This document shows positions 1-64,000 of a DNA stretch of 64,000 nt, one piece after another. Within the stretch, counting starts at the first letter, position 1, and each line of letters starts with the position of its first letter. The stretch lies in NCBI RefSeq assembly GCF_026210795.1, contig NC_089429.1:3410001-3474000 (forward strand). Direction: 5' to 3'. The position numbers and the translations under genes were made by a program. Below the pieces are notes generated by a model that saw only the letters and a program-made list of their open reading frames with translations, ran no database searches and was not told the DNA's origin. Source of the stretch: Rhizophagus irregularis. Lineage: Eukaryota; Glomeromycota; Glomeromycetes; Glomerales; Glomeraceae.

Positions 1-2183
1 CATTTTCGATTCAAAGTCTTCTTACAATCCATTTTGCGATGTCCAGAAACAAGCAGTGCATCGGGTCGATTGTAATGAACCGAATTGAATCGAAATATGG
101 TAGACGCAATAATTCAGACCATCTAACTCCAGTTTGCTTTACAAATCGTTTTTTTGCTGCGTCCGAATTACAGCGTCTCCATCCTATAGCATCTTGACGA
201 TGTTGAGCTGAATCACGGCAAGTAAACCATTCGTCTATTTCATTTATCTCAGCGAAATTATGCTGCCGATTTTCATAATTCGCCTTCTTTTCGCATCTAT
301 GACATGACACCAAAGCGGAAATATGTCCGCAAATTTTTCTTGCAGCCGGTATGTCACATGAAACAAGAATCAGAGCTGCGCGAATTCTTTTCCCTTCTTG
401 ACATTCATACGTTTGATTTAATGTCACTCCTTCCCAAAGTGACTTCAACTCATCAATGATTGGCGCCAGATAGTGATTAATCTTATGTAAACTTACTTCA
501 TCTGGGCCGGGTAATAAGCCAAAAATCAAGATATTATTACGCTTGAATCTGACATCCCTCGGAAAATTACCGATTGCAGCGTATATTACTCCGGTGCTGT
601 GGATTGTGCCGTCGAAGGGTTGAAACCAATCCAAATTCAAAATCAATCCGAGGTGCGAATCAGCAACATCAGATCGGAAAAAATTATTCAAACTTTCATC
701 TGTCGTTTCTTTAAAAGTTTTCCAAACTTCACCATCGTATATATCAGTTAGGATATTATCGAAAGTTGGACGATTTATCCAATGCCTTAGAGAATTTTCA
801 AAGTTAGGTTGACGATACTAAGGTTGCTTGCCAAAACCTAGAGGTTTAGGCAAGATGGCGTTTTGCCGAAAAGCGAAATTCTGCCGAAACTATATTAAAG
901 TTATATTAAAAAACTGGCGAAACTTTGGAGAAAGGCGAAACTGCTGAAACTTATTATAAATGCCGAAACTGCCGAAACTCTGCCAAAACTATAATAAATC
1001 TATAGTAAAATTTTGACGAAACTAATCGTAGGATTTTGAAGAGGTTTAGACAAGCAACCTTAGACGATACATTGCTTCCAATTGCTGCTTAATACTCACA
1101 AACGGAAATAATAATTCAGGTTTGATTGAAATTTGGTTATTTAACAATGTTGTTTTCTGTGCCAAAGGTGTTTGGCACAACCTTAATCTTTGAGTTGTCA
1201 AATTAGGAAATTCGACATGGCAACACTTCATGATGGCAGGTTGCTCATTTTGGAGAAAACTTTTTATTTCCTGTTTGTTGTATAATTTGTGGCATTTGGA
1301 ACACGCCACAAAACTATGAAACTGGTCTTCAAGATTAAGGGCTTTTCTTGCTAGATATAAAGTGTCAGGAAATGTGTCAAAATCAGGACTACCGATTTCT
1401 GTTAGAACAAGCTTCAAGAATTTTATCAATGATTCTGTAGCTGTTTCTGGTAAGTTAAACCTGGTTCAGAAGCTTATGATCCATAATAATATCCATAAGA
1501 ACCGATTATTTATTGATTGTTCAGTATCAGAATCTTGAAATATTTCGAAAGGTGGACATGAATAATCTTCAAAAATTTTGTGGTATTCGTCATCATTGGA
1601 TGGTTCATTATCGGATGATTCATTTCTATCATCAATATTTGCATCTTCCTCCGTAGTATATTCAGAAGATTCAGAAGATTTATCATCTACTATATCTCCT
1701 AATTCAGCAATTATAACCGGTCGAACATATTTTCTTGATCGTTGTCTACTAGGCAATTCAGCTTCCGATTCTCTCATTCGTGGTTCATCTGATATTGAGG
1801 CACTTTCGTATGGTTCGTTACTAGGCAATTCAGCTTCCAATCTTCGTGGTTCTCTGATATTGAGGCACTTTTAGCTTACTAGGCAATTCAGCTTCATCAG
1901 TTAGATGTACTTCTGTTCTTTCTGAATCATCATCTTCTGAATCTTGGTTAATTTCATGGATAGTTTTCGTACGATGATCTACTAATCGTCCATTACATTC
2001 AGAACAATTACATGCAACTAACCTTCCAATACGTGATGATGTAGGATAAGATTGATTTGAAGATTCTTCGTCAATTATATTTGACACTGATCTGGTTCTT
2101 TGTATACGTGATGAAGGTATGGCATGAGGTCTAGAATCTGATTCTTCATTGAGTATACTTGATAATGATCTTTTTCTCGTCAT
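1..2183 (-). pseudogene. Tnp2-type (CACTA/EnSpm) transposase, copy 1, broken and cut by the window edge
   Basis: Cut-and-paste transposase related to the Tnp2 family (Pfam Transposase_21), acting on transposon ends in the nucleus. The start is ATG at 2181-2183. The N-terminal part (2183-1830) is acidic and serine-rich and has a zinc-ligand-like CNCSECNG motif. The middle part (1840-1466) is acidic. The catalytic-family region (1429 to the window edge) shows the Tnp2 signature: LNLDWFQPF, LPGPDEV, a run with VSCDIPAARKICG, CHRCEKKANYEN, and DPMHCLFLDIAKW. Breaks are a frameshift near 1835-1890 within short repeats of EAELPS, a TGA at 1466-1468 where copy 2 has CGA, and a hAT MITE at 819-1062. 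The frame is the same on both sides of the MITE, because MITE plus target duplication is 252 bp. The C-terminus lies outside the window. A second copy is at 40666-44560, and the divergent gene at 2752 starts 568 bp away. Confidence 0.85.
819..1062. mobile_element. hAT-type MITE, 244 bp, TSD GACGATAC
   Basis: The inverted ends are TAAGGTTGCTTGCC on the left and its near complement on the right. The 8-bp direct repeat GACGATAC is at 811-818 and 1063-1070. The interior is rich in GCCGAAACT-like subterminal repeats and has no gene. Ends and interior match the hAT element at 45377-49969, which is therefore the likely family that moved it. It interrupts the transposase gene. Confidence 0.92.
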
Positions 2184-2751
2184 TTTTGTGAACGTTTTTC
2201 AAAATAAAGTTAATTGTTAATAATATATCAATAATATCAATATAATTCGTTTAAAATACTTAAATTAGAATAAAATCATCAACTGCGTCGATGTAATACT
2301 AAATTTATTAAAATCATCAATCTACACTTAAATTATAAATATAAATCATTCGATTAATAATATTAATAATAAAATAGACTATTCGATTAGTATGATGGCG
2401 AAAGTTTCTTAAAGTTTAATTTTTTAAACAACTTCATTTTTTCTTACCAACCTTTTTCTTTTTAGAGTTTAATCTTTTTAGAGTTTAATTGTCGATATAA
2501 TACTTAAATTATATTAAATTTATTAAAATCATCAACTATCACTTAAATTATAAATATTACATGATGTCGATTTGCGTTCAAATCGTTTGATTAATAATAT
2601 TAATAATAAAATAGACTATTCGATCAGTATGATAATGAAAGTTTCTTAAAGTTTAATTTTTTAAATAAAACTTCATTTTTTCTCACCAACCTTTTCTTTT
2701 TAGAGTTTTAACGTCTAATACTCTTCGCAACCAAAAAAAAATAAAAAAATA
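2184..2751. repeat. Divergent intergenic region with two-copy 215-bp tandem repeat
   Basis: This AT-rich region separates the start codons of two divergent genes and probably holds both promoters. A segment beginning near 2300 recurs about 215 bp later, near 2516. Each copy ends in a pyrimidine-rich stretch followed by TTTTTAGAGTTT. No TATA box can be assigned with confidence. Tandem repeats at the corresponding place in the second locus are much more expanded (33960-34275 and 39552-40110). Confidence 0.6.
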
Positions 2752-4773
2752 ATGAGCCAAAATTCGCAACCAAAAAAAATAATGATCCAAAATAGAAAAA
2801 ATAAAAATACTGAAAAAGGTTTGGCTAGTGATAATCGAAATAAAACGATTACTAACATCAATAAAAGTTCGTCCAATATCCAACAAGCTGTTGAAGGGAC
2901 TGCCACGCCAATTCATGAGCAAGCTCAAACACTAACATCAATAAAAGTTCGTCCAATATCCAACAAGCTGTTGAAGGAACTGCCACCCCAATTCATGAGC
3001 GAGCTCAAACTACTAATATCAATAAAAATTCGTCCAATATCCAACAAGCTGTTGAAGGGACTGCCACCCCAATTCATGAGCGAGCTCAAAGTGTAAAAGA
3101 GAAATATAAAAATCTTCGGCTTCCGGATTCGTCCAATACTCAACCACCATCTGCTGCGCCAAGTCATGAACGAGTCTAAAGTGTAAAAGAGAGATATAAA
3201 AATCTTTGGCTTCCGGTCAGATATCAAACTAATGAACCTACCCGCAATGATGATGATACATCAACAGGTCTGTATCGTGTATATATCGTCAGTTAGATTT
3301 AGTATTTTTTTTTTGTTGATTTTACATTTTTATACAGAGAATCGGAGGTTATCTCAAGAAGTATCCGATTTGCGTGCGAAGTGTTTACAGTTAGAACGAC
3401 GAAATAATGAATTAACCAAACATACAGCTGTCGTTGCCACTTAAATAGCTCGCTTACGAGAAGATAATGAATTTTTTGCTGGTGTTAACGCAGAATTCGG
3501 TTCTGAAAATGACGACTTGAAAGAAGAGGTTAACGAATTAAAAATGAAACTCGAACAATACCAGATACGATCATCATCTGAAAGCCTTGATGTTATTGAT
3601 GTTCCAGAAGAACGGTTAGCAAAACGGTTCAAATCGGATGAGTCAAAAAAAGTAAAGAAGACGGTACACTACGCCGAAAATCAACCAAAAGAAAAACAAG
3701 AAGAACAATGTGAAAAGGAGGCGAGGGTTTGTAATTTTGTAATTTTAGGCAGAATTGTACAGTCTTTATACTTTTATACTAATTGTTCCGATTTAAAGAT
3801 TGAAATGAAAATGATTCTCAAAACTATTAAACCTAATGACAATTTGGATGATAACGAAACATTTAATAGTCCAAAAAATGTTGAAATTCATAGTAGATTA
3901 ATTCCCGAACTTCGAAGGGCGATGTTTCCGAATTATAAACCTTCAGTAGCACAATTGACCAACTGGTTGAGCGCCCTCCATAAGTCGCGAAGATCACAAA
4001 CACAACTGAAAAAAAGTGGAAAAAGTGACGAGGACAGTCGTAGAGTTCACAACAACAGTCGCGTACAAAATGTAAAATTGTCGAATTTTTTCCTTTATCA
4101 TCATGTTAATGATTCATGCTAATTTTCTTATATATTTATCATTTAAGAAAAAATTGCGTCGAATTAAGGCTGCAAAGAATCTTTATAGGAAAAGTGACGA
4201 AAGAATAATTAGTTATGAAAAACGCCAATTATTAAAAATGTTGGCAAATCGATCTTACCACTCACCGGAAATCAGTGAGTCAGATGAAGAGAATCCAGAT
4301 AAGACGATCGTATGCGTCTATGATTATTTTTGGTGATCACAAGAGGTTTATACTTCGATATTTATTATACTTCGATATTTATACTTCGATATTTATACTT
4401 CGATATTTATACTTCGATATTTATACTTCAATATATCACTCTCGTTCCTTTCTTTATTTTGTATTTATTTTATTTATATTGTCTTTTTTAGCTAAAAAAT
4501 TTACTTCGAAACGTCATCGACTCACATTCAGCAGATATTCAAATGGCAAAATTACAACGACCTCGCCAGTATGATGATGAAGTTCAACACTTCGACCGAA
4601 TGCACCCTGAAGATGCTCCACAATGGTCATATGTCGAGCAAAAGGATTTTATATATGATATGGAAATCGATAGTAGAAGTGGTTTTGACGAAGATGAAGA
4701 CTATGGTGAAGAAACGGAAGAGGTGTTAATCGATAGTCAAAAAAGTGCAGCCGGTGATGATTTAGCTGAATGA
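2752..4773 (+). pseudogene. Five-exon coiled-coil gene beside Tnp2, copy 1, function unknown
   Basis: Not recognised as a named family. Probable exons are 2752-3267, 3338-3726, 3799-4071, 4148-4345 and 4492-4773, with GT..AG introns of 70-146 bp. Exon 1 holds 27-residue tandem repeats (core SSNIQQAVEGTATPIHE). Exon 2 is a charged coiled coil (ENRRLSQEVSDLRAK and following). Exons 3-5 carry a conserved block with EMKMILK, NETFNS, ELRRAMFP, LTNWLSALHKSRRS, KKLRRIKAAKNLY, YHSPEISESDEE and LLRNVIDSHS. The minus-strand gene at 31690-33903 has the same blocks and intron positions. Damage: a 1-bp loss in the repeats near 2931, a stop within the last repeat near 3178, TAA at 3442-3444 and TGA at 4334-4336. 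It may be a second transposon protein comparable in role to TnpA of En/Spm; that is inference from position only. Confidence 0.6.
4348..4432 (+). repeat. 14-bp microsatellite in the last intron
   Basis: About six copies of ATTTATACTTCGAT lie inside the intron 4346-4491 of the coiled-coil gene. They lengthen an intron that would otherwise be close to the usual 70-80 bp. Confidence 0.8.
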
Positions 4774-4869
4774 AGTGGGACTATCGATTACATTTATTTA
4801 AAAATTTTTTTTTTCATATATTATTCGTAAATATTTCTGATAATTAATATATAACGTTAATAAATTTAA

Positions 4870-5148
4870 ATCGAATTTTCTATATATAATAATTTTCCGA
4901 ATTTAGTATGATTTAGTTCTGATTTATGTCCGATTTAAGTTTCGAAGTACATTTGATTGACTGTCTGAATTTAGTATGATTTAGTTCTGATTTATGTCCG
5001 ATTTAAGTTCCGAAGTACATCTGATTGGCAGTCAATCAGATAACAATCGGAATATATTTTTTTTGTAAAAATCGGACATATTTCAGCCGTAATTTGACCT
5101 AAAATCGGATATCCGATTTTTAGCCGATTTGCCTTATTTCGACTAGTG
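4870..5148. mobile_element. Right terminus of a CACTA-like element
   Basis: The block ends at 5148 in GACTAGTG. Read inward on the opposite strand it begins CACTAGTCGAAATAAGGC and continues with ATCGG-rich subterminal sequence. The same block begins the element at 60744. A segment containing TTTAGTATGATTTAGTTC is duplicated. It lies 97 bp downstream of the coiled-coil gene, so it is likely the outer end of the element that carries that gene and the Tnp2 copy at 1-2183. Confidence 0.65.
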
Positions 5149-5548
5149 TATTTGAATATTGGGTAAATTTTAGGTTGATTTGCTATTTTGTCTGATTTTT
5201 TTTTGATTTCAACCAGCATCAATCAGCCATCAATCAAATATAATGATTTTTTGCCAAATTTTTATTGAATTTTTATTGAATTTTTATTGAATTGTCAATT
5301 TTCCATAAATCGGAAGTACATATTTGAATATTGGGTAAATTTTAGGTTGATTTGTCATTTTGTCAGATTTTTTTTTGATTTCAACTAGCATCAATCAGCT
5401 GTCAATCAAATATGATGATTTTTTTCTGGATTTTTATTAAATTGTCCGATTGGCATCAATCAGATGTGCCGATTTGTAATGTCTGTCAATTTTGGTCTGA
5501 TTTTTAGCTGATTTTCCATATGTCCAATTTTTTTGATTTCGACCAGTG
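5149..5548. mobile_element. Older CACTA-like terminus fragment
   Basis: The fragment ends at 5548 in GACCAGTG. It contains about two copies of a repeat with GCATCAATCAGC and TTTTTATTGAATT. The same repeats occur four times at 44640-45364, downstream of Tnp2 copy 2. The element ending at 5148 appears to have landed in this older subterminal DNA. Confidence 0.55.
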
Positions 5549-5789
5549 GTAATTTTATTTATTTGTAATTAATTAACAATTAAATAAATAAATTAATATT
5601 ATAATTAAATTTAAATTATAAATTTATTAGCATTCATATTATTGCATTAAATAAATATTATTTTTGATATGCGTTTAATAATAAAATCAGTAAATTATAG
5701 CTATTAGCCTATTAAGTCTATTAAATATACTTCAAATATGTATATCGGCATTATCGGATAAATGTATATTATCTATCTGATATTTTACT
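5549..5789. other. AT-rich spacer, nothing recognised
   Basis: No ORF, repeat family or terminus was identified between the CACTA-like terminus and the 3' end of LINE copy A. Confidence 0.5.
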
Positions 5790-6230
5790 ATAGGCAAACG
5801 TGGTATAGTAGTCTTCATCTTTATTAAATTTATTCGAACATTACAATTTAAAAATAAAAAGAAAAATTAAACAAATAAAACTAACTAAAAATAAAGCTAT
5901 ATAGTCTCCTAAGAAAAAATAAAGTAAAAAATTAATCTGAAAAAAAATAATTGCATTACACTAAATTTTCCCAGATCTTTCCCCTTGATATATTCCAACC
6001 AAAGTAGAAGCAACTATGCTAACAAAATAATGAATAGCGCGTCCACTATAAAAATTGACACTCCATCCTGCAAAAGTTGTTATTCAGTAGCACCGTTAAA
6101 TGACTCATAAAACCCAAAAAGTGATTAAACTAAGGCAAACCATATTTCATTGAGTTTTTTAACCAATCAGTTTCAGAGTCACATGAATCATGTAGGGTCA
6201 GAGGTGTAAAGATGAGTAAGGTAAATACAC

Positions 6231-6752
6231 CATCAGGAAATTTGTTTAAGCGTAATTTAGTGTAATATTTCAGAGGTGGTGTAAAATTTCGAAATATTAC
6301 ACTAAAAACGTAATATTACAAAAGTTTACGCTTTTAAATTTGAATAATTATAGTAATTTATGAATATCTTGCTATCTACTGATCCAATCATGACGATCTA
6401 TAGCTCATTGGAATCAGCTTATCAAGACGAATCGAATGGTAGCAAAATCATATCTCTATGTTCGATAGATGACTTTCTATTAATTTAAAACTTTATTGCA
6501 TACTATAGAGCGTTCTATCAACTGTAGAAATGCAATTTTACTACCATTCGATTCGTCTTGATGAGCTGGTTTCAATGAGCTATAGATCGTCTTGATTGGA
6601 TCAGTAAATAGCGAGATATTCTTAAATTACTATAATTATTTAAATTTAAAAGCGTAAACTTTTGTAATATTACGTTTTTAGTGTAATATTTCAAAATTTT
6701 ACATCACCTCCGAAATATTACACTAAATTACGCCTAAACAAATTTCCTGATG
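6231..6752. mobile_element. Foldback MITE (CATCAGG family), copy 1
   Basis: The inverted ends are CATCAGGAAATTTGTTTARG and its complement, and most of the 522 bp can fold back on itself. It shares about 90% or more of its length with 43200-43709. There is no coding sequence. Possible 2-bp duplications are AC/AC here and TT/TT in the other copy, which is too short to be decisive. Confidence 0.85.
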
Positions 6753-7041
6753 ACAGATTTTGGCAAATTCGACGGCTGAGGAGTAGTTTTTAACTTATGT
6801 ATAATATTTATTGCATTTTCCCATCTATCTTTGTCATAGGAATGCAGATTTCAAATTCGTCTTCTGAATTTCTGAACAAAATTATTGTGAATGGCGGCGA
6901 TAACCTTCATCGCAGAATTTCTTAGGATAGATAAATCGACTAATAAGTCGACAAAAAGCTTGGGCAGACAGCCATGAACAAGGTCATAAGAGGACCAATT
7001 TGTAGAAGAAAAGGAGCAGCATGAAAGGGAAGAGTAATGAA

Positions 7042-7320
7042 CACTGGTAAAAAAATGGTCTATCCTACACATATCCTATACATATCTTACAAATATCGGG
7101 TACTCAAAATGTAGAAAATCATACACAAATAATACACATATCATACACATATCGGGTACTTATATATATAGTATACCTATTAGGTACCTGATATATGTAT
7201 GATATATATATTAGTACCCGATATGTGTATAATATGTGTATTATTTGTGTATGATTTTCTACATTTTGAGTACCCAATATGTGTAAGATATGTGTAGGAT
7301 AAATCATTTTTTTACCAGTG
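7042..7320. mobile_element. CACTA-like MITE, 279 bp, TSD GAA
   Basis: The ends are CACTGGTAAAAAAATG and its exact complement. The flanking direct repeat is GAA (7039-7041 and 7321-7323). LINE copy C near 50680 preserves the uninterrupted site AATGAACGGGG, which confirms the boundary. The interior is palindromic and built of ACACATATC and GGGTAC motifs, similar to the element at 24411-24696. Confidence 0.9.
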
Positions 7321-8386
7321 GAACGGGGTAGGATCAATATCAGCTAATGTTCCTGCTTCTAGAATTTTAGAAATCAAATGATCTTGATAAGATTGGAGAG
7401 TTTGTTGCATATACAAGCGATGTTTATTGCACATAAAAAGGTGCATTAAATCTTCCATGCAGTCGATACAAAAATAGCAAGTTAATTCGTTCATGTATAA
7501 GTCAGGACGTGTTCTTTTAAGGTTTTTCAAAGTGGGTAACTCATCCAAGAAAAGCTTAAATTTAAAGATATGGTGCTATGAAGCATGTTCAAAAGTGAAG
7601 GAAACATCATGAGAAGGTTCAAATTTCAAAACGAACTAAGTAAGATCCCAATCAACAATATAATCTATAAGAAAATAATAGAAAAGTGAAGTGAAATCAC
7701 GTTAAATGTAATAATTTCCGCATCAACTGCGTTTAATAGTATTGTTTGAGAAGATGACGCAGATTGGACTCGCAGACAACATCATTATCATAAGTTAAGA
7801 CAAAATCGTGGGCAGAGACAAGATCCAAGCCAGAGATTAAAATACTGGACGATAAGGTATGAGCAATGTTGGCTAAGGAATCAGCAAAATCATTCAAATA
7901 GTTGTCAGAGTGGGTTGTGATATTGACTAGAAGAACAGTCAAATTCTTGGAGAAGATAGTTCGTTCAATAATAGCCTAGAGTTCAAAGTTCGTAGTTTTA
8001 TAATAAAGCCGGCTATTAGAATAAGTAGAAGAAAAACAACCTCAGAGGCCATTGATGGCAGTTTGCAAGTCAGTATAAATAGTAACTTCTGAGTCGCGAG
8101 GAGAGATAGTTAAGACTGCGTAGATAACGGCAGCTTCAGCTCAAAAAGAAAAGGGATTATTCCGAATAATGCCATGTGCATAAGTAGCAATAAAGTTGGG
8201 AAAGCCAGAATCTAATACAATTTGCATCCAAGACTAGTCCATAGAAACGTCAGAAGTTCCTAAGTTAATAAGAACTCCATTAGTGAAAAAGATATAATGT
8301 GAATCTGTAGAGGAAACTAAAGAAGAGTTAGCAAAAATAGAGGCAACCAAGGATTCAATAGTAGTAGGGATAGCAGGAGCCTCAAT

Positions 8387-9546
8387 AGGACCCCGAAGAA
8401 TACATATAATACTGGGATCCAATTTTGTATAAACTTACTATGTAATTTCTTAATAAGTTATATGTTTGAAATTGTATAACCAAATAGCAGTTACGCAAAA
8501 AGTCAGATTTTTATTTGTATAACAATAATGATTTTTACAATAAGTAAGATTTTCATTTTGTATAACGGATATTAGAATTTTTTTTTATATACGTTTAAAA
8601 TTTTTTAAAGTTTTTTTTTATTTTTTGTTTAAGAAATTTTTAAGATATTTTTTAATAAAGAGTTTTTTTATTTGTTTTAAAAAACACTTGAAATATTTTT
8701 TAATAGAAATTGTTTTTTGTTTAAGAAGTTTTTAAGGGTTCGTTTAAAGACATTTTTTTAATAAAAATGAAGAAATTTTTTTAAAATTCATTTACAAAAT
8801 TAAAAAAAATACATTTTATTATATATCTCAGCATCCAGTGATCATAGAGAAATGAAACACAGCTTATTAGATTCGTCTCAATACGATGAGTCGAATGGTG
8901 GTAGTTTCATATTTCTAGGCGCGATAGATACCGAGTTATGTGATAAAATGTAAAAATGCACAGTAGACGAAAATACAAAGTGTCGATGTGTGGTATAGCT
9001 CATCATCTATCACACCTAGAAACACGAAACTACTACCATTCGATTCGTCTTGTCAAGACGAATCCAACGAGCTGTGTTTTATCTTTTTACGATCACTGGG
9101 TGGTGAGATATATAACAAAATGTATTTTCTTTTATTTTGTAGTATACACCCAAATTTTTGCATAAAACTTACTATATTATACATATTGGGCATCAATATC
9201 TATCGGGTATTTAAAATTTTAACATGCAATTTTGTTTAAAAATTTTATTTAAGTTATTTTTTAATAATTTTTTTTAATAATTTTTTTTAAAAAAATTTTT
9301 TAAGTATTTGTTAGAATTTTTAAATAGTTTTTAATAATATTTATTAAAATTTTCAATAAAATTTATTTGAAATTTTTCTTTAAAAATTTTTTTTTATATA
9401 AACTCAGATTTATAATTGTATAATTTATAATAAAATTTGAACTTATGTGATGATTTTGTATAAAGCTTCTAATAAAATTAGGCGTATAAAGTTATATTAA
9501 AATTTTGGGTCTGGATCTGAGTTGTATATATATTCTTCGGGGTCCT
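8387..9546. mobile_element. Non-autonomous element, 1160 bp, TSD GCCTCAAT
   Basis: The inverted ends are AGGACCCCGAAGAATA and its complement. The 8-bp direct repeat GCCTCAAT is at 8379-8386 and 9547-9554, and LINE copy C keeps the intact target near 51730. The 8-bp duplication points to a hAT-like or other 8-bp-duplicating transposase. No ORF of substance was found. A foldback segment lies inside at about 8826-9112. Confidence 0.88.
8826..9112. repeat. Foldback segment related to the CATCAGG MITE core
   Basis: The arms share TCGAATGGTRGTA and ATTCGTCTTG-like motifs in opposite orientation. The same motifs form the inner arms of the MITEs at 6231-6752 and 43200-43709, and a remnant at 55365-55420. 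The outer CATCAGG ends are absent. Confidence 0.65.
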
Positions 9547-12301
9547 GCCTCAATGGTAGCTATAGGGGAGAAATCAGGAGTAACATCCCATCTATTATAA
9601 TGAAAACGAACACCATCTTCTATATCAGCCCAAGTAAAAAGGGTAGTCACTTCAGTGGTATCGCATCTAATCCGTTCATTAGTAATGGGTAGGATAAGCG
9701 AATATAGTAAAGAGACCTTCAGTATGCAAAAAGTTAATTCAGCATTCCGTCTTTTAGAAGGAAGTAAAGGGTATGAGCGGTGCAACCAGGGCAGGGAAAA
9801 AGTTTAATGATATCGCCAGGTAAAGATTTACAATTAGGAGAAATCCAATATATAATGAAGCAGATGTCTCGATCTGGTTGGACCAAAAGTTGTTTACCAA
9901 AAATGGGAGAACCAATTTCATCTAACGTGACAATCCAGTTCATGGTAGTAGAAGGAGAAGAAAGACAGGAATCAAGTTTATAGAACGAGAAGACGTTCAC
10001 AGGTAGAAAAGTTATATATTCATCGATTAAGCAATTATTAGAATCAGAAATAGTAGTTTGTCATTGGATATCTTTATACCAAAAGGGGATGTGACCAGGG
10101 CCACATTCACTGGTCAAAAACTAGGCAAATGTGGCATAGTAGCTTTTATCTTTATTAAATTTATTCAAACATTACAATTTATAAAAAATAAAAAGAAAAA
10201 TATAAAATAAAACTAACTAAAAACAAAGCTATATAGTCTTCTAAGAAAAAATAAAGTAAAAAATTAATCTAAAAAGAAAAATCGCATTACACTAAATTTC
10301 CCTAGATTTTCCTCCTTGATATATTCCAACCAAAGTAGAAGCAACTATGCTAACAAAATAACGAATAGCGTGCCTACTATGAAAATCGACATTTCATCCT
10401 ACAAAAGCTGTTATTAAGTAGCACCGTTAGACAACCCATAAAACCCAAAAAGTGATTAAACCAAGGCAAACTAAATTTCATCGAGTTCTTCAACCAATCG
10501 GTTCCAAAGTCACATTAATCGTGTAGGGTTGGAGATGGTAAAGATGAGTAAGATGTGTACGATGACAGCGGCAAATTAGATGGCCTCAGAGTAGTTTTCA
10601 ACTTATGAGTAATGTTCATTGCGTTTTCCCATTGATAAGTTTCATAAGAACGCGGATTCCAAATTCTTCTGAATTTTAAACAAAATTATTATGGATAGCA
10701 GCGACAACCTTTATCGCAGAATTTCTTGGGATAGTTAAATCAACAAATAGGTCAACGAAAAGTTTAGGTAAACAGTCACGAACGAGAGCATAGGAGGACC
10801 AATTAGTAGAAAAAAAGGACCAACATGAAAGAGAGGTAAGTTTAGTAATAAACGGAGTAAGATCGATATCAGCCATTTTACCGGCTTTATGAATTTTTGA
10901 GATTAAATGATGTTGATAAGTTTATAGAATTTGTTACATAGGCAAATGACGTTTTTTGCACATGAAAAGGTGCATTAAATATTCCATGCGATCGATACAG
11001 GAACAGCAAGTTAATTTGTCCAAGTATAAGTCTGGGCGAACTCTTTTAAGCTTTTCCAACACAGGTAATTCATTTAAGAAAAGTTTAAATTTGAAGGTAT
11101 GGTGCTGAAAGGCATGTTCAAAAGTGAAAGATGCGTCATGAGAAGGTTCGAATTTCAAAGTGAAGCAAGTAAGATCCCAATCAACAACATAATCTATATT
11201 ATCTGATAATAAAGAAATGAAATGAAATCACGTTAGATGTAATAAATCACGCATCAACTGCGTTTGATAAAATTGCTTGAGAGGATTGGACTCGCAGATG
11301 ACATCATCATCATAGGTTAAAATGAAATCATGGGCAGAGGCAAGATCCAAGCCAGAGATTAAAATACTGGATGATAAAGTGTGAGCAGTATTGGCCAAGG
11401 AGTCGGCAAAATCATTCAAATAGTTGCCAGAATGTGCTTTAATTTTAATTGGGAGAACAATCAGATTCTTGAAGAGAATAGTTCGTTCAATAATAGCCCA
11501 AAGTTCAAAGTTCGTAGTTTTGTAATAAAACTGGCTATTAGAATAAGTAGAAGAAGAACAACCTCAAAGGCCATCAATAGCAGTTTGCGAGTCAGTATAA
11601 ATGATAACTTCTGAGTTACGAGGAGAGATAGTTAAAACTGCGTAAATAGCGGCAGCTTTAGCACGAGAAGAAGAGGAATTATCCCGAATAATGCCATGTG
11701 CATAAGTAGTGATGGAGTTGGGAAAGCCAGCATCTGGTACAATTTACATCCAAGACCAGCCCATAGAAACGTCAGGAATTCCTAAGTTAATAAGAGACCC
11801 ATCAGTGAAAAAAATGTAACGTGAGTCCGTAGAAGGAATTAAAAGAGAATTAGCAAAAACAGCGGCAGCTGATGAGGATTCAATAGTGGTAGAAATAATA
11901 GGAGTTTCAATGGCGACTACAGGAGAAAAATCAGGAGCAATATTCCATCTATTAAAATGGAGACGAACACAATCTTCTATATCAGCCCAAGTGAAAAGAG
12001 AAGTCACTTTAAAGGTATTGCATTTTATCTGTTCATTGGTGGTAGGTAAAATGAGCAAATATTATAAGGAAACCTTTGGTGTACAAAGAGTTAAATCAGC
12101 ATTCCGTCTTTTAGAAGGAAGTAAAGGATATGAGCAGCGCAACCAGGGCAGGAAATAAGCTTGATGATATCACCAGGCGAAGATTCACAATTGGGAGAAA
12201 TCCAATGGACAATAGAGCAGGTACCACAACCTGCCTGGACTAAAAGTTGTTTTCCAAAAATAGGAGAACCAAATTCGTCCAACATGACAATCCAATTTAT
12301 T

Positions 12302-13528
12302 GTCCGGAGCGTAGCGAAGGACTATTTATTGTACGGAACTAGATAAATTTGTAGTACCGGTTTAACCCATGTAATTTTTCCTTCCTTCCACCTACGTCAT
12401 TACCACAATTTCCTTTTTGAAACATAATGCCCCTGCTTATTTCCCTTTATACTTTTTATTTTTAGTAACATTGTATGCAATGTCCTTGATTACTTGATAA
12501 AGCAAAATGTATCATATTCATTATATAAAAAAAAAAAGACCCCGTATTTTAAAAAAATTTTGTCACGTCGCGTTACTCCGCGTATCACATCTGATAAGAT
12601 CAATAATCAAACAAATAAGTCACATGAAAAAAAAAAGTACTTTCCTATTTCCTTCGTCTTACCCTTCCCCTTACTTCTCTCACTTTTTCTGGTGTTTAGT
12701 TTCCTTGAGCGTGATATTTCAGGTTTTCATTTTTTTTTTCTTTAATTTTTTTATCTTAATGACCGGTTTTTAACATTTTTTTCTTTTTTAGGCATTGTTT
12801 GTTAGCCCTTTGGATACATAGAAACTTGGTGAGAACATCTGCAAATGTATTTTTTCGAATTTATTTATTCTAACAAAGCATTGTTAACATTCAATTTTTC
12901 TCTTTTTTTAGATGGTTGATGTTTAAAACAAAATACTGAAAGTTACCAGCAGCGCCAAGGAAAAATGGTTTTTTATGAATAAATTTTGGTGTAAACTTGG
13001 CCCTTTCAGACTTTTTTTTTTATTTTTCTTTTAATGAAATGTTACTAATAGTTCTTTTCTTTTTTTCTTTTGTAGGTGATTCTTTGAGTCTCTTGGACAT
13101 ATATTTTGGTAAGTGAAGTATTCTTTTTACTTAAATCAATTCTTTTAGCGAAATGTTTGCTAATATTTCATCTTCACTTTTTTTAGAGTCATCTGGACGC
13201 GTTAGATTTAGGTAAGATATTTTTTTTACTTTGTTATTTGTTTTAACAAAATAACGAAACTTTTACTAGTAACATTTTGTTTTATTACTTTTTTTTAGAC
13301 AGTTTCTTCAAATATCTATGGACATGAATTTCGGTAAGGTTGGAAATCCGGTTCTCCATAGATGCATTACGGTATGTGTTTAAATATTTTTTTTTTGTCT
13401 TTTTTTTTATTTTTAACAAAATGTAACGTCTGCTAATATTTTGTTTGTTTCTTTAGTTGCAGATTTTAGGCAGCTTTTGGGTGACGAAACGACTTATTGC
13501 TCCGGACTTACAACGGTTCCTGTTTCCC
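12302..13528 (+). mobile_element. Insertion in LINE B carrying a microexon-like array
   Basis: The LINE reading is continuous from before 12302 to after 13528 when compared with copy E, so about 1.2 kb is inserted. GTCCGGAGC occurs near the left edge and in inverted form near 13498-13507. No clean target duplication was resolved. From about 12780 to 13460 there are repeated short units between TTTTTTAG and GGTAAG/GGTGAG, of the same family as 37040-37660. 12380-12780 is AT- and pyrimidine-rich with nothing recognised. Confidence 0.6.
12780..13460 (+). repeat. Exon/intron-like tandem units, TTTGGAYATG family
   Basis: About five units. Each has a pyrimidine-rich tract ending in TAG, 30-37 bases resembling CTTTGGACATGAATTTCG, then GTAAGT or GTGAGA. 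GCTAATATT-like sequences precede the pyrimidine tract and could serve as branch points. No long ORF is present, and splicing of these units is inferred from sequence only. Confidence 0.55.
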
Positions 13529-14603
13529 TAGTAGTAGTAGGAGGAGAAGAAAGGCAAGATTCTAACTCATAAACTGAGAAGTCATTTGTAGGCGAAGGAG
13601 TAATATATCCATAGAGCAACTGATTATTAGAGTCAGGAATGGTGGTAGATTTTTGAATATCTTTATATCAATAGGGGATGTTACCAGGGGCGCGTTGTCC
13701 AACCAAATTATTATAATAAGCCTCCCAAGAGATTAAATGGATACCTTGTGGAGTTACAAGCTGAGATAAATAAAACAGCTGTCATTTACGTAGGATAGGA
13801 TAATAAGCTTTGAAAGCTTTGGGCGTCATGCATTCAAATAAAGAAATGTGACCATCAAGCAAAGATAGATTTGGGAGCTTCTACAGTTAAGTTTGAAGCA
13901 AATGAAAGGGAGTAGAATTCAAGAGAGCAATAGTGCATGCGATATAATCTTTCCTGAAAGAAAAAAGAGAAGATCATATAGACCAGTCCTTAATTAAAAG
14001 AAGAGAAATAGAAATCAAAAAAAAATATTGAAGTAAACGTATTCTATATATAAAAAGAGATTGCATAATAGAAGAAGAAGAATTAGCCATTAAAAATAAA
14101 TTAGTAATATGACATTGTCGTTGATGAGCGAACAAATTAATCAAGCCCAAAGCTTGAGATAAAAATAAAATAGGGTTGGGGAGAGAACGAGAAAAGTTAG
14201 CTTTTTGTTTAACAACAGAACGTATACTTTTTGTTATTAGGTGGCAATCGGACTCAGAGAGGTGAGTAACTTGCATCTGATATTCAAGCTTTGGTATAAG
14301 AATGGCATTATGTAAATACATGACTTGTTTGGCAGAGAGCTTTACAGGTCAAATAATCACAGCAAAGGAGTTACATTCACGTTTGAGTTGTTTCTTAACA
14401 AAATCATGGGAGCTGTTAATAGTGAACCAAACACCTAAAAAATGAAAAGAAGTCGTCATCGAAATTGGAGTAATAGTAATAGAAGGAACTCTATTAAGAA
14501 GGGATAACTCCAAATTAAAGGTAACAGAAGGAAGAGTAGAATTTGAAGATAAAGGAAGCGAATTGGTAATTAACACATATTTGTTTTAGTTGGCAAAGGT
14601 ATT

Positions 14604-15889
14604 TAAAGCTCCGCATGAGCCAGAGCCAGCTGCAAGAGCTGGCTCAAGCTTTTAATCTGTGCCATTGAGCTATTGGCGATTAAATTGGTTTAGATCGCAC
14701 CATGTAAACTGAAATGGCTCGAGCCGGTGATAGGCTCGGCTCAAAAAGCTCAAGCCAGTAATAGGCTCGGCTCAAAAAGCTCAAGCTGACTTGAGTTATC
14801 ATACAAAAAACGTTGCGAAAACGTTTTTTGTATAACATTATATTAAAAAAAACGTTTCGCAACGTTTTTTTTAATTCTTTAGTAAAAAACGTTGCGAAAA
14901 CGTTTTTTTTACTATATTATTTTAGAAAAAAATGTTTCGCAACATTTTTTTAAATTCTTTAGTAAAAAAACGTTGCGAAAACATTTTTTTTATCTAATAT
15001 TAGAAAAAAACGTTTCGCAACATTTTTCTAAATTCTTTAATAAAAAAACGTTGCGAAAATGTTTTTTTCACTATATTATATTAGAAAAAAATGTTTCGCA
15101 ACGTTTTTTTAAGTTCTTTAATAAAAAACGTTGCGAAAATGTTTTTTTCACTATATTATATTGGAAAAAACGTTTCGCAACGTTTTTTTAAGTTCTTTAA
15201 TAAAAAAATGTTGCGAAAACGTTTTTTCAGCTATATTATATTGGAAAAAACGTTTTGCAACGTTTTTTAAATTCTTTAGTAAAACGTTGTGAAAACGTTT
15301 TTCACTATATTATTTTAGAAAAAAACATTTTCGCAACGTTTTTTTAAATTCTTTAGTAAAAAAACGTTGCGAAAACATTTTTTTCACAATATTATATTAG
15401 AAAAAAACGTTTTGCAACGTTTTTTTAAGTTCTTTAATAAAAAAACGTTGTGAAAACATTTTTTTCACAATATTATATTAGAAAAAAACGTTTCGCAACA
15501 TTTTTTTAAGTTCTTTAATAAAAAAACGTTGCAAAAACATTTTTTTCACAATATTATATTAGAAAAAAACGTTTCGCAACATTTTTTTAAGTTCTTTAAT
15601 AAAAAAATGTTGCGAAAACGTTTTTTTCACAATATTATTTTAGAACAAAACGTTTCACAACGTTTTTTTTAATTCTTTAATAAAAAAATGTTGCGAAACG
15701 TTTTTCTGAAGATAAAGCTCGAGCGAAGCTTGAACTCGAGGCCATGAAAACTCGCGGTTCGCTCGGCGTTCACTTTAGCAGGCCTAAAATTTTTATGGCT
15801 CGGCTTATTCTGACTTAGGCCAGAATTTTTTTTTCGAGCTGAGGCTGAGCCCAGGTATCGGCGTCGGCTCGCCCACGTACGGAGCTTTA
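14604..15889. mobile_element. hAT-like non-autonomous element, 1286 bp, with inner minisatellite
   Basis: The inverted ends are TAAAGCTCCG and its complement. The flanks AAGGTATT and GAGGTATT match in 7 of 8 positions, as expected for a slightly aged 8-bp duplication. Both ends are GC-richer and full of GAGCC/GGCTC motifs, unlike the AT-rich neighbourhood. The centre is an array of about eleven units. Confidence 0.8.
14810..15705. repeat. Palindromic minisatellite, unit about 80 bp, about 11 copies
   Basis: Each unit contains AACGTTGCGAAAACG and, inverted, CGTTTCGCAACGTT, separated by a short AT stretch and joined by TTCTTTARTAAAA. Each unit can fold as a hairpin. An ORF across part of the array (14892-15191) is a by-product of the repeat. 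Confidence 0.9.
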
Positions 15890-16471
15890 GAGGTATTATT
15901 AATCTGATAATATTCTTCTGTAATGGATAACATAGATTCCATGCTGGCTTTTGATGAGGAGACAAGAGTAAAGTCATCTATAAATACTAGATTATTAATC
16001 CGCAAATCAGGGGAAGAGTCTTGAAATACAGTTAAAGAGGGTGTAAAAAGAACATAAGGGTCTATCATTTTGTTCTTCAAAACAGTAAGTAAAGGATCAA
16101 TATAAATAATCCATAAAAGAGAAGAAATAACTTCATTTTGATCAATACCAATGCGAACCCTATAAGCAGGAGTAGATCCATGAGCAATGAAAATGCTATT
16201 ACACTAGTCAAAAACCAGGCAAACGTGGCATAGTAGCCTTTATCTTTATTAAATTTATTCGAACTTTGACAATTTACAAAAATAAAAAGAAAGATATAAA
16301 AATAAAACTAACTAAAAACAAAGCTATATAGTCTCCTAAGAAAAAATAAAGTAAAATATTAATCTAAAAAGAAAAATCGCATTACACTAAATTTCCCCAG
16401 ATCTTCCCCCTTGATATATTCCAACCAAAGTAGAAGCAACTATGCTAACAAAATAACGAATAGCGCGCCCA

Positions 16472-19400
16472 CTATAAAAATCGACACTCCATCCTGCAAA
16501 AGCTGTTATTAAGTAGCACCGTTAGATGACCCATAAAACCCGAAAAGTGATTAAACCAAGGCAAACCATATTTCATCGAGTTCTTCAACCAATCGGTTCC
16601 GGAGTCACGTGAATCGTGTAGGGTCGGAGGTGGTAAAGATGAGTAAGGTATGTACGTCGACAATGGCAGATTGGATGGCTTCAGAGTAGTTTTCAACTTA
16701 TAGGTAATATGCATCGCGTTTTCCCATCTACTTTTCTCATAAGAACGCGGATTCCAGATTCGTCTTCTGAATTTCTGGACAAAATTGTTATGAATAGCAG
16801 CGATGACTTTAATCGCAGAAGTTCTTGGAATGGATAAATCAACAAATAAGTCGATGAAGAGTTTGGGTAAGCAACCACGGATAAGGGCGAAGGAGGACCA
16901 ATTTGTAGAAAAAAAGGACCAGCATGAAAGAGAAGTAAGTTTAGCTATAAATGGAGTAGGATCAATATCAGCCAAATTGCTCGCTTTCAGAAGTTTGGAA
17001 ATCAAATGATTTTGATAAGATTGGAGAATTTGTTGCATAGGTAGACGTCGCTTTTTGCACATAAAAAGGTGCATCAGGTCTTCCATGCGGTCGATACAAG
17101 AACGGCAAGTTAATTCGTCCATGTATAAGTCTGGTCGGGTCCGTTTAAGCTTTTCCAGTGTAGGCAAATCATCCAAGAAAAGTTTGAATTTAAAGGTTAG
17201 GTGTCTTGAAGCGTGCTCAGGAGTAAAGGATGCATCATGAGAGGGCTTAAAATTTAAAGTGAACCAAGTAAGTTCCCAGTCAACAATATAATCTATATTA
17301 GTTGATAATAAAGAAATAAAGTGAAATCGCGTTAAGTTTAACAAATCGCGCATTAACTGCGTTTGATAATATTGTTTTAGAAGGTGTCACGGATTAAATT
17401 CACAAACAACATCATTGTCATAAATTAAGACAAAATCATGGGCAGAGGCCAGGTCCATTCCAGAGATCAAAATACTGGATGACGCGGTATGAGCAGTATT
17501 GGCCAAGGAGTCAGCAAAATCATTCAAGTAATTGCCAGAATGAGCTTTAACTTTGACGGGAAGGACAGTCAAATTTTTTGAGAGGATGGTTCGTTCGATA
17601 ATAGCCCAAAGTTCAAAATTTGTAGTTTTATAGTACAAACGACTATTTGAGTAGATAGAGGAAAAACAACTTCGAAGACCATCAATGGCAGTTTGCGAGT
17701 CAGTATAAATAGTAACTTCAGAGTCGCGTGGAGAAATAGTTAAAACTGCATAAATAGCAGCAGCCTCAGCTCGAGAAGAAGAGGGATTATCTCGTATGAG
17801 GCCGTGAGCATAAGTGGCGATAGAGTTAGGAAAACCTGCATCAGGGACTATTTGCATCCAAGACCAGCCCATAGAGACATCGGGAGTGCCTAAATTGATA
17901 AGAGACCCATCAGTGAAAAAGGTATAGCGCGAATCCAAGGAAACGACCAGCGGGGAATTTGCAAAGACAGCAGCAGCCGAGGATTCAATAGTGACAGGAG
18001 TATTAGGGGCTATAGCGGTATCTGCAGAAGAAGAATCGGAATCAAAATCCAATCTACTATAATAATGACAGACACCATCTTCTATATCAGCCCAGGTAAA
18101 AGGTGAAGTCACTTCAGAGGTAGTTCGTCTAATTCGTTCATTGGTAGTGGGCAAAATAAGCGAATGTTGTAAAGGGACCGTAGGCGTACAAAGGGTTAAA
18201 TCAGCATTCCGTTTTTTGGAAGGAGGCAAAGGAGTATGAGCAGCGCAACCAGGGCAAGGAGAAAGTCTAATAAGATCACCAGGCGAAGATTCACAATCAG
18301 GAGAAATCCAGTGAACAATAGAACAAGTACCACGACTTGCTTGGACTAAAAGTTGTTTGCCAAAAATGGGAGAACCATAATCGTCCAATGTGACAATCCA
18401 ATTTTTTGTAGTAGGAGGAGAAGATAAACAAGGAGTCAAATCATAAAAGGAAGAGTCAATCGTAGGCGTAAAATTAAACTGATCCATCAAACGATTATTG
18501 GAGTCAGGAATAGTGGTAGCATGTTGAATATCTTTGTACCAATAAGGGATACGGCCAGGGCCACGTCGTCCAACCAAATTGTCATAGTAAGCCTTCCAGG
18601 AAATTAAATGAGTTCCTTGGGGAGTAACAAGCTGAGATAAATAAAACAGTTGTCGTTTACGCAGGATGGGAAAATAGGCTTTAAAGTTTAAAGGCTTTAG
18701 GCGTCATGCATTCAAATAAAGGAACGCGTCCATCTATCAAGGACAAATTTGGAAGCTTCGATAATTGAGTGTGAAGCAACCGAAAAGGAGTAGAAGACAA
18801 GAGAGCAATAGTGCATGCGATATAATCTTTCTTGAAAGAAAATAGAGAAGACCATATAGACCAATCTTTAATTAAAAGGGGAGAAATAGGAATCAAAAAA
18901 TTATATTGAATTAAACTCAATCTATAAATAAAAAGAGATTGAATAAAAACAGAAGAAGAATTAGCCATTAAAAATAAATTAGTAATATGACATTGTCGTT
19001 GATGAGCAAACAAATTAATCAAGCCCAAGGCATGAGACAAAAATAAAATGGAATTAGGTAAAGAACGAGAAAAGTTTGCTTTATGCTTTACAACAGATCG
19101 TATACTTCTCGTTATTAGGTGACAATCAGATTCAGATAAGTGAGTAACTTGCATCCGGTATTCAAGTTTCGGTATAAGGACGGCATTATGTAAATACACA
19201 ACTTGTTTGGAAGAGAGCTTTGCAGGGCGAATAGTCGCTGCGAATAAGCAGCATTCACGTTTGAGTTGCTTTTTGACAAAATCCCGGGAACTTTTAATGT
19301 TGAACCAGACACCTAAAAAACGAAAAGAAGTTGTCATGGAAATTGGGGTAATAATAATGGAAGGAACACTATTTAAAGAGGATAAATCCAAATTAAAAGT

Positions 19401-22106
19401 AATAGGGGATATAACAGAATTCGAAGTCAAGGGCAACGAATTAGTAATTAACACATATTTGTTATGATTAGCGGAAGTGTTATTGATCTGATAAAATTCT
19501 TCAGTAATGGATAACATAAATTCCATGCCAGCTTTTGACGAGGAAATAAGAGTAGAGTCATCCATAAATGCTAAATTATTAATCTTCAAATCAAGAGAAG
19601 GACTTGGAGAATCAATTAAAGACGGTGTAGAAAGAACATAAGGGTCCATCATCTCATTCTTCAGAATAGTAAGTAAGGGATCAATATAAATGACCCATAA
19701 GAGAGGAGAAATAACTTCGCCTTGGTCAATGCCAATGCGAACCCTATAAGCAGGCGTAGATCCATGAGCAGTGAAAACGCGATTAGTGCGTTTCATAAAA
19801 AGTGAAAGGATGAACTTAACAGCGGAGGCTGGAAGACGTATACGTTCTAAAGCGAAACGTAACATCGTTAGATCAACTGAATCAAAAGCTTTAGAAATGT
19901 CTTGGGAAAGAATCCAAAGTGGGTTTTTGTTGACATCAGCATCATGGATAATAGATTCTAGAGTAATAATAGGGTCACGGCAAGAACCTCCAGGAAGACC
20001 AGCGAAGTTACCACCTTTAAGGACATGATGTGAAGCCATAATGGTAGAAAGGCGATTATAAAAAAGTTTGACAAGAGATTTCCTAATCACTTCAAGTAGA
20101 GTAATAGGGCGAGTATTTTTTAATTGACACTTCCATTCGTGAGGTTTGGGGATGGGAAAAACCATTGCTTGTCGCCATAAGTTAGGAATATCAGCTTTGG
20201 AAAGGCATGCTTGAATCAAAATGAGGAGTAAAGCTGAGGTACGAGATCCGAGATGTTTGAGCATTTCATAGGTAATCATGGAAGGACCAGAGGCTTTACC
20301 GTTAGGAGTAGAAGAAACGGTGGATAACCATTCATCAAGGGTAGGGGGATTCATTAAAGAATCATAGATGGAGGAGGACACATCATCCATAGGTTGATAG
20401 GCAGAAGACCATCTATCAGGTAGTGCATCAATAGATACAGGAGGAGTGGACTTTATAGGTACAAAGTTTTGGAAATGGTTAACAACAGCGTCATCTATGT
20501 CCTTAGGAGCAGTTAACAACTGAGGTTGAGAAGGATGGTCGATGAAGATACGGTCCAAAGTGATACGGCGACAGGTGCGAGAAAGCGCTGAATCAATAAA
20601 GGAGGAAAGGTCAGTTTCAAAATTATTATTCCTATCGTCCAAGTGAGCACGGATGGAGGAGTCTTGGAATTCTTTTTCTTGAAGTAAATGAAATCCCCGT
20701 AAGGATTTTGAAATATTGGATAAATCATCAAGAAGTGACTTGAAATTATCTTGTCGACATGATGAAAGAGAAAAGGGCAGAGTAGGAATGAAAGTAAAAA
20801 CTTTCTTATATAATTGAAGAATGTTTTGAAGTCGATGCAAATGTATAGACCACTTATGTTCATGAGCAGTAGAATAAGTTAAAGGATATTTGCGCAATAG
20901 ACGTATCGAATGCATTAGGCGATTTAAAAACCGATAATTTTGAGTTAAAATTTCCAGATCTTTAGGAACCTTAGGAGTATAATTATTGCCAACAGTAGAA
21001 GAAGGTAAAGTAACGTTGGCGGATTTAAGGATTCGCGATTGAAGATATTCGCACATCTGATTGATATGCCAGGAGGAAAAGGTTGATGGTGAAACATCAC
21101 ATAAGGCATCAGCTTTGTCAGCAAATTCTGTCCATTGAGTATCAGTTACAGAATCAAATTTGAAAACGCGACGGGTTTGGCGCTTAAATTGACGAGCGCG
21201 AGCCAATTTGGTAGAGGCAAAAAGTAAAGACATATCATAATATGTGATGACAGGGTTGTGATCAGATGTGCAGACGTCTTGAGCATTAAAAATACAGGCA
21301 GTAAGAGCAAATCCTTTGAGAAGAGGGCAGGACCATACATAATCAACACGAGTAATGTGGTCATTGCGTTGAAAGGTACCTAAAGAGTCGGAAAGATTAA
21401 TGGGTGTAAAATCTTTATAACCATGAGAAAGGAGATGAAAAAGTAATCGGTGTATATGTTTTGAAGCAATTTGAGGTTGATTAAAATAAATAGGATAATA
21501 TTTATCTAAATGCATATTAAAATCGCCACAAACAGCATGATAAAAACCAGCTTGTTTAGTAAGGATAAGTTGTTGAATAAGCAAATCAATAGTGTCAGTG
21601 CGCAGAACACTTTCAGCAGGGGGAGGGATATAAATAACAAATATACGCAATTTAACATTGCCTTTGAAATATAAATCAACAGAAAGCAGTCGTGAAGAAT
21701 GAGATTTAAAGTCTTGTACATGTGATGCAAGAGAATTTTCTATAAATAGGGAAACACCACCAGAAGAAAGAATTTGTATAGAAGTATCCAAATTCGAAGA
21801 AAACACAGTATAATTAGAAAGTCGTTTGGATAAAAACTTCATTTGTTTAGGGTGGATATGAGTATCAACAATACCGCCAAAGGAAATATGTTTTAGAGAA
21901 AAGAAGGTAGAAATCTCTTCTAATTTAGTCTGACCATGCATTTTAAGGCCATTGACATTAAAAGAGGAAATATTAAATGAATTGGGGATAGGAGAAGTGT
22001 TACTAGGAGAAGAAAATAATGATTCATGTGAAAAAAGTTCAGTAACATTATCGGGGTTGGGAGGGTTTCGTACAAAGGTGTCATAATTAAAATTATTGTC
22101 CGACAT
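16472..22106 (-). pseudogene. LINE ORF2 (copy E): endonuclease, reverse transcriptase, RNase H
   Basis: Encodes the retroelement enzyme that nicks DNA and copies RNA at the target. It starts at ATG 22104-22106. The N-terminal AP-endonuclease domain spans about residues 40-290 (SSFNVNG, GDFNMH, SDHNPV). The RT lies around residues 610-900 with QDISKAFDSVD, IDQGEVISP and an FMDD catalytic motif in place of the usual Y/FADD. RNase H follows (FFTDGS, SRAEAAA, IYTDSQTAID, KAHSGNYLNDFAD). A C-terminal CCHC-like motif CRSCIDRMEDLMHLFMC is near 17100. The whole would be about 1870 residues. Damage: an 8-bp insertion near 18683 (AACTTTAA, absent in copies B and C) shifts the frame, and TGA at 17387-17389 replaces CGA of copy D. 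It is the least damaged LINE copy here. The 3' end has no poly(A) and finishes at CACTAGTC. Confidence 0.9.
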
Positions 22107-22488
22107 TAAAACACAATGATAAAAACAGTCGGGGAGATAAGATTTGAAGAAGAAAATTAAATAGAAGAAGCTGAATCAGCTTGTTCTGGGGGGCACCACC
22201 AATGGAGCTAATGAATTGTTTGATATGACCAGTAAGTTGGTCCAATTTACTTTCAATAACGACTCTACTATTTTTGAGATCATTAATTTCTTCTTGCGTG
22301 GAGGAGATAGGGGTAAAAGGAGGAGCATTTGGAGAAAGGTGAGAAGAAGGAAGTGATGTGTCAGGGAATAATAGTGAATGTAGGCGAAGGTCGCGTTAAA
22401 ATGCTTTTGGGGGGCAGTGAAGATTTAGCGGAAGACTGAATATTAAGCGGAACATGAGTTACAGGGGCATCTTTGCATGAGGTCCGGT
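22107..22488 (-). other. ORF1-ORF2 junction of LINE E, relic coding
   Basis: No intact frame, but translated pieces such as SSTQEEINDLKNSRVVIE and DAPVTHVPLNIQ are conserved in LINE copy B (30383-30871). ORF1 therefore probably once extended through here with a short helical C-terminus, and a TGA at the recorded ORF1 end (22489) plus frameshifts broke it. Confidence 0.5.
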
Positions 22489-24279
22489 TCAGGTTCGTTG
22501 GGCGCAGGGAAGTGGATCGAGGCCAAGGTGTGATTCAATACGAGTCATCCGTTGGTCAGCAAGTTCAAGAGCGGAGATGCGTTTGTGAAAGTTGGCAACT
22601 TCACATTGTAATTCTCGCAAAAGGTTTAAAATGTTATTAGCATCATCAGGAGATAATGCAGAGTTAGGAGTTTGTCGGGGTAAAGGACGTGCTGTAGAAC
22701 GAGAGGAGGAAGAAAAGGAGACCGATCGTTCTTTGCTATTATGGCGGGCACGTTGAGAGGTATTGGGAGGGGGTTTGTTATGATTATTAGCATTATTAGT
22801 GCGGTCGTGGGAAACGTTATTGGCTCGTCCAGAATTGGAAACAGATCGATCTTTAGATTTGGAGCGAGATCGAGAGCGAGAACGTGCATTGGCAGTATTA
22901 GAATTGGAGCGATGAGGTTGATTAACATTAAATCGTTCTTTGAGTTTTGCAACGGGGTCGCGAGTGCGACTTCTACCTCTGGTTTGTTTGAGTGGGCAAA
23001 AATTTGGAGCACAACCTAATTTGCCACATCTGCGACAAAGTTTGTTAGTATTATCTGGGGAGGACCAGAAAAGCACTTTGCCTTGGAAGCTGACAGTCTG
23101 TTCCATAGCAGCATCCATGGTTTCTTGGGAATTGAAGGTGACATAAGCCCATCTTTTGGGCTTGTAAGAGTTTAGAGAAAGCGGCACATTGACAGCTTTA
23201 GCGCCGAAAGTACAGTAAGGGGAAGCCAAATTGATATCCTTAACATTGGGGGGAAGTTGGGTGAGGGTGGCAACGTATTGACGGCGCGCAGCCTTTTGAT
23301 CCACAGTATAAGAACATGGAGTAATTCTGAGGCAGGTGGAGAAACAGTACACAGCCTATTGGTCGGTAAAACGAGCAATAAAATCGGCGTGATCATAAAC
23401 AATGCGGGCTTGCTGAACTTTGGCATTAGGCCTGGAGAAAAGGCGGCAAGAGGTGATATTACCAAATTTCTTAAAATAAGCCATGAGGTTGTCTTTTTTA
23501 ATGAAGAAAGGGATATCGGTAACTTGGATAGCCCGGAGATCTTCATTGGATCGGAGTTGGCGAGGGTCATGTGCATAAAAGATTAAGTCAGGGAACTCGG
23601 GATGGGTGGAACCAACGCACAAATCGCGTGCTTCAGCTGTATGGAAGTGGATAACGAGGCGTTTGGCTTCACCAGAGCCAGTCATACGTGCTTTTCCAGT
23701 GAACGACTCGTAAGTTTCTAAAAAAAGGTTATTAACAGCCTCAATAAGGGCTTTGTTGGTAGGGAAATTCTTAAGAGATTCAGGGGCAGCATTCGGTGCA
23801 GCCGCAGCCTGAAAATCTTCTCTGGTTATGGCGAGGGTCACCACTGGATCTGGAGTATGATCGTCATCTGGAGCACCATTGGTATCCAAATTGGGTGACG
23901 CGTTAGGGGGTTGTTGCAAGTCTTTGTTTAAAGGTGCATGCATAGACGCGTCCACATTTCCAGAAGACGCGACGTGACTGGGCGCAGTTGGCGCAGCAGA
24001 TTTTTTCGGGGAGGAGGTCGAAGTATTTTCGCCAGAGATATTTTGTTGAGGAGAAGAGGAAAGTCCATCTACTCCAACGTCAGCCGTCTGGACATCGGCA
24101 ACGTAGTCTTCTTCCATAGAATTTTCGGTAATCATACGATTACGTTTCTGCTGGACAGTGTTTTCACCATCAGAGCTTGAGTTATCGGAGTTATTATTAT
24201 TTTTTCGTTCTTGACGGGAAGCTTTCCTACTATTAGGGTTATGACTTCCACGGCCTCTCTTGGCATAGTTACCAGACAT
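22489..24279 (-). pseudogene. LINE ORF1 (copy E): RRM-like and zinc-knuckle nucleic-acid-binding protein
   Basis: ORF1 proteins of LINEs bind the element RNA. The start is ATG 24277-24279. Residues 1-150 are low-complexity and acidic. An RRM-like fold follows (IQVTDIPFFIKKDNLMAYF, KFGNITSCRLF), then a zinc knuckle CRRCGKLGCAPNFC, an RS-rich stretch (SRSRSRSKSKDRS) and a C-terminal helix (LLRELQCEVANFHKRISALE). One in-frame TAG at 23356-23358 splits an otherwise open frame of about 597 codons. It lies directly upstream of ORF2 in the same orientation. Confidence 0.82.
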
Positions 24280-24410
24280 AGTAGAGGGCTTTGAGTTGAG
24301 AATATATAAAATATAAAATTTTATTAGTAGTTTGTATTATTTTTTAAAAATAATAAAAAATATTTTTCGTCGAAAATTTCGTTTTTGAAAAATTCAGGAG
24401 AGAGTTACTA
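24280..24410 (-). other. 5' leader of LINE copy E
   Basis: AT-rich leader upstream of the ORF1 start. It abuts the palindromic MITE, so the true 5' end of the LINE may be missing. No promoter could be assigned. Confidence 0.4.
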
Positions 24411-24696
24411 CTGCATCATCAAAACCAATATAGTACAGTATACAGATATGTATTCGATATGTGTAGTATTAATGCAGAAAATCAGGTACCCGATATGTGT
24501 AAGATATGTGTAAATATATATATCGTTTACATATCGTATACATATCATATACATATCGGTACCCGATATGTATATGATATATATATTTACATATATCTTA
24601 CACATATCGGGTACCTGATTTTCTGCATTAATACTACACATATCGGGTACATATCTGATACATATCTGCTACCCGATATATTGGTTTTTGACCAGT
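24411..24696. mobile_element. Palindromic MITE with CACTGGTC-like right end
   Basis: The right end read inward is ACTGGTCAAAAACCAATATA; the left end is a diverged ACTGCATCATCAAAACC. The centre is a near-perfect palindrome of GTACCCGATATGTGTA and TACACATATCGGGTAC arms. It is related to the MITE at 7042-7320. It marks the junction where LINE E (minus) and LINE D (plus) meet head to head. Confidence 0.7.
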
Positions 24697-26405
24697 CTTA
24701 TTAATATAGGCACTCCCGATGTCTCTATGGGCTGGTCTTGGATGCAAATAGTCCCTGATGCAGGTTTTCCTAACTCTATCGCCACTTATGCTCACGGCCT
24801 TATACGAGATAATCCCTCTTCTTCTCGAGCTGAGGCTGCTGCTATTTATGCAGTTTTAACTATTTCTCCACGTGACTCTGAAGTTACTATTTATACTGAC
24901 TCGCAAACTGCCATCGATGACCTTCGAAGTTGTTCTTCTTTTGTCTACTCAAACAGTCGTCTGTACTACAAAACTACAAATTTTGAGCTTTGGGCGATTA
25001 TTGAGCGAACCATCCTTTCCAAAAATCTGACAGTTTTTCCCATTAAAGTTAAAGCTCACTCCGGCAATTATTTAAACGATTTTGCTGACTCCTTGGCCAA
25101 TACTGCCCATACCGCGTCATCTAGTATTCTGATCTCCGGAATAGACCTGGCCGCTGCCCATGACTTTGTCTTAATTTATGATAACGATGTTGTCTGTGAA
25201 TCTAATCCGCGACACCTTCTCAAACTATTTTATCAAACGCAGTTGATGCGCGATTTGTTAAATTTAACGCGATTTCTTTACTTTTACTTCTTTATTGTCA
25301 TCTAATATAGATTATATTGTTGACTGGGAACTTACTTGGTTTACTTTAAATTTCAAGCCCTCTCATGATGCATCTTTTACTCCTGACCATGCATCAAGAC
25401 ACTTAACCTTTAAATTCAAACTTTTCTTGGATGATTTGCCTACTTTGGAAAAGCTGAAACGGACTCGACCAGATTTATACATGGACGAATTAACTTGTCG
25501 TTCTTGTATCGACCGCATGGAAGACTTGATGCACCTCTTTATGTGCAAAAATCGTCGTCTACTTATGCAACAAATTCTTCAATCTTATCAAAATCATTTG
25601 ATTTCTAAACTTCTGGCCGCCGGAAACATGGCTGACATTGACCCTACTCCACTCATTGCTAAACTTACTTCTCTTTCATGCTGGTCGTTTTCTTCCACAA
25701 ATTGGTCCTCTTATGCCCTTGCCCGTGGTTGTTTGCCTAAACTTTTTATTGACTTATTTGTCGATTTATCTATTTCAAGGAACTCTGCGATTAAGGTTAT
25801 CGTGGCCATTCACAACCATTTTGTTCATAAATTCAGACGACGAATTTGGAATCCGCGCTCTTATGATAAAAGCCGATGGGAAAACGCGATGAACATTACC
25901 TACAAGTTGAAAACTACCCCAAAGCCTTCTAATTTGCCTTTGTCAACGTACATACCTTACTCATCTTTACCACCTCCGACCCTACACGATTCACGTGACT
26001 TCGAAACCGATTGGTTAAAAAACTCGATTAATTATGGTTTGCCTTGGTTTAATCATTTTTCGGGTTTTATGGGTCGTCTAACGGTGCTACTTAATAACAG
26101 CTTTTGCAGGATGGAGTGTCGATTTTTATAGTGGGCGCGCTATTCGTTATTTTATTAGCATAGTTGCTTCTACTTTGGTTGAAATATATCAAGGGGGAAG
26201 GTCTGGGGAAATTTAGTGTAATGCGATTTTTCTTTTTTAGATTAATTTTTTTTACTTTATTTTTTCTTAGGAGACTATATAGCTTTGTTTTTAGTTAGTT
26301 TTATTTTTATATTTTTCTTTTTATTTTTGTAAAAATTGTAAAGTTCGAATAAATTTAATAAAGATAAAGGCTACTATGCCATGTTTGCCTGGTTTTTGAC
26401 CAGTG
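24697..26405 (+). pseudogene. LINE copy D, 3' fragment (RNase H to terminus)
   Basis: The fragment encodes the RNase H core from the GWSWMQ segment onward (SRAEAAA, IYTDSQTAID, KAHSGNYLNDFAD) in 24700-25305, then the C-terminal CCHC-like region in 25295-26131. A 4-bp insertion near 25285 relative to copy E shifts the frame between the two. The 5' part is missing. Its 3' end at 26405 is the right terminus of the composite element. Copy D keeps the CGA that became a TGA stop in copy E. Confidence 0.85.
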
Positions 26406-28479
26406 TTAGTGTGTTTCATGAAGAGTGATGAAAGGATAAATTTAACTGCGGAAGCAGGAAGACGTATACGTTCAAGGGCGAAATGTAACATTGTAAGATC
26501 GACTGAATCAAAAGCTTTGGAAATATCTTGAGAAAGAATCTAAAGTGGGTTTTAGTTGACATCAGCATCATGGATAATTGACTCTAAAGTGACGATAGGG
26601 TCGCGGTAAGAACTACCAAGTAGACCAGCGAAGTTACCACCTTTTAAAACATCATGTGAGGCCAAAATAGTAAAAAGACGATTATAAAAGAGTTTGACAA
26701 GAGATTTTCTAATCACTTCAAGTAAGGTGATAGGACGAGTGTTCTTTAATTGACACTTCTATTCGTGAGGTTTGGGAATAGAAAAGACCATTGCTTATCA
26801 CCATAAGTCGGAAATATCAGCTTTGGAAAGGCAGAATTGAATCAAGATAATGAGTAGGGCTGAAGTACGAGGTCCAAGATGTTTGAGCATTTCATAAGTA
26901 ATCATGGAAGGACCAGGAGCTTTGTTGTTAGGAGTAGAAGATACTGTAGATAACCATTCATCAAAAGTAGGGGAATTCATTAAAGAATCATAGATGGAGG
27001 AGGACACATTATCAATGGGTTGATAAGCAGATGATCATCTATCTGGTAGTATGTCGATAGAGGTAGGGGGAGTGGATTTAATCAGCACAAAATTTTGGAA
27101 ATGGTTAACAACAGTATCATTTATGTCCTTAAGATCAGTAAGTAGATGAAGTCGAGTAGAATGATCAAGAAGGACACGATCTAAAGTGATACAGCAACGG
27201 GTGCGAGAAAGTGCTGATTCGATAAAAAAAGAAAGGTCAGTTTCAAAATTATTATTTTTATTATCTAAATGAGCACGGATAGAAAGGTCTTGAAATTCTT
27301 TTTCTTAAAGCAGGTGAAATCTCCGTAAGAATTTTGAGATGGTGGATAAAGTATCAAGAAGTGATTTGAAATCATCTAGACGACATGATGAAAGGGATAA
27401 AGGGAAAGTGTGACTGAAAGTAAACACTTTCTTATATAATTGAAGAATGTTTTGGAGTCTAATTAAATGAATAGACCACTTATGTTCGTGAGCAGCGGAA
27501 TAAGTTAAAGGATATTTGCGCAATAGATGTATTGAGTGCATTAGGCAATTTAAAAACTGATAGTATTGAGTTAATGTTTCCAGTTCCTTAGGGACTTTAG
27601 AAGTATAATTATTGCCAACTGTAGAAGAAGGTAAAATGGCATTAGCAGCTTTGAGGATACGTGATTGAAGATATTTGCACATTTGATTGATATGCCAGGA
27701 GGAGAAGACTGAAGGTGAGACGTCACAATAAAACGTCAGCTTTGTCAGTGAATTCTGTCTATTGGAATTCAGTAACAGAGTCAAATTTGAAGACGCAGCG
27801 GGTTTGGCGCTTAAGTTGTCGAGTGCGAGCCAATTTGGTGGAGGCAAATAGTAGAGACATATCATAATATGTGATAACAGGATTATGATCAGGTGTACAA
27901 ATGTCTTGAGCATCAAAGATGCAGGTAGTAAAAGCGAATCCTTTAAGAAGAGGGCAAGACCAAACATAGTCAACACGTATAATTTAGTCATTACGTTGAA
28001 AGGTACCTAAAGAGTTGGAAAGATTAATAGGAGTATAATCTTCATATCTATGAGAAAGGAGATGATAAAATAATCGGTGAATATGTTTAGAAGTAAGTTG
28101 AAGTTGATTAAAGTAAATAGGGTAATATTTATCTAAATGCATATTAAAGTTGCCACAAACAGCATGGTAAAAACCAGCTTGTTTAGTGAGAATAAGTTGT
28201 TGAATAAGCAAATTAATAGTGTCAGAGCGCAAAACTTTTTTAGCTGGAGGAGGAATATAAACTACAAATATGCGCAATTTAACGTTGCCTTTAAAATATA
28301 GATCAATGGAAAGTAAACACGAAGAATGGGATTTAAAATCTTGGACATGAGAAGCAAAGGAATTCCCTATTAAAAGGGAAACACCACCAGAGAAAAGAAT
28401 TTGTTTAGAAGTATCCAAGTCTGAGGAAAAAATAGTATAATCAATAATACGCTTGGATAAAAATTTTATTTGTTTAGGG

Positions 28480-30131
28480 TAAGGATGGGTCCACAAATAA
28501 TTTCCAAAATCCGCAATATTGCAGATTTTGGAGTTGAATTGCGGTTAGTAACCCACAATTCCGCAATTCTGATTGGCTGATAATTAAATTTTTTTTTAAT
28601 GTCTTTAAATGATAATTTAATCAAAAAAAAAATTTTTAATAAATTTATTTATTTATTATTTATTAGAAACAATAAAACCATAATTTCTGAAATGGTGCAA
28701 CTGCGTCAAAAACTAAATCAAACACAGATAACAATGACGAACTTAATACTACTAATCAAAGTTCCGGCCAGAATCTACAAAAAAAAGTAGTGAAAGAACG
28801 TTAATAACGTTCTTACATAAGAAAAAACACAAAAAACCCTCCGCTTTCTCCTCTAGAAACACCTATCGGTCTCCATTTCCAAGTTCTAGGCTGGAATCTA
28901 CAAAAAAAAGAAGAAAAGAATGTTAATAAACGTTCTTACATAAAAAAAACAAAAAACTCGCTTCCCCCTTGAAAATACTCACCGGTCTCCATTTCCAAGT
29001 TCCAGGCTGGAATCTACAAAAAAAGAAGTAAAAGAACGTTAATAAACGTTCTTACATAAAAAAAAAAAAAACCAACTTCCACCCCTTTAAAATACTCGCC
29101 GGTCTCCATTTCCAAGTTTCAGACCGGAATCTACAAAAAAAAGAGGTAAAATAATATTAATAAACGTTCTTACATAAAAAAAAATAAAAAAAACCTACTT
29201 CTCCCCTTTAAAATACTCACCAGTCTCCATTTCCAAGTTCCAGGCCGGAATCTACAAAAAAAAGAAGTAAAGAACATTAATAAACATTCTTACATAAAAA
29301 AAATAAAAAACCCGCTTTCCCCTCCCTTTAAAATACTCACAGGTCTCCATTTCCAAGTTCCAGGCCGGAATCTACAAAAAAAAGAAGTAAAAGAATGTTA
29401 ATAAATGTTCTTACATAAAAAAATCCAAAAAAACCCTTGCTTCCCCTCTGGAAACACCTACTGGTCTCCATTTCCAAGTTCCAGGCTGGAATCTACAAAA
29501 AAAAAGAAGAAAAAAACGTTAATAAACATTCTTACATAAAAAAAACAAAAAAACCCACTTTCACCCCTTTAAAATACTCACAGGTCTCCATTTCCAAGTT
29601 CCAGGCCGGAATTTACAAAAAAAAGAATGAATTTTTTTAAAATGAAAAAAAAAATATTTAAAATTGCGCAATGCAATTAGTTGATTTGTACTATGCTGTC
29701 CGATAATCTAATCCAGATCATTAATAACCGTTGAATTAACCGGTTGATATGTTTCTTCTAAAAAATAAACTAATTTTTTTAAAAAATTTTATTAATAAAA
29801 AACCGAATTTTTTTTACTTTTAGTAATAACAAGAAATCGGTTTCTTTATTAGTTAATTATTAAAAAAATTACATTTATTAAAAATAATTATTCTTTTTTT
29901 TGCGAGCAATCTGCAATTCTGCAAATGTTCCGCAATTCCATAAAGTACCGCAATTCAACCGCAATTGAATTGCGGTACTTTGGATTATTTGCGGAATTGC
30001 GGAATATTTGCAGAATTGCAGACAATTGCGAATTGCAGATTTGCGGATATTTAGACTTCAAAATCTGCAATGTTCCGCAATACTGCAAATCGCAATTATT
30101 CTGCAATTGCCTATTTGCGGCACCATCCTTA
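28480..30131. mobile_element. hAT-like non-autonomous element, 1652 bp, TSD GTTTAGGG
   Basis: The inverted ends are TAAGGATGGGTCCACAAATA (left) and a diverged complement on the right (TAAGGATGGTGCC read inward). The 8-bp direct repeat GTTTAGGG is at 28472-28479 and 30132-30139, and the LINE sequence resumes directly after it. Both ends are rich in GCAATTGCGGAAT-type palindromes. The cargo is an array of exon-like units. No transposase. Confidence 0.9.
28790..29630 (-). repeat. Exon/intron-like array, GGAACTTGGAAATGG family, about 8 units
   Basis: On the minus strand each unit of about 120 bp has a pyrimidine tract ending TTTTTTTGTAG, about 31 bases (ATTCCAGCCTGGAACTTGG and ATGGAGACCG), then GTGAGTATTTT. 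The intron-like part holds GAACGTTTATTAACGTTC, an inverted repeat that spans a possible branch point. The 31-base unit is not a multiple of three. Confidence 0.75.
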
Positions 30132-30668
30132 GTTTAGGGTAAAGATGAGTATCAACGATACCACCGAAGGAAATATGTTTAAGGGAAAAAAAAGAAGAAA
30201 TTTGTTCTATTTTAGTTTGATCATGCATTCTAAGGCCATTAACATTAAAAGAGGAAATATTAAAAGAATTAGGGATAGGGGAAGTGTTACTGGGAGAAAA
30301 AAATAAAGATTCATGTGAGAAGAAATCAGTAACAAGATCAGAGTTGAGAGGGTTTTGTACAAAGGTATCATAATTAAAATTATTATCCAACATTAAAACA
30401 CAATGATAAAAATAGCCAGGGAGATAAAATTTCAAAAAGAAAATTAAACAGAAGAAGCTGAATCATCAGCTTGCTCCAAGGAAGCACTACTAATGAAGCT
30501 AATGAATTATTTGATATGGCCAGTAAGCTGGTCCAGTTTACTTTAATAACAACTCTACTATTCTTGAAATCGTTAATTTCATCTTGCGTAGAGGAGATAG
30601 GAGTAAATGGAGGAGCACTTGGAGAAAGAAGAGAGGAGGAGTGCAGCAAGGTAGGAGCAGGAGCAATG

Positions 30669-30870
30669 GTAGTTGAAGAAGGTTGAGGCTGCGTTAAAAT
30701 ACTTTTTGGAGGAGAAAAAGATTTAGCTGACGGCTGAATGTTGAGCAGAACATGGGATACAGGAGCATCGGTAGTTGAAGAAGGTTAAGGCCACGTTAAA
30801 ATACTTTTTGGAGGAGAAAAAGATTTAGCTGATGGCTGAATGTTGAGCGGAACATGGGATACAGGAGCAT
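30669..30870 (-). repeat. 102-bp tandem duplication in LINE B ORF1 end
   Basis: Two consecutive copies start with GTAGTTGAAGAAGGTT at 30669 and 30771 and end in CAGGAGCATC. Copy E has a single copy of the corresponding sequence. The unit length is 34 codons. Confidence 0.8.
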
Positions 30871-31079
30871 CCACTGGTCAAAATAGTCCAAATCGGCCAG
30901 AAATCGGATGTCCGATTTTAAGCTGAATTTGGTGATAAAGATGGCCAATTTATTAATTTAGGTAAAGTTCCGATTGGCAGGCCAATTGACGCTGATCAGA
31001 ATATCGAATTGCTTAGTATTTTTAATCTGAATTGTTTAAAAAAATATATTCATAAATTTACCGAATTGCAGTGAATTTA

Positions 31080-31560
31080 TTCTGAATTATGATAAATTTT
31101 GATAAATTGTGATAAATTTTAATCTGAATTGCAGTAAATTTTAATCTGAATTACAGTAAATTTTAATCTGAATTGCGGTAAATTTTCTATTCTGAATTGC
31201 GGTAAATTTATTCTGAATTGCGGTAAATTTATTCTGAATTGCGGTAAATTTTAATCTGAATTGCGGTAAATTTTAATCTGAATTGCGGTAAATGTTCTAT
31301 TCTGAATTGCGGTAAATTTTCTATTCTGAATTGCGGTAAATTTTCTATTCTGAATTGCGGTAAATTTTCTATTCTGAATTGCGGTAAATTTATTCTGAAT
31401 TGCAGTAAATTTTCTATTCTGAATTGCAGTAAATTTGCAGTAAATTTTATTTTGAATTTATTCTGAATTGCAGTAAATTTGCAGTAAATTTATTTCGAAT
31501 TGTAATTAATTTTTTTCTGAATTAAGACAAATTTATTTTGAATTATGGAAAATTCTAATA
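31080..31560. repeat. Minisatellite TCTGAATTGCGGTAAATTT
   Basis: About twenty imperfect copies of a 19-25 bp unit, next to the CACTGGTC terminus. Its position suits a subterminal repeat array of a CACTA-like element, where transposase or partner proteins bind in known families. Confidence 0.85.
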
Positions 31561-31689
31561 CTAATAATTTGGAATATTAATTATATATATATATATATAT
31601 ATAGATTTTTGACGAAAAAAAGAAAGTTTTCTACCGAATTAATTCAGATTTGTTCATTGCGCGTCGTCTATATGTAAATCAGAATCTGA

Positions 31690-33903
31690 ATTATTATGAT
31701 TATTGCCGACCGTTGATTTGATGGTTTTTCTTTTCCTTCCTTGTTATGGTCTTCATCATTTTCGGTGGTGTTGCCAGTTGCTGGTGTTGTCCCTCTACTA
31801 ACTTCTTCTACTTCATCATATTCAGTGTTGAAACCCTGATCGACATCAGTATCGCATATTAAATCTTGTTGTTGTACAATATAAAACCATTCAAGAGTAT
31901 TCGACGGATATGGTCAGTCGTATTTTTGTACTTCATCATCATATCTATGTTCGCGTATTAATTTCGCCTTATTTAATGAGTGTACATCAAATACATTTCG
32001 TAGCAAATTTTTAAGCTGAAGAAACAATAAAATATAAAAATTAAATCCAGCAATTCGTCTGAAAAATCAAGATTCAGAAGTTCTAACCTCATCAGATCTC
32101 CACGAATAGTCGTAAATAGCGATTATGGACTTTGTTAGGTCTTCTTCGTCTGTCTCGCTTATTTCTGGAGAATGAAATAAGCGATTGGATAACATCTTTA
32201 GTAATCTATGCTTATCATATTTTGTTATCCGTTCATCGTCAAAACTATATAATCTCTTTGCCACCTTTATTCAGCGGATTTTCTTCTAAAATACGTTATA
32301 ATTTGAATAAAATTTAATATATAATTGGAATAAAATTCAGCATAATAATTATAAATTATTACTAACGTCATGTACTCGATTGTTTGAGTACACCTGGTGT
32401 TTATTTTCATTGGCTTTTTCCCTATCCATTAATCTTTGATGAGAATAACTAGACTTGTGGAGACAACCCAACCATTTTGTAAGTTGCTTATTCAAAGCGG
32501 GAAAACATGGAGCAAGAGCTGAACGCAATTCAGAGACTAGTTTATGACGAATCTTGAGATTTTTCACGCTATTGAACGTTTTATTGTAATCTAGTCCTCG
32601 AGTTTCATCGATGATTTTCAAAATAGACTTCATTTCAACCTAAATATAACAATCAAATAATGATAACTGGTACTTAATTACTCAATACTGCAATTTTAAA
32701 TAACTGAATCAAACAAATAAAATTAATATACCCCAACTTCTTTTTTGTCGTACTCATCATTATTGTTAGAACCAGACCTTTCTTCCTCCAATTTTTTCTT
32801 GTATCGCTCGAACTTTTTGTCTTAATTCTTTTTTGACGTTTTGCCGGCTATTCGAGATCTGTCTGCCTATAAATGGCTTTAGGCAGGCAGATTTTTGAAT
32901 ACCTGTTTAAGCTTTCATGTAGATCGTCATTCTTGTCTGCAAAAGCCTCATTTACTCAAGTCAAAAAATGATTTTTGTCAAATAATCGGTTATTTTCGTG
33001 TTGAAGCCTTGCATTCTCTACTTGTACTTCATCAATTCGTTTCTTTAATTTTAGATTTTCTAAATAAAGAATTTTATTAATAGTAATATTTTTTTACGAA
33101 TAATTCTGAATTTATACGAATGAAGTCAAAATCGTACCTGCTTCTAAATCAGTATCGTCATCATCAATCACTTTTTCATTACCTTGATCGTCTTTAACCA
33201 CTAATACGAATTTTTGTGGAATTCGAATATTCCCATATCATTTTTTATTTCCGATAACATCTCTTGTTGATCTATAAAATTATTAATTATCGTACATGTC
33301 AATCAGCAATTTTCCAAAATTCAATTACCTTTTATAGGAATATTTGGCGGTTCAATTTCTATAACCTCATCGTCAGACTCTTCTTGAGTCAGCTTAGTCG
33401 ACTTTGCAGATTTGAGGGTCGACTTGATGGGTGTCGATTTGCTAGTCGACTTATTGGTCTTGTCACTTGTCTCATTCAGATCACTTTCTTCTTCCATTCT
33501 TCCCTGTTGACGCTTAGATCCTTCGCTCGGTGTTTCTTCTTGAAACCTTTGCTGCTTTTGTTTGTTTAACTTGGTGAATGACGATTTGCTAGTCGACTTA
33601 TTGGTTTTGTCACTTATCTTATTCGGATTACTTTCTTCTTCCGTTCTTTCTTGTTGATGATTAGATCCTTCGTCAGGTGTTTCTTCTTGAAACTTTTGCT
33701 GCTTTTGTTTGTTTGACTTGGTAGATGACGATTTGCTAGCCGACTTATTGGTCTTGTCACTCGTCTCATTTGGATTACTTTCTTCTTCCATTCTTTCCCA
33801 TTGACAATTAGATCCTTCGTCAGGTGTTTCTTCTTGAAATCTCTGTTGCTTTTGTTTATTATTTTTTTTATTGTTTTTTTTTATTATTGCTATTATTTGA
33901 CAT
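31690..33903 (-). pseudogene. Five-exon coiled-coil gene beside Tnp2, copy 2
   Basis: Relative of the gene at 2752-4773, read on the minus strand from a candidate ATG at 33901-33903. The N-terminus has about three 49-residue tandem repeats (core QKFQEETPDEGSN and SDKTNKSTSKSS), different in sequence from the 27-residue repeats of copy 1. Next come an acidic segment, a coiled coil (ENLKLKKRIDEVQVENARL), and the conserved block MKSILKIID, KTFNSVKN, ELRSAL, LTKWLGCLHKSSYS (32633-32349), then LLKMLSNRLFHSPEISETDEED (32264-32067) and RYDDEVQKYD. Frame breaks near 33870 and several stops (for example before the PYPSN segment) show decay. Intron positions match copy 1. Function unknown. Confidence 0.6.
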
Positions 33904-33959
33904 TTTGATATTCACTCAATATTCGTTTAAAAAATTGAAGCAGGTTCAATATCGTCATA

Positions 33960-34275
33960 TCGTCCTATTTATAAATTTAAAAAATCAAATCAATTAATAA
34001 TAAGAAAATCGTTAGCGTTCTACTGTGTTGACTTCTTAATTGGAAAATCAACTATAAATCATAATTAAAAAATCAAATCAATTAATTAAAATTAAGAAAA
34101 TCGTTAACATCCTACTGCGTTGATTTCTCAATTGACAAATCAACTATAAATCATAATTAAAAAAGACAAATCAATTAATAATAAGAAAATCGTTAGCGTT
34201 CTACTGCGTTGACTTCTCGATTGGAAAATCAACTATAAATCATAATTAAAAAATCAAATCAATTAATTAAAATTA
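33960..34275. repeat. 90-bp satellite, left part (about 3.5 units)
   Basis: The unit contains AAAATCGTTAGCGTTCTACTG, with neighbouring CAACTATAAATCATAATT. The array continues at 39552 after an inserted element. It lies between the two divergent genes. Confidence 0.88.
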
Positions 34276-34299
34276 TACAGGTCGAAATATAAAAAATCA

Positions 34300-35180
34300 G
34301 TCACCAATCGGTTATATGATTGATTGGTGGCTGATTTGAAGCTGATTGGTTATATATTGGTGACCGATTCTTTTAATCTGTCACCAATCGGTCACCAATC
34401 AGGCATAAATTGCCAATCAGTCATCAATCAGTCATATGACTAATTGGTAACTGATTGGTTGCCGATTTGTTTACAATATTTGATTTACATATTAAAGTTA
34501 AAAAATTAGCATTATAGTCATGTAAAGCAAGTCAAATTATACTTAATCTGAGCTTTTGAGTTTGTTTTGATAAATATATTAAGTTTATTATTGACAATCA
34601 GTTACCAATTGGTCACCAATCTGACATAGCCGATTGGTGACTGATTGGTGACTGATTGGTTTACAATATCTGATTTACATATTAAAGTCAAAAAATTAGC
34701 ATTATAGCCTTGTAAAGAAAATCAAATTATACTTAATCTGAGCTTTTGAGTTTGTTCTGATAAATATATTAAGTTTATTATTAACAATCAGTCACCAATT
34801 GGTCACCAATCTGACATAGCCGATTGGTAACTGATTAGTGACTGATTGGTTTACAATATCTGATTTACGTATTAAAGTCAAAAAATTAGCATTATAGCCT
34901 TGTAAAGCAAGTCAAGTTATACTTTATTTGAGCTTTTGAGTTTGTTCTGATAAATATATTAAGTTTATTATTGACAATCAGTCACCAATCGGTCACCAAT
35001 CTGATATAAGCGATTGGTGATCGATTGGTTACTGATTGATTTGTAATATCTGATAGTTTTTAAGAATTCAGGATTTTTATTTATTACTTTAATATGTAAA
35101 ATTGGATCAATGAAAGAAAATCGGCTACCAAATTAATAGCCGATTAGTGACCGATTGGCTTTTAAAAAAACATTCATTTA
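34300..35180. repeat. Left subterminal repeats, unit about 182 bp
   Basis: Just over three long units (with GTTTACAATATCTGATTTAC and TTAGCATTATAG), each ending in clusters of CCAATCGGTCACC and its complement. Such clusters are typical of CACTA subterminal regions. Confidence 0.82.
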
Positions 35181-35219
35181 ATAAAGATAAATGGCATTCT
35201 GATTTACAAATTTTTTATT

Positions 35220-35880
35220 TTTGGGTCATAGTTTTCGTCCAAAAACCTGAAAAAAAGATGAAAGAAACGTTTAATAACATTTCTTAAAGAATTAATAAAA
35301 AACCCCACTCTCTGACCCTCTTTTTACCTAAATTCTAAAGTCCAGTTCATAGTTTTCGTCTGGCAACTTAAAAAAGAAAAAAAAGAAGCATTTAGTAACG
35401 TTTTTTAAAGAATATAATAAAAAAAATCCACTTCCTGACCTCCTTTTTTACCTAAATTCCAAAGTCCAGTTTGTATTATTCGTCCGGCAACCTAAAAAAA
35501 AAAGAAAGAGAAGCATTAGAACGTTTCTCTTAAAAAAAAATATTATCCCTTTCCTCCTTCACTTTACATAATTCCAAAGTCTGGTTCGTAGTTTTCATCT
35601 GGCAACCTAAAAAAGAAGCATTTAGTAACGTAATAAAATAAAAAAAACCTACTTCCCAACTCTCCTTTTACCTAAATTCCAAAGTCTGGTTCGTATTATT
35701 TGTCCGGCAACCTAAAAAAAAAGAAAGAGAAGCGTTAGAACGTTTCTCTTAAAAAAATAAAATATTATTCTTCTTCTCCTTCACTTACATAATTCCAAAG
35801 TCCAGGTCATATTATTCGTCTGGCAACCTAAAAAAAAAGAAAGAGAAGCGTTAGAACGTTTCTCTTAAAAAAAATATGTT
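35220..35880 (-). repeat. Exon/intron-like array, GTTGCCGGACGAA family, minus orientation
   Basis: Six units. Read on the minus strand, each has TTTTTTTAG, then about 40 bases (GTTGCCGGACGAATAATAC to TTTGGAATTTAG), then GTAAAA or similar. Part of the intron-like DNA holds AGAAACGTTCTAACG. The same family runs in the opposite direction at 36100-36720. Confidence 0.7.
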
Positions 35881-36099
35881 ATTCCAGTTCATAGCCGGTA
35901 AGTTGATAAGTCAAATCGGGTAGCAATCGGTTAACAATATAATATTGACCGATTGATGATCAATTTCTTTTCCTGCAATTTGTATCACTCGTGAATTAGG
36001 TGAGATGTGATCCGTAATCTAGATCAGGATAATCCAATTTGGAAAAAAAAAAATTTCTTTTTTATGGACGAAAAAAATTGCTGGACTTTGAGAATTGAA

Positions 36100-36720
36100 G
36101 TAAGAGAGGCGTTTTTCGTTGTTTTTTTTTAATAAATTAAACTAATTTATTTTTCTCTTTTGTAGGGTTACTGGACGAAAACTGGACTCTTGGAATTGAG
36201 GTAAGGGAGGGCTGAGGGAGAAGGTTTTTCATTTTTTTTTAATATATTTTTTTCTTTTTTGTAGTGTTGCCGGACGAAAAATATTGCCAGACTTTTGGAA
36301 TTAAAGTAAGGGAGGGCTGAGAGAAAGCTTTTTTGTTGTTTTTTTTTAATAAATTAAACTAATTTGTTTTTTTCTTTTTTATAGAGTTGCCAGACGAAAA
36401 TATTGCCGGACTTTTGGAATTGAAGTAAGGGAGGACTGAGGAAAAGCTTTTTCGTTGTTTTTTAATAAATTAAACTAATTTATTTTTTTCTGTTTGATAG
36501 AGTTGCCGGACGAAAAACATTGCCGGACTTTGGAATTAAGGTAAGGGAAGGTCAGGGAAAAGAGTTTCGTGATTTTTTTTTTTAAATAATTTAATTTATG
36601 TTTTTTCTTTTTTTAAGGTTAGCCAGACGAAAAATATGATCGGATTTTTGGAATTGAGGTAAAGGAGGACTGAGCAGAATCTACTTTTTTGTAAGGTTGC
36701 TGGACGAAAATATACTAACG
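36100..36720 (+). repeat. Exon/intron-like array, GTTGCCGGACGAA family, plus orientation
   Basis: Five to six units with TTTTTGTAG or ATAG, about 40 bases (AGTTGCCGGACGAAAA to TTTGGAATTAAG), then GTAAGGGAGG. Most intron-like parts contain AAACTAATTT upstream of the pyrimidine tract, a candidate branch point. Confidence 0.72.
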
Positions 36721-37039
36721 TTTCATTCCTTTAGACTAATTTGAATCTCGATAAAAAATAGAGTTGTTTCTTTTCTAAGCGAGTCCAAGGCATTGGGAAG
36801 TTTGACTGGAACCTGGAATTTTTTAGACGTTTCTGGATCATTGATTTCGGTGGGACAGAGCAATTTTTTTTAAAAAAAAAAATTTTTTTTATAACAAAAC
36901 GCTCACTAACGTTTCAATTTTTTTTTTTGTAGATGGTGATATTGGAATTCAGTGAATTTATTATTCAAAATATATTGTGAAGGCAATTGGATGATGATTA
37001 TCTAACGAAGATTATGTTATGGAGTCTTTAAACAAGAAA

Positions 37040-37660
37040 ATTTAAAGGTTCTTAAGATCTCCTTAGACGTAAGTATCGTTATGTTTATTTTTTTTTTAAA
37101 AAAAAAACAATCTTTTTTAATGAATCGTTTATTAAAATGTTTCGTTTATTTCATTTTTATAGACAACCGATTCTTTGTTATCTTTGGACATTGATTTCGG
37201 TAAGGGTAAATATTCTTGGATTATTTATTTAATTAAATAATTACTAATGTTTGTTTGTTTAAAAATCTTTTAGACAGCTTTTCTACTCTTTGGACGTGGA
37301 AATTTGGTGAGTATGATGTTTCTTTTAATTTTTTATTCTATCTTTTAAAGGACATTAACTAATTTCTTTTTTTTTAGATGGTTTGTTTCTCAGCTCTTTG
37401 GATGTAAAATTTGGTGAGAACATCCCTTTAACAAGACGTTTTGTATTCCAGGTCTTTAGATGAGTGAAAACTTTCGTAGGGATTAGGCCATCGAATATAA
37501 ATCTACTCCACTCTTCCAACACTTTCGCCGTCTTTTCCATTCCTTTTCCATCCCTTTTCACACTTTCGTCTCCCCTTTCCCATTCTTTTTTCCTTTCCAT
37601 CTCTTTTATCTTTTTTAGACGACTTTTCAGCCCTTTGGATATGGCATTCTGGTAAGTTTT
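37040..37660 (+). repeat. Exon/intron-like array, TTTGGAYRTG family
   Basis: Four units with TTTTTAG or TATAG, 33-37 bases such as ACAGCTTTTCTACTCTTTGG plus ACGTGGAAATTTG, then GTGAGT or GTAAGT. The same family occurs in the insertion at 12302-13528. Two units are 33 and one is 36 bases. Confidence 0.65.
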
Positions 37661-39110
37661 GTAATGGTTCTATAAGGTAAAATCAAATATTAGTCCAAGA
37701 TGGTTTTCAGTATATAATAAGGTAAAATTGTTTATATTTCTGAACCTGTATAATATTTAGTCATTAGCAAATTAGATTTTTTCAATAACGGGTTTAATAA
37801 CATGTTTTAAAATATTTTTTTTTATACAGTTTTTATAAACCAGTTCAAAACTCTTTAAACTCCATATGGGAAGGGTTATATGGGATATCTGATGGAAAAT
37901 TTTTTTTAAGAGATTTTCTAAAAGTTCATATGGAAAGGATTCGTATGGGATATCTGATAGAAAATTTTTTTTTTGAGAGATTTTTTAAGATTCGTATAGG
38001 ATATTTTTGATAAATAAAGATTTTTTTTTTTAAGATTTCTAAGTGTTCGTATGGGAAGAGTTCATATGGAATATTTTGATAAAGATTTTCTAAGAGTTCG
38101 TATGGAAAGAGTTCGTATGGGATATTTTAATAGAGATTTTTTTTGTGAAATTTTTTAGGGTTTGTATAGATGTTTTTGATAGAAAATTTTTTTTTGAAAT
38201 TTTCTAAGATTCGTATAGGAAATAGGAATTTTTTTTGAAATTTTCTAAGAATTTGTATGAGATATTTTTAATAGAGAATTTTTTTAGAATTCAAACATTA
38301 AATAAAAAATAATATACTTTTTATTAAATTTATATTAAATAAATTAATATTATTAAGCAATTTTAAAAAAATTTAGGTCTCCGAAAGTCAAGGTAAAATT
38401 TAATACAAATTTAAAAGGTCATTATATATAAGGTAAAATAATGAGATGAGTGAATTTGAAATTTTCAGTTTCTGGAGATGCGATATTTATCTATTATATC
38501 TATTATTAACCAATTAAAATTCGGTCTGATCTTTATGCACGTGATCTGATCTTAACATGCATATAAATTACCAAACTCAAGTTTGTTTATTTTTCAAAAA
38601 ATATACACGCTCTTTCTTTTTTATTTTTTTTTTACTCTCTTTACATTTTACAGGTATATTAATTATTGTATTTTTGTCATTAAATTTATTGTACTGACTA
38701 TATTTTATTTTATAATATTAACTTTATCACTTTTTAATATTACTAATGTAACGTTATATTTCTTTTATTTTATATTACTAATGTTATTCTTTTTTTTATA
38801 TTTTACTAACATCATCACATATTTTTCTTTTTTTTTATCAAACTCTTCATAATACTAACTTTGTATTTGTACTTTACTATGATTACTAACTTTTATATTT
38901 ACACTTTACTATTTATTAAATATTACTAACTTTATCAGTTATATTCTAACATCTGTTTTCAAATATTACATCATTTTGTAGTATAAAGTATTTAAAAAAG
39001 ATTATGAATGGTTTTTATTTAAATAAAGACACTATGTATTTTATTGTTTGTAGAGTTTATAATTTTAATAAATATTATAATGTGCTGTAATAAATTTTAT
39101 TATTGGTTAT
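37661..39110. other. AT-rich interior of the 5.27 kb element
   Basis: No gene seen. From 37860 to 38280 there are about eight imperfect repeats containing GTTCGTATGGGATATTTTG followed by GATAGA and an A/T run. The rest is simple AT sequence, and small ORFs here are not credible. Confidence 0.6.
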
Positions 39111-39119
39111 GTGATTACT

Positions 39120-39540
39120 ACTATAAATTAACCCATAAATTGACCATAAATTGACCATCGATTAACCATAAATTGACCATCGATTAACCATAAATTGACC
39201 ATCGATTGACCATAAGTTAACTATCGATTGACCATAAGTTGACTATCGATTGACCATAAATTGACCATCGATTGACCATAAATTGACCGCCAATCGGTCA
39301 CCAATCAGTCACCAATCGGTCACATCGGTCACCAATCTATCACCAATCTGTCACCAACCGGTCACCAATCTGATACCAATCTGACACCAATCGGTCACCA
39401 ATCTGATACCAATCGGTATATCAATCCGTCATCAATTGGACTGCCCGGTTGGTATTGGATTTTGGCAGAAATTGGATGCCAATCAGGCACAAATTGGATA
39501 CCCGATTGATGACTGATTGATGACTGATTTGATACTTTTT
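39120..39540. repeat. Right subterminal repeats
   Basis: Short units ACCATAAATTGACCATCGAT pass into CCAATCGGTCACCAATC units near the right terminus, matching the kind of repeat at the left end. Confidence 0.85.
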
Positions 39541-39551
39541 GACCTGTGTTA

Positions 39552-40110
39552 AGAAAATCGTTAGCGTCCTACTGCGTTGATTTCTCAATTAACAAATCAA
39601 CTATAAATCATAATTAAAAAAGACAAATCAATTAATAATAAGAAAATTGTTAGCGTTCTACTGTGTTGATTTCTTGATTGGAAAATCAACTATAAATTAT
39701 AATTAAAAAATCAAATCAATTAATTAAAATTAAGAAAATCATTAGCGTACTACTGTGTTGACTTTTCGATTAGAAAATCAACTATAAATCATAATTAAAA
39801 AATCAAATCAATTAATAATAAGAAAATCATTAGCGTTCTACTGTGTTGATTTCTCGATTGAAAAATCAACTATAAATCATAATTAAAAAATCAAATCAAT
39901 TAATAATAAGAAAATCATTAGCGTTCTACTGTGTTGATTTTTCGATTGAAAAATCAACTATAAATCATAATTAAAAAAGACTAATCAATTAATAATAAGA
40001 AAATTGTTAGCGTTCTATTGCGTTAATTTCTCAATTGAAAAATCAACTATAAATCATAATTAAAAAAGTCAAATCAATTTATAATAATAAGAAAATTGTT
40101 AGCGTTCTAC
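39552..40110. repeat. 90-bp satellite, right part (about 6 units)
   Basis: The same unit as at 33960-34275, with AAAATCGTTAGCGTTCTACTG. The first unit directly continues the one broken at 34275. Confidence 0.9.
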
Positions 40111-40665
40111 TGCATTAAAATTTGATATACTTTAATGCGGCAAGTTATACTTTGTCGAAATTTGCAGTAAAATCGAAAATATTTCTTGTATATTTAGATT
40201 CTGTAGCGATATTGTTATTATAGCAATACCACTTTGATTAATACAAAATTGTTACTTTTCAACTTTCGCTAAAATTTACAGTTTCTTTTGATAAGGTTTG
40301 TTTGGCATCCGAAAATGATAAAGGGATGATAAAGTGATTATCTTGTAAATAAAAGTTATTTTAAAATAAAATAAGCTTTTTATTTTAAAAATAAGCTTTT
40401 TATTGTAAAATAAGCTTAAATCATATTGCAATTTTTAAAAGTATATTAATTAGAAAATTCGCAAATTTATTATATAAAATTGCCAAATTTGTGAAAAAAA
40501 ATATTAAATCCTAAAAAATTATTGAAATAATCATAGAAGCCAGGATTACATTAATTATATATACAAATTATACAAATTTTGTGTTATTCCAAATTTTATA
40601 AAAATCGGCCTTTTTACAAATTTGGATTTTGCCAAACTTATTAAACTTATTCAAACACTAAACAA
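40111..40665. other. AT-rich upstream region of Tnp2 copy 2
   Basis: About 550 bp with no gene or recognised terminus. It may include the old promoter of the transposase. Confidence 0.4.
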
Positions 40666-40930
40666 ATAAGCAGAAAAAGGTCAGTCTTTAGTATACTTAA
40701 CGATCTTGATGATGAAAAATCACCATCAAATCAGCTATCTTCTACTTGTAGAAATAGATCAATTTCTAGTATAATAAACGAAGAAATAGTATCTTCTGCT
40801 AGATCAACAAATAATAAAAGAAAACTAGTAGTTTGTAACTGTCTTGATTGTGATGGTGACTTGGTGGATTCTCGTACAAAAGAAATTCACGATTCCAGAC
40901 ATCAAGAATACCAAGATTTGCAAGATCTAC

Positions 40931-41068
40931 AAGTTGAATAAGCAATCACTCGTTTAAGATCATTTTGGAAAAGACCAGTGGTAGCCGCCATGAAAGCTGT
41001 CAAAGATCTGATCCAAAGAAGTAATAACAGAGCCATTTCACTGTACTCTAACAAAGGAGAAATTCGGA
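40931..41068 (-). pseudogene. nad5: Nuclear copy of mitochondrial nad5 fragment (NUMT)
   Basis: The minus strand encodes about 45 residues that match the conserved NADH dehydrogenase subunit 5 core: [18 protein letters not shown], then [19 protein letters not shown] and VIAYSTC. It sits within the acidic N-terminal region of the Tnp2 pseudogene. Similar sequence, GAATACCAAG and CAAGTTGAA or CAACTTGAA, flanks it on both sides. It could be a capture during break repair. Only a fragment is present, so it cannot be functional. Confidence 0.85.
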
Positions 41069-43151
41069 GAAATAAGAATACCAAGTTCATCAACTTGAAA
41101 TAGGTGAAACATCAACACCCACTTCAGCTGAACAAATGATTGATGAATCTATTAGACAAGAATCGGAAGAATCAGATAACAGTAATCAAGATGATGTTGA
41201 TGATGAATATCAAGATATCGAATTTAACTTCTTATCTCGATAACGTGCAAGAAAGTATACAAATCATCCGGAAATTTCAGAAGATCCAGAAGATTCATCA
41301 TCATCCAAATATACTACAGAGGAAGATATCTACAGTGATACATTGTCTATAGGCAGTGAATCAGATAATGATCCAATTTTGGAATTTCTGGAATTTTTGA
41401 AGACTATTCACCACCTAGTTATGAACCATTTCAAAACCCACTATATTCAGAATCGAATTATAATCGATTTTTATGGATGTTACTTTGGATAATGAACTTT
41501 CGAATAAGATTCAATATCGCAGAGACAGCTACTGAGACTCTAATAAAATTTATGAAATTGGCCCTGTACGAGTTCAGTAGTGACGATTTTAATGATTTTC
41601 CAGATTCGCTTTACTTAACAAGAAAGAAGCTTGGATTAAACGACCAATTTCATAGTTTTGTACCTTATCCGAAATGTTACAAATTGTATAAAAAAGAGGA
41701 AGTGGTAGATTTCAAACAAGAGGACAATCCTGCTATAATAAAATGTCAACACATAGAATTTCCCAATTCTTCAGTTCATAGATCACGTCTTTGCAATATG
41801 GCATTGTCTGAAAAAATTAGCGTATCGACAAATCGAACAATAATATGACCTAATTTAATGTATCTGTTTGCTGGAATCAATCAACAATTTGCCACTATAT
41901 TTTGTCGGCCTGGGTTTAAAAATTCTTTCTGACATTGGACTAATCGGTCGAATTTTGATAATATTTTGACCGATATATATGATGGGTAAGTGTGGAAGAA
42001 TTTTAAAGAATAGGACAATGAAGATTCGCCAAATTTTTTCAGAAGCGAAGTGGCCGATTCTCATCTTGGCTTGATGCTGAATCTTGATTGGTTTCAGCCA
42101 TATGATAGTACTATTTATAATATCGGTATCATATACGCTGCTATATGCAATTTGCCATGCGATATCCGATTTAAACGTGAAAATTTATTGACTCTTGGCA
42201 TTTTACCTGGGCCAAAGAAGGTCAGCTTACATAAAGTAAACCACTATTTAGCACCAATAGTTAACGAATTGGAAACACTCTGGGCTGGGTTAACACTAAA
42301 TCGTACTTATGAATGCGAAAATGGAAAGAGAGTTCGTGGTGCTTTAATCTTAGTATCATGTGACATTCCTGTCACAAGAAAAATTTGCGGTCATGTTTCT
42401 GCCTTAGTTTCATGTTACAGGTGTGAGAAAAAAGCAAATTATGAAAATGTGCAGCATAATGTTGCTGGAATGGATAATGTAGGGTATTCTGCTCAAGATT
42501 CGAATGAGCACTGGCAAAACGCATTAGGTTGGCGAAGATGCAACTCAGACGCTGCTAGAAAGTGCTTCGTCAAAGAAACTGGCGTTAGATGGTCTGAATT
42601 GTTGCGTCTATCATATTTCGACCCTATTAGATTTATTACAGTCAATTCAATGCATTGCTTATTTCTGGGCATTGCTAAGTGGATAGTAAAACAAATTTGG
42701 ATCGATGGGGGTATTTTGACACCAAATTCTTTAAACAAAATTCAGAAAAAGATGGACGAATTTCAGATACCATCCGATTTAGGTCGAATTCCAGGAAAAA
42801 TTCATAGTGGAAAGGGATTCACCAATTTTACGGCCGATCAGTGGCGAATATTCTTTACAATTTATTCAACTGTATCACTTTGGGAACACCTTTCAGACGT
42901 AGATAGAAGAATTCTGACTCATTTTGTCAGAGTTTGTTCGATTTTGGTAAATCAGATTCTAGAATCTAATTTGGTGAATGAAGCCCATAGAAGTCTTATT
43001 GAAATAGTCAAATTAATTGAAAATTACCACGGCAGAGATAAGATCACACCAAATCTTTATCTTTCTCTGCATTTGCGTGATTGCTCATCTGATTATGGAC
43101 TATTATATGCGTTCTGGTATTTCTTTTTCGAACATATGAACGGTATATTAG

Positions 43152-43742
43152 GTAAATATCCGTTAACGATTTTTTAACGATTTTAACGATTTCAATATTC
43201 ATCAGGAAATTTGTTTAGGCGTAATTTAGTGTAATATTTCAGAGGTGGTGTAAAATTTCAAAATATTACACTAAAAACGTAATATTACAAAAGTTTACGC
43301 TCTTAAATTTGAATAATTATAGTAATTTAAAAATATCTCACTATCTACTGATCCAATCAAGACAATCTATAGCTCATTGGAATCAGCTCATCAAGACGAA
43401 TCGAATGGTAGTAAAATCATATCTCTACGTTTGATAAATGACCTTCTATTAATTTAAAACTTTATTACATACTACAGAGCGTTCTATTAACTGTAGAAAT
43501 GCGAATTTACTACCATTCGATTCGCCTTGATGAGCTGATTCCAATGAGCTATAGATCGTCTTGATTGGATCAGTAGATAGTGAGATATTCTTAAATTACT
43601 ATAATTATTCAAATTTAAGAGCAAAACTTTTGTAATATTACAATATTTCAAAATTTTACACCATTTCCGAAATATTACACTAAATTACGCCTAAACAAAT
43701 TTCCTGATGTTAGCTTATAATTTATTGATTTCGCACTTTTAG
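43152..43742 (+). other. Intron of Tnp2 copy 2 carrying a MITE
   Basis: It begins GTAAATATCC and ends CGCACTTTTAG. Joining the exons gives NGILG then SLPNSN in frame, the expected Tnp2 motif. Without the 510-bp MITE it would be 81 bp, the normal size here. Confidence 0.85.
43200..43709. mobile_element. Foldback MITE (CATCAGG family), copy 2
   Basis: Inverted ends CATCAGGAAATTTGTTTAGG and complement. It is nearly the same sequence as 6231-6752. It lies wholly within an intron, 48 bp after the 5' splice site and 33 bp before the 3' splice site. Confidence 0.9.
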
Positions 43743-44599
43743 GTTCGTTACCAAACAGCAATAGGAAAATTGAGTCTGAACTTATGCGCCAATTAATGTT
43801 TGATAAACAAATCGAAAATATCATAAGTTTAGGTATCGAAGTAAAAGGTCTTGAATTGCTAAACAGTCAGCGTACTATCGGGTCCCTTTCAGTTACTGAT
43901 GAATTTTTGTCAGATGAGATGCATCGATTTTGGTTGAATTCATAAAATATTAAGGATTCACAGATTTCTGGCAAAGAAAGCTTTCCAGGTGAATTTTTCA
44001 AGCCGGTATCTCATAATATACTACTTTCAAGTGAAATGTTAAATTTAATGGTCGAATATTACAATGCGACTTACAAATTATTTGGATTTCGAAGGCCTCT
44101 TGTAAAAGGTTTAGATAACGATATAATAATTAGAGTCAAAATTAACCAATTCAGAAGGTGTCAGATTGGTTCAGAAGTCTTTAGATCGTCATTATCGTTA
44201 AGACATGTAAAAAGTTCGTATGTCTTAGCAAAATTTATTACGGATGATGAAGATGTCGACACCTACCCAGGTCAAATTCAGTATTATTTTACTCACGTAG
44301 TAGACTTTCTGGATGGTCCTGTTGAACATTTTCTAGCATACGTTTATTGGTATAAACACGCAAATTCAACCAATATTCGATACTATTTCAGCAGTGATGA
44401 AATTTGTAATGTTGAGTTGTGGAATACTGAATTTTATATAATAAGTCGTGATTGTATAATACTTGTGCATCATATTTTAGGTAGATTTGTACCAGTAAGT
44501 TACAAAATCTCAAACCGGCAAAATGCAAGAGAGTATTTAGCCGTAAATCCATCCAATTAGTAGAAAATACCAATTATAAACTTATAAGTTTTAGACATA

Positions 44600-45364
44600 A
44601 ATTTATAATAAATTGAGTAATTGACTATAAATTTGGTGTTGATTTTTTCCGAATTTCTGAATTTTAATGACAAATCATGTTTTTCAAAAGTTAATTTTGA
44701 TGACTTTTTTTGTATCAATCAGCTGTCAATTAAGTATAATGATTTTTTGCCAAATTTTTATCAAATTTTTATTGAATTATCAATTTTCCATAAATTGGAA
44801 GTACATATTTGAATATTGGGTAAATTTCAGGTTGATTGCCATTTTGTCTGATTTTTTTTTTTGATTTCAACCAGCATCAATCAGCTGTCAATAAATATAA
44901 TAATTTTTTGCCAAATTTTTATTGAATTTTTATTGAATTGTCAATTTTCCGTAAATCTGAAGTACATATTTGAATATTGGGTAAATTTTAGGTTGATTTG
45001 TCATTTTGTCTGATTTTTTTTTTGATTTCAACCAGCATCAATCAGCCATCAACCAAATATAATGATTTTTTGCCAAATTTTTATTGAATTTTTATTGAAT
45101 TTTTATTAAATTGTCAATTTTTCATAAATCGGAAGTGCATATTTGAATATTGGGCAAATTTTAGATTGATTTGCCATTTGTCTGATTTTTTTGATTTCAA
45201 TTAGCATCAATCAGCTGTTAATTAAATATGATGATTTTTTGCTAGATCTTTATTAAATTGTCTGATTGGCATCAATCAGATGTGCTGATTTGTAATGTCA
45301 GTTGATTTTGGTCTAATTTTTAGCTGATTTTTTATATGTCCGATTTTTTTGATTTTGACCAGTG
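44600..45364. repeat. Subterminal repeats and CACTGGTC terminus after Tnp2 copy 2
   Basis: Four units of about 175 bp with TTTGAATATTGGGTAAATTT and GCATCAATCAGC, ending in GACCAGTG at 45357-45364. The same repeats are at 5149-5548. Probably the 3' end of the Tnp2-bearing element. Confidence 0.8.
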
Positions 45365-45847
45365 TAATGAGGTGCTTAAAGTTGCTTGCCGAAACTCTTA
45401 TATAGTGCCGAAACGCCGAAACGCCGAAACTGCGAAACCTATCAAAATTGCGAAACTGCCGAAACATGCCGAAACCTCTATAATAGGTTTCTCCATAGTT
45501 TCGGCATAGTTGATCATAAGATTTGCATATAGTTACGCCAAGTTACACCAATTAATAATATAATTTAGATGATCAAATAATCTACAGATAAAAGATTAAA
45601 CTTCAATATTTTACCATCGTCTTAGTTCTTTTAAGCTTTATCTAGTGTTAGAATTTTCATTTCTAACTCCCATATTAATATTATGATATTACACGTTTTT
45701 ACAGTTTTTTTTTAAGGGGCTTATATTCATTAAAGGAAAATGCGTAACATGCATTTAATAAACCCAATTCCGTCATCTCCTTTAACACTGAACTAAAGTT
45801 TCTTTTACCATTTTCTTAATAATAAAATTAATAATAAACTGTTTCAA

Positions 45848-48148
45848 ATGACTGATCACATAGAAGATTCACCCATTAAAAAGAAAAATAGAGGAGGTCG
45901 GTCACCTAATAGCATTTGGGAAGATATTAATAAAGGAGAAGCTGTTGGTTCTGGCAAATTTGCCGCCTCCTGCAAGTACTGTAAGAATACATGGTCACGC
46001 GATGAAGTTTCAAAGCTCGAAGAGCATCTTTCAAACCATTGTCCAGATACACCAGCAGCAGTTATTAGAAGGTATATGACTAAAGTAATGGAACGGCAAG
46101 ATAAGTCCAAGTCATCCAAAAAAAGAAAATACTCTGAAGGTCAAAGTAACATGGATGATTACCATGATTCAACAGAGCTTAACGAACAAAGATGTACACG
46201 AATTAATCGTGTATTAGTTAAATTTTTTATTGCGTGCAGAATTGCGTTTAGAGTAGTGGAACATCCCTTTTTCATCAATTTTATAAAAGAGCTTAATGCC
46301 GGGTACAATACACCAACAAAGGAAGTATTAGTAAATCAACTACTTGAACGTGAATTAGCTCAAGTGAACTTCAAAGTTAATTCTGAGCTTGAAAAGGAAA
46401 CGAATTTAACGTTAGGTTTGTTAAATTAAATAGACTATCATACGTCATTTTTATTTAATCTTACTTACTATATAATATTAATTTATAATTTAGCCTTTGA
46501 TGGTTGGACGTCTGGTACATATCGTTCAATTTGGAACTTCATTGTAATGACTCCGTCACGTAAAGAATATCTTTATCAACTTTCTGATTTGTCTGAAAAT
46601 TCGCACACTGCAGAATATCTAGTTACGGTAATTGAAAAGGTTATAGAAGGTATTGGAGAAGATCGAATATGTGCTGTAGTTTCCGATAATGCGGCCAATG
46701 TTTGTAATGCATGAAAAATTATACATGAGAATCATCCAAAGATTGAGAATGTGTGATGCATTGCACATTCTATCAATTTAATTGCATGCGACATCGTCAA
46801 GGAGAAGCTTGGGGAACGTTTATTAAAACGTGTTAATATTTTGACAACCTTTTTTAGAAGTTCTCATCAGGCTAATGCAAAACTTGCTCAAATAATTAAA
46901 GAAAAAGGAATTAGTGGAGGAGGATTAAAATTATATTGCAAGATACGCTGGACTACTGCTAGTGAATCCGTAAATTCAGTAATAAATTTGGAATCAGCAC
47001 TAGAAGAAATGGCTAGCGATCACGATAAAGTGCTAACAAATGATAAAATAAAACCGATTATTCAATCGAGAAATTTTTTTTCAAATTTACGAGTTCTTGG
47101 ATTTGTTCTGGATCCTCTAAGAAAAGCGGTACTTTCATTAGAATCGAGAAGAGCTACACTTGCAGATTGTTTCCTGAGCTTGGCAAGACTTGCAGCTACA
47201 TTAAAAAAGTTACCCAAATCATTAAATCCTGCATTCCGAAGTCATTGTATCAAAGTAATAAATGAAAGATTTGATGAGTTCGATGATGATAAGTATATTA
47301 CTTGTTTTTTTATGGATCTCAGATTTAGAAACGCGCCACTTAAAAAATGCGCCCTTATGAGAATTATCAAATGTGCAGCTTCAATCGGGAAAAATTTAGG
47401 TTTCGACCGTTACGAAGCTGAAACTTTATGTGATCAAATACAGAAATATATTAATGAGCAAGAGCCATTTGACCTAGATATCAGTTTTGCTAAAGATAAT
47501 CCCGTGAATTGGTGGAAATATATTAATACCGAACCAGAACCAGATGCCCTGCCAAGAATTGCAAGTTATCTATTTGCAATATGTCCTAACTCAGCAACTT
47601 GCGAACGTGGATTTTCGACTTTAGGATGGCTATTTCATAAACGTCGCTTAAATCTTAATGTGGATAAACTAGAATCCATGTGCAAATTAATTTTGTATTG
47701 GAAATCCAATTCAAAAACTGAACTTGGATTTTATGGAATTGATCAAAAAAAGAATACTCGTCTTAGTGATGATGAGATCAATATACGTATTGCAGAAGCT
47801 TTTACAGAAGATGACGATGAGGAATATAATGAGGAGCAAGCTTCTACTCAGAGATTAACTACAAGCGGCGAAACAATACCCGAAGACAATTGCCATGTAG
47901 TAATCGAAAGTCTATGAATTGATCAATTTGTTAATTTATCGCATGATTCAATTACTAGTGAAATTGGCGATATTCTAAGAGATATATTGGATGATTCAGA
48001 TGAAAATAATGCGGAAGATGATGAAGTTGATGATAGTGGTAATAACAAGAGACCCGGAGAAGGTGACTATGATTATGATATAGATGATGTATTAGGTATG
48101 GATGACGGTGATAATAATGACGATAATTATGATGATAATGAGGAATAA
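45848..48148 (+). pseudogene. hAT transposase with BED zinc finger, three TGA stops
   Basis: DNA-cutting enzyme of the hAT family. Exon 1 is 45848-46415, with a BED-type finger (CKYCKNTWSRDEVSKLEEHL then SNHC) near residues 38-63. The intron is 46416-46493. Exon 2 starts at FDGWTSG and includes SDNAANVC, CIAHSINLIACD and the C-terminal hAT dimerisation segment YLFAICPNSATCERGFSTLG (about 47560-47620). TGA codons at 46712, 46754 and 47915 interrupt one open frame. After the last TGA, 77 acidic codons stay open to 48148, so the original protein probably ended there. No frameshift was found in either exon, so decay looks recent. It could be mobile only with help from another copy. Confidence 0.88.
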
Positions 48149-48299
48149 TAATAATGAGAAATAATTACAATAGTTAATCCAATGAGAATTAATTCTAATA
48201 TCATGTGATTTAAATAATGATACTATTTAGGAAATAAATGATGTAATTATGCAGGGCAAAATATTCGCGATCAAAGTCCAGTTAACATATAATTATGCA

Positions 48300-48490
48300 G
48301 GCAATGCAGGCAATTGTAATTTTATATTATATTTTAAAACATTGCAATTTAATTAAGGAATAAGGATAAGCATATTATATTTTAAAAATAGTGCAATTTA
48401 ATTAAGGAATAAGGATAAGCATATTATATTTTAAAAATAGTGCAATTTAATTAAGGAATAAAAATAAGCATATTATATTAGAATCAATAA
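48300..48490. repeat. Three-copy tandem repeat, about 60 bp
   Basis: A unit with TTAATTAAGGAATAAGGATA and GCATATTATATTTTAAA is repeated three times between the two hAT genes. 48149-48860 holds nothing else recognised. Confidence 0.75.
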
Positions 48491-48864
48491 GTTTTAAGGA
48501 CTTCGTTGATTAAATTTATTACATTAGATCAATAAATTTTAAGAACTGCGTTACAAAAAAAAATTTAGAACTGCGTTAATTAAATTTATTACATTAGAAT
48601 CAAAACTGTATTTATTTTGTTACAAATACTTTAATTATGTAGAATGTTATTATGTTTATCAGTTCATGTTTTAAACATTATAACGAATTTTAAAATTATT
48701 ATAAATATTATGAAATTTGAATTTTTTTTTCGCAATTCAAAACCAAATTGTATTTTAATTTTCAAATTGTATTTAATTTTCAAATTTCAAGTTACGAAAA
48801 AATCATAAAAATAAAAAATGGCAGCATTAGTACCTTTTGTCTCACCGCCACCACCAGTATTCCA

Positions 48865-49491
48865 ATGGATATTAACGCAGCTAGGCAATTAATCGCAGAG
48901 CGGAGAAACTTACATCAGCAATTCGAAAGAATTGCAAACCGTTATCATGTAAATGCATGGACAATAATAGCAAATAGGGTGTTCGTTGCAACGGGATTTG
49001 CAGCGACACCCAGGCAATGCCAAACAAAATGGAATGCTCTCAAACGAGGTTATGAAAACCTCAGTAGGATAATAAATAATAATGATGACGACATTCCTAT
49101 TATAAGCCCAAATAGTTTCGATAGAGCGTGTTTTGCTGATATGAACGATGAATTCTGGTTACAAACCGGTAATTATTATTAATTATTATTTTAAATTAAT
49201 TTTATTTAGGCAATTCATTCAATTCATTAATATTTTTATTGGATTTTAGATCTGTTTAGACGAGAGTATCGATGGCAGCATGCTGCGCATGATCGACGTC
49301 GATATGAATATAGATTGCGAAGGAAAAGAAGAAGGTCGCGATCTAGGTCTCGATCAAGAAATAGATCAAGAAGTAGAGATAGAAGACGAGATAGAAGTAG
49401 AGATAGAAGACGAGATAGAAGTAGAGATAGAAGACGGGACAGAAGTAGAGATAGAAGAAGAGGTAGAAGCAGGTCCCCACATAGAAGATAA
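48865..49491 (+). CDS. Myb/SANT-like DNA-binding protein with RS-rich tail, inside hAT element
   Basis: Exon 1 is 48865-49168, the intron 49169-49249 (GTAATT to TTTTAG), exon 2 49250-49491, about 181 residues. Exon 1 has a Myb/SANT-like helix pattern (FERIANRYHVNAWTIIANRV, TPRQCQTKWNALKRGYENLS). Exon 2 is strongly basic with SRDRRRDRSRD repeats like the RS domain of splicing factors. Myb/SANT domains of this kind often accompany transposases as DNA-binding partners. Start chosen at ATG 48865; the frame is open back to 48748, and an alternative ATG at 48816 in another frame gives a plausible start (MAALVPFV) but stops soon, so a 1-bp change may have altered the N-terminus. No damage seen after 48865. 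Acting in DNA binding or splicing is inference. Confidence 0.65.
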
Positions 49492-49686
49492 AGATATTAT
49501 TAAATTTTAATTTTTATTATATTTTTAATCGTGTATTTTATTAGTTTAATATTAAATATTATAAAATAAATATTTACATACAAAAAATCATATTGTCTTT
49601 ATTCTTATAAATTGTTTAAATGCCGAAACTCTAATTAAATCATATAGAAAGTATTGCCGAAACGCCGAAACAGTTTCAGTAAGTTA

Positions 49687-49841
49687 GGGCAGTGACATTT
49701 ATTACGTAATATCTATTTACTATAAGCCCATACTCCCCCACCCCCATGTAATATGAAAAATCTTACGTTACACTTATATGTTATATGACCTTTAAATACC
49801 CTCCCACCCCCTAAAATATTACGTAATAAATGTCACTGCCC
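49687..49841. mobile_element. Small MITE, 155 bp, TSD TTA
   Basis: Inverted ends GGGCAGTGACATTTATTACG and complement, with TTA at 49684-49686 and 49842-49844. The centre is C-rich on the plus strand. The TTA duplication suits PIF/Harbinger-type elements. It is inserted near the right end of the hAT element and is related to 60146-60481. Confidence 0.8.
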
Positions 49842-49969
49842 TTACGGCAGTTTCGCGATTTTGATAGGTTTTGCAGTTTCGGCATTTCTTGATGATTTCG
49901 TGAAACTAGTTTCGGCAGTTTCGCGTACGCCATTTTGCTGAAACCCTCTAGTTTCGGCAAGCAACCTTA

Positions 49970-52900
49970 GGCATAGTAGCCTTTATCTTTATTAAATTTA
50001 TTCAAACTTTACAATTTACGAAAAAAATAAAAAGAAAAATATAAAAATAAAACTAATTAAAAACAAAGTTATATAGCCTCCTAAAAAAAAATAAAGTAAA
50101 AAATTAATCTAAAAAAGAAAAATCGCATTACACTAAATTTTTCCAGATCTTCCCCCTTGATATATTCTAACCAAAGTAGAAGCAACTATGCTAACAAAAT
50201 AACGAATAGCACGTCCACTATAAAAATTGACATTCCATCCTGCAAAAGCTGTTGTAACACCGTTAGACAACTTATAAAACCCGAAAAATAATTAAACAAA
50301 GGAAAACCATATTTCATCGAGTTCTTCAACCAATCAGTTTTGGAGTCACGTAAATCGTGTAGGGTCAGAGGTGGTAAAGATGAGTAAGATAAGTACATAG
50401 ACTTTACGGCTGAGAAGTAGTTTTTAACTTATGAGTAATATTCATCGCAAATTCCCATCTTCCTTTATCATAGGAACGTGGATTCCAAATTCGTCTTCTG
50501 AATTTCTGAATAAAATTATTGTGAATGGCAGCGATAACCTTCATCACAAAATTTCTTGGGATAAATATGTCGATTAATAAATTGACAAAAAGCTTGGGCA
50601 AACAACCACGAACAAGGGCATAAGCGAACCAATTCGTAGAAGAGAAAGACTAGCATGAAAGGGAAGAAAGTTTAATAATGAACGGGGTAGGATCAATATC
50701 AGCCAATTTACCTGCTTCTTGAATTTTAGAAATCAAATGATTTTGATAAGATTGAAAGATTTGTTGCATAGATAAGCGACATCTCTTGCACATAAAGAGG
50801 TGCATTAAATCTTCCATGCGGTCAATACAAGAATAGCAAGTTAATTCGTTCATATATAAATCTGAACATGTTTTCTTAAGTTTCTCCAAGGTAGGTAAAT
50901 CATCCAAGAAGAGTTTAAATTTAAAGGTATGATGCCGTGAAGCGTGTTTAAAAGTAAAGGAAGCATCATGAGTGGGTTCAAATTTCAAAACAAACCAAGT
51001 AAGATCCCAATCAATGATATAATCTATATGAGAAGATAATAAAGAAGTAAAGTGAAATCGCGTTAAGTGTAACAAATCACGCATTAACTGCGTTTGATAA
51101 TATTGCTTGAGAAGGTGTCGTGAATTGGATTCGCAGACGACATCATTATCATAGGTTAAGACAAAATCATGGGCAGAAGCAAGATCCAAGTTAGAGATCA
51201 AAATTCTAGAAGATAAAGTATGAGCAGTGTTGGCCAAGAAGTCAGCAAAATCATTTAGATAGTTGCCAGAATGGGCTTTGATTTTGACTGGGAGAATAGT
51301 CAAATTCTTGGAGAGAATGGTTCGTTCAATAATAGCCTAGAGTTCAAAATTCGTAGTTTTATAATAAAGCTGGCTATTAGAATAAATAGAAGTGGAACAA
51401 CCTCAGAGGCTATCAATGGCAGTTTGCGAGTCAGTATAAATAGTTGCGAGGAGAGATGGTTAAAACTGCTTAGATAGCGGCAGCTTCAGTTCGGAAAAAA
51501 GAGGGATTATCTCGAATAATGCCATGTACATATGTAGCAATAGAGTTGTGAAAGCCAGCATCTGGTATAATTTACATCTAAGACCAGCCTATAGAAACGT
51601 CAGGAGTTCTTAAGTTAATAAGGGACCCATCAGTGAAAAAGGTGTAATGTGAATCTGTAGAGGGAATTAATGGAGAGTTAGCAAAAATAGCGACAGTTGA
51701 GGATTCAATAGTGATAGGGATAACAGGAGCCTCAATGGTATTGATAGGGGAGAAATCAGGAGCAATATCCCATCTATTATAATGAAAACGAACACCATCT
51801 TCAATATCAGCCCAAGTAAAAAGGGTAGCCATTTCAGAAGTATCGCATCTAATTTGCTCATTAATAGTAGGCAGGATGAGCAAATGTGATAGAGAGACTT
51901 TTGGTGTGCAAAGAGTTAAATCAGTATTCTGTCTTTTAGAAGGAAGTAAAGGAGTATGAGCAGTGCAACCAGGGCAGGAAAGAAGTTTAATAATGTCACC
52001 ACTCACCAGGTGAAGATTCACAATTAGGAGAAATCCAATGTACAATGGAGCAGGTACCTCGACCAGATGTGACCAAAAGTTGTTTACCAAAAATGAGAGA
52101 ACTAAATTCATCCAACGTGACAATTCAGTTCATGGTAGTAGAAAGAGAAGAAAGGCAGGATTCAAGTTCAAAGAATGAAGAATCATTTGCAGGTAGAGAA
52201 TGATTATTAAAATCAAGAATAGTAACTTGTCTTTGGATATCTTTGTACCAAAAGGGAGTGTAGCTAGGGCCACATTGTCCAACTAAATTACTGTAATAAA
52301 CCTTCCAGGATATTAAATGGGTGTCTTGTATAGTTATGAATTGAGATAAAAAGAACAGCTATCATTTGCGCAGGATGGGATAATAAGCCTTAAAGGCTTT
52401 AGGTAACATGCATTCAAACAAAGGAATGTGTCCATCAAGCAAAGATAATTTTGGAAGCTTCGAAAGTTGAGTTTGAAGCAAGCGAAAGGGAGTAGAAATT
52501 AAGAGAGCAATAGTGCAGGCGATATAATCCTTTTTAAAAGAAAAAAGAGAAACTATATGGACCAGTCTTTAATTAAAAAGGGAGAAATGGGAATCAAAAG
52601 GTTATATTGAAGCAAACGTATTCTATAAATAACGAAAAAGAGATTGCATAAAAGAAGAAGAAGAATTAGCCATTAAAAATAAATTAGTAATATGACATTG
52701 TTATTGATGAGCGAATAAATTAATCAAGCCCAAAGCTTGAGATAAAAATAAAATAGGGTTGGGAAGAGAACGAGAAAAATTAGCTTTATGTTTCATTACA
52801 GATTAAATACTTCTCATTATTAGGTGGCAGTCAGATTCAGACAGGTGAGTAACTTGCATCTGATATTCAAGTTTTGGTATAAGGACGGCATTGTGTAAAT

Positions 52901-53283
52901 ACACAACTTGTTTGACAGAGAGCTTTGCGGGTCGGATGGTTGTAGCGAAAGAATTACATTCGCATTTGAGTTGTTTCTTGATGAAATCACGGGAGTTTTT
53001 AATGTTAAACCAAACACCTAAAAAATGAAAAGAAGTTGTCATAGAGATTGGAGTAATAGTGATAGAAGGAACTCTATTTAAAGAGAATAATACCAAATTA
53101 AAGGTAACAGGGGAAAGAGTAGAATTTGAAGTTAAAGGTAACAAATTAGTAATTAACACATATTTATTGTGATTGGCAGAAGTGTTATTAATCTGATAAA
53201 ATTCTTCAGTAATGGATAACATAGATTCCATGCCAGCTTTTGACGAGAAAACAAGAGTAGAGTCATCCATAAATACTAAATTT
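49970..53283 (-). pseudogene. LINE copy C, decayed 3' half
   Basis: Same family as copy E: 3' tail, C-terminal CCHC-like region and RNase H (50650-51303 holds KAHSGNYLNDFAD and the CYSCIDRMEDLMHLFMC motif), connector (51578-52123) and RT end (52803-53270, MDDSTLVFSS). The terminal CACTGGTC part is missing because the hAT element ends there. Truncated at 53283 by AT-rich DNA. Useful as an uninterrupted reference for several insertion sites in copies A and B. Confidence 0.85.
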
Positions 53284-53457
53284 TAAGCACATTTTAAGAA
53301 TATTTTAAATATGTAAAAAATACATTTATATTGTACTTAAATTCTAGTTTAAGTATATTTTAAGTATAATTTAAGTACTTGGGCAAAAAACAAGTACATT
53401 AAAAGTATATTTTAAAAGTATTTTAGATACATTTTAGGTATATTATAAGTATATCTA
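53284..53457. repeat. TTAAGTATAT-type AT-rich repeat
   Basis: Imperfect repeats of TTTTAAGTATA. The same sequence resumes at 54447-54530 beyond the TA-flanked element. Confidence 0.7.
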
Positions 53458-54444
53458 TACTTACCGTTCAAACCCAAAAGTTTGGGGTTTGTCCAGTGGA
53501 AATACCAGGACAAATGGGATTTTTCAGCACTTCCTAAAATCCCATGATGGAAAAACTGGAAAAACCTAGTTTGGGCCATAATCCCAAATGGCCAAACTCA
53601 GACCAATCTAAAATCTGATAGACAAATGACAAATTTAATATGAATTTCCCCAATTTATGTAAGAGACAAAATAAGTAAATTTAAATTCCTTTCTAATATT
53701 ATTTAATCATCTTAACTATATTTAATGTTAATATCTAAAAATATCATTAATTAAATATTTAGAATGAATATATTTCATTTGGAATCATTGGCTTAAATCC
53801 CATTCTTTTTTAATTGCAAATGCTCCAAGTGAATTAAATTTTATTAATAATAACATCAGTCAAGATGAATTCACCACTGCTTTTAACCAAATTACTATAG
53901 CAATGAAAGAAGGTATCGATTTATTTGAGGATAATGATTTATTTCCAGCTTTTGATGATGACAGTGAAGAGAATAATGATTTGTAATTGCAAAATGAAAA
54001 TGGATTAAATTTGGAAATAAGCAAATTAATTTAGTTAAATATAAATCAATTAGGTTCTATTAATGAAAATTAAGCAAATATAAATAAATCGAAAATTGAA
54101 TATGGAGATAAAAATTTTAATATTAAAGACTTGTTACATGATGATTAGGATAGTTTATTTTTATTAAAATTTTAATATAAAATTGTAATTTCTGTTAAAT
54201 TCATAAATAATAAATTGAATCGTAAATAGTTTGGGTTTGGGATATTCACTTTGTCTAGATTATTATAGTTTGGATTTAGAATTTTGTCCAGTTTATCCAT
54301 ATTTATCCAATTTATCCAGGTTTAGCTGATTTGTCCAGTTATGGCCGTCCAAACTTAATTTTTCCAATTTTGACATTACACCCAAATCCCATGGGATTTG
54401 GGTTTGGGTGGGTATTTATAGAATTTTAGTTTGGACGGCAAGTA
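53458..54444. mobile_element. TA-flanked element, 987 bp, possibly pogo/Tigger-like
   Basis: The inverted ends are TACTTACCGTTCAAAC and, read inward from the right, TACTTGCCGTCCAAAC; TA lies on each side. Subterminal repeats resemble TTTGTCCAG and CCCAAAC. A degraded plus-strand coding trace near 53820-53985 (APSELNF, EFTTAFNQITIAMKEG, acidic end) resembles in style the C-terminus of pogo/Tigger transposases, but this is weak. Confidence 0.6.
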
Positions 54445-54539
54445 TAAGTATATCGCAAATTAAAATTGATACTTATTTTAAGTATATTTTAATAAAATTT
54501 TAAGTATATTTTAAGTATAAAAACTTTTCATGGGGGAAT

Positions 54540-55697
54540 TTACAGCGTTATGTTAATTGATAAAAAAAATGCCGTTTGAAATTTCTGTTTTCCCAAGAAA
54601 CAACAACGTCAAATACATACATAACTTCCAAAAAACTTGTTACAACTGGTGCTATTATATCAGAACTTCATTATTATGTCCATATTTATATGACTTGTTT
54701 ATTATTTTTTTAAAAAAATTTAAGATAACTATTCCTATTTTGAGATTACGCTAAAACTTAATAAAAGTCCTTTTATTATTCATATATTTCATAATATTCA
54801 TATTTTTTACAAACTGGACATATTTGTGAAAGAAAAAGTGATATAAAAGTGCGTAGTGTTATTAAAAATATAATAGTTGACAGAAATAATAATCAAAAAA
54901 AGTTTTATAAGCGTCAAAAAAAAGTTAAAGAACTAGAAATTGTTTATACTATAGAAGTAAAATAGTAGTAAATACTATGAAATTTCTGTTTCCTACATAT
55001 AAAACTTTATAAACTGCAAAGAAAAAAAACTTTTTATAAAAATTTTTTTTTTTTTCTAAGATCTTAAACATATATTGCAGGTATTAAATTACGCAATTGT
55101 ATAACAATATGGTTGCATTTTATTTGATATAAAAATATGATTGACATGGCTTATATATAAATGTTACGCCACATTTTATTATATAAATTCTATCAATCAC
55201 ATGTGGATCGGCAATTAAGCTTTATAGATCAGTCAAATAAAAAAATAAATATAATTAGTATTTTTAATTTTTAATTATTACAGAACTCAAATAATATTAA
55301 TGCAACTCACAAATAAACTTTAAATACTGAAGTAAAATATATTTTATGGTATAATTCTATTAATATTAAAGCTAGAAATGTAATTTTACTACTATTAGAA
55401 TTCTCTTATCAAGATGAATTCAATGATATAAATTTATTAAAATCAAATCACTAGTTGTATTTAAAATGAAGTATATAGGGTAATAAAATTTTAAAAACAT
55501 CTCTATAATACACAACTTTTGAAAATTTTTAATATAAACTCTAAATAAACTCAAATATAAGTTGTATTAGTGTTATTTGAGTACTAATCTAAGATAATTA
55601 GTAGAGGTCTATGATCAAAATTAGTAAATTAGTTTTTTAAAAATGCAATTGATTGAATTAATATATCTGTTATCATATTAACTCTTTATTTATGCTT
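54540..55697. other. AT-rich region with a foldback remnant
   Basis: No credible gene. At 55365-55420 there is a remnant of the foldback family (CTAGAAATG, TTTTACTACTATT, TCAAGATGAATTC). The end of this stretch is the target site used by the LINE at 55714. Confidence 0.5.
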
Positions 55698-58600
55698 AAT
55701 TCTTCAGAATATAGAATAGACAAGAGAGTAGAAATTACACGAGATTATCAAACAACATGGCTATCCAGCATATTAGATAGAAACACTCTCACAAATATAG
55801 TTATAGATAAAGTGTTAGTAAATGAGGAAACAGGAATTTCGACTAAAAGACTAGCTACAGAACCGAGAGAAGTTAAAAAAGCAGTGGACAATGATTTCGC
55901 GAACATGTTTAGGAAAAGAAACACACTGCTGGATACAATGACACCAATTTGGCAACAAATTTATGAACCCGTAGGTAAATTCAAAGAAGTGATGGAATCT
56001 ACAATAGAAAAGATCACTATGGCAGAATGGAATAATACCGTTAAAGAATTAAATAAAGAGTCGGCTGCGGGGTTGTCTGGTATAAATTACAGAATCATCT
56101 TACAATTGCCTGAAGAATTAATCCTCTTCATGGTCAAGTTCGGAAACTTGACACTACAAACTGGACTTGTGCCTATGGCATGGAAAACATCGGTCATTCT
56201 TTCCATACATAAGTCCATCAACTTTGAATACAACATTTTGAATACTCGACCTATTGCATTGTTGGATTGTTTTCGGAAAACCTTTACAAAGATGATCACG
56301 AATAGGTTGAGTTCAGTTTTGAAATAATGTAACGTACTACAGGAATACAATTGTTGCGGTTTACCCGGAGAATGCACAAGCGAACCAATATACCTAGTTA
56401 ACAATTTTATAGAGGATGCCAGGGAAAACAGTAAGGAACTATGGGTCCTCACACAGGATATGAAAAAGGCGTTTGACTCAGTGGGATTAAAGGTTTTAAA
56501 ACGAGCCATGCTTTGTATTGACATCCCAGCATCATTGGTTGAATGGATTATAGCCCTCTTCAAACACAGACACCTTAAAGTAGCCACAGCGTATGGCTAA
56601 GTGATGGGTTCACCGGAAATGACGGAATTGATCGGGGTGACGCACTTTTCCCGCTATTGTGGCGGGAATTTTTTTATGATCCGCTGTTGATAAGAATACA
56701 TCAAAAAGTCGAGCAGATATGAAATGAAGGTTACCTGGCCGAATGATATTAATGACCCTATCACATGGACGCAATACAGGCTTCAGGTCCCCGTATGTGC
56801 ATATATGGATGATACGATATTCTTAGAATCATCAAGATTTAGGATGCAAAATATAGTAGATATAGCAAATGAATTCTATATAATTAATGATATTGATATC
56901 AACGCTAAGAAGTCAGAATTGATAATCATCAACCCAACTGTGGAATGGCACGAACAAAATATTGAACTAGGTCGTGATCGTTCTATAATTCAAGCCACAA
57001 ATGAGGAAATAAGGTATCTTGGAGTCTGGTTCTCTAATAAACCGAGCAGACGACGATAGATGCAACGCCTATCTATGATAGTCAATGATTTTTGTACTAT
57101 AGTCCGTAGGAAATTCATTTCAGCTGGTCAATGCATTTACCTAATCAATAGAGTATTAATACCTAGACTAATATATACAGCTCAAATTATGACATTATCA
57201 GAGCATGATTGGAATCACATATTTGCTCCGGTAATGAAGGTGGTAAAAAATTGGTTGAAATTACCTAAGAACACACCTTCGTCATTATTATTTCATGAGG
57301 GATGTCTCGGTATGGATCATCCATGGAAACTCCACTGCATCAATACCATAACAGACTTAACGATTAGGTTGAATAGTGATTCATACGCAGTGACATCAAC
57401 ACAGATTAGACTCAGAGACGCGCAGCTTAAATCACTCATCACGGATCCGATTTTTGACTGCGATCTTCAAGTAATGCCTTGGATAAAGCCTCAAGCCCAG
57501 AAAAACGTCTCATTTAATGCATTGGTAATAGCTAAGACCCTCGACATGACAATGGCAATAGACCCGATTGATAGATCAATCTGGAGTGTATTAGGGGGAA
57601 AGAGCTGATATTAAAGTTCTTTAAACAATATCAACTCACAAAATACATATATCGGTTAAACCAAAGCCCACATTACCCAATATTCTATATTGATCAATTA
57701 TTTATCAGGGGTACACATCTTATGACATGAAAACAATATCGTAAATTAGCATTACTCCCGGTACAAGGAAGGGTAGCCAGATGGTATCGTGATGTGACCC
57801 ATTTGTGCACATCCAGAATAGATAATTTAACAGTAAATGATGATCTGGAGCTTGCTAAAGTTAACCATTGGGTTTTTTTAATGGATATCACACCGGACGC
57901 ACGCCGTAAACAAGTTGTCTATGTTCGGGAACCTTTGGCTAATTCAGACGCATGGTCAATAGGCAAAGTTAACAAAATACTCTGACACGAACAGGGGATT
58001 TTAGTGAATTATCGACCAGGATACAATAATAACGGAATCATAGGATATCAGGACACGGGATGATCTATACCGGCTTACTATTGCAAGGTGGCAATATTAG
58101 AAAAAAGTTCTAATATGCGCGGTTGGAGTTTCCCTAGTGAATGGTTGTCATCAACTCATCGATCTAACACCATGATACCTGATGATATGGTACCAACAGC
58201 GGCCCTAAATCCTATAATTAGTTTACCATTGGTTCAAGACATATGGATTCACAGATGGATAGATGATGATAACCTGAAAGCTCAACTAATAGATATTAGA
58301 AATATACTAGCAGAGAGAACAGAGGTAGAATATTACATAGATGGTTCGTTCATGCCAAGCATCCCTACATCAGTGGGCAAACAAAACCCTAATCTAGTGT
58401 ACACAAATATGAGTGCAGCATTTTGTGTTAATAATGAACCTGCTTTGTCAGCCCAAACAAATTTATCATTATAGCCCTCATCTACACGTGCAGAATTAGT
58501 GGCCATTTTCCTGGCATTACTCACAGGTCCTATGAATGCAAAAATCAGGATCTATACAGACAGTCAAAGCGCCATCTACATGATCAATAATCAACATAAT

Positions 58601-60133
58601 AAATCAGGCAGGAAACTACTAAAACAGACTAATTCTTTAATCTTACTCAAGATAGATATTCTTTTACAAGAAAAAAAGATGGATCTAGAATTAGTGAAAG
58701 TTAAGGGACATAGTGGAGATGTTATGAATGAAATGGTAGATGAATTAGCTAAAAATACAAGTAACAACAGCTGCTACTTTAACAACAGGTTTAGCTATAG
58801 TAGTAGGACAGTTAGATTTTTTCCAATTTTCAAACAGATCCCAATAGAGTACAATTTAAGGAAATTTATCAAAACTCTAATGAATGCTAAAGTAGCAGCA
58901 GAATGGTCAATGTTAAAAACCAATAAACATGAAATACCAATTGCCTGGAATATAACATGGAACTTAATTCATAGATATAAAGAGTTTAATTGTATTTCAG
59001 TTAAAAAACACTGGCATTTAATTTTTATTATTAAACTATTTGCTAAACTTCTTCCTATAGGTACTATCCTGTTACAGCGAAAACCAAATATATACAAAGA
59101 TTTTGTTTGTCCCAGGTGCAATGCTAATAAAGAAGAAAACAGATATCATTTTATTGAATATGATGCCAATAAGGATCTATGGCCTATAATTAAAAGTAGA
59201 ATGCAAGATGATGTGATTCCTATAATTCAAAAATGGAGTAACATACCAGAAAACACACCTAAAGCCATAAGTGAGAAATTAAACCAGATACTAGGATTAC
59301 AACATGATAACAAAAAATTTATTGATTTTAGCTCATTGGCCTTGGAAGCTAAAATTAACACCAATATTTCTAAAATTTCAAAACAAACATTTGGATTCTC
59401 AGAATCAAAAAACATTTTATTCTTGGCTTCACTTTTGGACTCCTTTATTATTCACTTTAAAGAACTAATTTGAATACCAAGATGTAATGCTACTATTGCA
59501 TGGGAAAAGACTAGAAATATTGGAAGAAAAGAAAAATTAAATGAATCTGAAAATATGGATCGTTACTTCAAATCCTCTCACCAACAGGTTAAACACTTAA
59601 AACAGGATAAACAAATTTTAAAGAAGAACAATTATTCAGATTTACAGGAAGATCAAATTGCAGTCTTGATGATATTTCAATTGAGTTGGATTCAGTGCAG
59701 TCTGAAAATTCATTAAATGAAAATCACATTATATCAAAGTGTTATAGAGTGGGAAAAAAAGCTCAAGAATCAGATGAGTTTACTAATTAGTAATAACTGG
59801 TGGTATAGCTGGGCGATATAAGAAAACAAAAAATATTATTAACAATGTTATAATAGATCTAATAACAACATAATTAATTTTACTCTGAACTTAAATTCAT
59901 TAATTTTGAAAGGAAAAAAAAAAAAAAAAAAAAAAAAACCTCAAATCTTGTAGTTCAAATTAATTGGTATAGTATCAACTATCATTTTTCTTTTATTATC
60001 TATATTTTGATGATTGCATCCTGCTGGGTGGATATAGCTCATGATAATTTGTTTGTATGGTATATAAACTTAATATCAATAAAGCATATATAAATCATTA
60101 AAAAAAAAAAAAAAAAAAATTCTTCAGAATATA
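55698..60133 (+). mobile_element. Complete LINE insertion with poly(A) and target duplication
   Basis: The direct repeat ATTCTTCAGAATATA is at 55699-55713 and 60119-60133. The element ends in an A run at about 60100-60119 after a 3' UTR containing TGCTGGGTGGATATAGC. 5' truncation, poly(A) and a 15-bp duplication are the classic products of target-primed reverse transcription. A second A run at about 59914-59938 lies inside the 3' UTR. Confidence 0.92.
55714..59473 (+). pseudogene. Second LINE family, 5'-truncated ORF2 (RT, RNase H)
   Basis: Retroelement polymerase gene unrelated in detail to the LINE at 16472. The RT N-terminal part is at 55714-56327 (NTRPIALLDCFRKTF), motif A QDMKKAFDSVG near 56460, the catalytic AYMDD at about 56800, then the connector 57060-57608. 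RNase H is at 58320-58760 (YYIDGS, RAELVAIFLALL, IYTDSQSAIYMI, GHSGDVMNEMVDELA). A zinc-like CPRCNANKEENRYH is near 59110. At least six stops or frameshifts (56325, 56598, 57057, 57606, 58472 and others). The ATG at 55692 lies in target DNA, so it is not a real start. Endonuclease and ORF1 are missing through truncation. Confidence 0.85.
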
Positions 60134-60145
60134 TTAGGGAGTTTA

Positions 60146-60481
60146 AGGAAGTGACATATATGACGTAATTATTAGAGGGGAAGGAGATAATTAAAATCTG
60201 ATGTTACACTTATTCTATTTATATAAATTGTATAATTAAATTTAATTGGTTATTAAATCTGACAAAGGGGGGAGGGGTAGAATTCATAGTAAAATATAAT
60301 ATATGCCACTTCTCTTACAGATATTACGTAATTATTAAAGGGGGAGGGGTAACCAAAATCTTACATTACACTTAATAAAATATATAATTTATAAATATTA
60401 TAATTTGATTGGTTATTAAATCTGACAAGAGGGGGGTAAGTTTATATTAAACTGAATATTACGTAATATATGTAACTCCCC
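60146..60481. mobile_element. MITE, 336 bp, TSD TTA, PIF/Harbinger-like
   Basis: Ends AGGAAGTGACATATATGACG and, inward from the right, GGGGAGTTACATATATTACG; TTA at 60143-60145 and 60482-60484. The inside repeats GATTGGTTATTAAATCTGAC twice, so it may be a fusion of two related copies. It is inserted just beyond the LINE target duplication. Confidence 0.75.
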
Positions 60482-60484
60482 TTA

Positions 60485-60743
60485 CATTCAATAGTAGATA
60501 GTAATGTTTTATATTGCACTTAATTTGGTTTTTAGTAATCATAAATCTCAGATATTTAGTTTAAATCCAATTGGTGTAATCCAATATGCCATTTTGTTAA
60601 GGATGGAAGAATCCTATAAAAATTATAGTGAATTTAACTAATAAATTTTAGTTATACTATAATAGTATTACAAGTATAATAGAAAACTGTTTTCTATTTT
60701 AGCAGTACAGTAGGTCTTAGTATTGCTTTAAAATAGGATACTA
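60485..60743. other. Spacer, nothing recognised
   Basis: AT-rich sequence between the PIF-like MITE and the CACTA-like element at 60744. No gene or repeat identified. Confidence 0.4.
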
Positions 60744-63620
60744 CACTAGTTGAAATAAGGCAAATCGGCTAAAAATCGGACATCCGATTTTAGGTCGAAT
60801 TATGGCTGAAATATGTCCGATTTTTACAAAAAAATATATTCCGATTGTTATCCAATTGACTACCAATCAGATGTACTTCAGAACTTAAATCGGACATAAA
60901 TCAGAACTAAATCATACTAAATTCGGACAGTCAATCAGATGTACTTCAGAACTTAAATCGAACAAAAATCAGACTATTTTTTTCTGAATTTATTTCAATT
61001 TTTATTATCAAATTTATTAAATGTATTTATTAATTAGATGCTTAAAAACTTTATAATTATATTATTATTATTAGCATCTATCTAAATTACAAATAAATAT
61101 TGGCAATTCAAAATTATAATAAAATAATAATAATAAAATAAACTATGATTCGTACTTACGAATCTTGGTTTTGGTTCATCCATTCGTCGGAAATCCACCC
61201 AAACTTATAAAAAAAAGAAAAGAACGATTATTAGTAACCGTTCATTAATATTAATAAAAAAATTTAACCAAGATTCGTATATACCTACGAATCTTGATCT
61301 TTTTCCGTTCTCCAGAACTTGGAAGCCCACCCGAACCTATAAAATAAAAGAAAGGAACAGTTAGTACCCGTTCCAAAATAATAAAAAATAAAAATAAAAA
61401 ATAAACCAAGATTCGTATTTACTTATGAATCTTGGTTCCTTTTCTTCCGATCTTTGGAAGTCAACCCAAAACCTAAAAAATAAAAGAAAGGAACGGTTAG
61501 TAAACCATTCCAAATAAAAAAAACAAAACCAAAACCAAGATTCGTATATACTTACGAATCTTGGTTCTTTTCCGTACTTCGGAATTCGGAAATCCACCCG
61601 ATCCTAAAAAAAAGAAAAGAACGGTTATTAGTAACCGTTTATTAATAATATTAAAAAAAAAAGAAAAAAAAATCAAGATTCGTAATTAGTAGTTACTTAC
61701 GAATCTTGATTTTCCGTTCTTCAGAATTCGAAAATCCACTCGATTCTAAAAAAAAAGAAAAAAACGGTTATTAGTAACCGTTCATTAATAATATTAAAAA
61801 AAAAAGAAAAAAAAATCAAGATTCGTAATTAGTAGTTACTTACGAATCTTGATTTTCCGTACTTCAGAATTCGGAAATCCACCCGATTCTAAAAAAGAAA
61901 AGAACGGTTATTAGTAATCGTTCATTAATAATATTAAAAAAAAAAGAAAAAAAAATCAAGATTCGTAATTAGTAGTTACTTACGAATCTTGATTTTCCGT
62001 TCTTCGGAATTTGGAAATCCACCCGATCCTAAAAAAAAGAAAAGAATGGTTATTAGTAACTATTCATTAATAATATTAAAAAAAAAAGAAAAAAAAATCA
62101 AGATTCGTAATTAGTAGTTACTTACGAATCTTGATTTTCTGTACTTCGGAATTTGGAAATCCACCCGATCCTAAAAAAAAAGAAAAGAACGGTTATTAGT
62201 AACCGTTCATTAATAATATTAAAAAAAAAGAAAAAAAATCAAGATTCGTAATTAGTAGTTACTTACGAATCTTGATTTTCCGTACTTCAGAATTCGAAAA
62301 TCCACCCGATCCTAAAAAAAAGAAAAGAACGGTTATTAGTAACCGTTCATAATAATAATAATAAAAATAAAAATTAAACCAAGATTCGTACTTACTTACG
62401 AATCTTAGTTCCACTTTTTCCAAAGATCGGAAGCCCACCTGAACCTAAAAAAAGAAAAGAACGGTTATTAGTAACTGTTCATTAATAAAATTAAACAAAA
62501 CAAAAAAATTAAAACCAAGATTTGTATATACTTACGAATCTTGGTTCTTTTCCGTTCTTTGGAACTCGTGAACCTAAAAAAAGAAAGAACGGTTATTAGT
62601 AACTGTTCATTAATAAAATTAAAAAAAAAAACAAAATTAAAACTATGATTCGTATATACTTACGAATTTTTGGTTTTTTTTCGTTCTTCGGAACTCGGAA
62701 ACCCCTCCTGAGACGCCGAACCTATAAAAAATAAAAGAAAAAGAACGGTTAGTAATAACCGTTCCAAATATTAAAAAAAGAAAAAAAAAACTAAGATTCA
62801 TAGTACGGAATCTTAGTTTTTTTCCGTTCTTCGGAAACTCACCCAAATGGCCGAACCTATAAGAAAAAGAAAAGAACGGTTAGTAACCGTTCATATAATA
62901 GGAAAAAAAATAAAATAAAAAATAAACCAAGTTTCGTACTTGTACTTACGAAACTTGGTTCTTTCCGTTCTTCGGAACTCGGAAGCCAACCCGATCCTAA
63001 AATAATAAAGAAAAAAACGGTTATTAGTAACCGTTCGTTAATATTACAAAAAAAAAACAAAAAAAAATTAAACCAAGATTCGTTTACTTACAAATCTTGA
63101 TTCTTTTCCATTCTTCGGAACCAGGAAGCCTGCCCGAAACCTATAAAAAAGAAGGAACAGTTAGTAACCGTTCCGAAATATTAAAAAAAGTAAAAACCAA
63201 GATTCTTAAGAATCTTGGTTCTAAATCCCCTTTCTCTTCCCCCTTTCCCCATTTTTTACCTTAAAGTCCAGTTTCGTGTTAAAGCCGGCGTCCTCCTATA
63301 CGTCCTACAAAAAAAATAATGAAAAGAAACGTTAGTTCGTTTCTTAAATTAACAAAACTTCACTTTCCTGTTTTTTACCCTTTTTTAAACTTTGATATGC
63401 GTAACGTGTGACGTTTAATTAGACTATTCGACCAATGTCTAATCGTAGATCATGGTCGAATTTTTAATTGAATATAGGCCAGCCTTTTTCGACTAGTGAA
63501 ATCAGAAATCGGCTATGCCGAATGTCACCTGATATACAGACGATCGTCAATTATTAGCCAAAATTTAGCCAAAATAAGGACGATTTGCCTTATTTCCGAT
63601 TTGCCTTATTTTGACTAGTG
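60744..63620. mobile_element. CACTA-like non-autonomous element, 2877 bp, TSD CTA
   Basis: Left end CACTAGTTGAAATAAGGC; right end read inward CACTAGTCAAAATAAGGC. CTA flanks both sides (60741-60743 and 63621-63623). The left subterminal part matches 4870-5148 in inverted orientation, so it belongs to the same family as the element carrying Tnp2 copy 1 and the coiled-coil gene. The cargo is a long exon/intron-like array. No transposase. Confidence 0.9.
61140..63230 (-). repeat. Exon/intron-like array, GGGTGGATTTCC family, about 16 units
   Basis: Read on the minus strand, each unit of about 135 bp has a tract of T and C ending TATAG or TTTTAG, an exon-like piece (GGGTGGATTTCC to CAAGATTC), then GTAAGT. 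Most pieces I counted are 45 or 48 bases; a few are 38, 44, 46 or 58. The intron-like part of about 80-90 bases carries GGTTACTAATAACC, a fungal-like branch point. The GTAAGT lies in the loop of an inverted repeat (CCAAGATTCG and CGAATCTTGG), and the branch point lies within a second (GAACGGTTA and TAACCGTTC). Confidence 0.85.
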
Positions 63621-64000
63621 CTAGTTAAGCATTTCCTACCTTCTGAATTTAAGTTTCCATCTAATAGTGCATATATAAGATACTTTTTAGTATAATGAGT
63701 GGTTTGCAGATTAATTATATTAGAATTAATCATTATGTATTTTTTTTGTATATAAACTTTTTAAAAAAAATAATTAATGAACTTTTAGCTAAAATTCTCC
63801 TTTTTTACTAAAACTCAAAAATTGTGCTTTGCAAATTTTTTAGCATCAATTTAATAAGAGCTATAAAAAAATAATCAGACTATCAAATCATATTGAGATA
63901 ATTGCATAGCCTTAATTTTTTAACTTTTTTATTAATTTATTAATCCCAAATAATACTGATATAACTTACATAAGGAGTTGCGTAAAGTTTATATGAAAAA
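63621..64000. other. AT-rich end of window, nothing recognised
   Basis: No ORF, terminus or repeat family identified beyond the CTA duplication. Confidence 0.5.

Follow-up and report, generated by a model that had tools for sequence, protein, structure and literature searches.

The tandem array of exon- and intron-like units that we analysed in Rhizophagus irregularis is cargo filling a CACTA transposon, and no free satellite. We consider it probable, with good confidence, that R. irregularis has many non-autonomous CACTA transposons, this element among them, whose cargo consists of gene-like tandem tiny exons and hairpin-bracketed GT-AG introns. The copy described here lies in the window, that is, the whole stretch of 64,000 nucleotides analysed, and its relatives were searched for in 146.7 Mb of the R. 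irregularis genome, comprising 32 contigs.

Transposon ends and related elements

A preliminary description had set the extent of the feature at 61140..63230; the array does lie there, but the whole feature is larger and comprises a non-autonomous CACTA-type element of 2877 bp (60744..63620, cargo on the minus strand) with the inverted ends CACTAGTCAAAATAAGGCAAATCGG and CACTAGTTGAAATAAGGCAAATCGG. At 60744 and at 63620 the ends read CACTAGT(C/T)(A/G)AAATAAGGCAAATCGG, and comparison of the end sequences sets the terminal inverted repeats at 63596..63620 (minus strand, 5' side of the cargo) and 60744..60768 (plus strand, 3' side). The element is flanked by a 3-bp target site duplication, TAG on the minus strand, located before the cargo at 63621..63623 and after it at 60741..60743. 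A second, internal CACTAGTCGAAA end at 63487..63498 (minus strand) resembles the end of a related family, L047-L049.

The element end has 83 matches in the genome at one mismatch or fewer, and the reversed control has none. When adjacent ends of opposite direction were paired by hand, 14 pairs fell in the range 1.8-3.9 kb, 14 in the range 6.6-7.2 kb and five in the range 12-37 kb, with 17 ends left over. Each of the 14 short pairs was read, and each contains the array; the target duplication is exact in 10 of them and an exact one is absent in L011, L015, L017 and L020. The one element read among the 14 long pairs, L029, carries a Transposase_21/tnp2 reading frame (E 2.2e-14). It matches the window element at 94% over 235 bp at one end and at 80% over 117 bp at the other, the former being the 3' terminal and subterminal region of the window copy (60744..60976, aligned with L029 7005-6771). 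The matching ends together with the tnp2 frame thus mark the short elements as non-autonomous CACTA transposons that probably have an autonomous partner.

At least about 39 clusters of the units occur in the genome among the matches listed, and 20 places besides the window were read. Among these 21 array-bearing places (the window and L009-L028), a single CACTAGT end is present in L018 and in L021, and no such end was found in L014, L022 and L024. A second end family, CATCAGCAAG, carries the same kind of cargo in L019, L026 and L027, as a repeat of about 3.7 kb with the ends CATCAGCAAGTTT, at which a clear target duplication was not seen. In a third end family, L047-L049, the units are related to those of the window array, the ends read CACTAGT(C/T)GAAAAAGGAA(C/T)ATTCGGCC and the target duplications are exact in all three cases (GGC, TAT and AAA). 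In a sister copy of the window element, L020, the outer positions 1-118 are 81.5% identical to the full-length element and the inner positions 140-374 are 67% identical to L049, with the internal CACTAGTCGAAA at the junction (window position 63487). From these matches and the position of the internal end we infer that an older array element gained new ends from the tnp2 family.

Organisation of the array

About sixteen exon/intron-like units on the minus strand had been described, and a greedy splice model gave 16 introns of 78-121 nt. In each unit a donor, mostly GTAAGT, a TACTAA-type branch site, a pyrimidine tract and an AG could be read directly, as had been claimed, two of the sites being damaged. 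The first remaining exon, GACG...TTTAAG, is 45 nt long (63260..63304, minus strand) and is followed by a GTAAAA donor. From there, sequence reading and the greedy splice model define a tandem array of 15 exons with the introns between them (61160..63140, minus strand). The first bases of exons 1-8 are 63140, 62996, 62856, 62721, 62573, 62444, 62311 and 62170, and those of exons 9-15 are 62028, 61888, 61745, 61603, 61472, 61336 and 61204. The 14-nt exon at 62843-62856 has a GTGAGT donor (62837..62842). A damaged donor, ATAAGT, follows the exon starting at 61472 (61421..61426), and the acceptor before 61204 is also damaged, reading ATAAG. The last acceptor AG lies at 61082..61083, with the final exon starting at 61081, and its sequence is identical in the other 13 elements. 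Past the start of this exon there are two AATAAA hexamers (61013..61031, minus strand).

Thirteen GTAAGT motifs stand on the minus strand in the 1.9 kb between 61154 and 63091. In the whole window, counting both strands, there are 44, compared with 26.3 expected from shuffles, the largest of which reached 39. The exons measure 14-59 nt and their frames rotate. The view that they come mostly in multiples of three holds for the window copy, with 10 of 16 counted by hand (9 of 16 with the shifted acceptor before 61204), five of them being near-identical neighbours; in the sister copy L016, however, only 6 of 15 exons qualify, about the chance level, so that exon length in threes is no property of the family. 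A birth by intron duplication, also suggested at the outset, proved broadly right in that exon+intron units were duplicated in tandem.

Read in the orientation of the array, the parts follow a gene-like order, namely the end and subterminal region, a C/T-rich tract, a first exon, two further exons, the array, the last acceptor and AATAAA, whose RNA form AAUAAA is reported as the main poly(A) signal of R. irregularis, at 56.7% of sites (PMC10234402). The first exon ends in TAAT before a GTAAGT donor (read in L017 and L010), and the two exons after it end in TTTAAG before GTAAAA. The C/T-rich tract precedes the array in 13 of the 14 short elements, the window copy being the exception. This copy runs from TTTAAAAAAGG directly into the second intron, which means that it has lost both the C/T tract and the first exon, and, damaged as it is, it is probably silent or nearly silent.

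Hairpins and intron signals

The two hairpins per unit reported in the preliminary description were confirmed: one, formed by AACCAAGATTC and GAATCTTGGTT around the GTAAGT, covers the donor, and the other, GAACGGTTACTAATAACCGTTC, covers the branch site. Folding of the donor region reached z <= -2 in 15 of 16 introns of the window copy, 15 of 18 in L020 and 15 of 17 in L016, and that of the branch region in 13 of 16, 12 of 18 and 15 of 17, respectively. In a comparison set of ordinary chaperonin-gene introns, picked by script and tested at the 5' side on intron sequence only, the same threshold was reached by 0 of 15 donor and 1 of 15 branch regions; the set derives from 22 exon gaps, 16 of them with a solution, and one of the 16 starts with GTAAGT. 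At one mismatch or fewer the genome contains 572 matches to the 22-bp branch hairpin, and the backwards pattern does not occur. A search for perfect stems, which misses mutated ones, placed branch hairpins at 8 of 16 acceptors in the window array, 2 of 6 in array C, 0 of 7 in array B and 0 of 8 in array D.

In the 189 of 475 profile hits that are full-length units on the correct strand, the donor-like motif is kept in 155 and the branch-like motif in 188. Stem pairs changed on both sides number 62 in the donor hairpin, compared with 19.8 in shuffles (at most 32), and 14 in the branch hairpin, compared with 6.7 (at most 13), counts that are inflated by shared descent and for which palindrome correction is another possible cause.

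The donor, branch site, pyrimidine tract and AG stand in the order of a spliceosomal intron, and AG is avoided between them. Within introns we observed 9 AG where 25.8 were expected in the window copy, 12 against 30.7 in L020, 3 against 20.6 in L049 and 3 against 10.8 in L026, that is, a depletion in all four elements tested, whose units are related and hence not independent. The order and spacing of the four signals recur in several unrelated array sequences. On these sequence features the units are likely to be intron-competent.

Coding potential and divergence

Joined together, the exons of the window copy form an open frame of 200 aa, which beats 96% of exon shuffles (P = 0.04). The same test gave P = 0.065 for L012a, 0.10 for L028, 0.21 for L023, 0.22 for L020 and 0.88 for L016, and against shuffled exon order L028 gave P = 0.01. 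The test took in six of the 14 short elements, because in several decayed copies the greedy splice model came to an early stop (after three introns in L010, L015 and L025). In little-decayed copies the exons are nearly without stops in all frames, and those of L049, of the third family, are nearly stop-free in all three.

The 200-aa frame matches 95 predicted proteins (best E value 3.4e-33), of which 94 are labelled R. irregularis and one is labelled R. diaphanus, and in the 10 of them that were scanned Pfam gave no match above the cut-off. A single-copy parent gene of the cargo did not turn up in what the analysis covered. Published gene models of R. irregularis do splice such exons into "hypothetical proteins". 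Two of the 95, P0009 and P0084, are models of the source assembly and align with array elements of L012 and L025; most of their joins fall at or within a few bases of the splice sites of the units, and several fall inside exons, which makes these models partly artefacts of the predictor. Among the matches, five of nine RIR_jg gene names carry the transcript number.t2 or higher, while the project as a whole gives 43,675 isoforms for 41,572 models, made with RNA-Seq intron hints (PMC6123716). This hints at alternative splicing, although the names may belong to a later annotation and the mapping of reads is poor in repeats.

Divergence was measured on orthologous stretches of 10 of the 14 elements, the other four differing in unit number. 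Its mean pairwise value is 4.9%, or 2.4% without CpG sites. Outside CpG, changes were found at 39 of 1374 exon positions, 22 of 1296 in the arms of the donor hairpin, 6 of 260 in donors, 4 of 668 in the arms of the branch hairpin, 0 of 360 in branch sites and 23 of 3215 in the rest of the introns. At CpG the corresponding values are 59 of 317 for exons, 29 of 160 for donor-hairpin arms, 4 of 40 for donors, 36 of 259 for branch-hairpin arms and 10 of 100 for the rest of the introns, the branch sites containing no CpG. In these 10 stretches the exons diverge faster than the introns, a difference against which works the counting of about 35 bases of the last, unlabelled exon as intron. Furthermore, CpG transitions that create stops are not depleted (25 of 80, compared with 33 of 237 at other CpG). 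Taken together, the divergence and the undepleted stops give no sign of a protected peptide and indicate decay mainly by CpG transition, a pattern that agrees with the reported methylation of transposons at CpG in R. irregularis (PMC8647823).

An excess conservation of the splice signals had been anticipated. GTAAGT is not conserved above its neighbours; TACTAA is unchanged, yet its hairpin arms are nearly so, and the check is a weak one, as this outcome is also expected of transposon copies under no selection. Neither the exon shuffles nor the divergence nor the stop-creating CpG transitions indicate a reading frame kept by selection. Of the proposal that the array is spliced into variable repeat peptides there remain, as likely, the spliceable units, on the grounds of AG depletion, gene-like order and gene models, while a conserved peptide is unsupported.

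Discussion

We propose that the array arose from one exon+intron unit through unequal tandem duplications and that, most likely, it was spliceable from birth and multiplied inside the transposon as a passenger. In this mechanism full-length relatives with tnp2 would move the array element in trans, and intact copies would probably still be transcribed and spliced into variable RNAs without a conserved reading frame, any peptides then differing from copy to copy. The window copy would be a silent or nearly silent passenger.

The evidence was also weighed against other explanations. A genuine family of protein-coding repeat genes, for instance of variable secreted or nuclear proteins, might have been picked up by CACTA ends, the arrays being its exons and some copies still making protein. 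The matching predicted proteins, the several isoforms of some gene models, the stop-free exons of L049 and the low P values of the window copy and of L028 speak for such a family; against it stand the higher P values of the other elements, the very short exons with rotating frames, the undepleted stop-creating transitions, the faster divergence of exons and the lack of a Pfam match in the 10 proteins scanned, and we regard it as unlikely. A palindromic satellite, amplified at the DNA level, with perfect hairpins from template switching and splice-like signals that are incidental, is rather improbable. Although the genome does contain palindromic arrays without clear splice signals (such as window 14805-15705), although the splice signals are not clearly better conserved than the hairpin arms, and although the paired stem changes could stem from palindrome correction and shared ancestry, such a satellite is at odds with the depletion of AG, with the recurrence of signal order and spacing in unrelated arrays, with a correctly placed C/T tract, first exon and AATAAA, and with gene models that splice the units.

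The cargo could instead be kept because it is spliced, the element being removed from or joined to host transcripts as a splice trap, or its RNA being shielded from small-RNA silencing by intron camouflage. Its recurrence in three end families, the hairpins over donors and branch sites, unlike the ordinary introns tested, and the stop-free exons of little-decayed copies are all in favour of this explanation, which we nevertheless find quite unlikely, as the copies give no sign of selection on the signals. More speculative in content, and likewise unlikely, is a mini-exon cassette that is itself the selected cargo: hairpins would present the donor and branch sites, exons would be kept nearly stop-free in all frames, the cassette would change transposon family by acquiring new ends (tnp2 ends outside an older CACTAGTCGAAAAAGG end), and splicing would hide the element from silencing or join it to host transcripts, making lineage-specific repeat genes. 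A spread of single units as new host-gene introns, in the manner of introners, is very improbable; every unit has the full set of intron signals and is highly multiplied, but the copies read are tandem arrays in transposon ends or their remains, and the intron itself has no terminal inverted repeats.

The passenger array that we favour has partial counterparts. Non-autonomous DNA transposons that bear tandem repeats, and the satellites born from transposons, hold an array of variable copy number within inverted terminal repeats. The R. irregularis array resembles them in both respects and differs in that its unit is a complete exon and intron set in a frame of C/T tract, first exon and AATAAA. 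The closest published case that we have seen is soybean Tgm-Express1, a CACTA element for which cDNA shows splicing of the cargo in many combinations (PMC1947982). Both have CACTA ends, a 3-bp target duplication and a cargo of exons and introns, whereas Tgm-Express1 holds five unrelated captured gene fragments and the R. irregularis array one repeated exon+intron unit with predicted splicing, with hairpins over both splice regions and in a multi-copy fungal family. Genes with tandem exon duplication (PMC9013439) likewise have repeated exon+intron units in one transcription unit, but here the array is transposon-borne and gives no sign of a conserved protein. Introners, to which PMC6142364 makes reference, are also multiplying sequences with intron signals; the R. 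irregularis units, in the copies read, are arrays carried as transposon cargo. SP7-like effectors of arbuscular mycorrhizal fungi, R. irregularis among them, share imperfect hydrophilic repeats with the array and are described as having a signal peptide and, ahead of the first repeat, a conserved intron (PMC11333574); such an effector was our first guess, and it was dropped because in the array every repeat is separated from the next by its own intron. In open PubMed Central papers we found no description of a tandem, hairpin-bracketed exon/intron design.

These arrays are already a warning that gene predictors make spliced "hypothetical proteins" from them. If intact copies are spliced, part of the reported orphan gene content of R. 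irregularis would be transposon cargo, and the arrays would offer a natural test bed for the handling of a dozen near-identical exons by the spliceosome and for the question whether intron-containing transposon RNA is shielded from silencing. The exchange of ends suggests a route by which cargo may pass between transposon families.

Additional arrays and elements

Several array-bearing places have features of their own. Two array elements in L012 (2714-8259) point in opposite directions with about 108 bp between them, and each is flanked by a separate 3-bp target duplication. The 3' subterminal region of L013 contains a palindromic insertion of about 80 bp with CACAGGTC-type ends. An intron-like stretch of about 1 kb in L026 (~2900-3940) has repeated CGGAACGTTGGCTAACGTTC hairpins, which resemble the branch-site hairpins without acceptors. 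Between the early exons and the array of L049 there are purine-rich GAAAGGGGAAGCTAAAAAC repeats (~1640-2170), possibly a long intron or an exon.

The window holds a second CACTA-like element at 34276-39548, with the ends TACAGGTCGAAA and CACAGGTCAAAA and TTA on both sides, flanked by stretches of one 88-89-bp tandem repeat (33977-34267 and 39550-40112). Inside it are two other exon/intron-like arrays in divergent orientation, at ~35226-35880 on the minus strand and 36040-36990 on the plus strand. Another array, at 28759-29627 (minus strand), consists of 121-bp units with GTGAGT donors, a GAACGTTTATTAACGTTC palindrome in the branch region and TTTGTAG acceptors; it sits between GCAATTCCGC-type repeats, and carrier ends were not found for it. 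The array at 14805-15705 has 81-bp units of ACGTTGCGAAAACGT palindromes in which no splice-type signals were seen. Positions 1-5148 are the right-hand part of a 6953-bp relative (C1:3408196-3415148) that has the ends of the array element and a second gene with 80-bp coding-like repeats. A separate Transposase_21 (tnp2) reading frame lies at 42050-43177 on the plus strand (E 3.8e-9).
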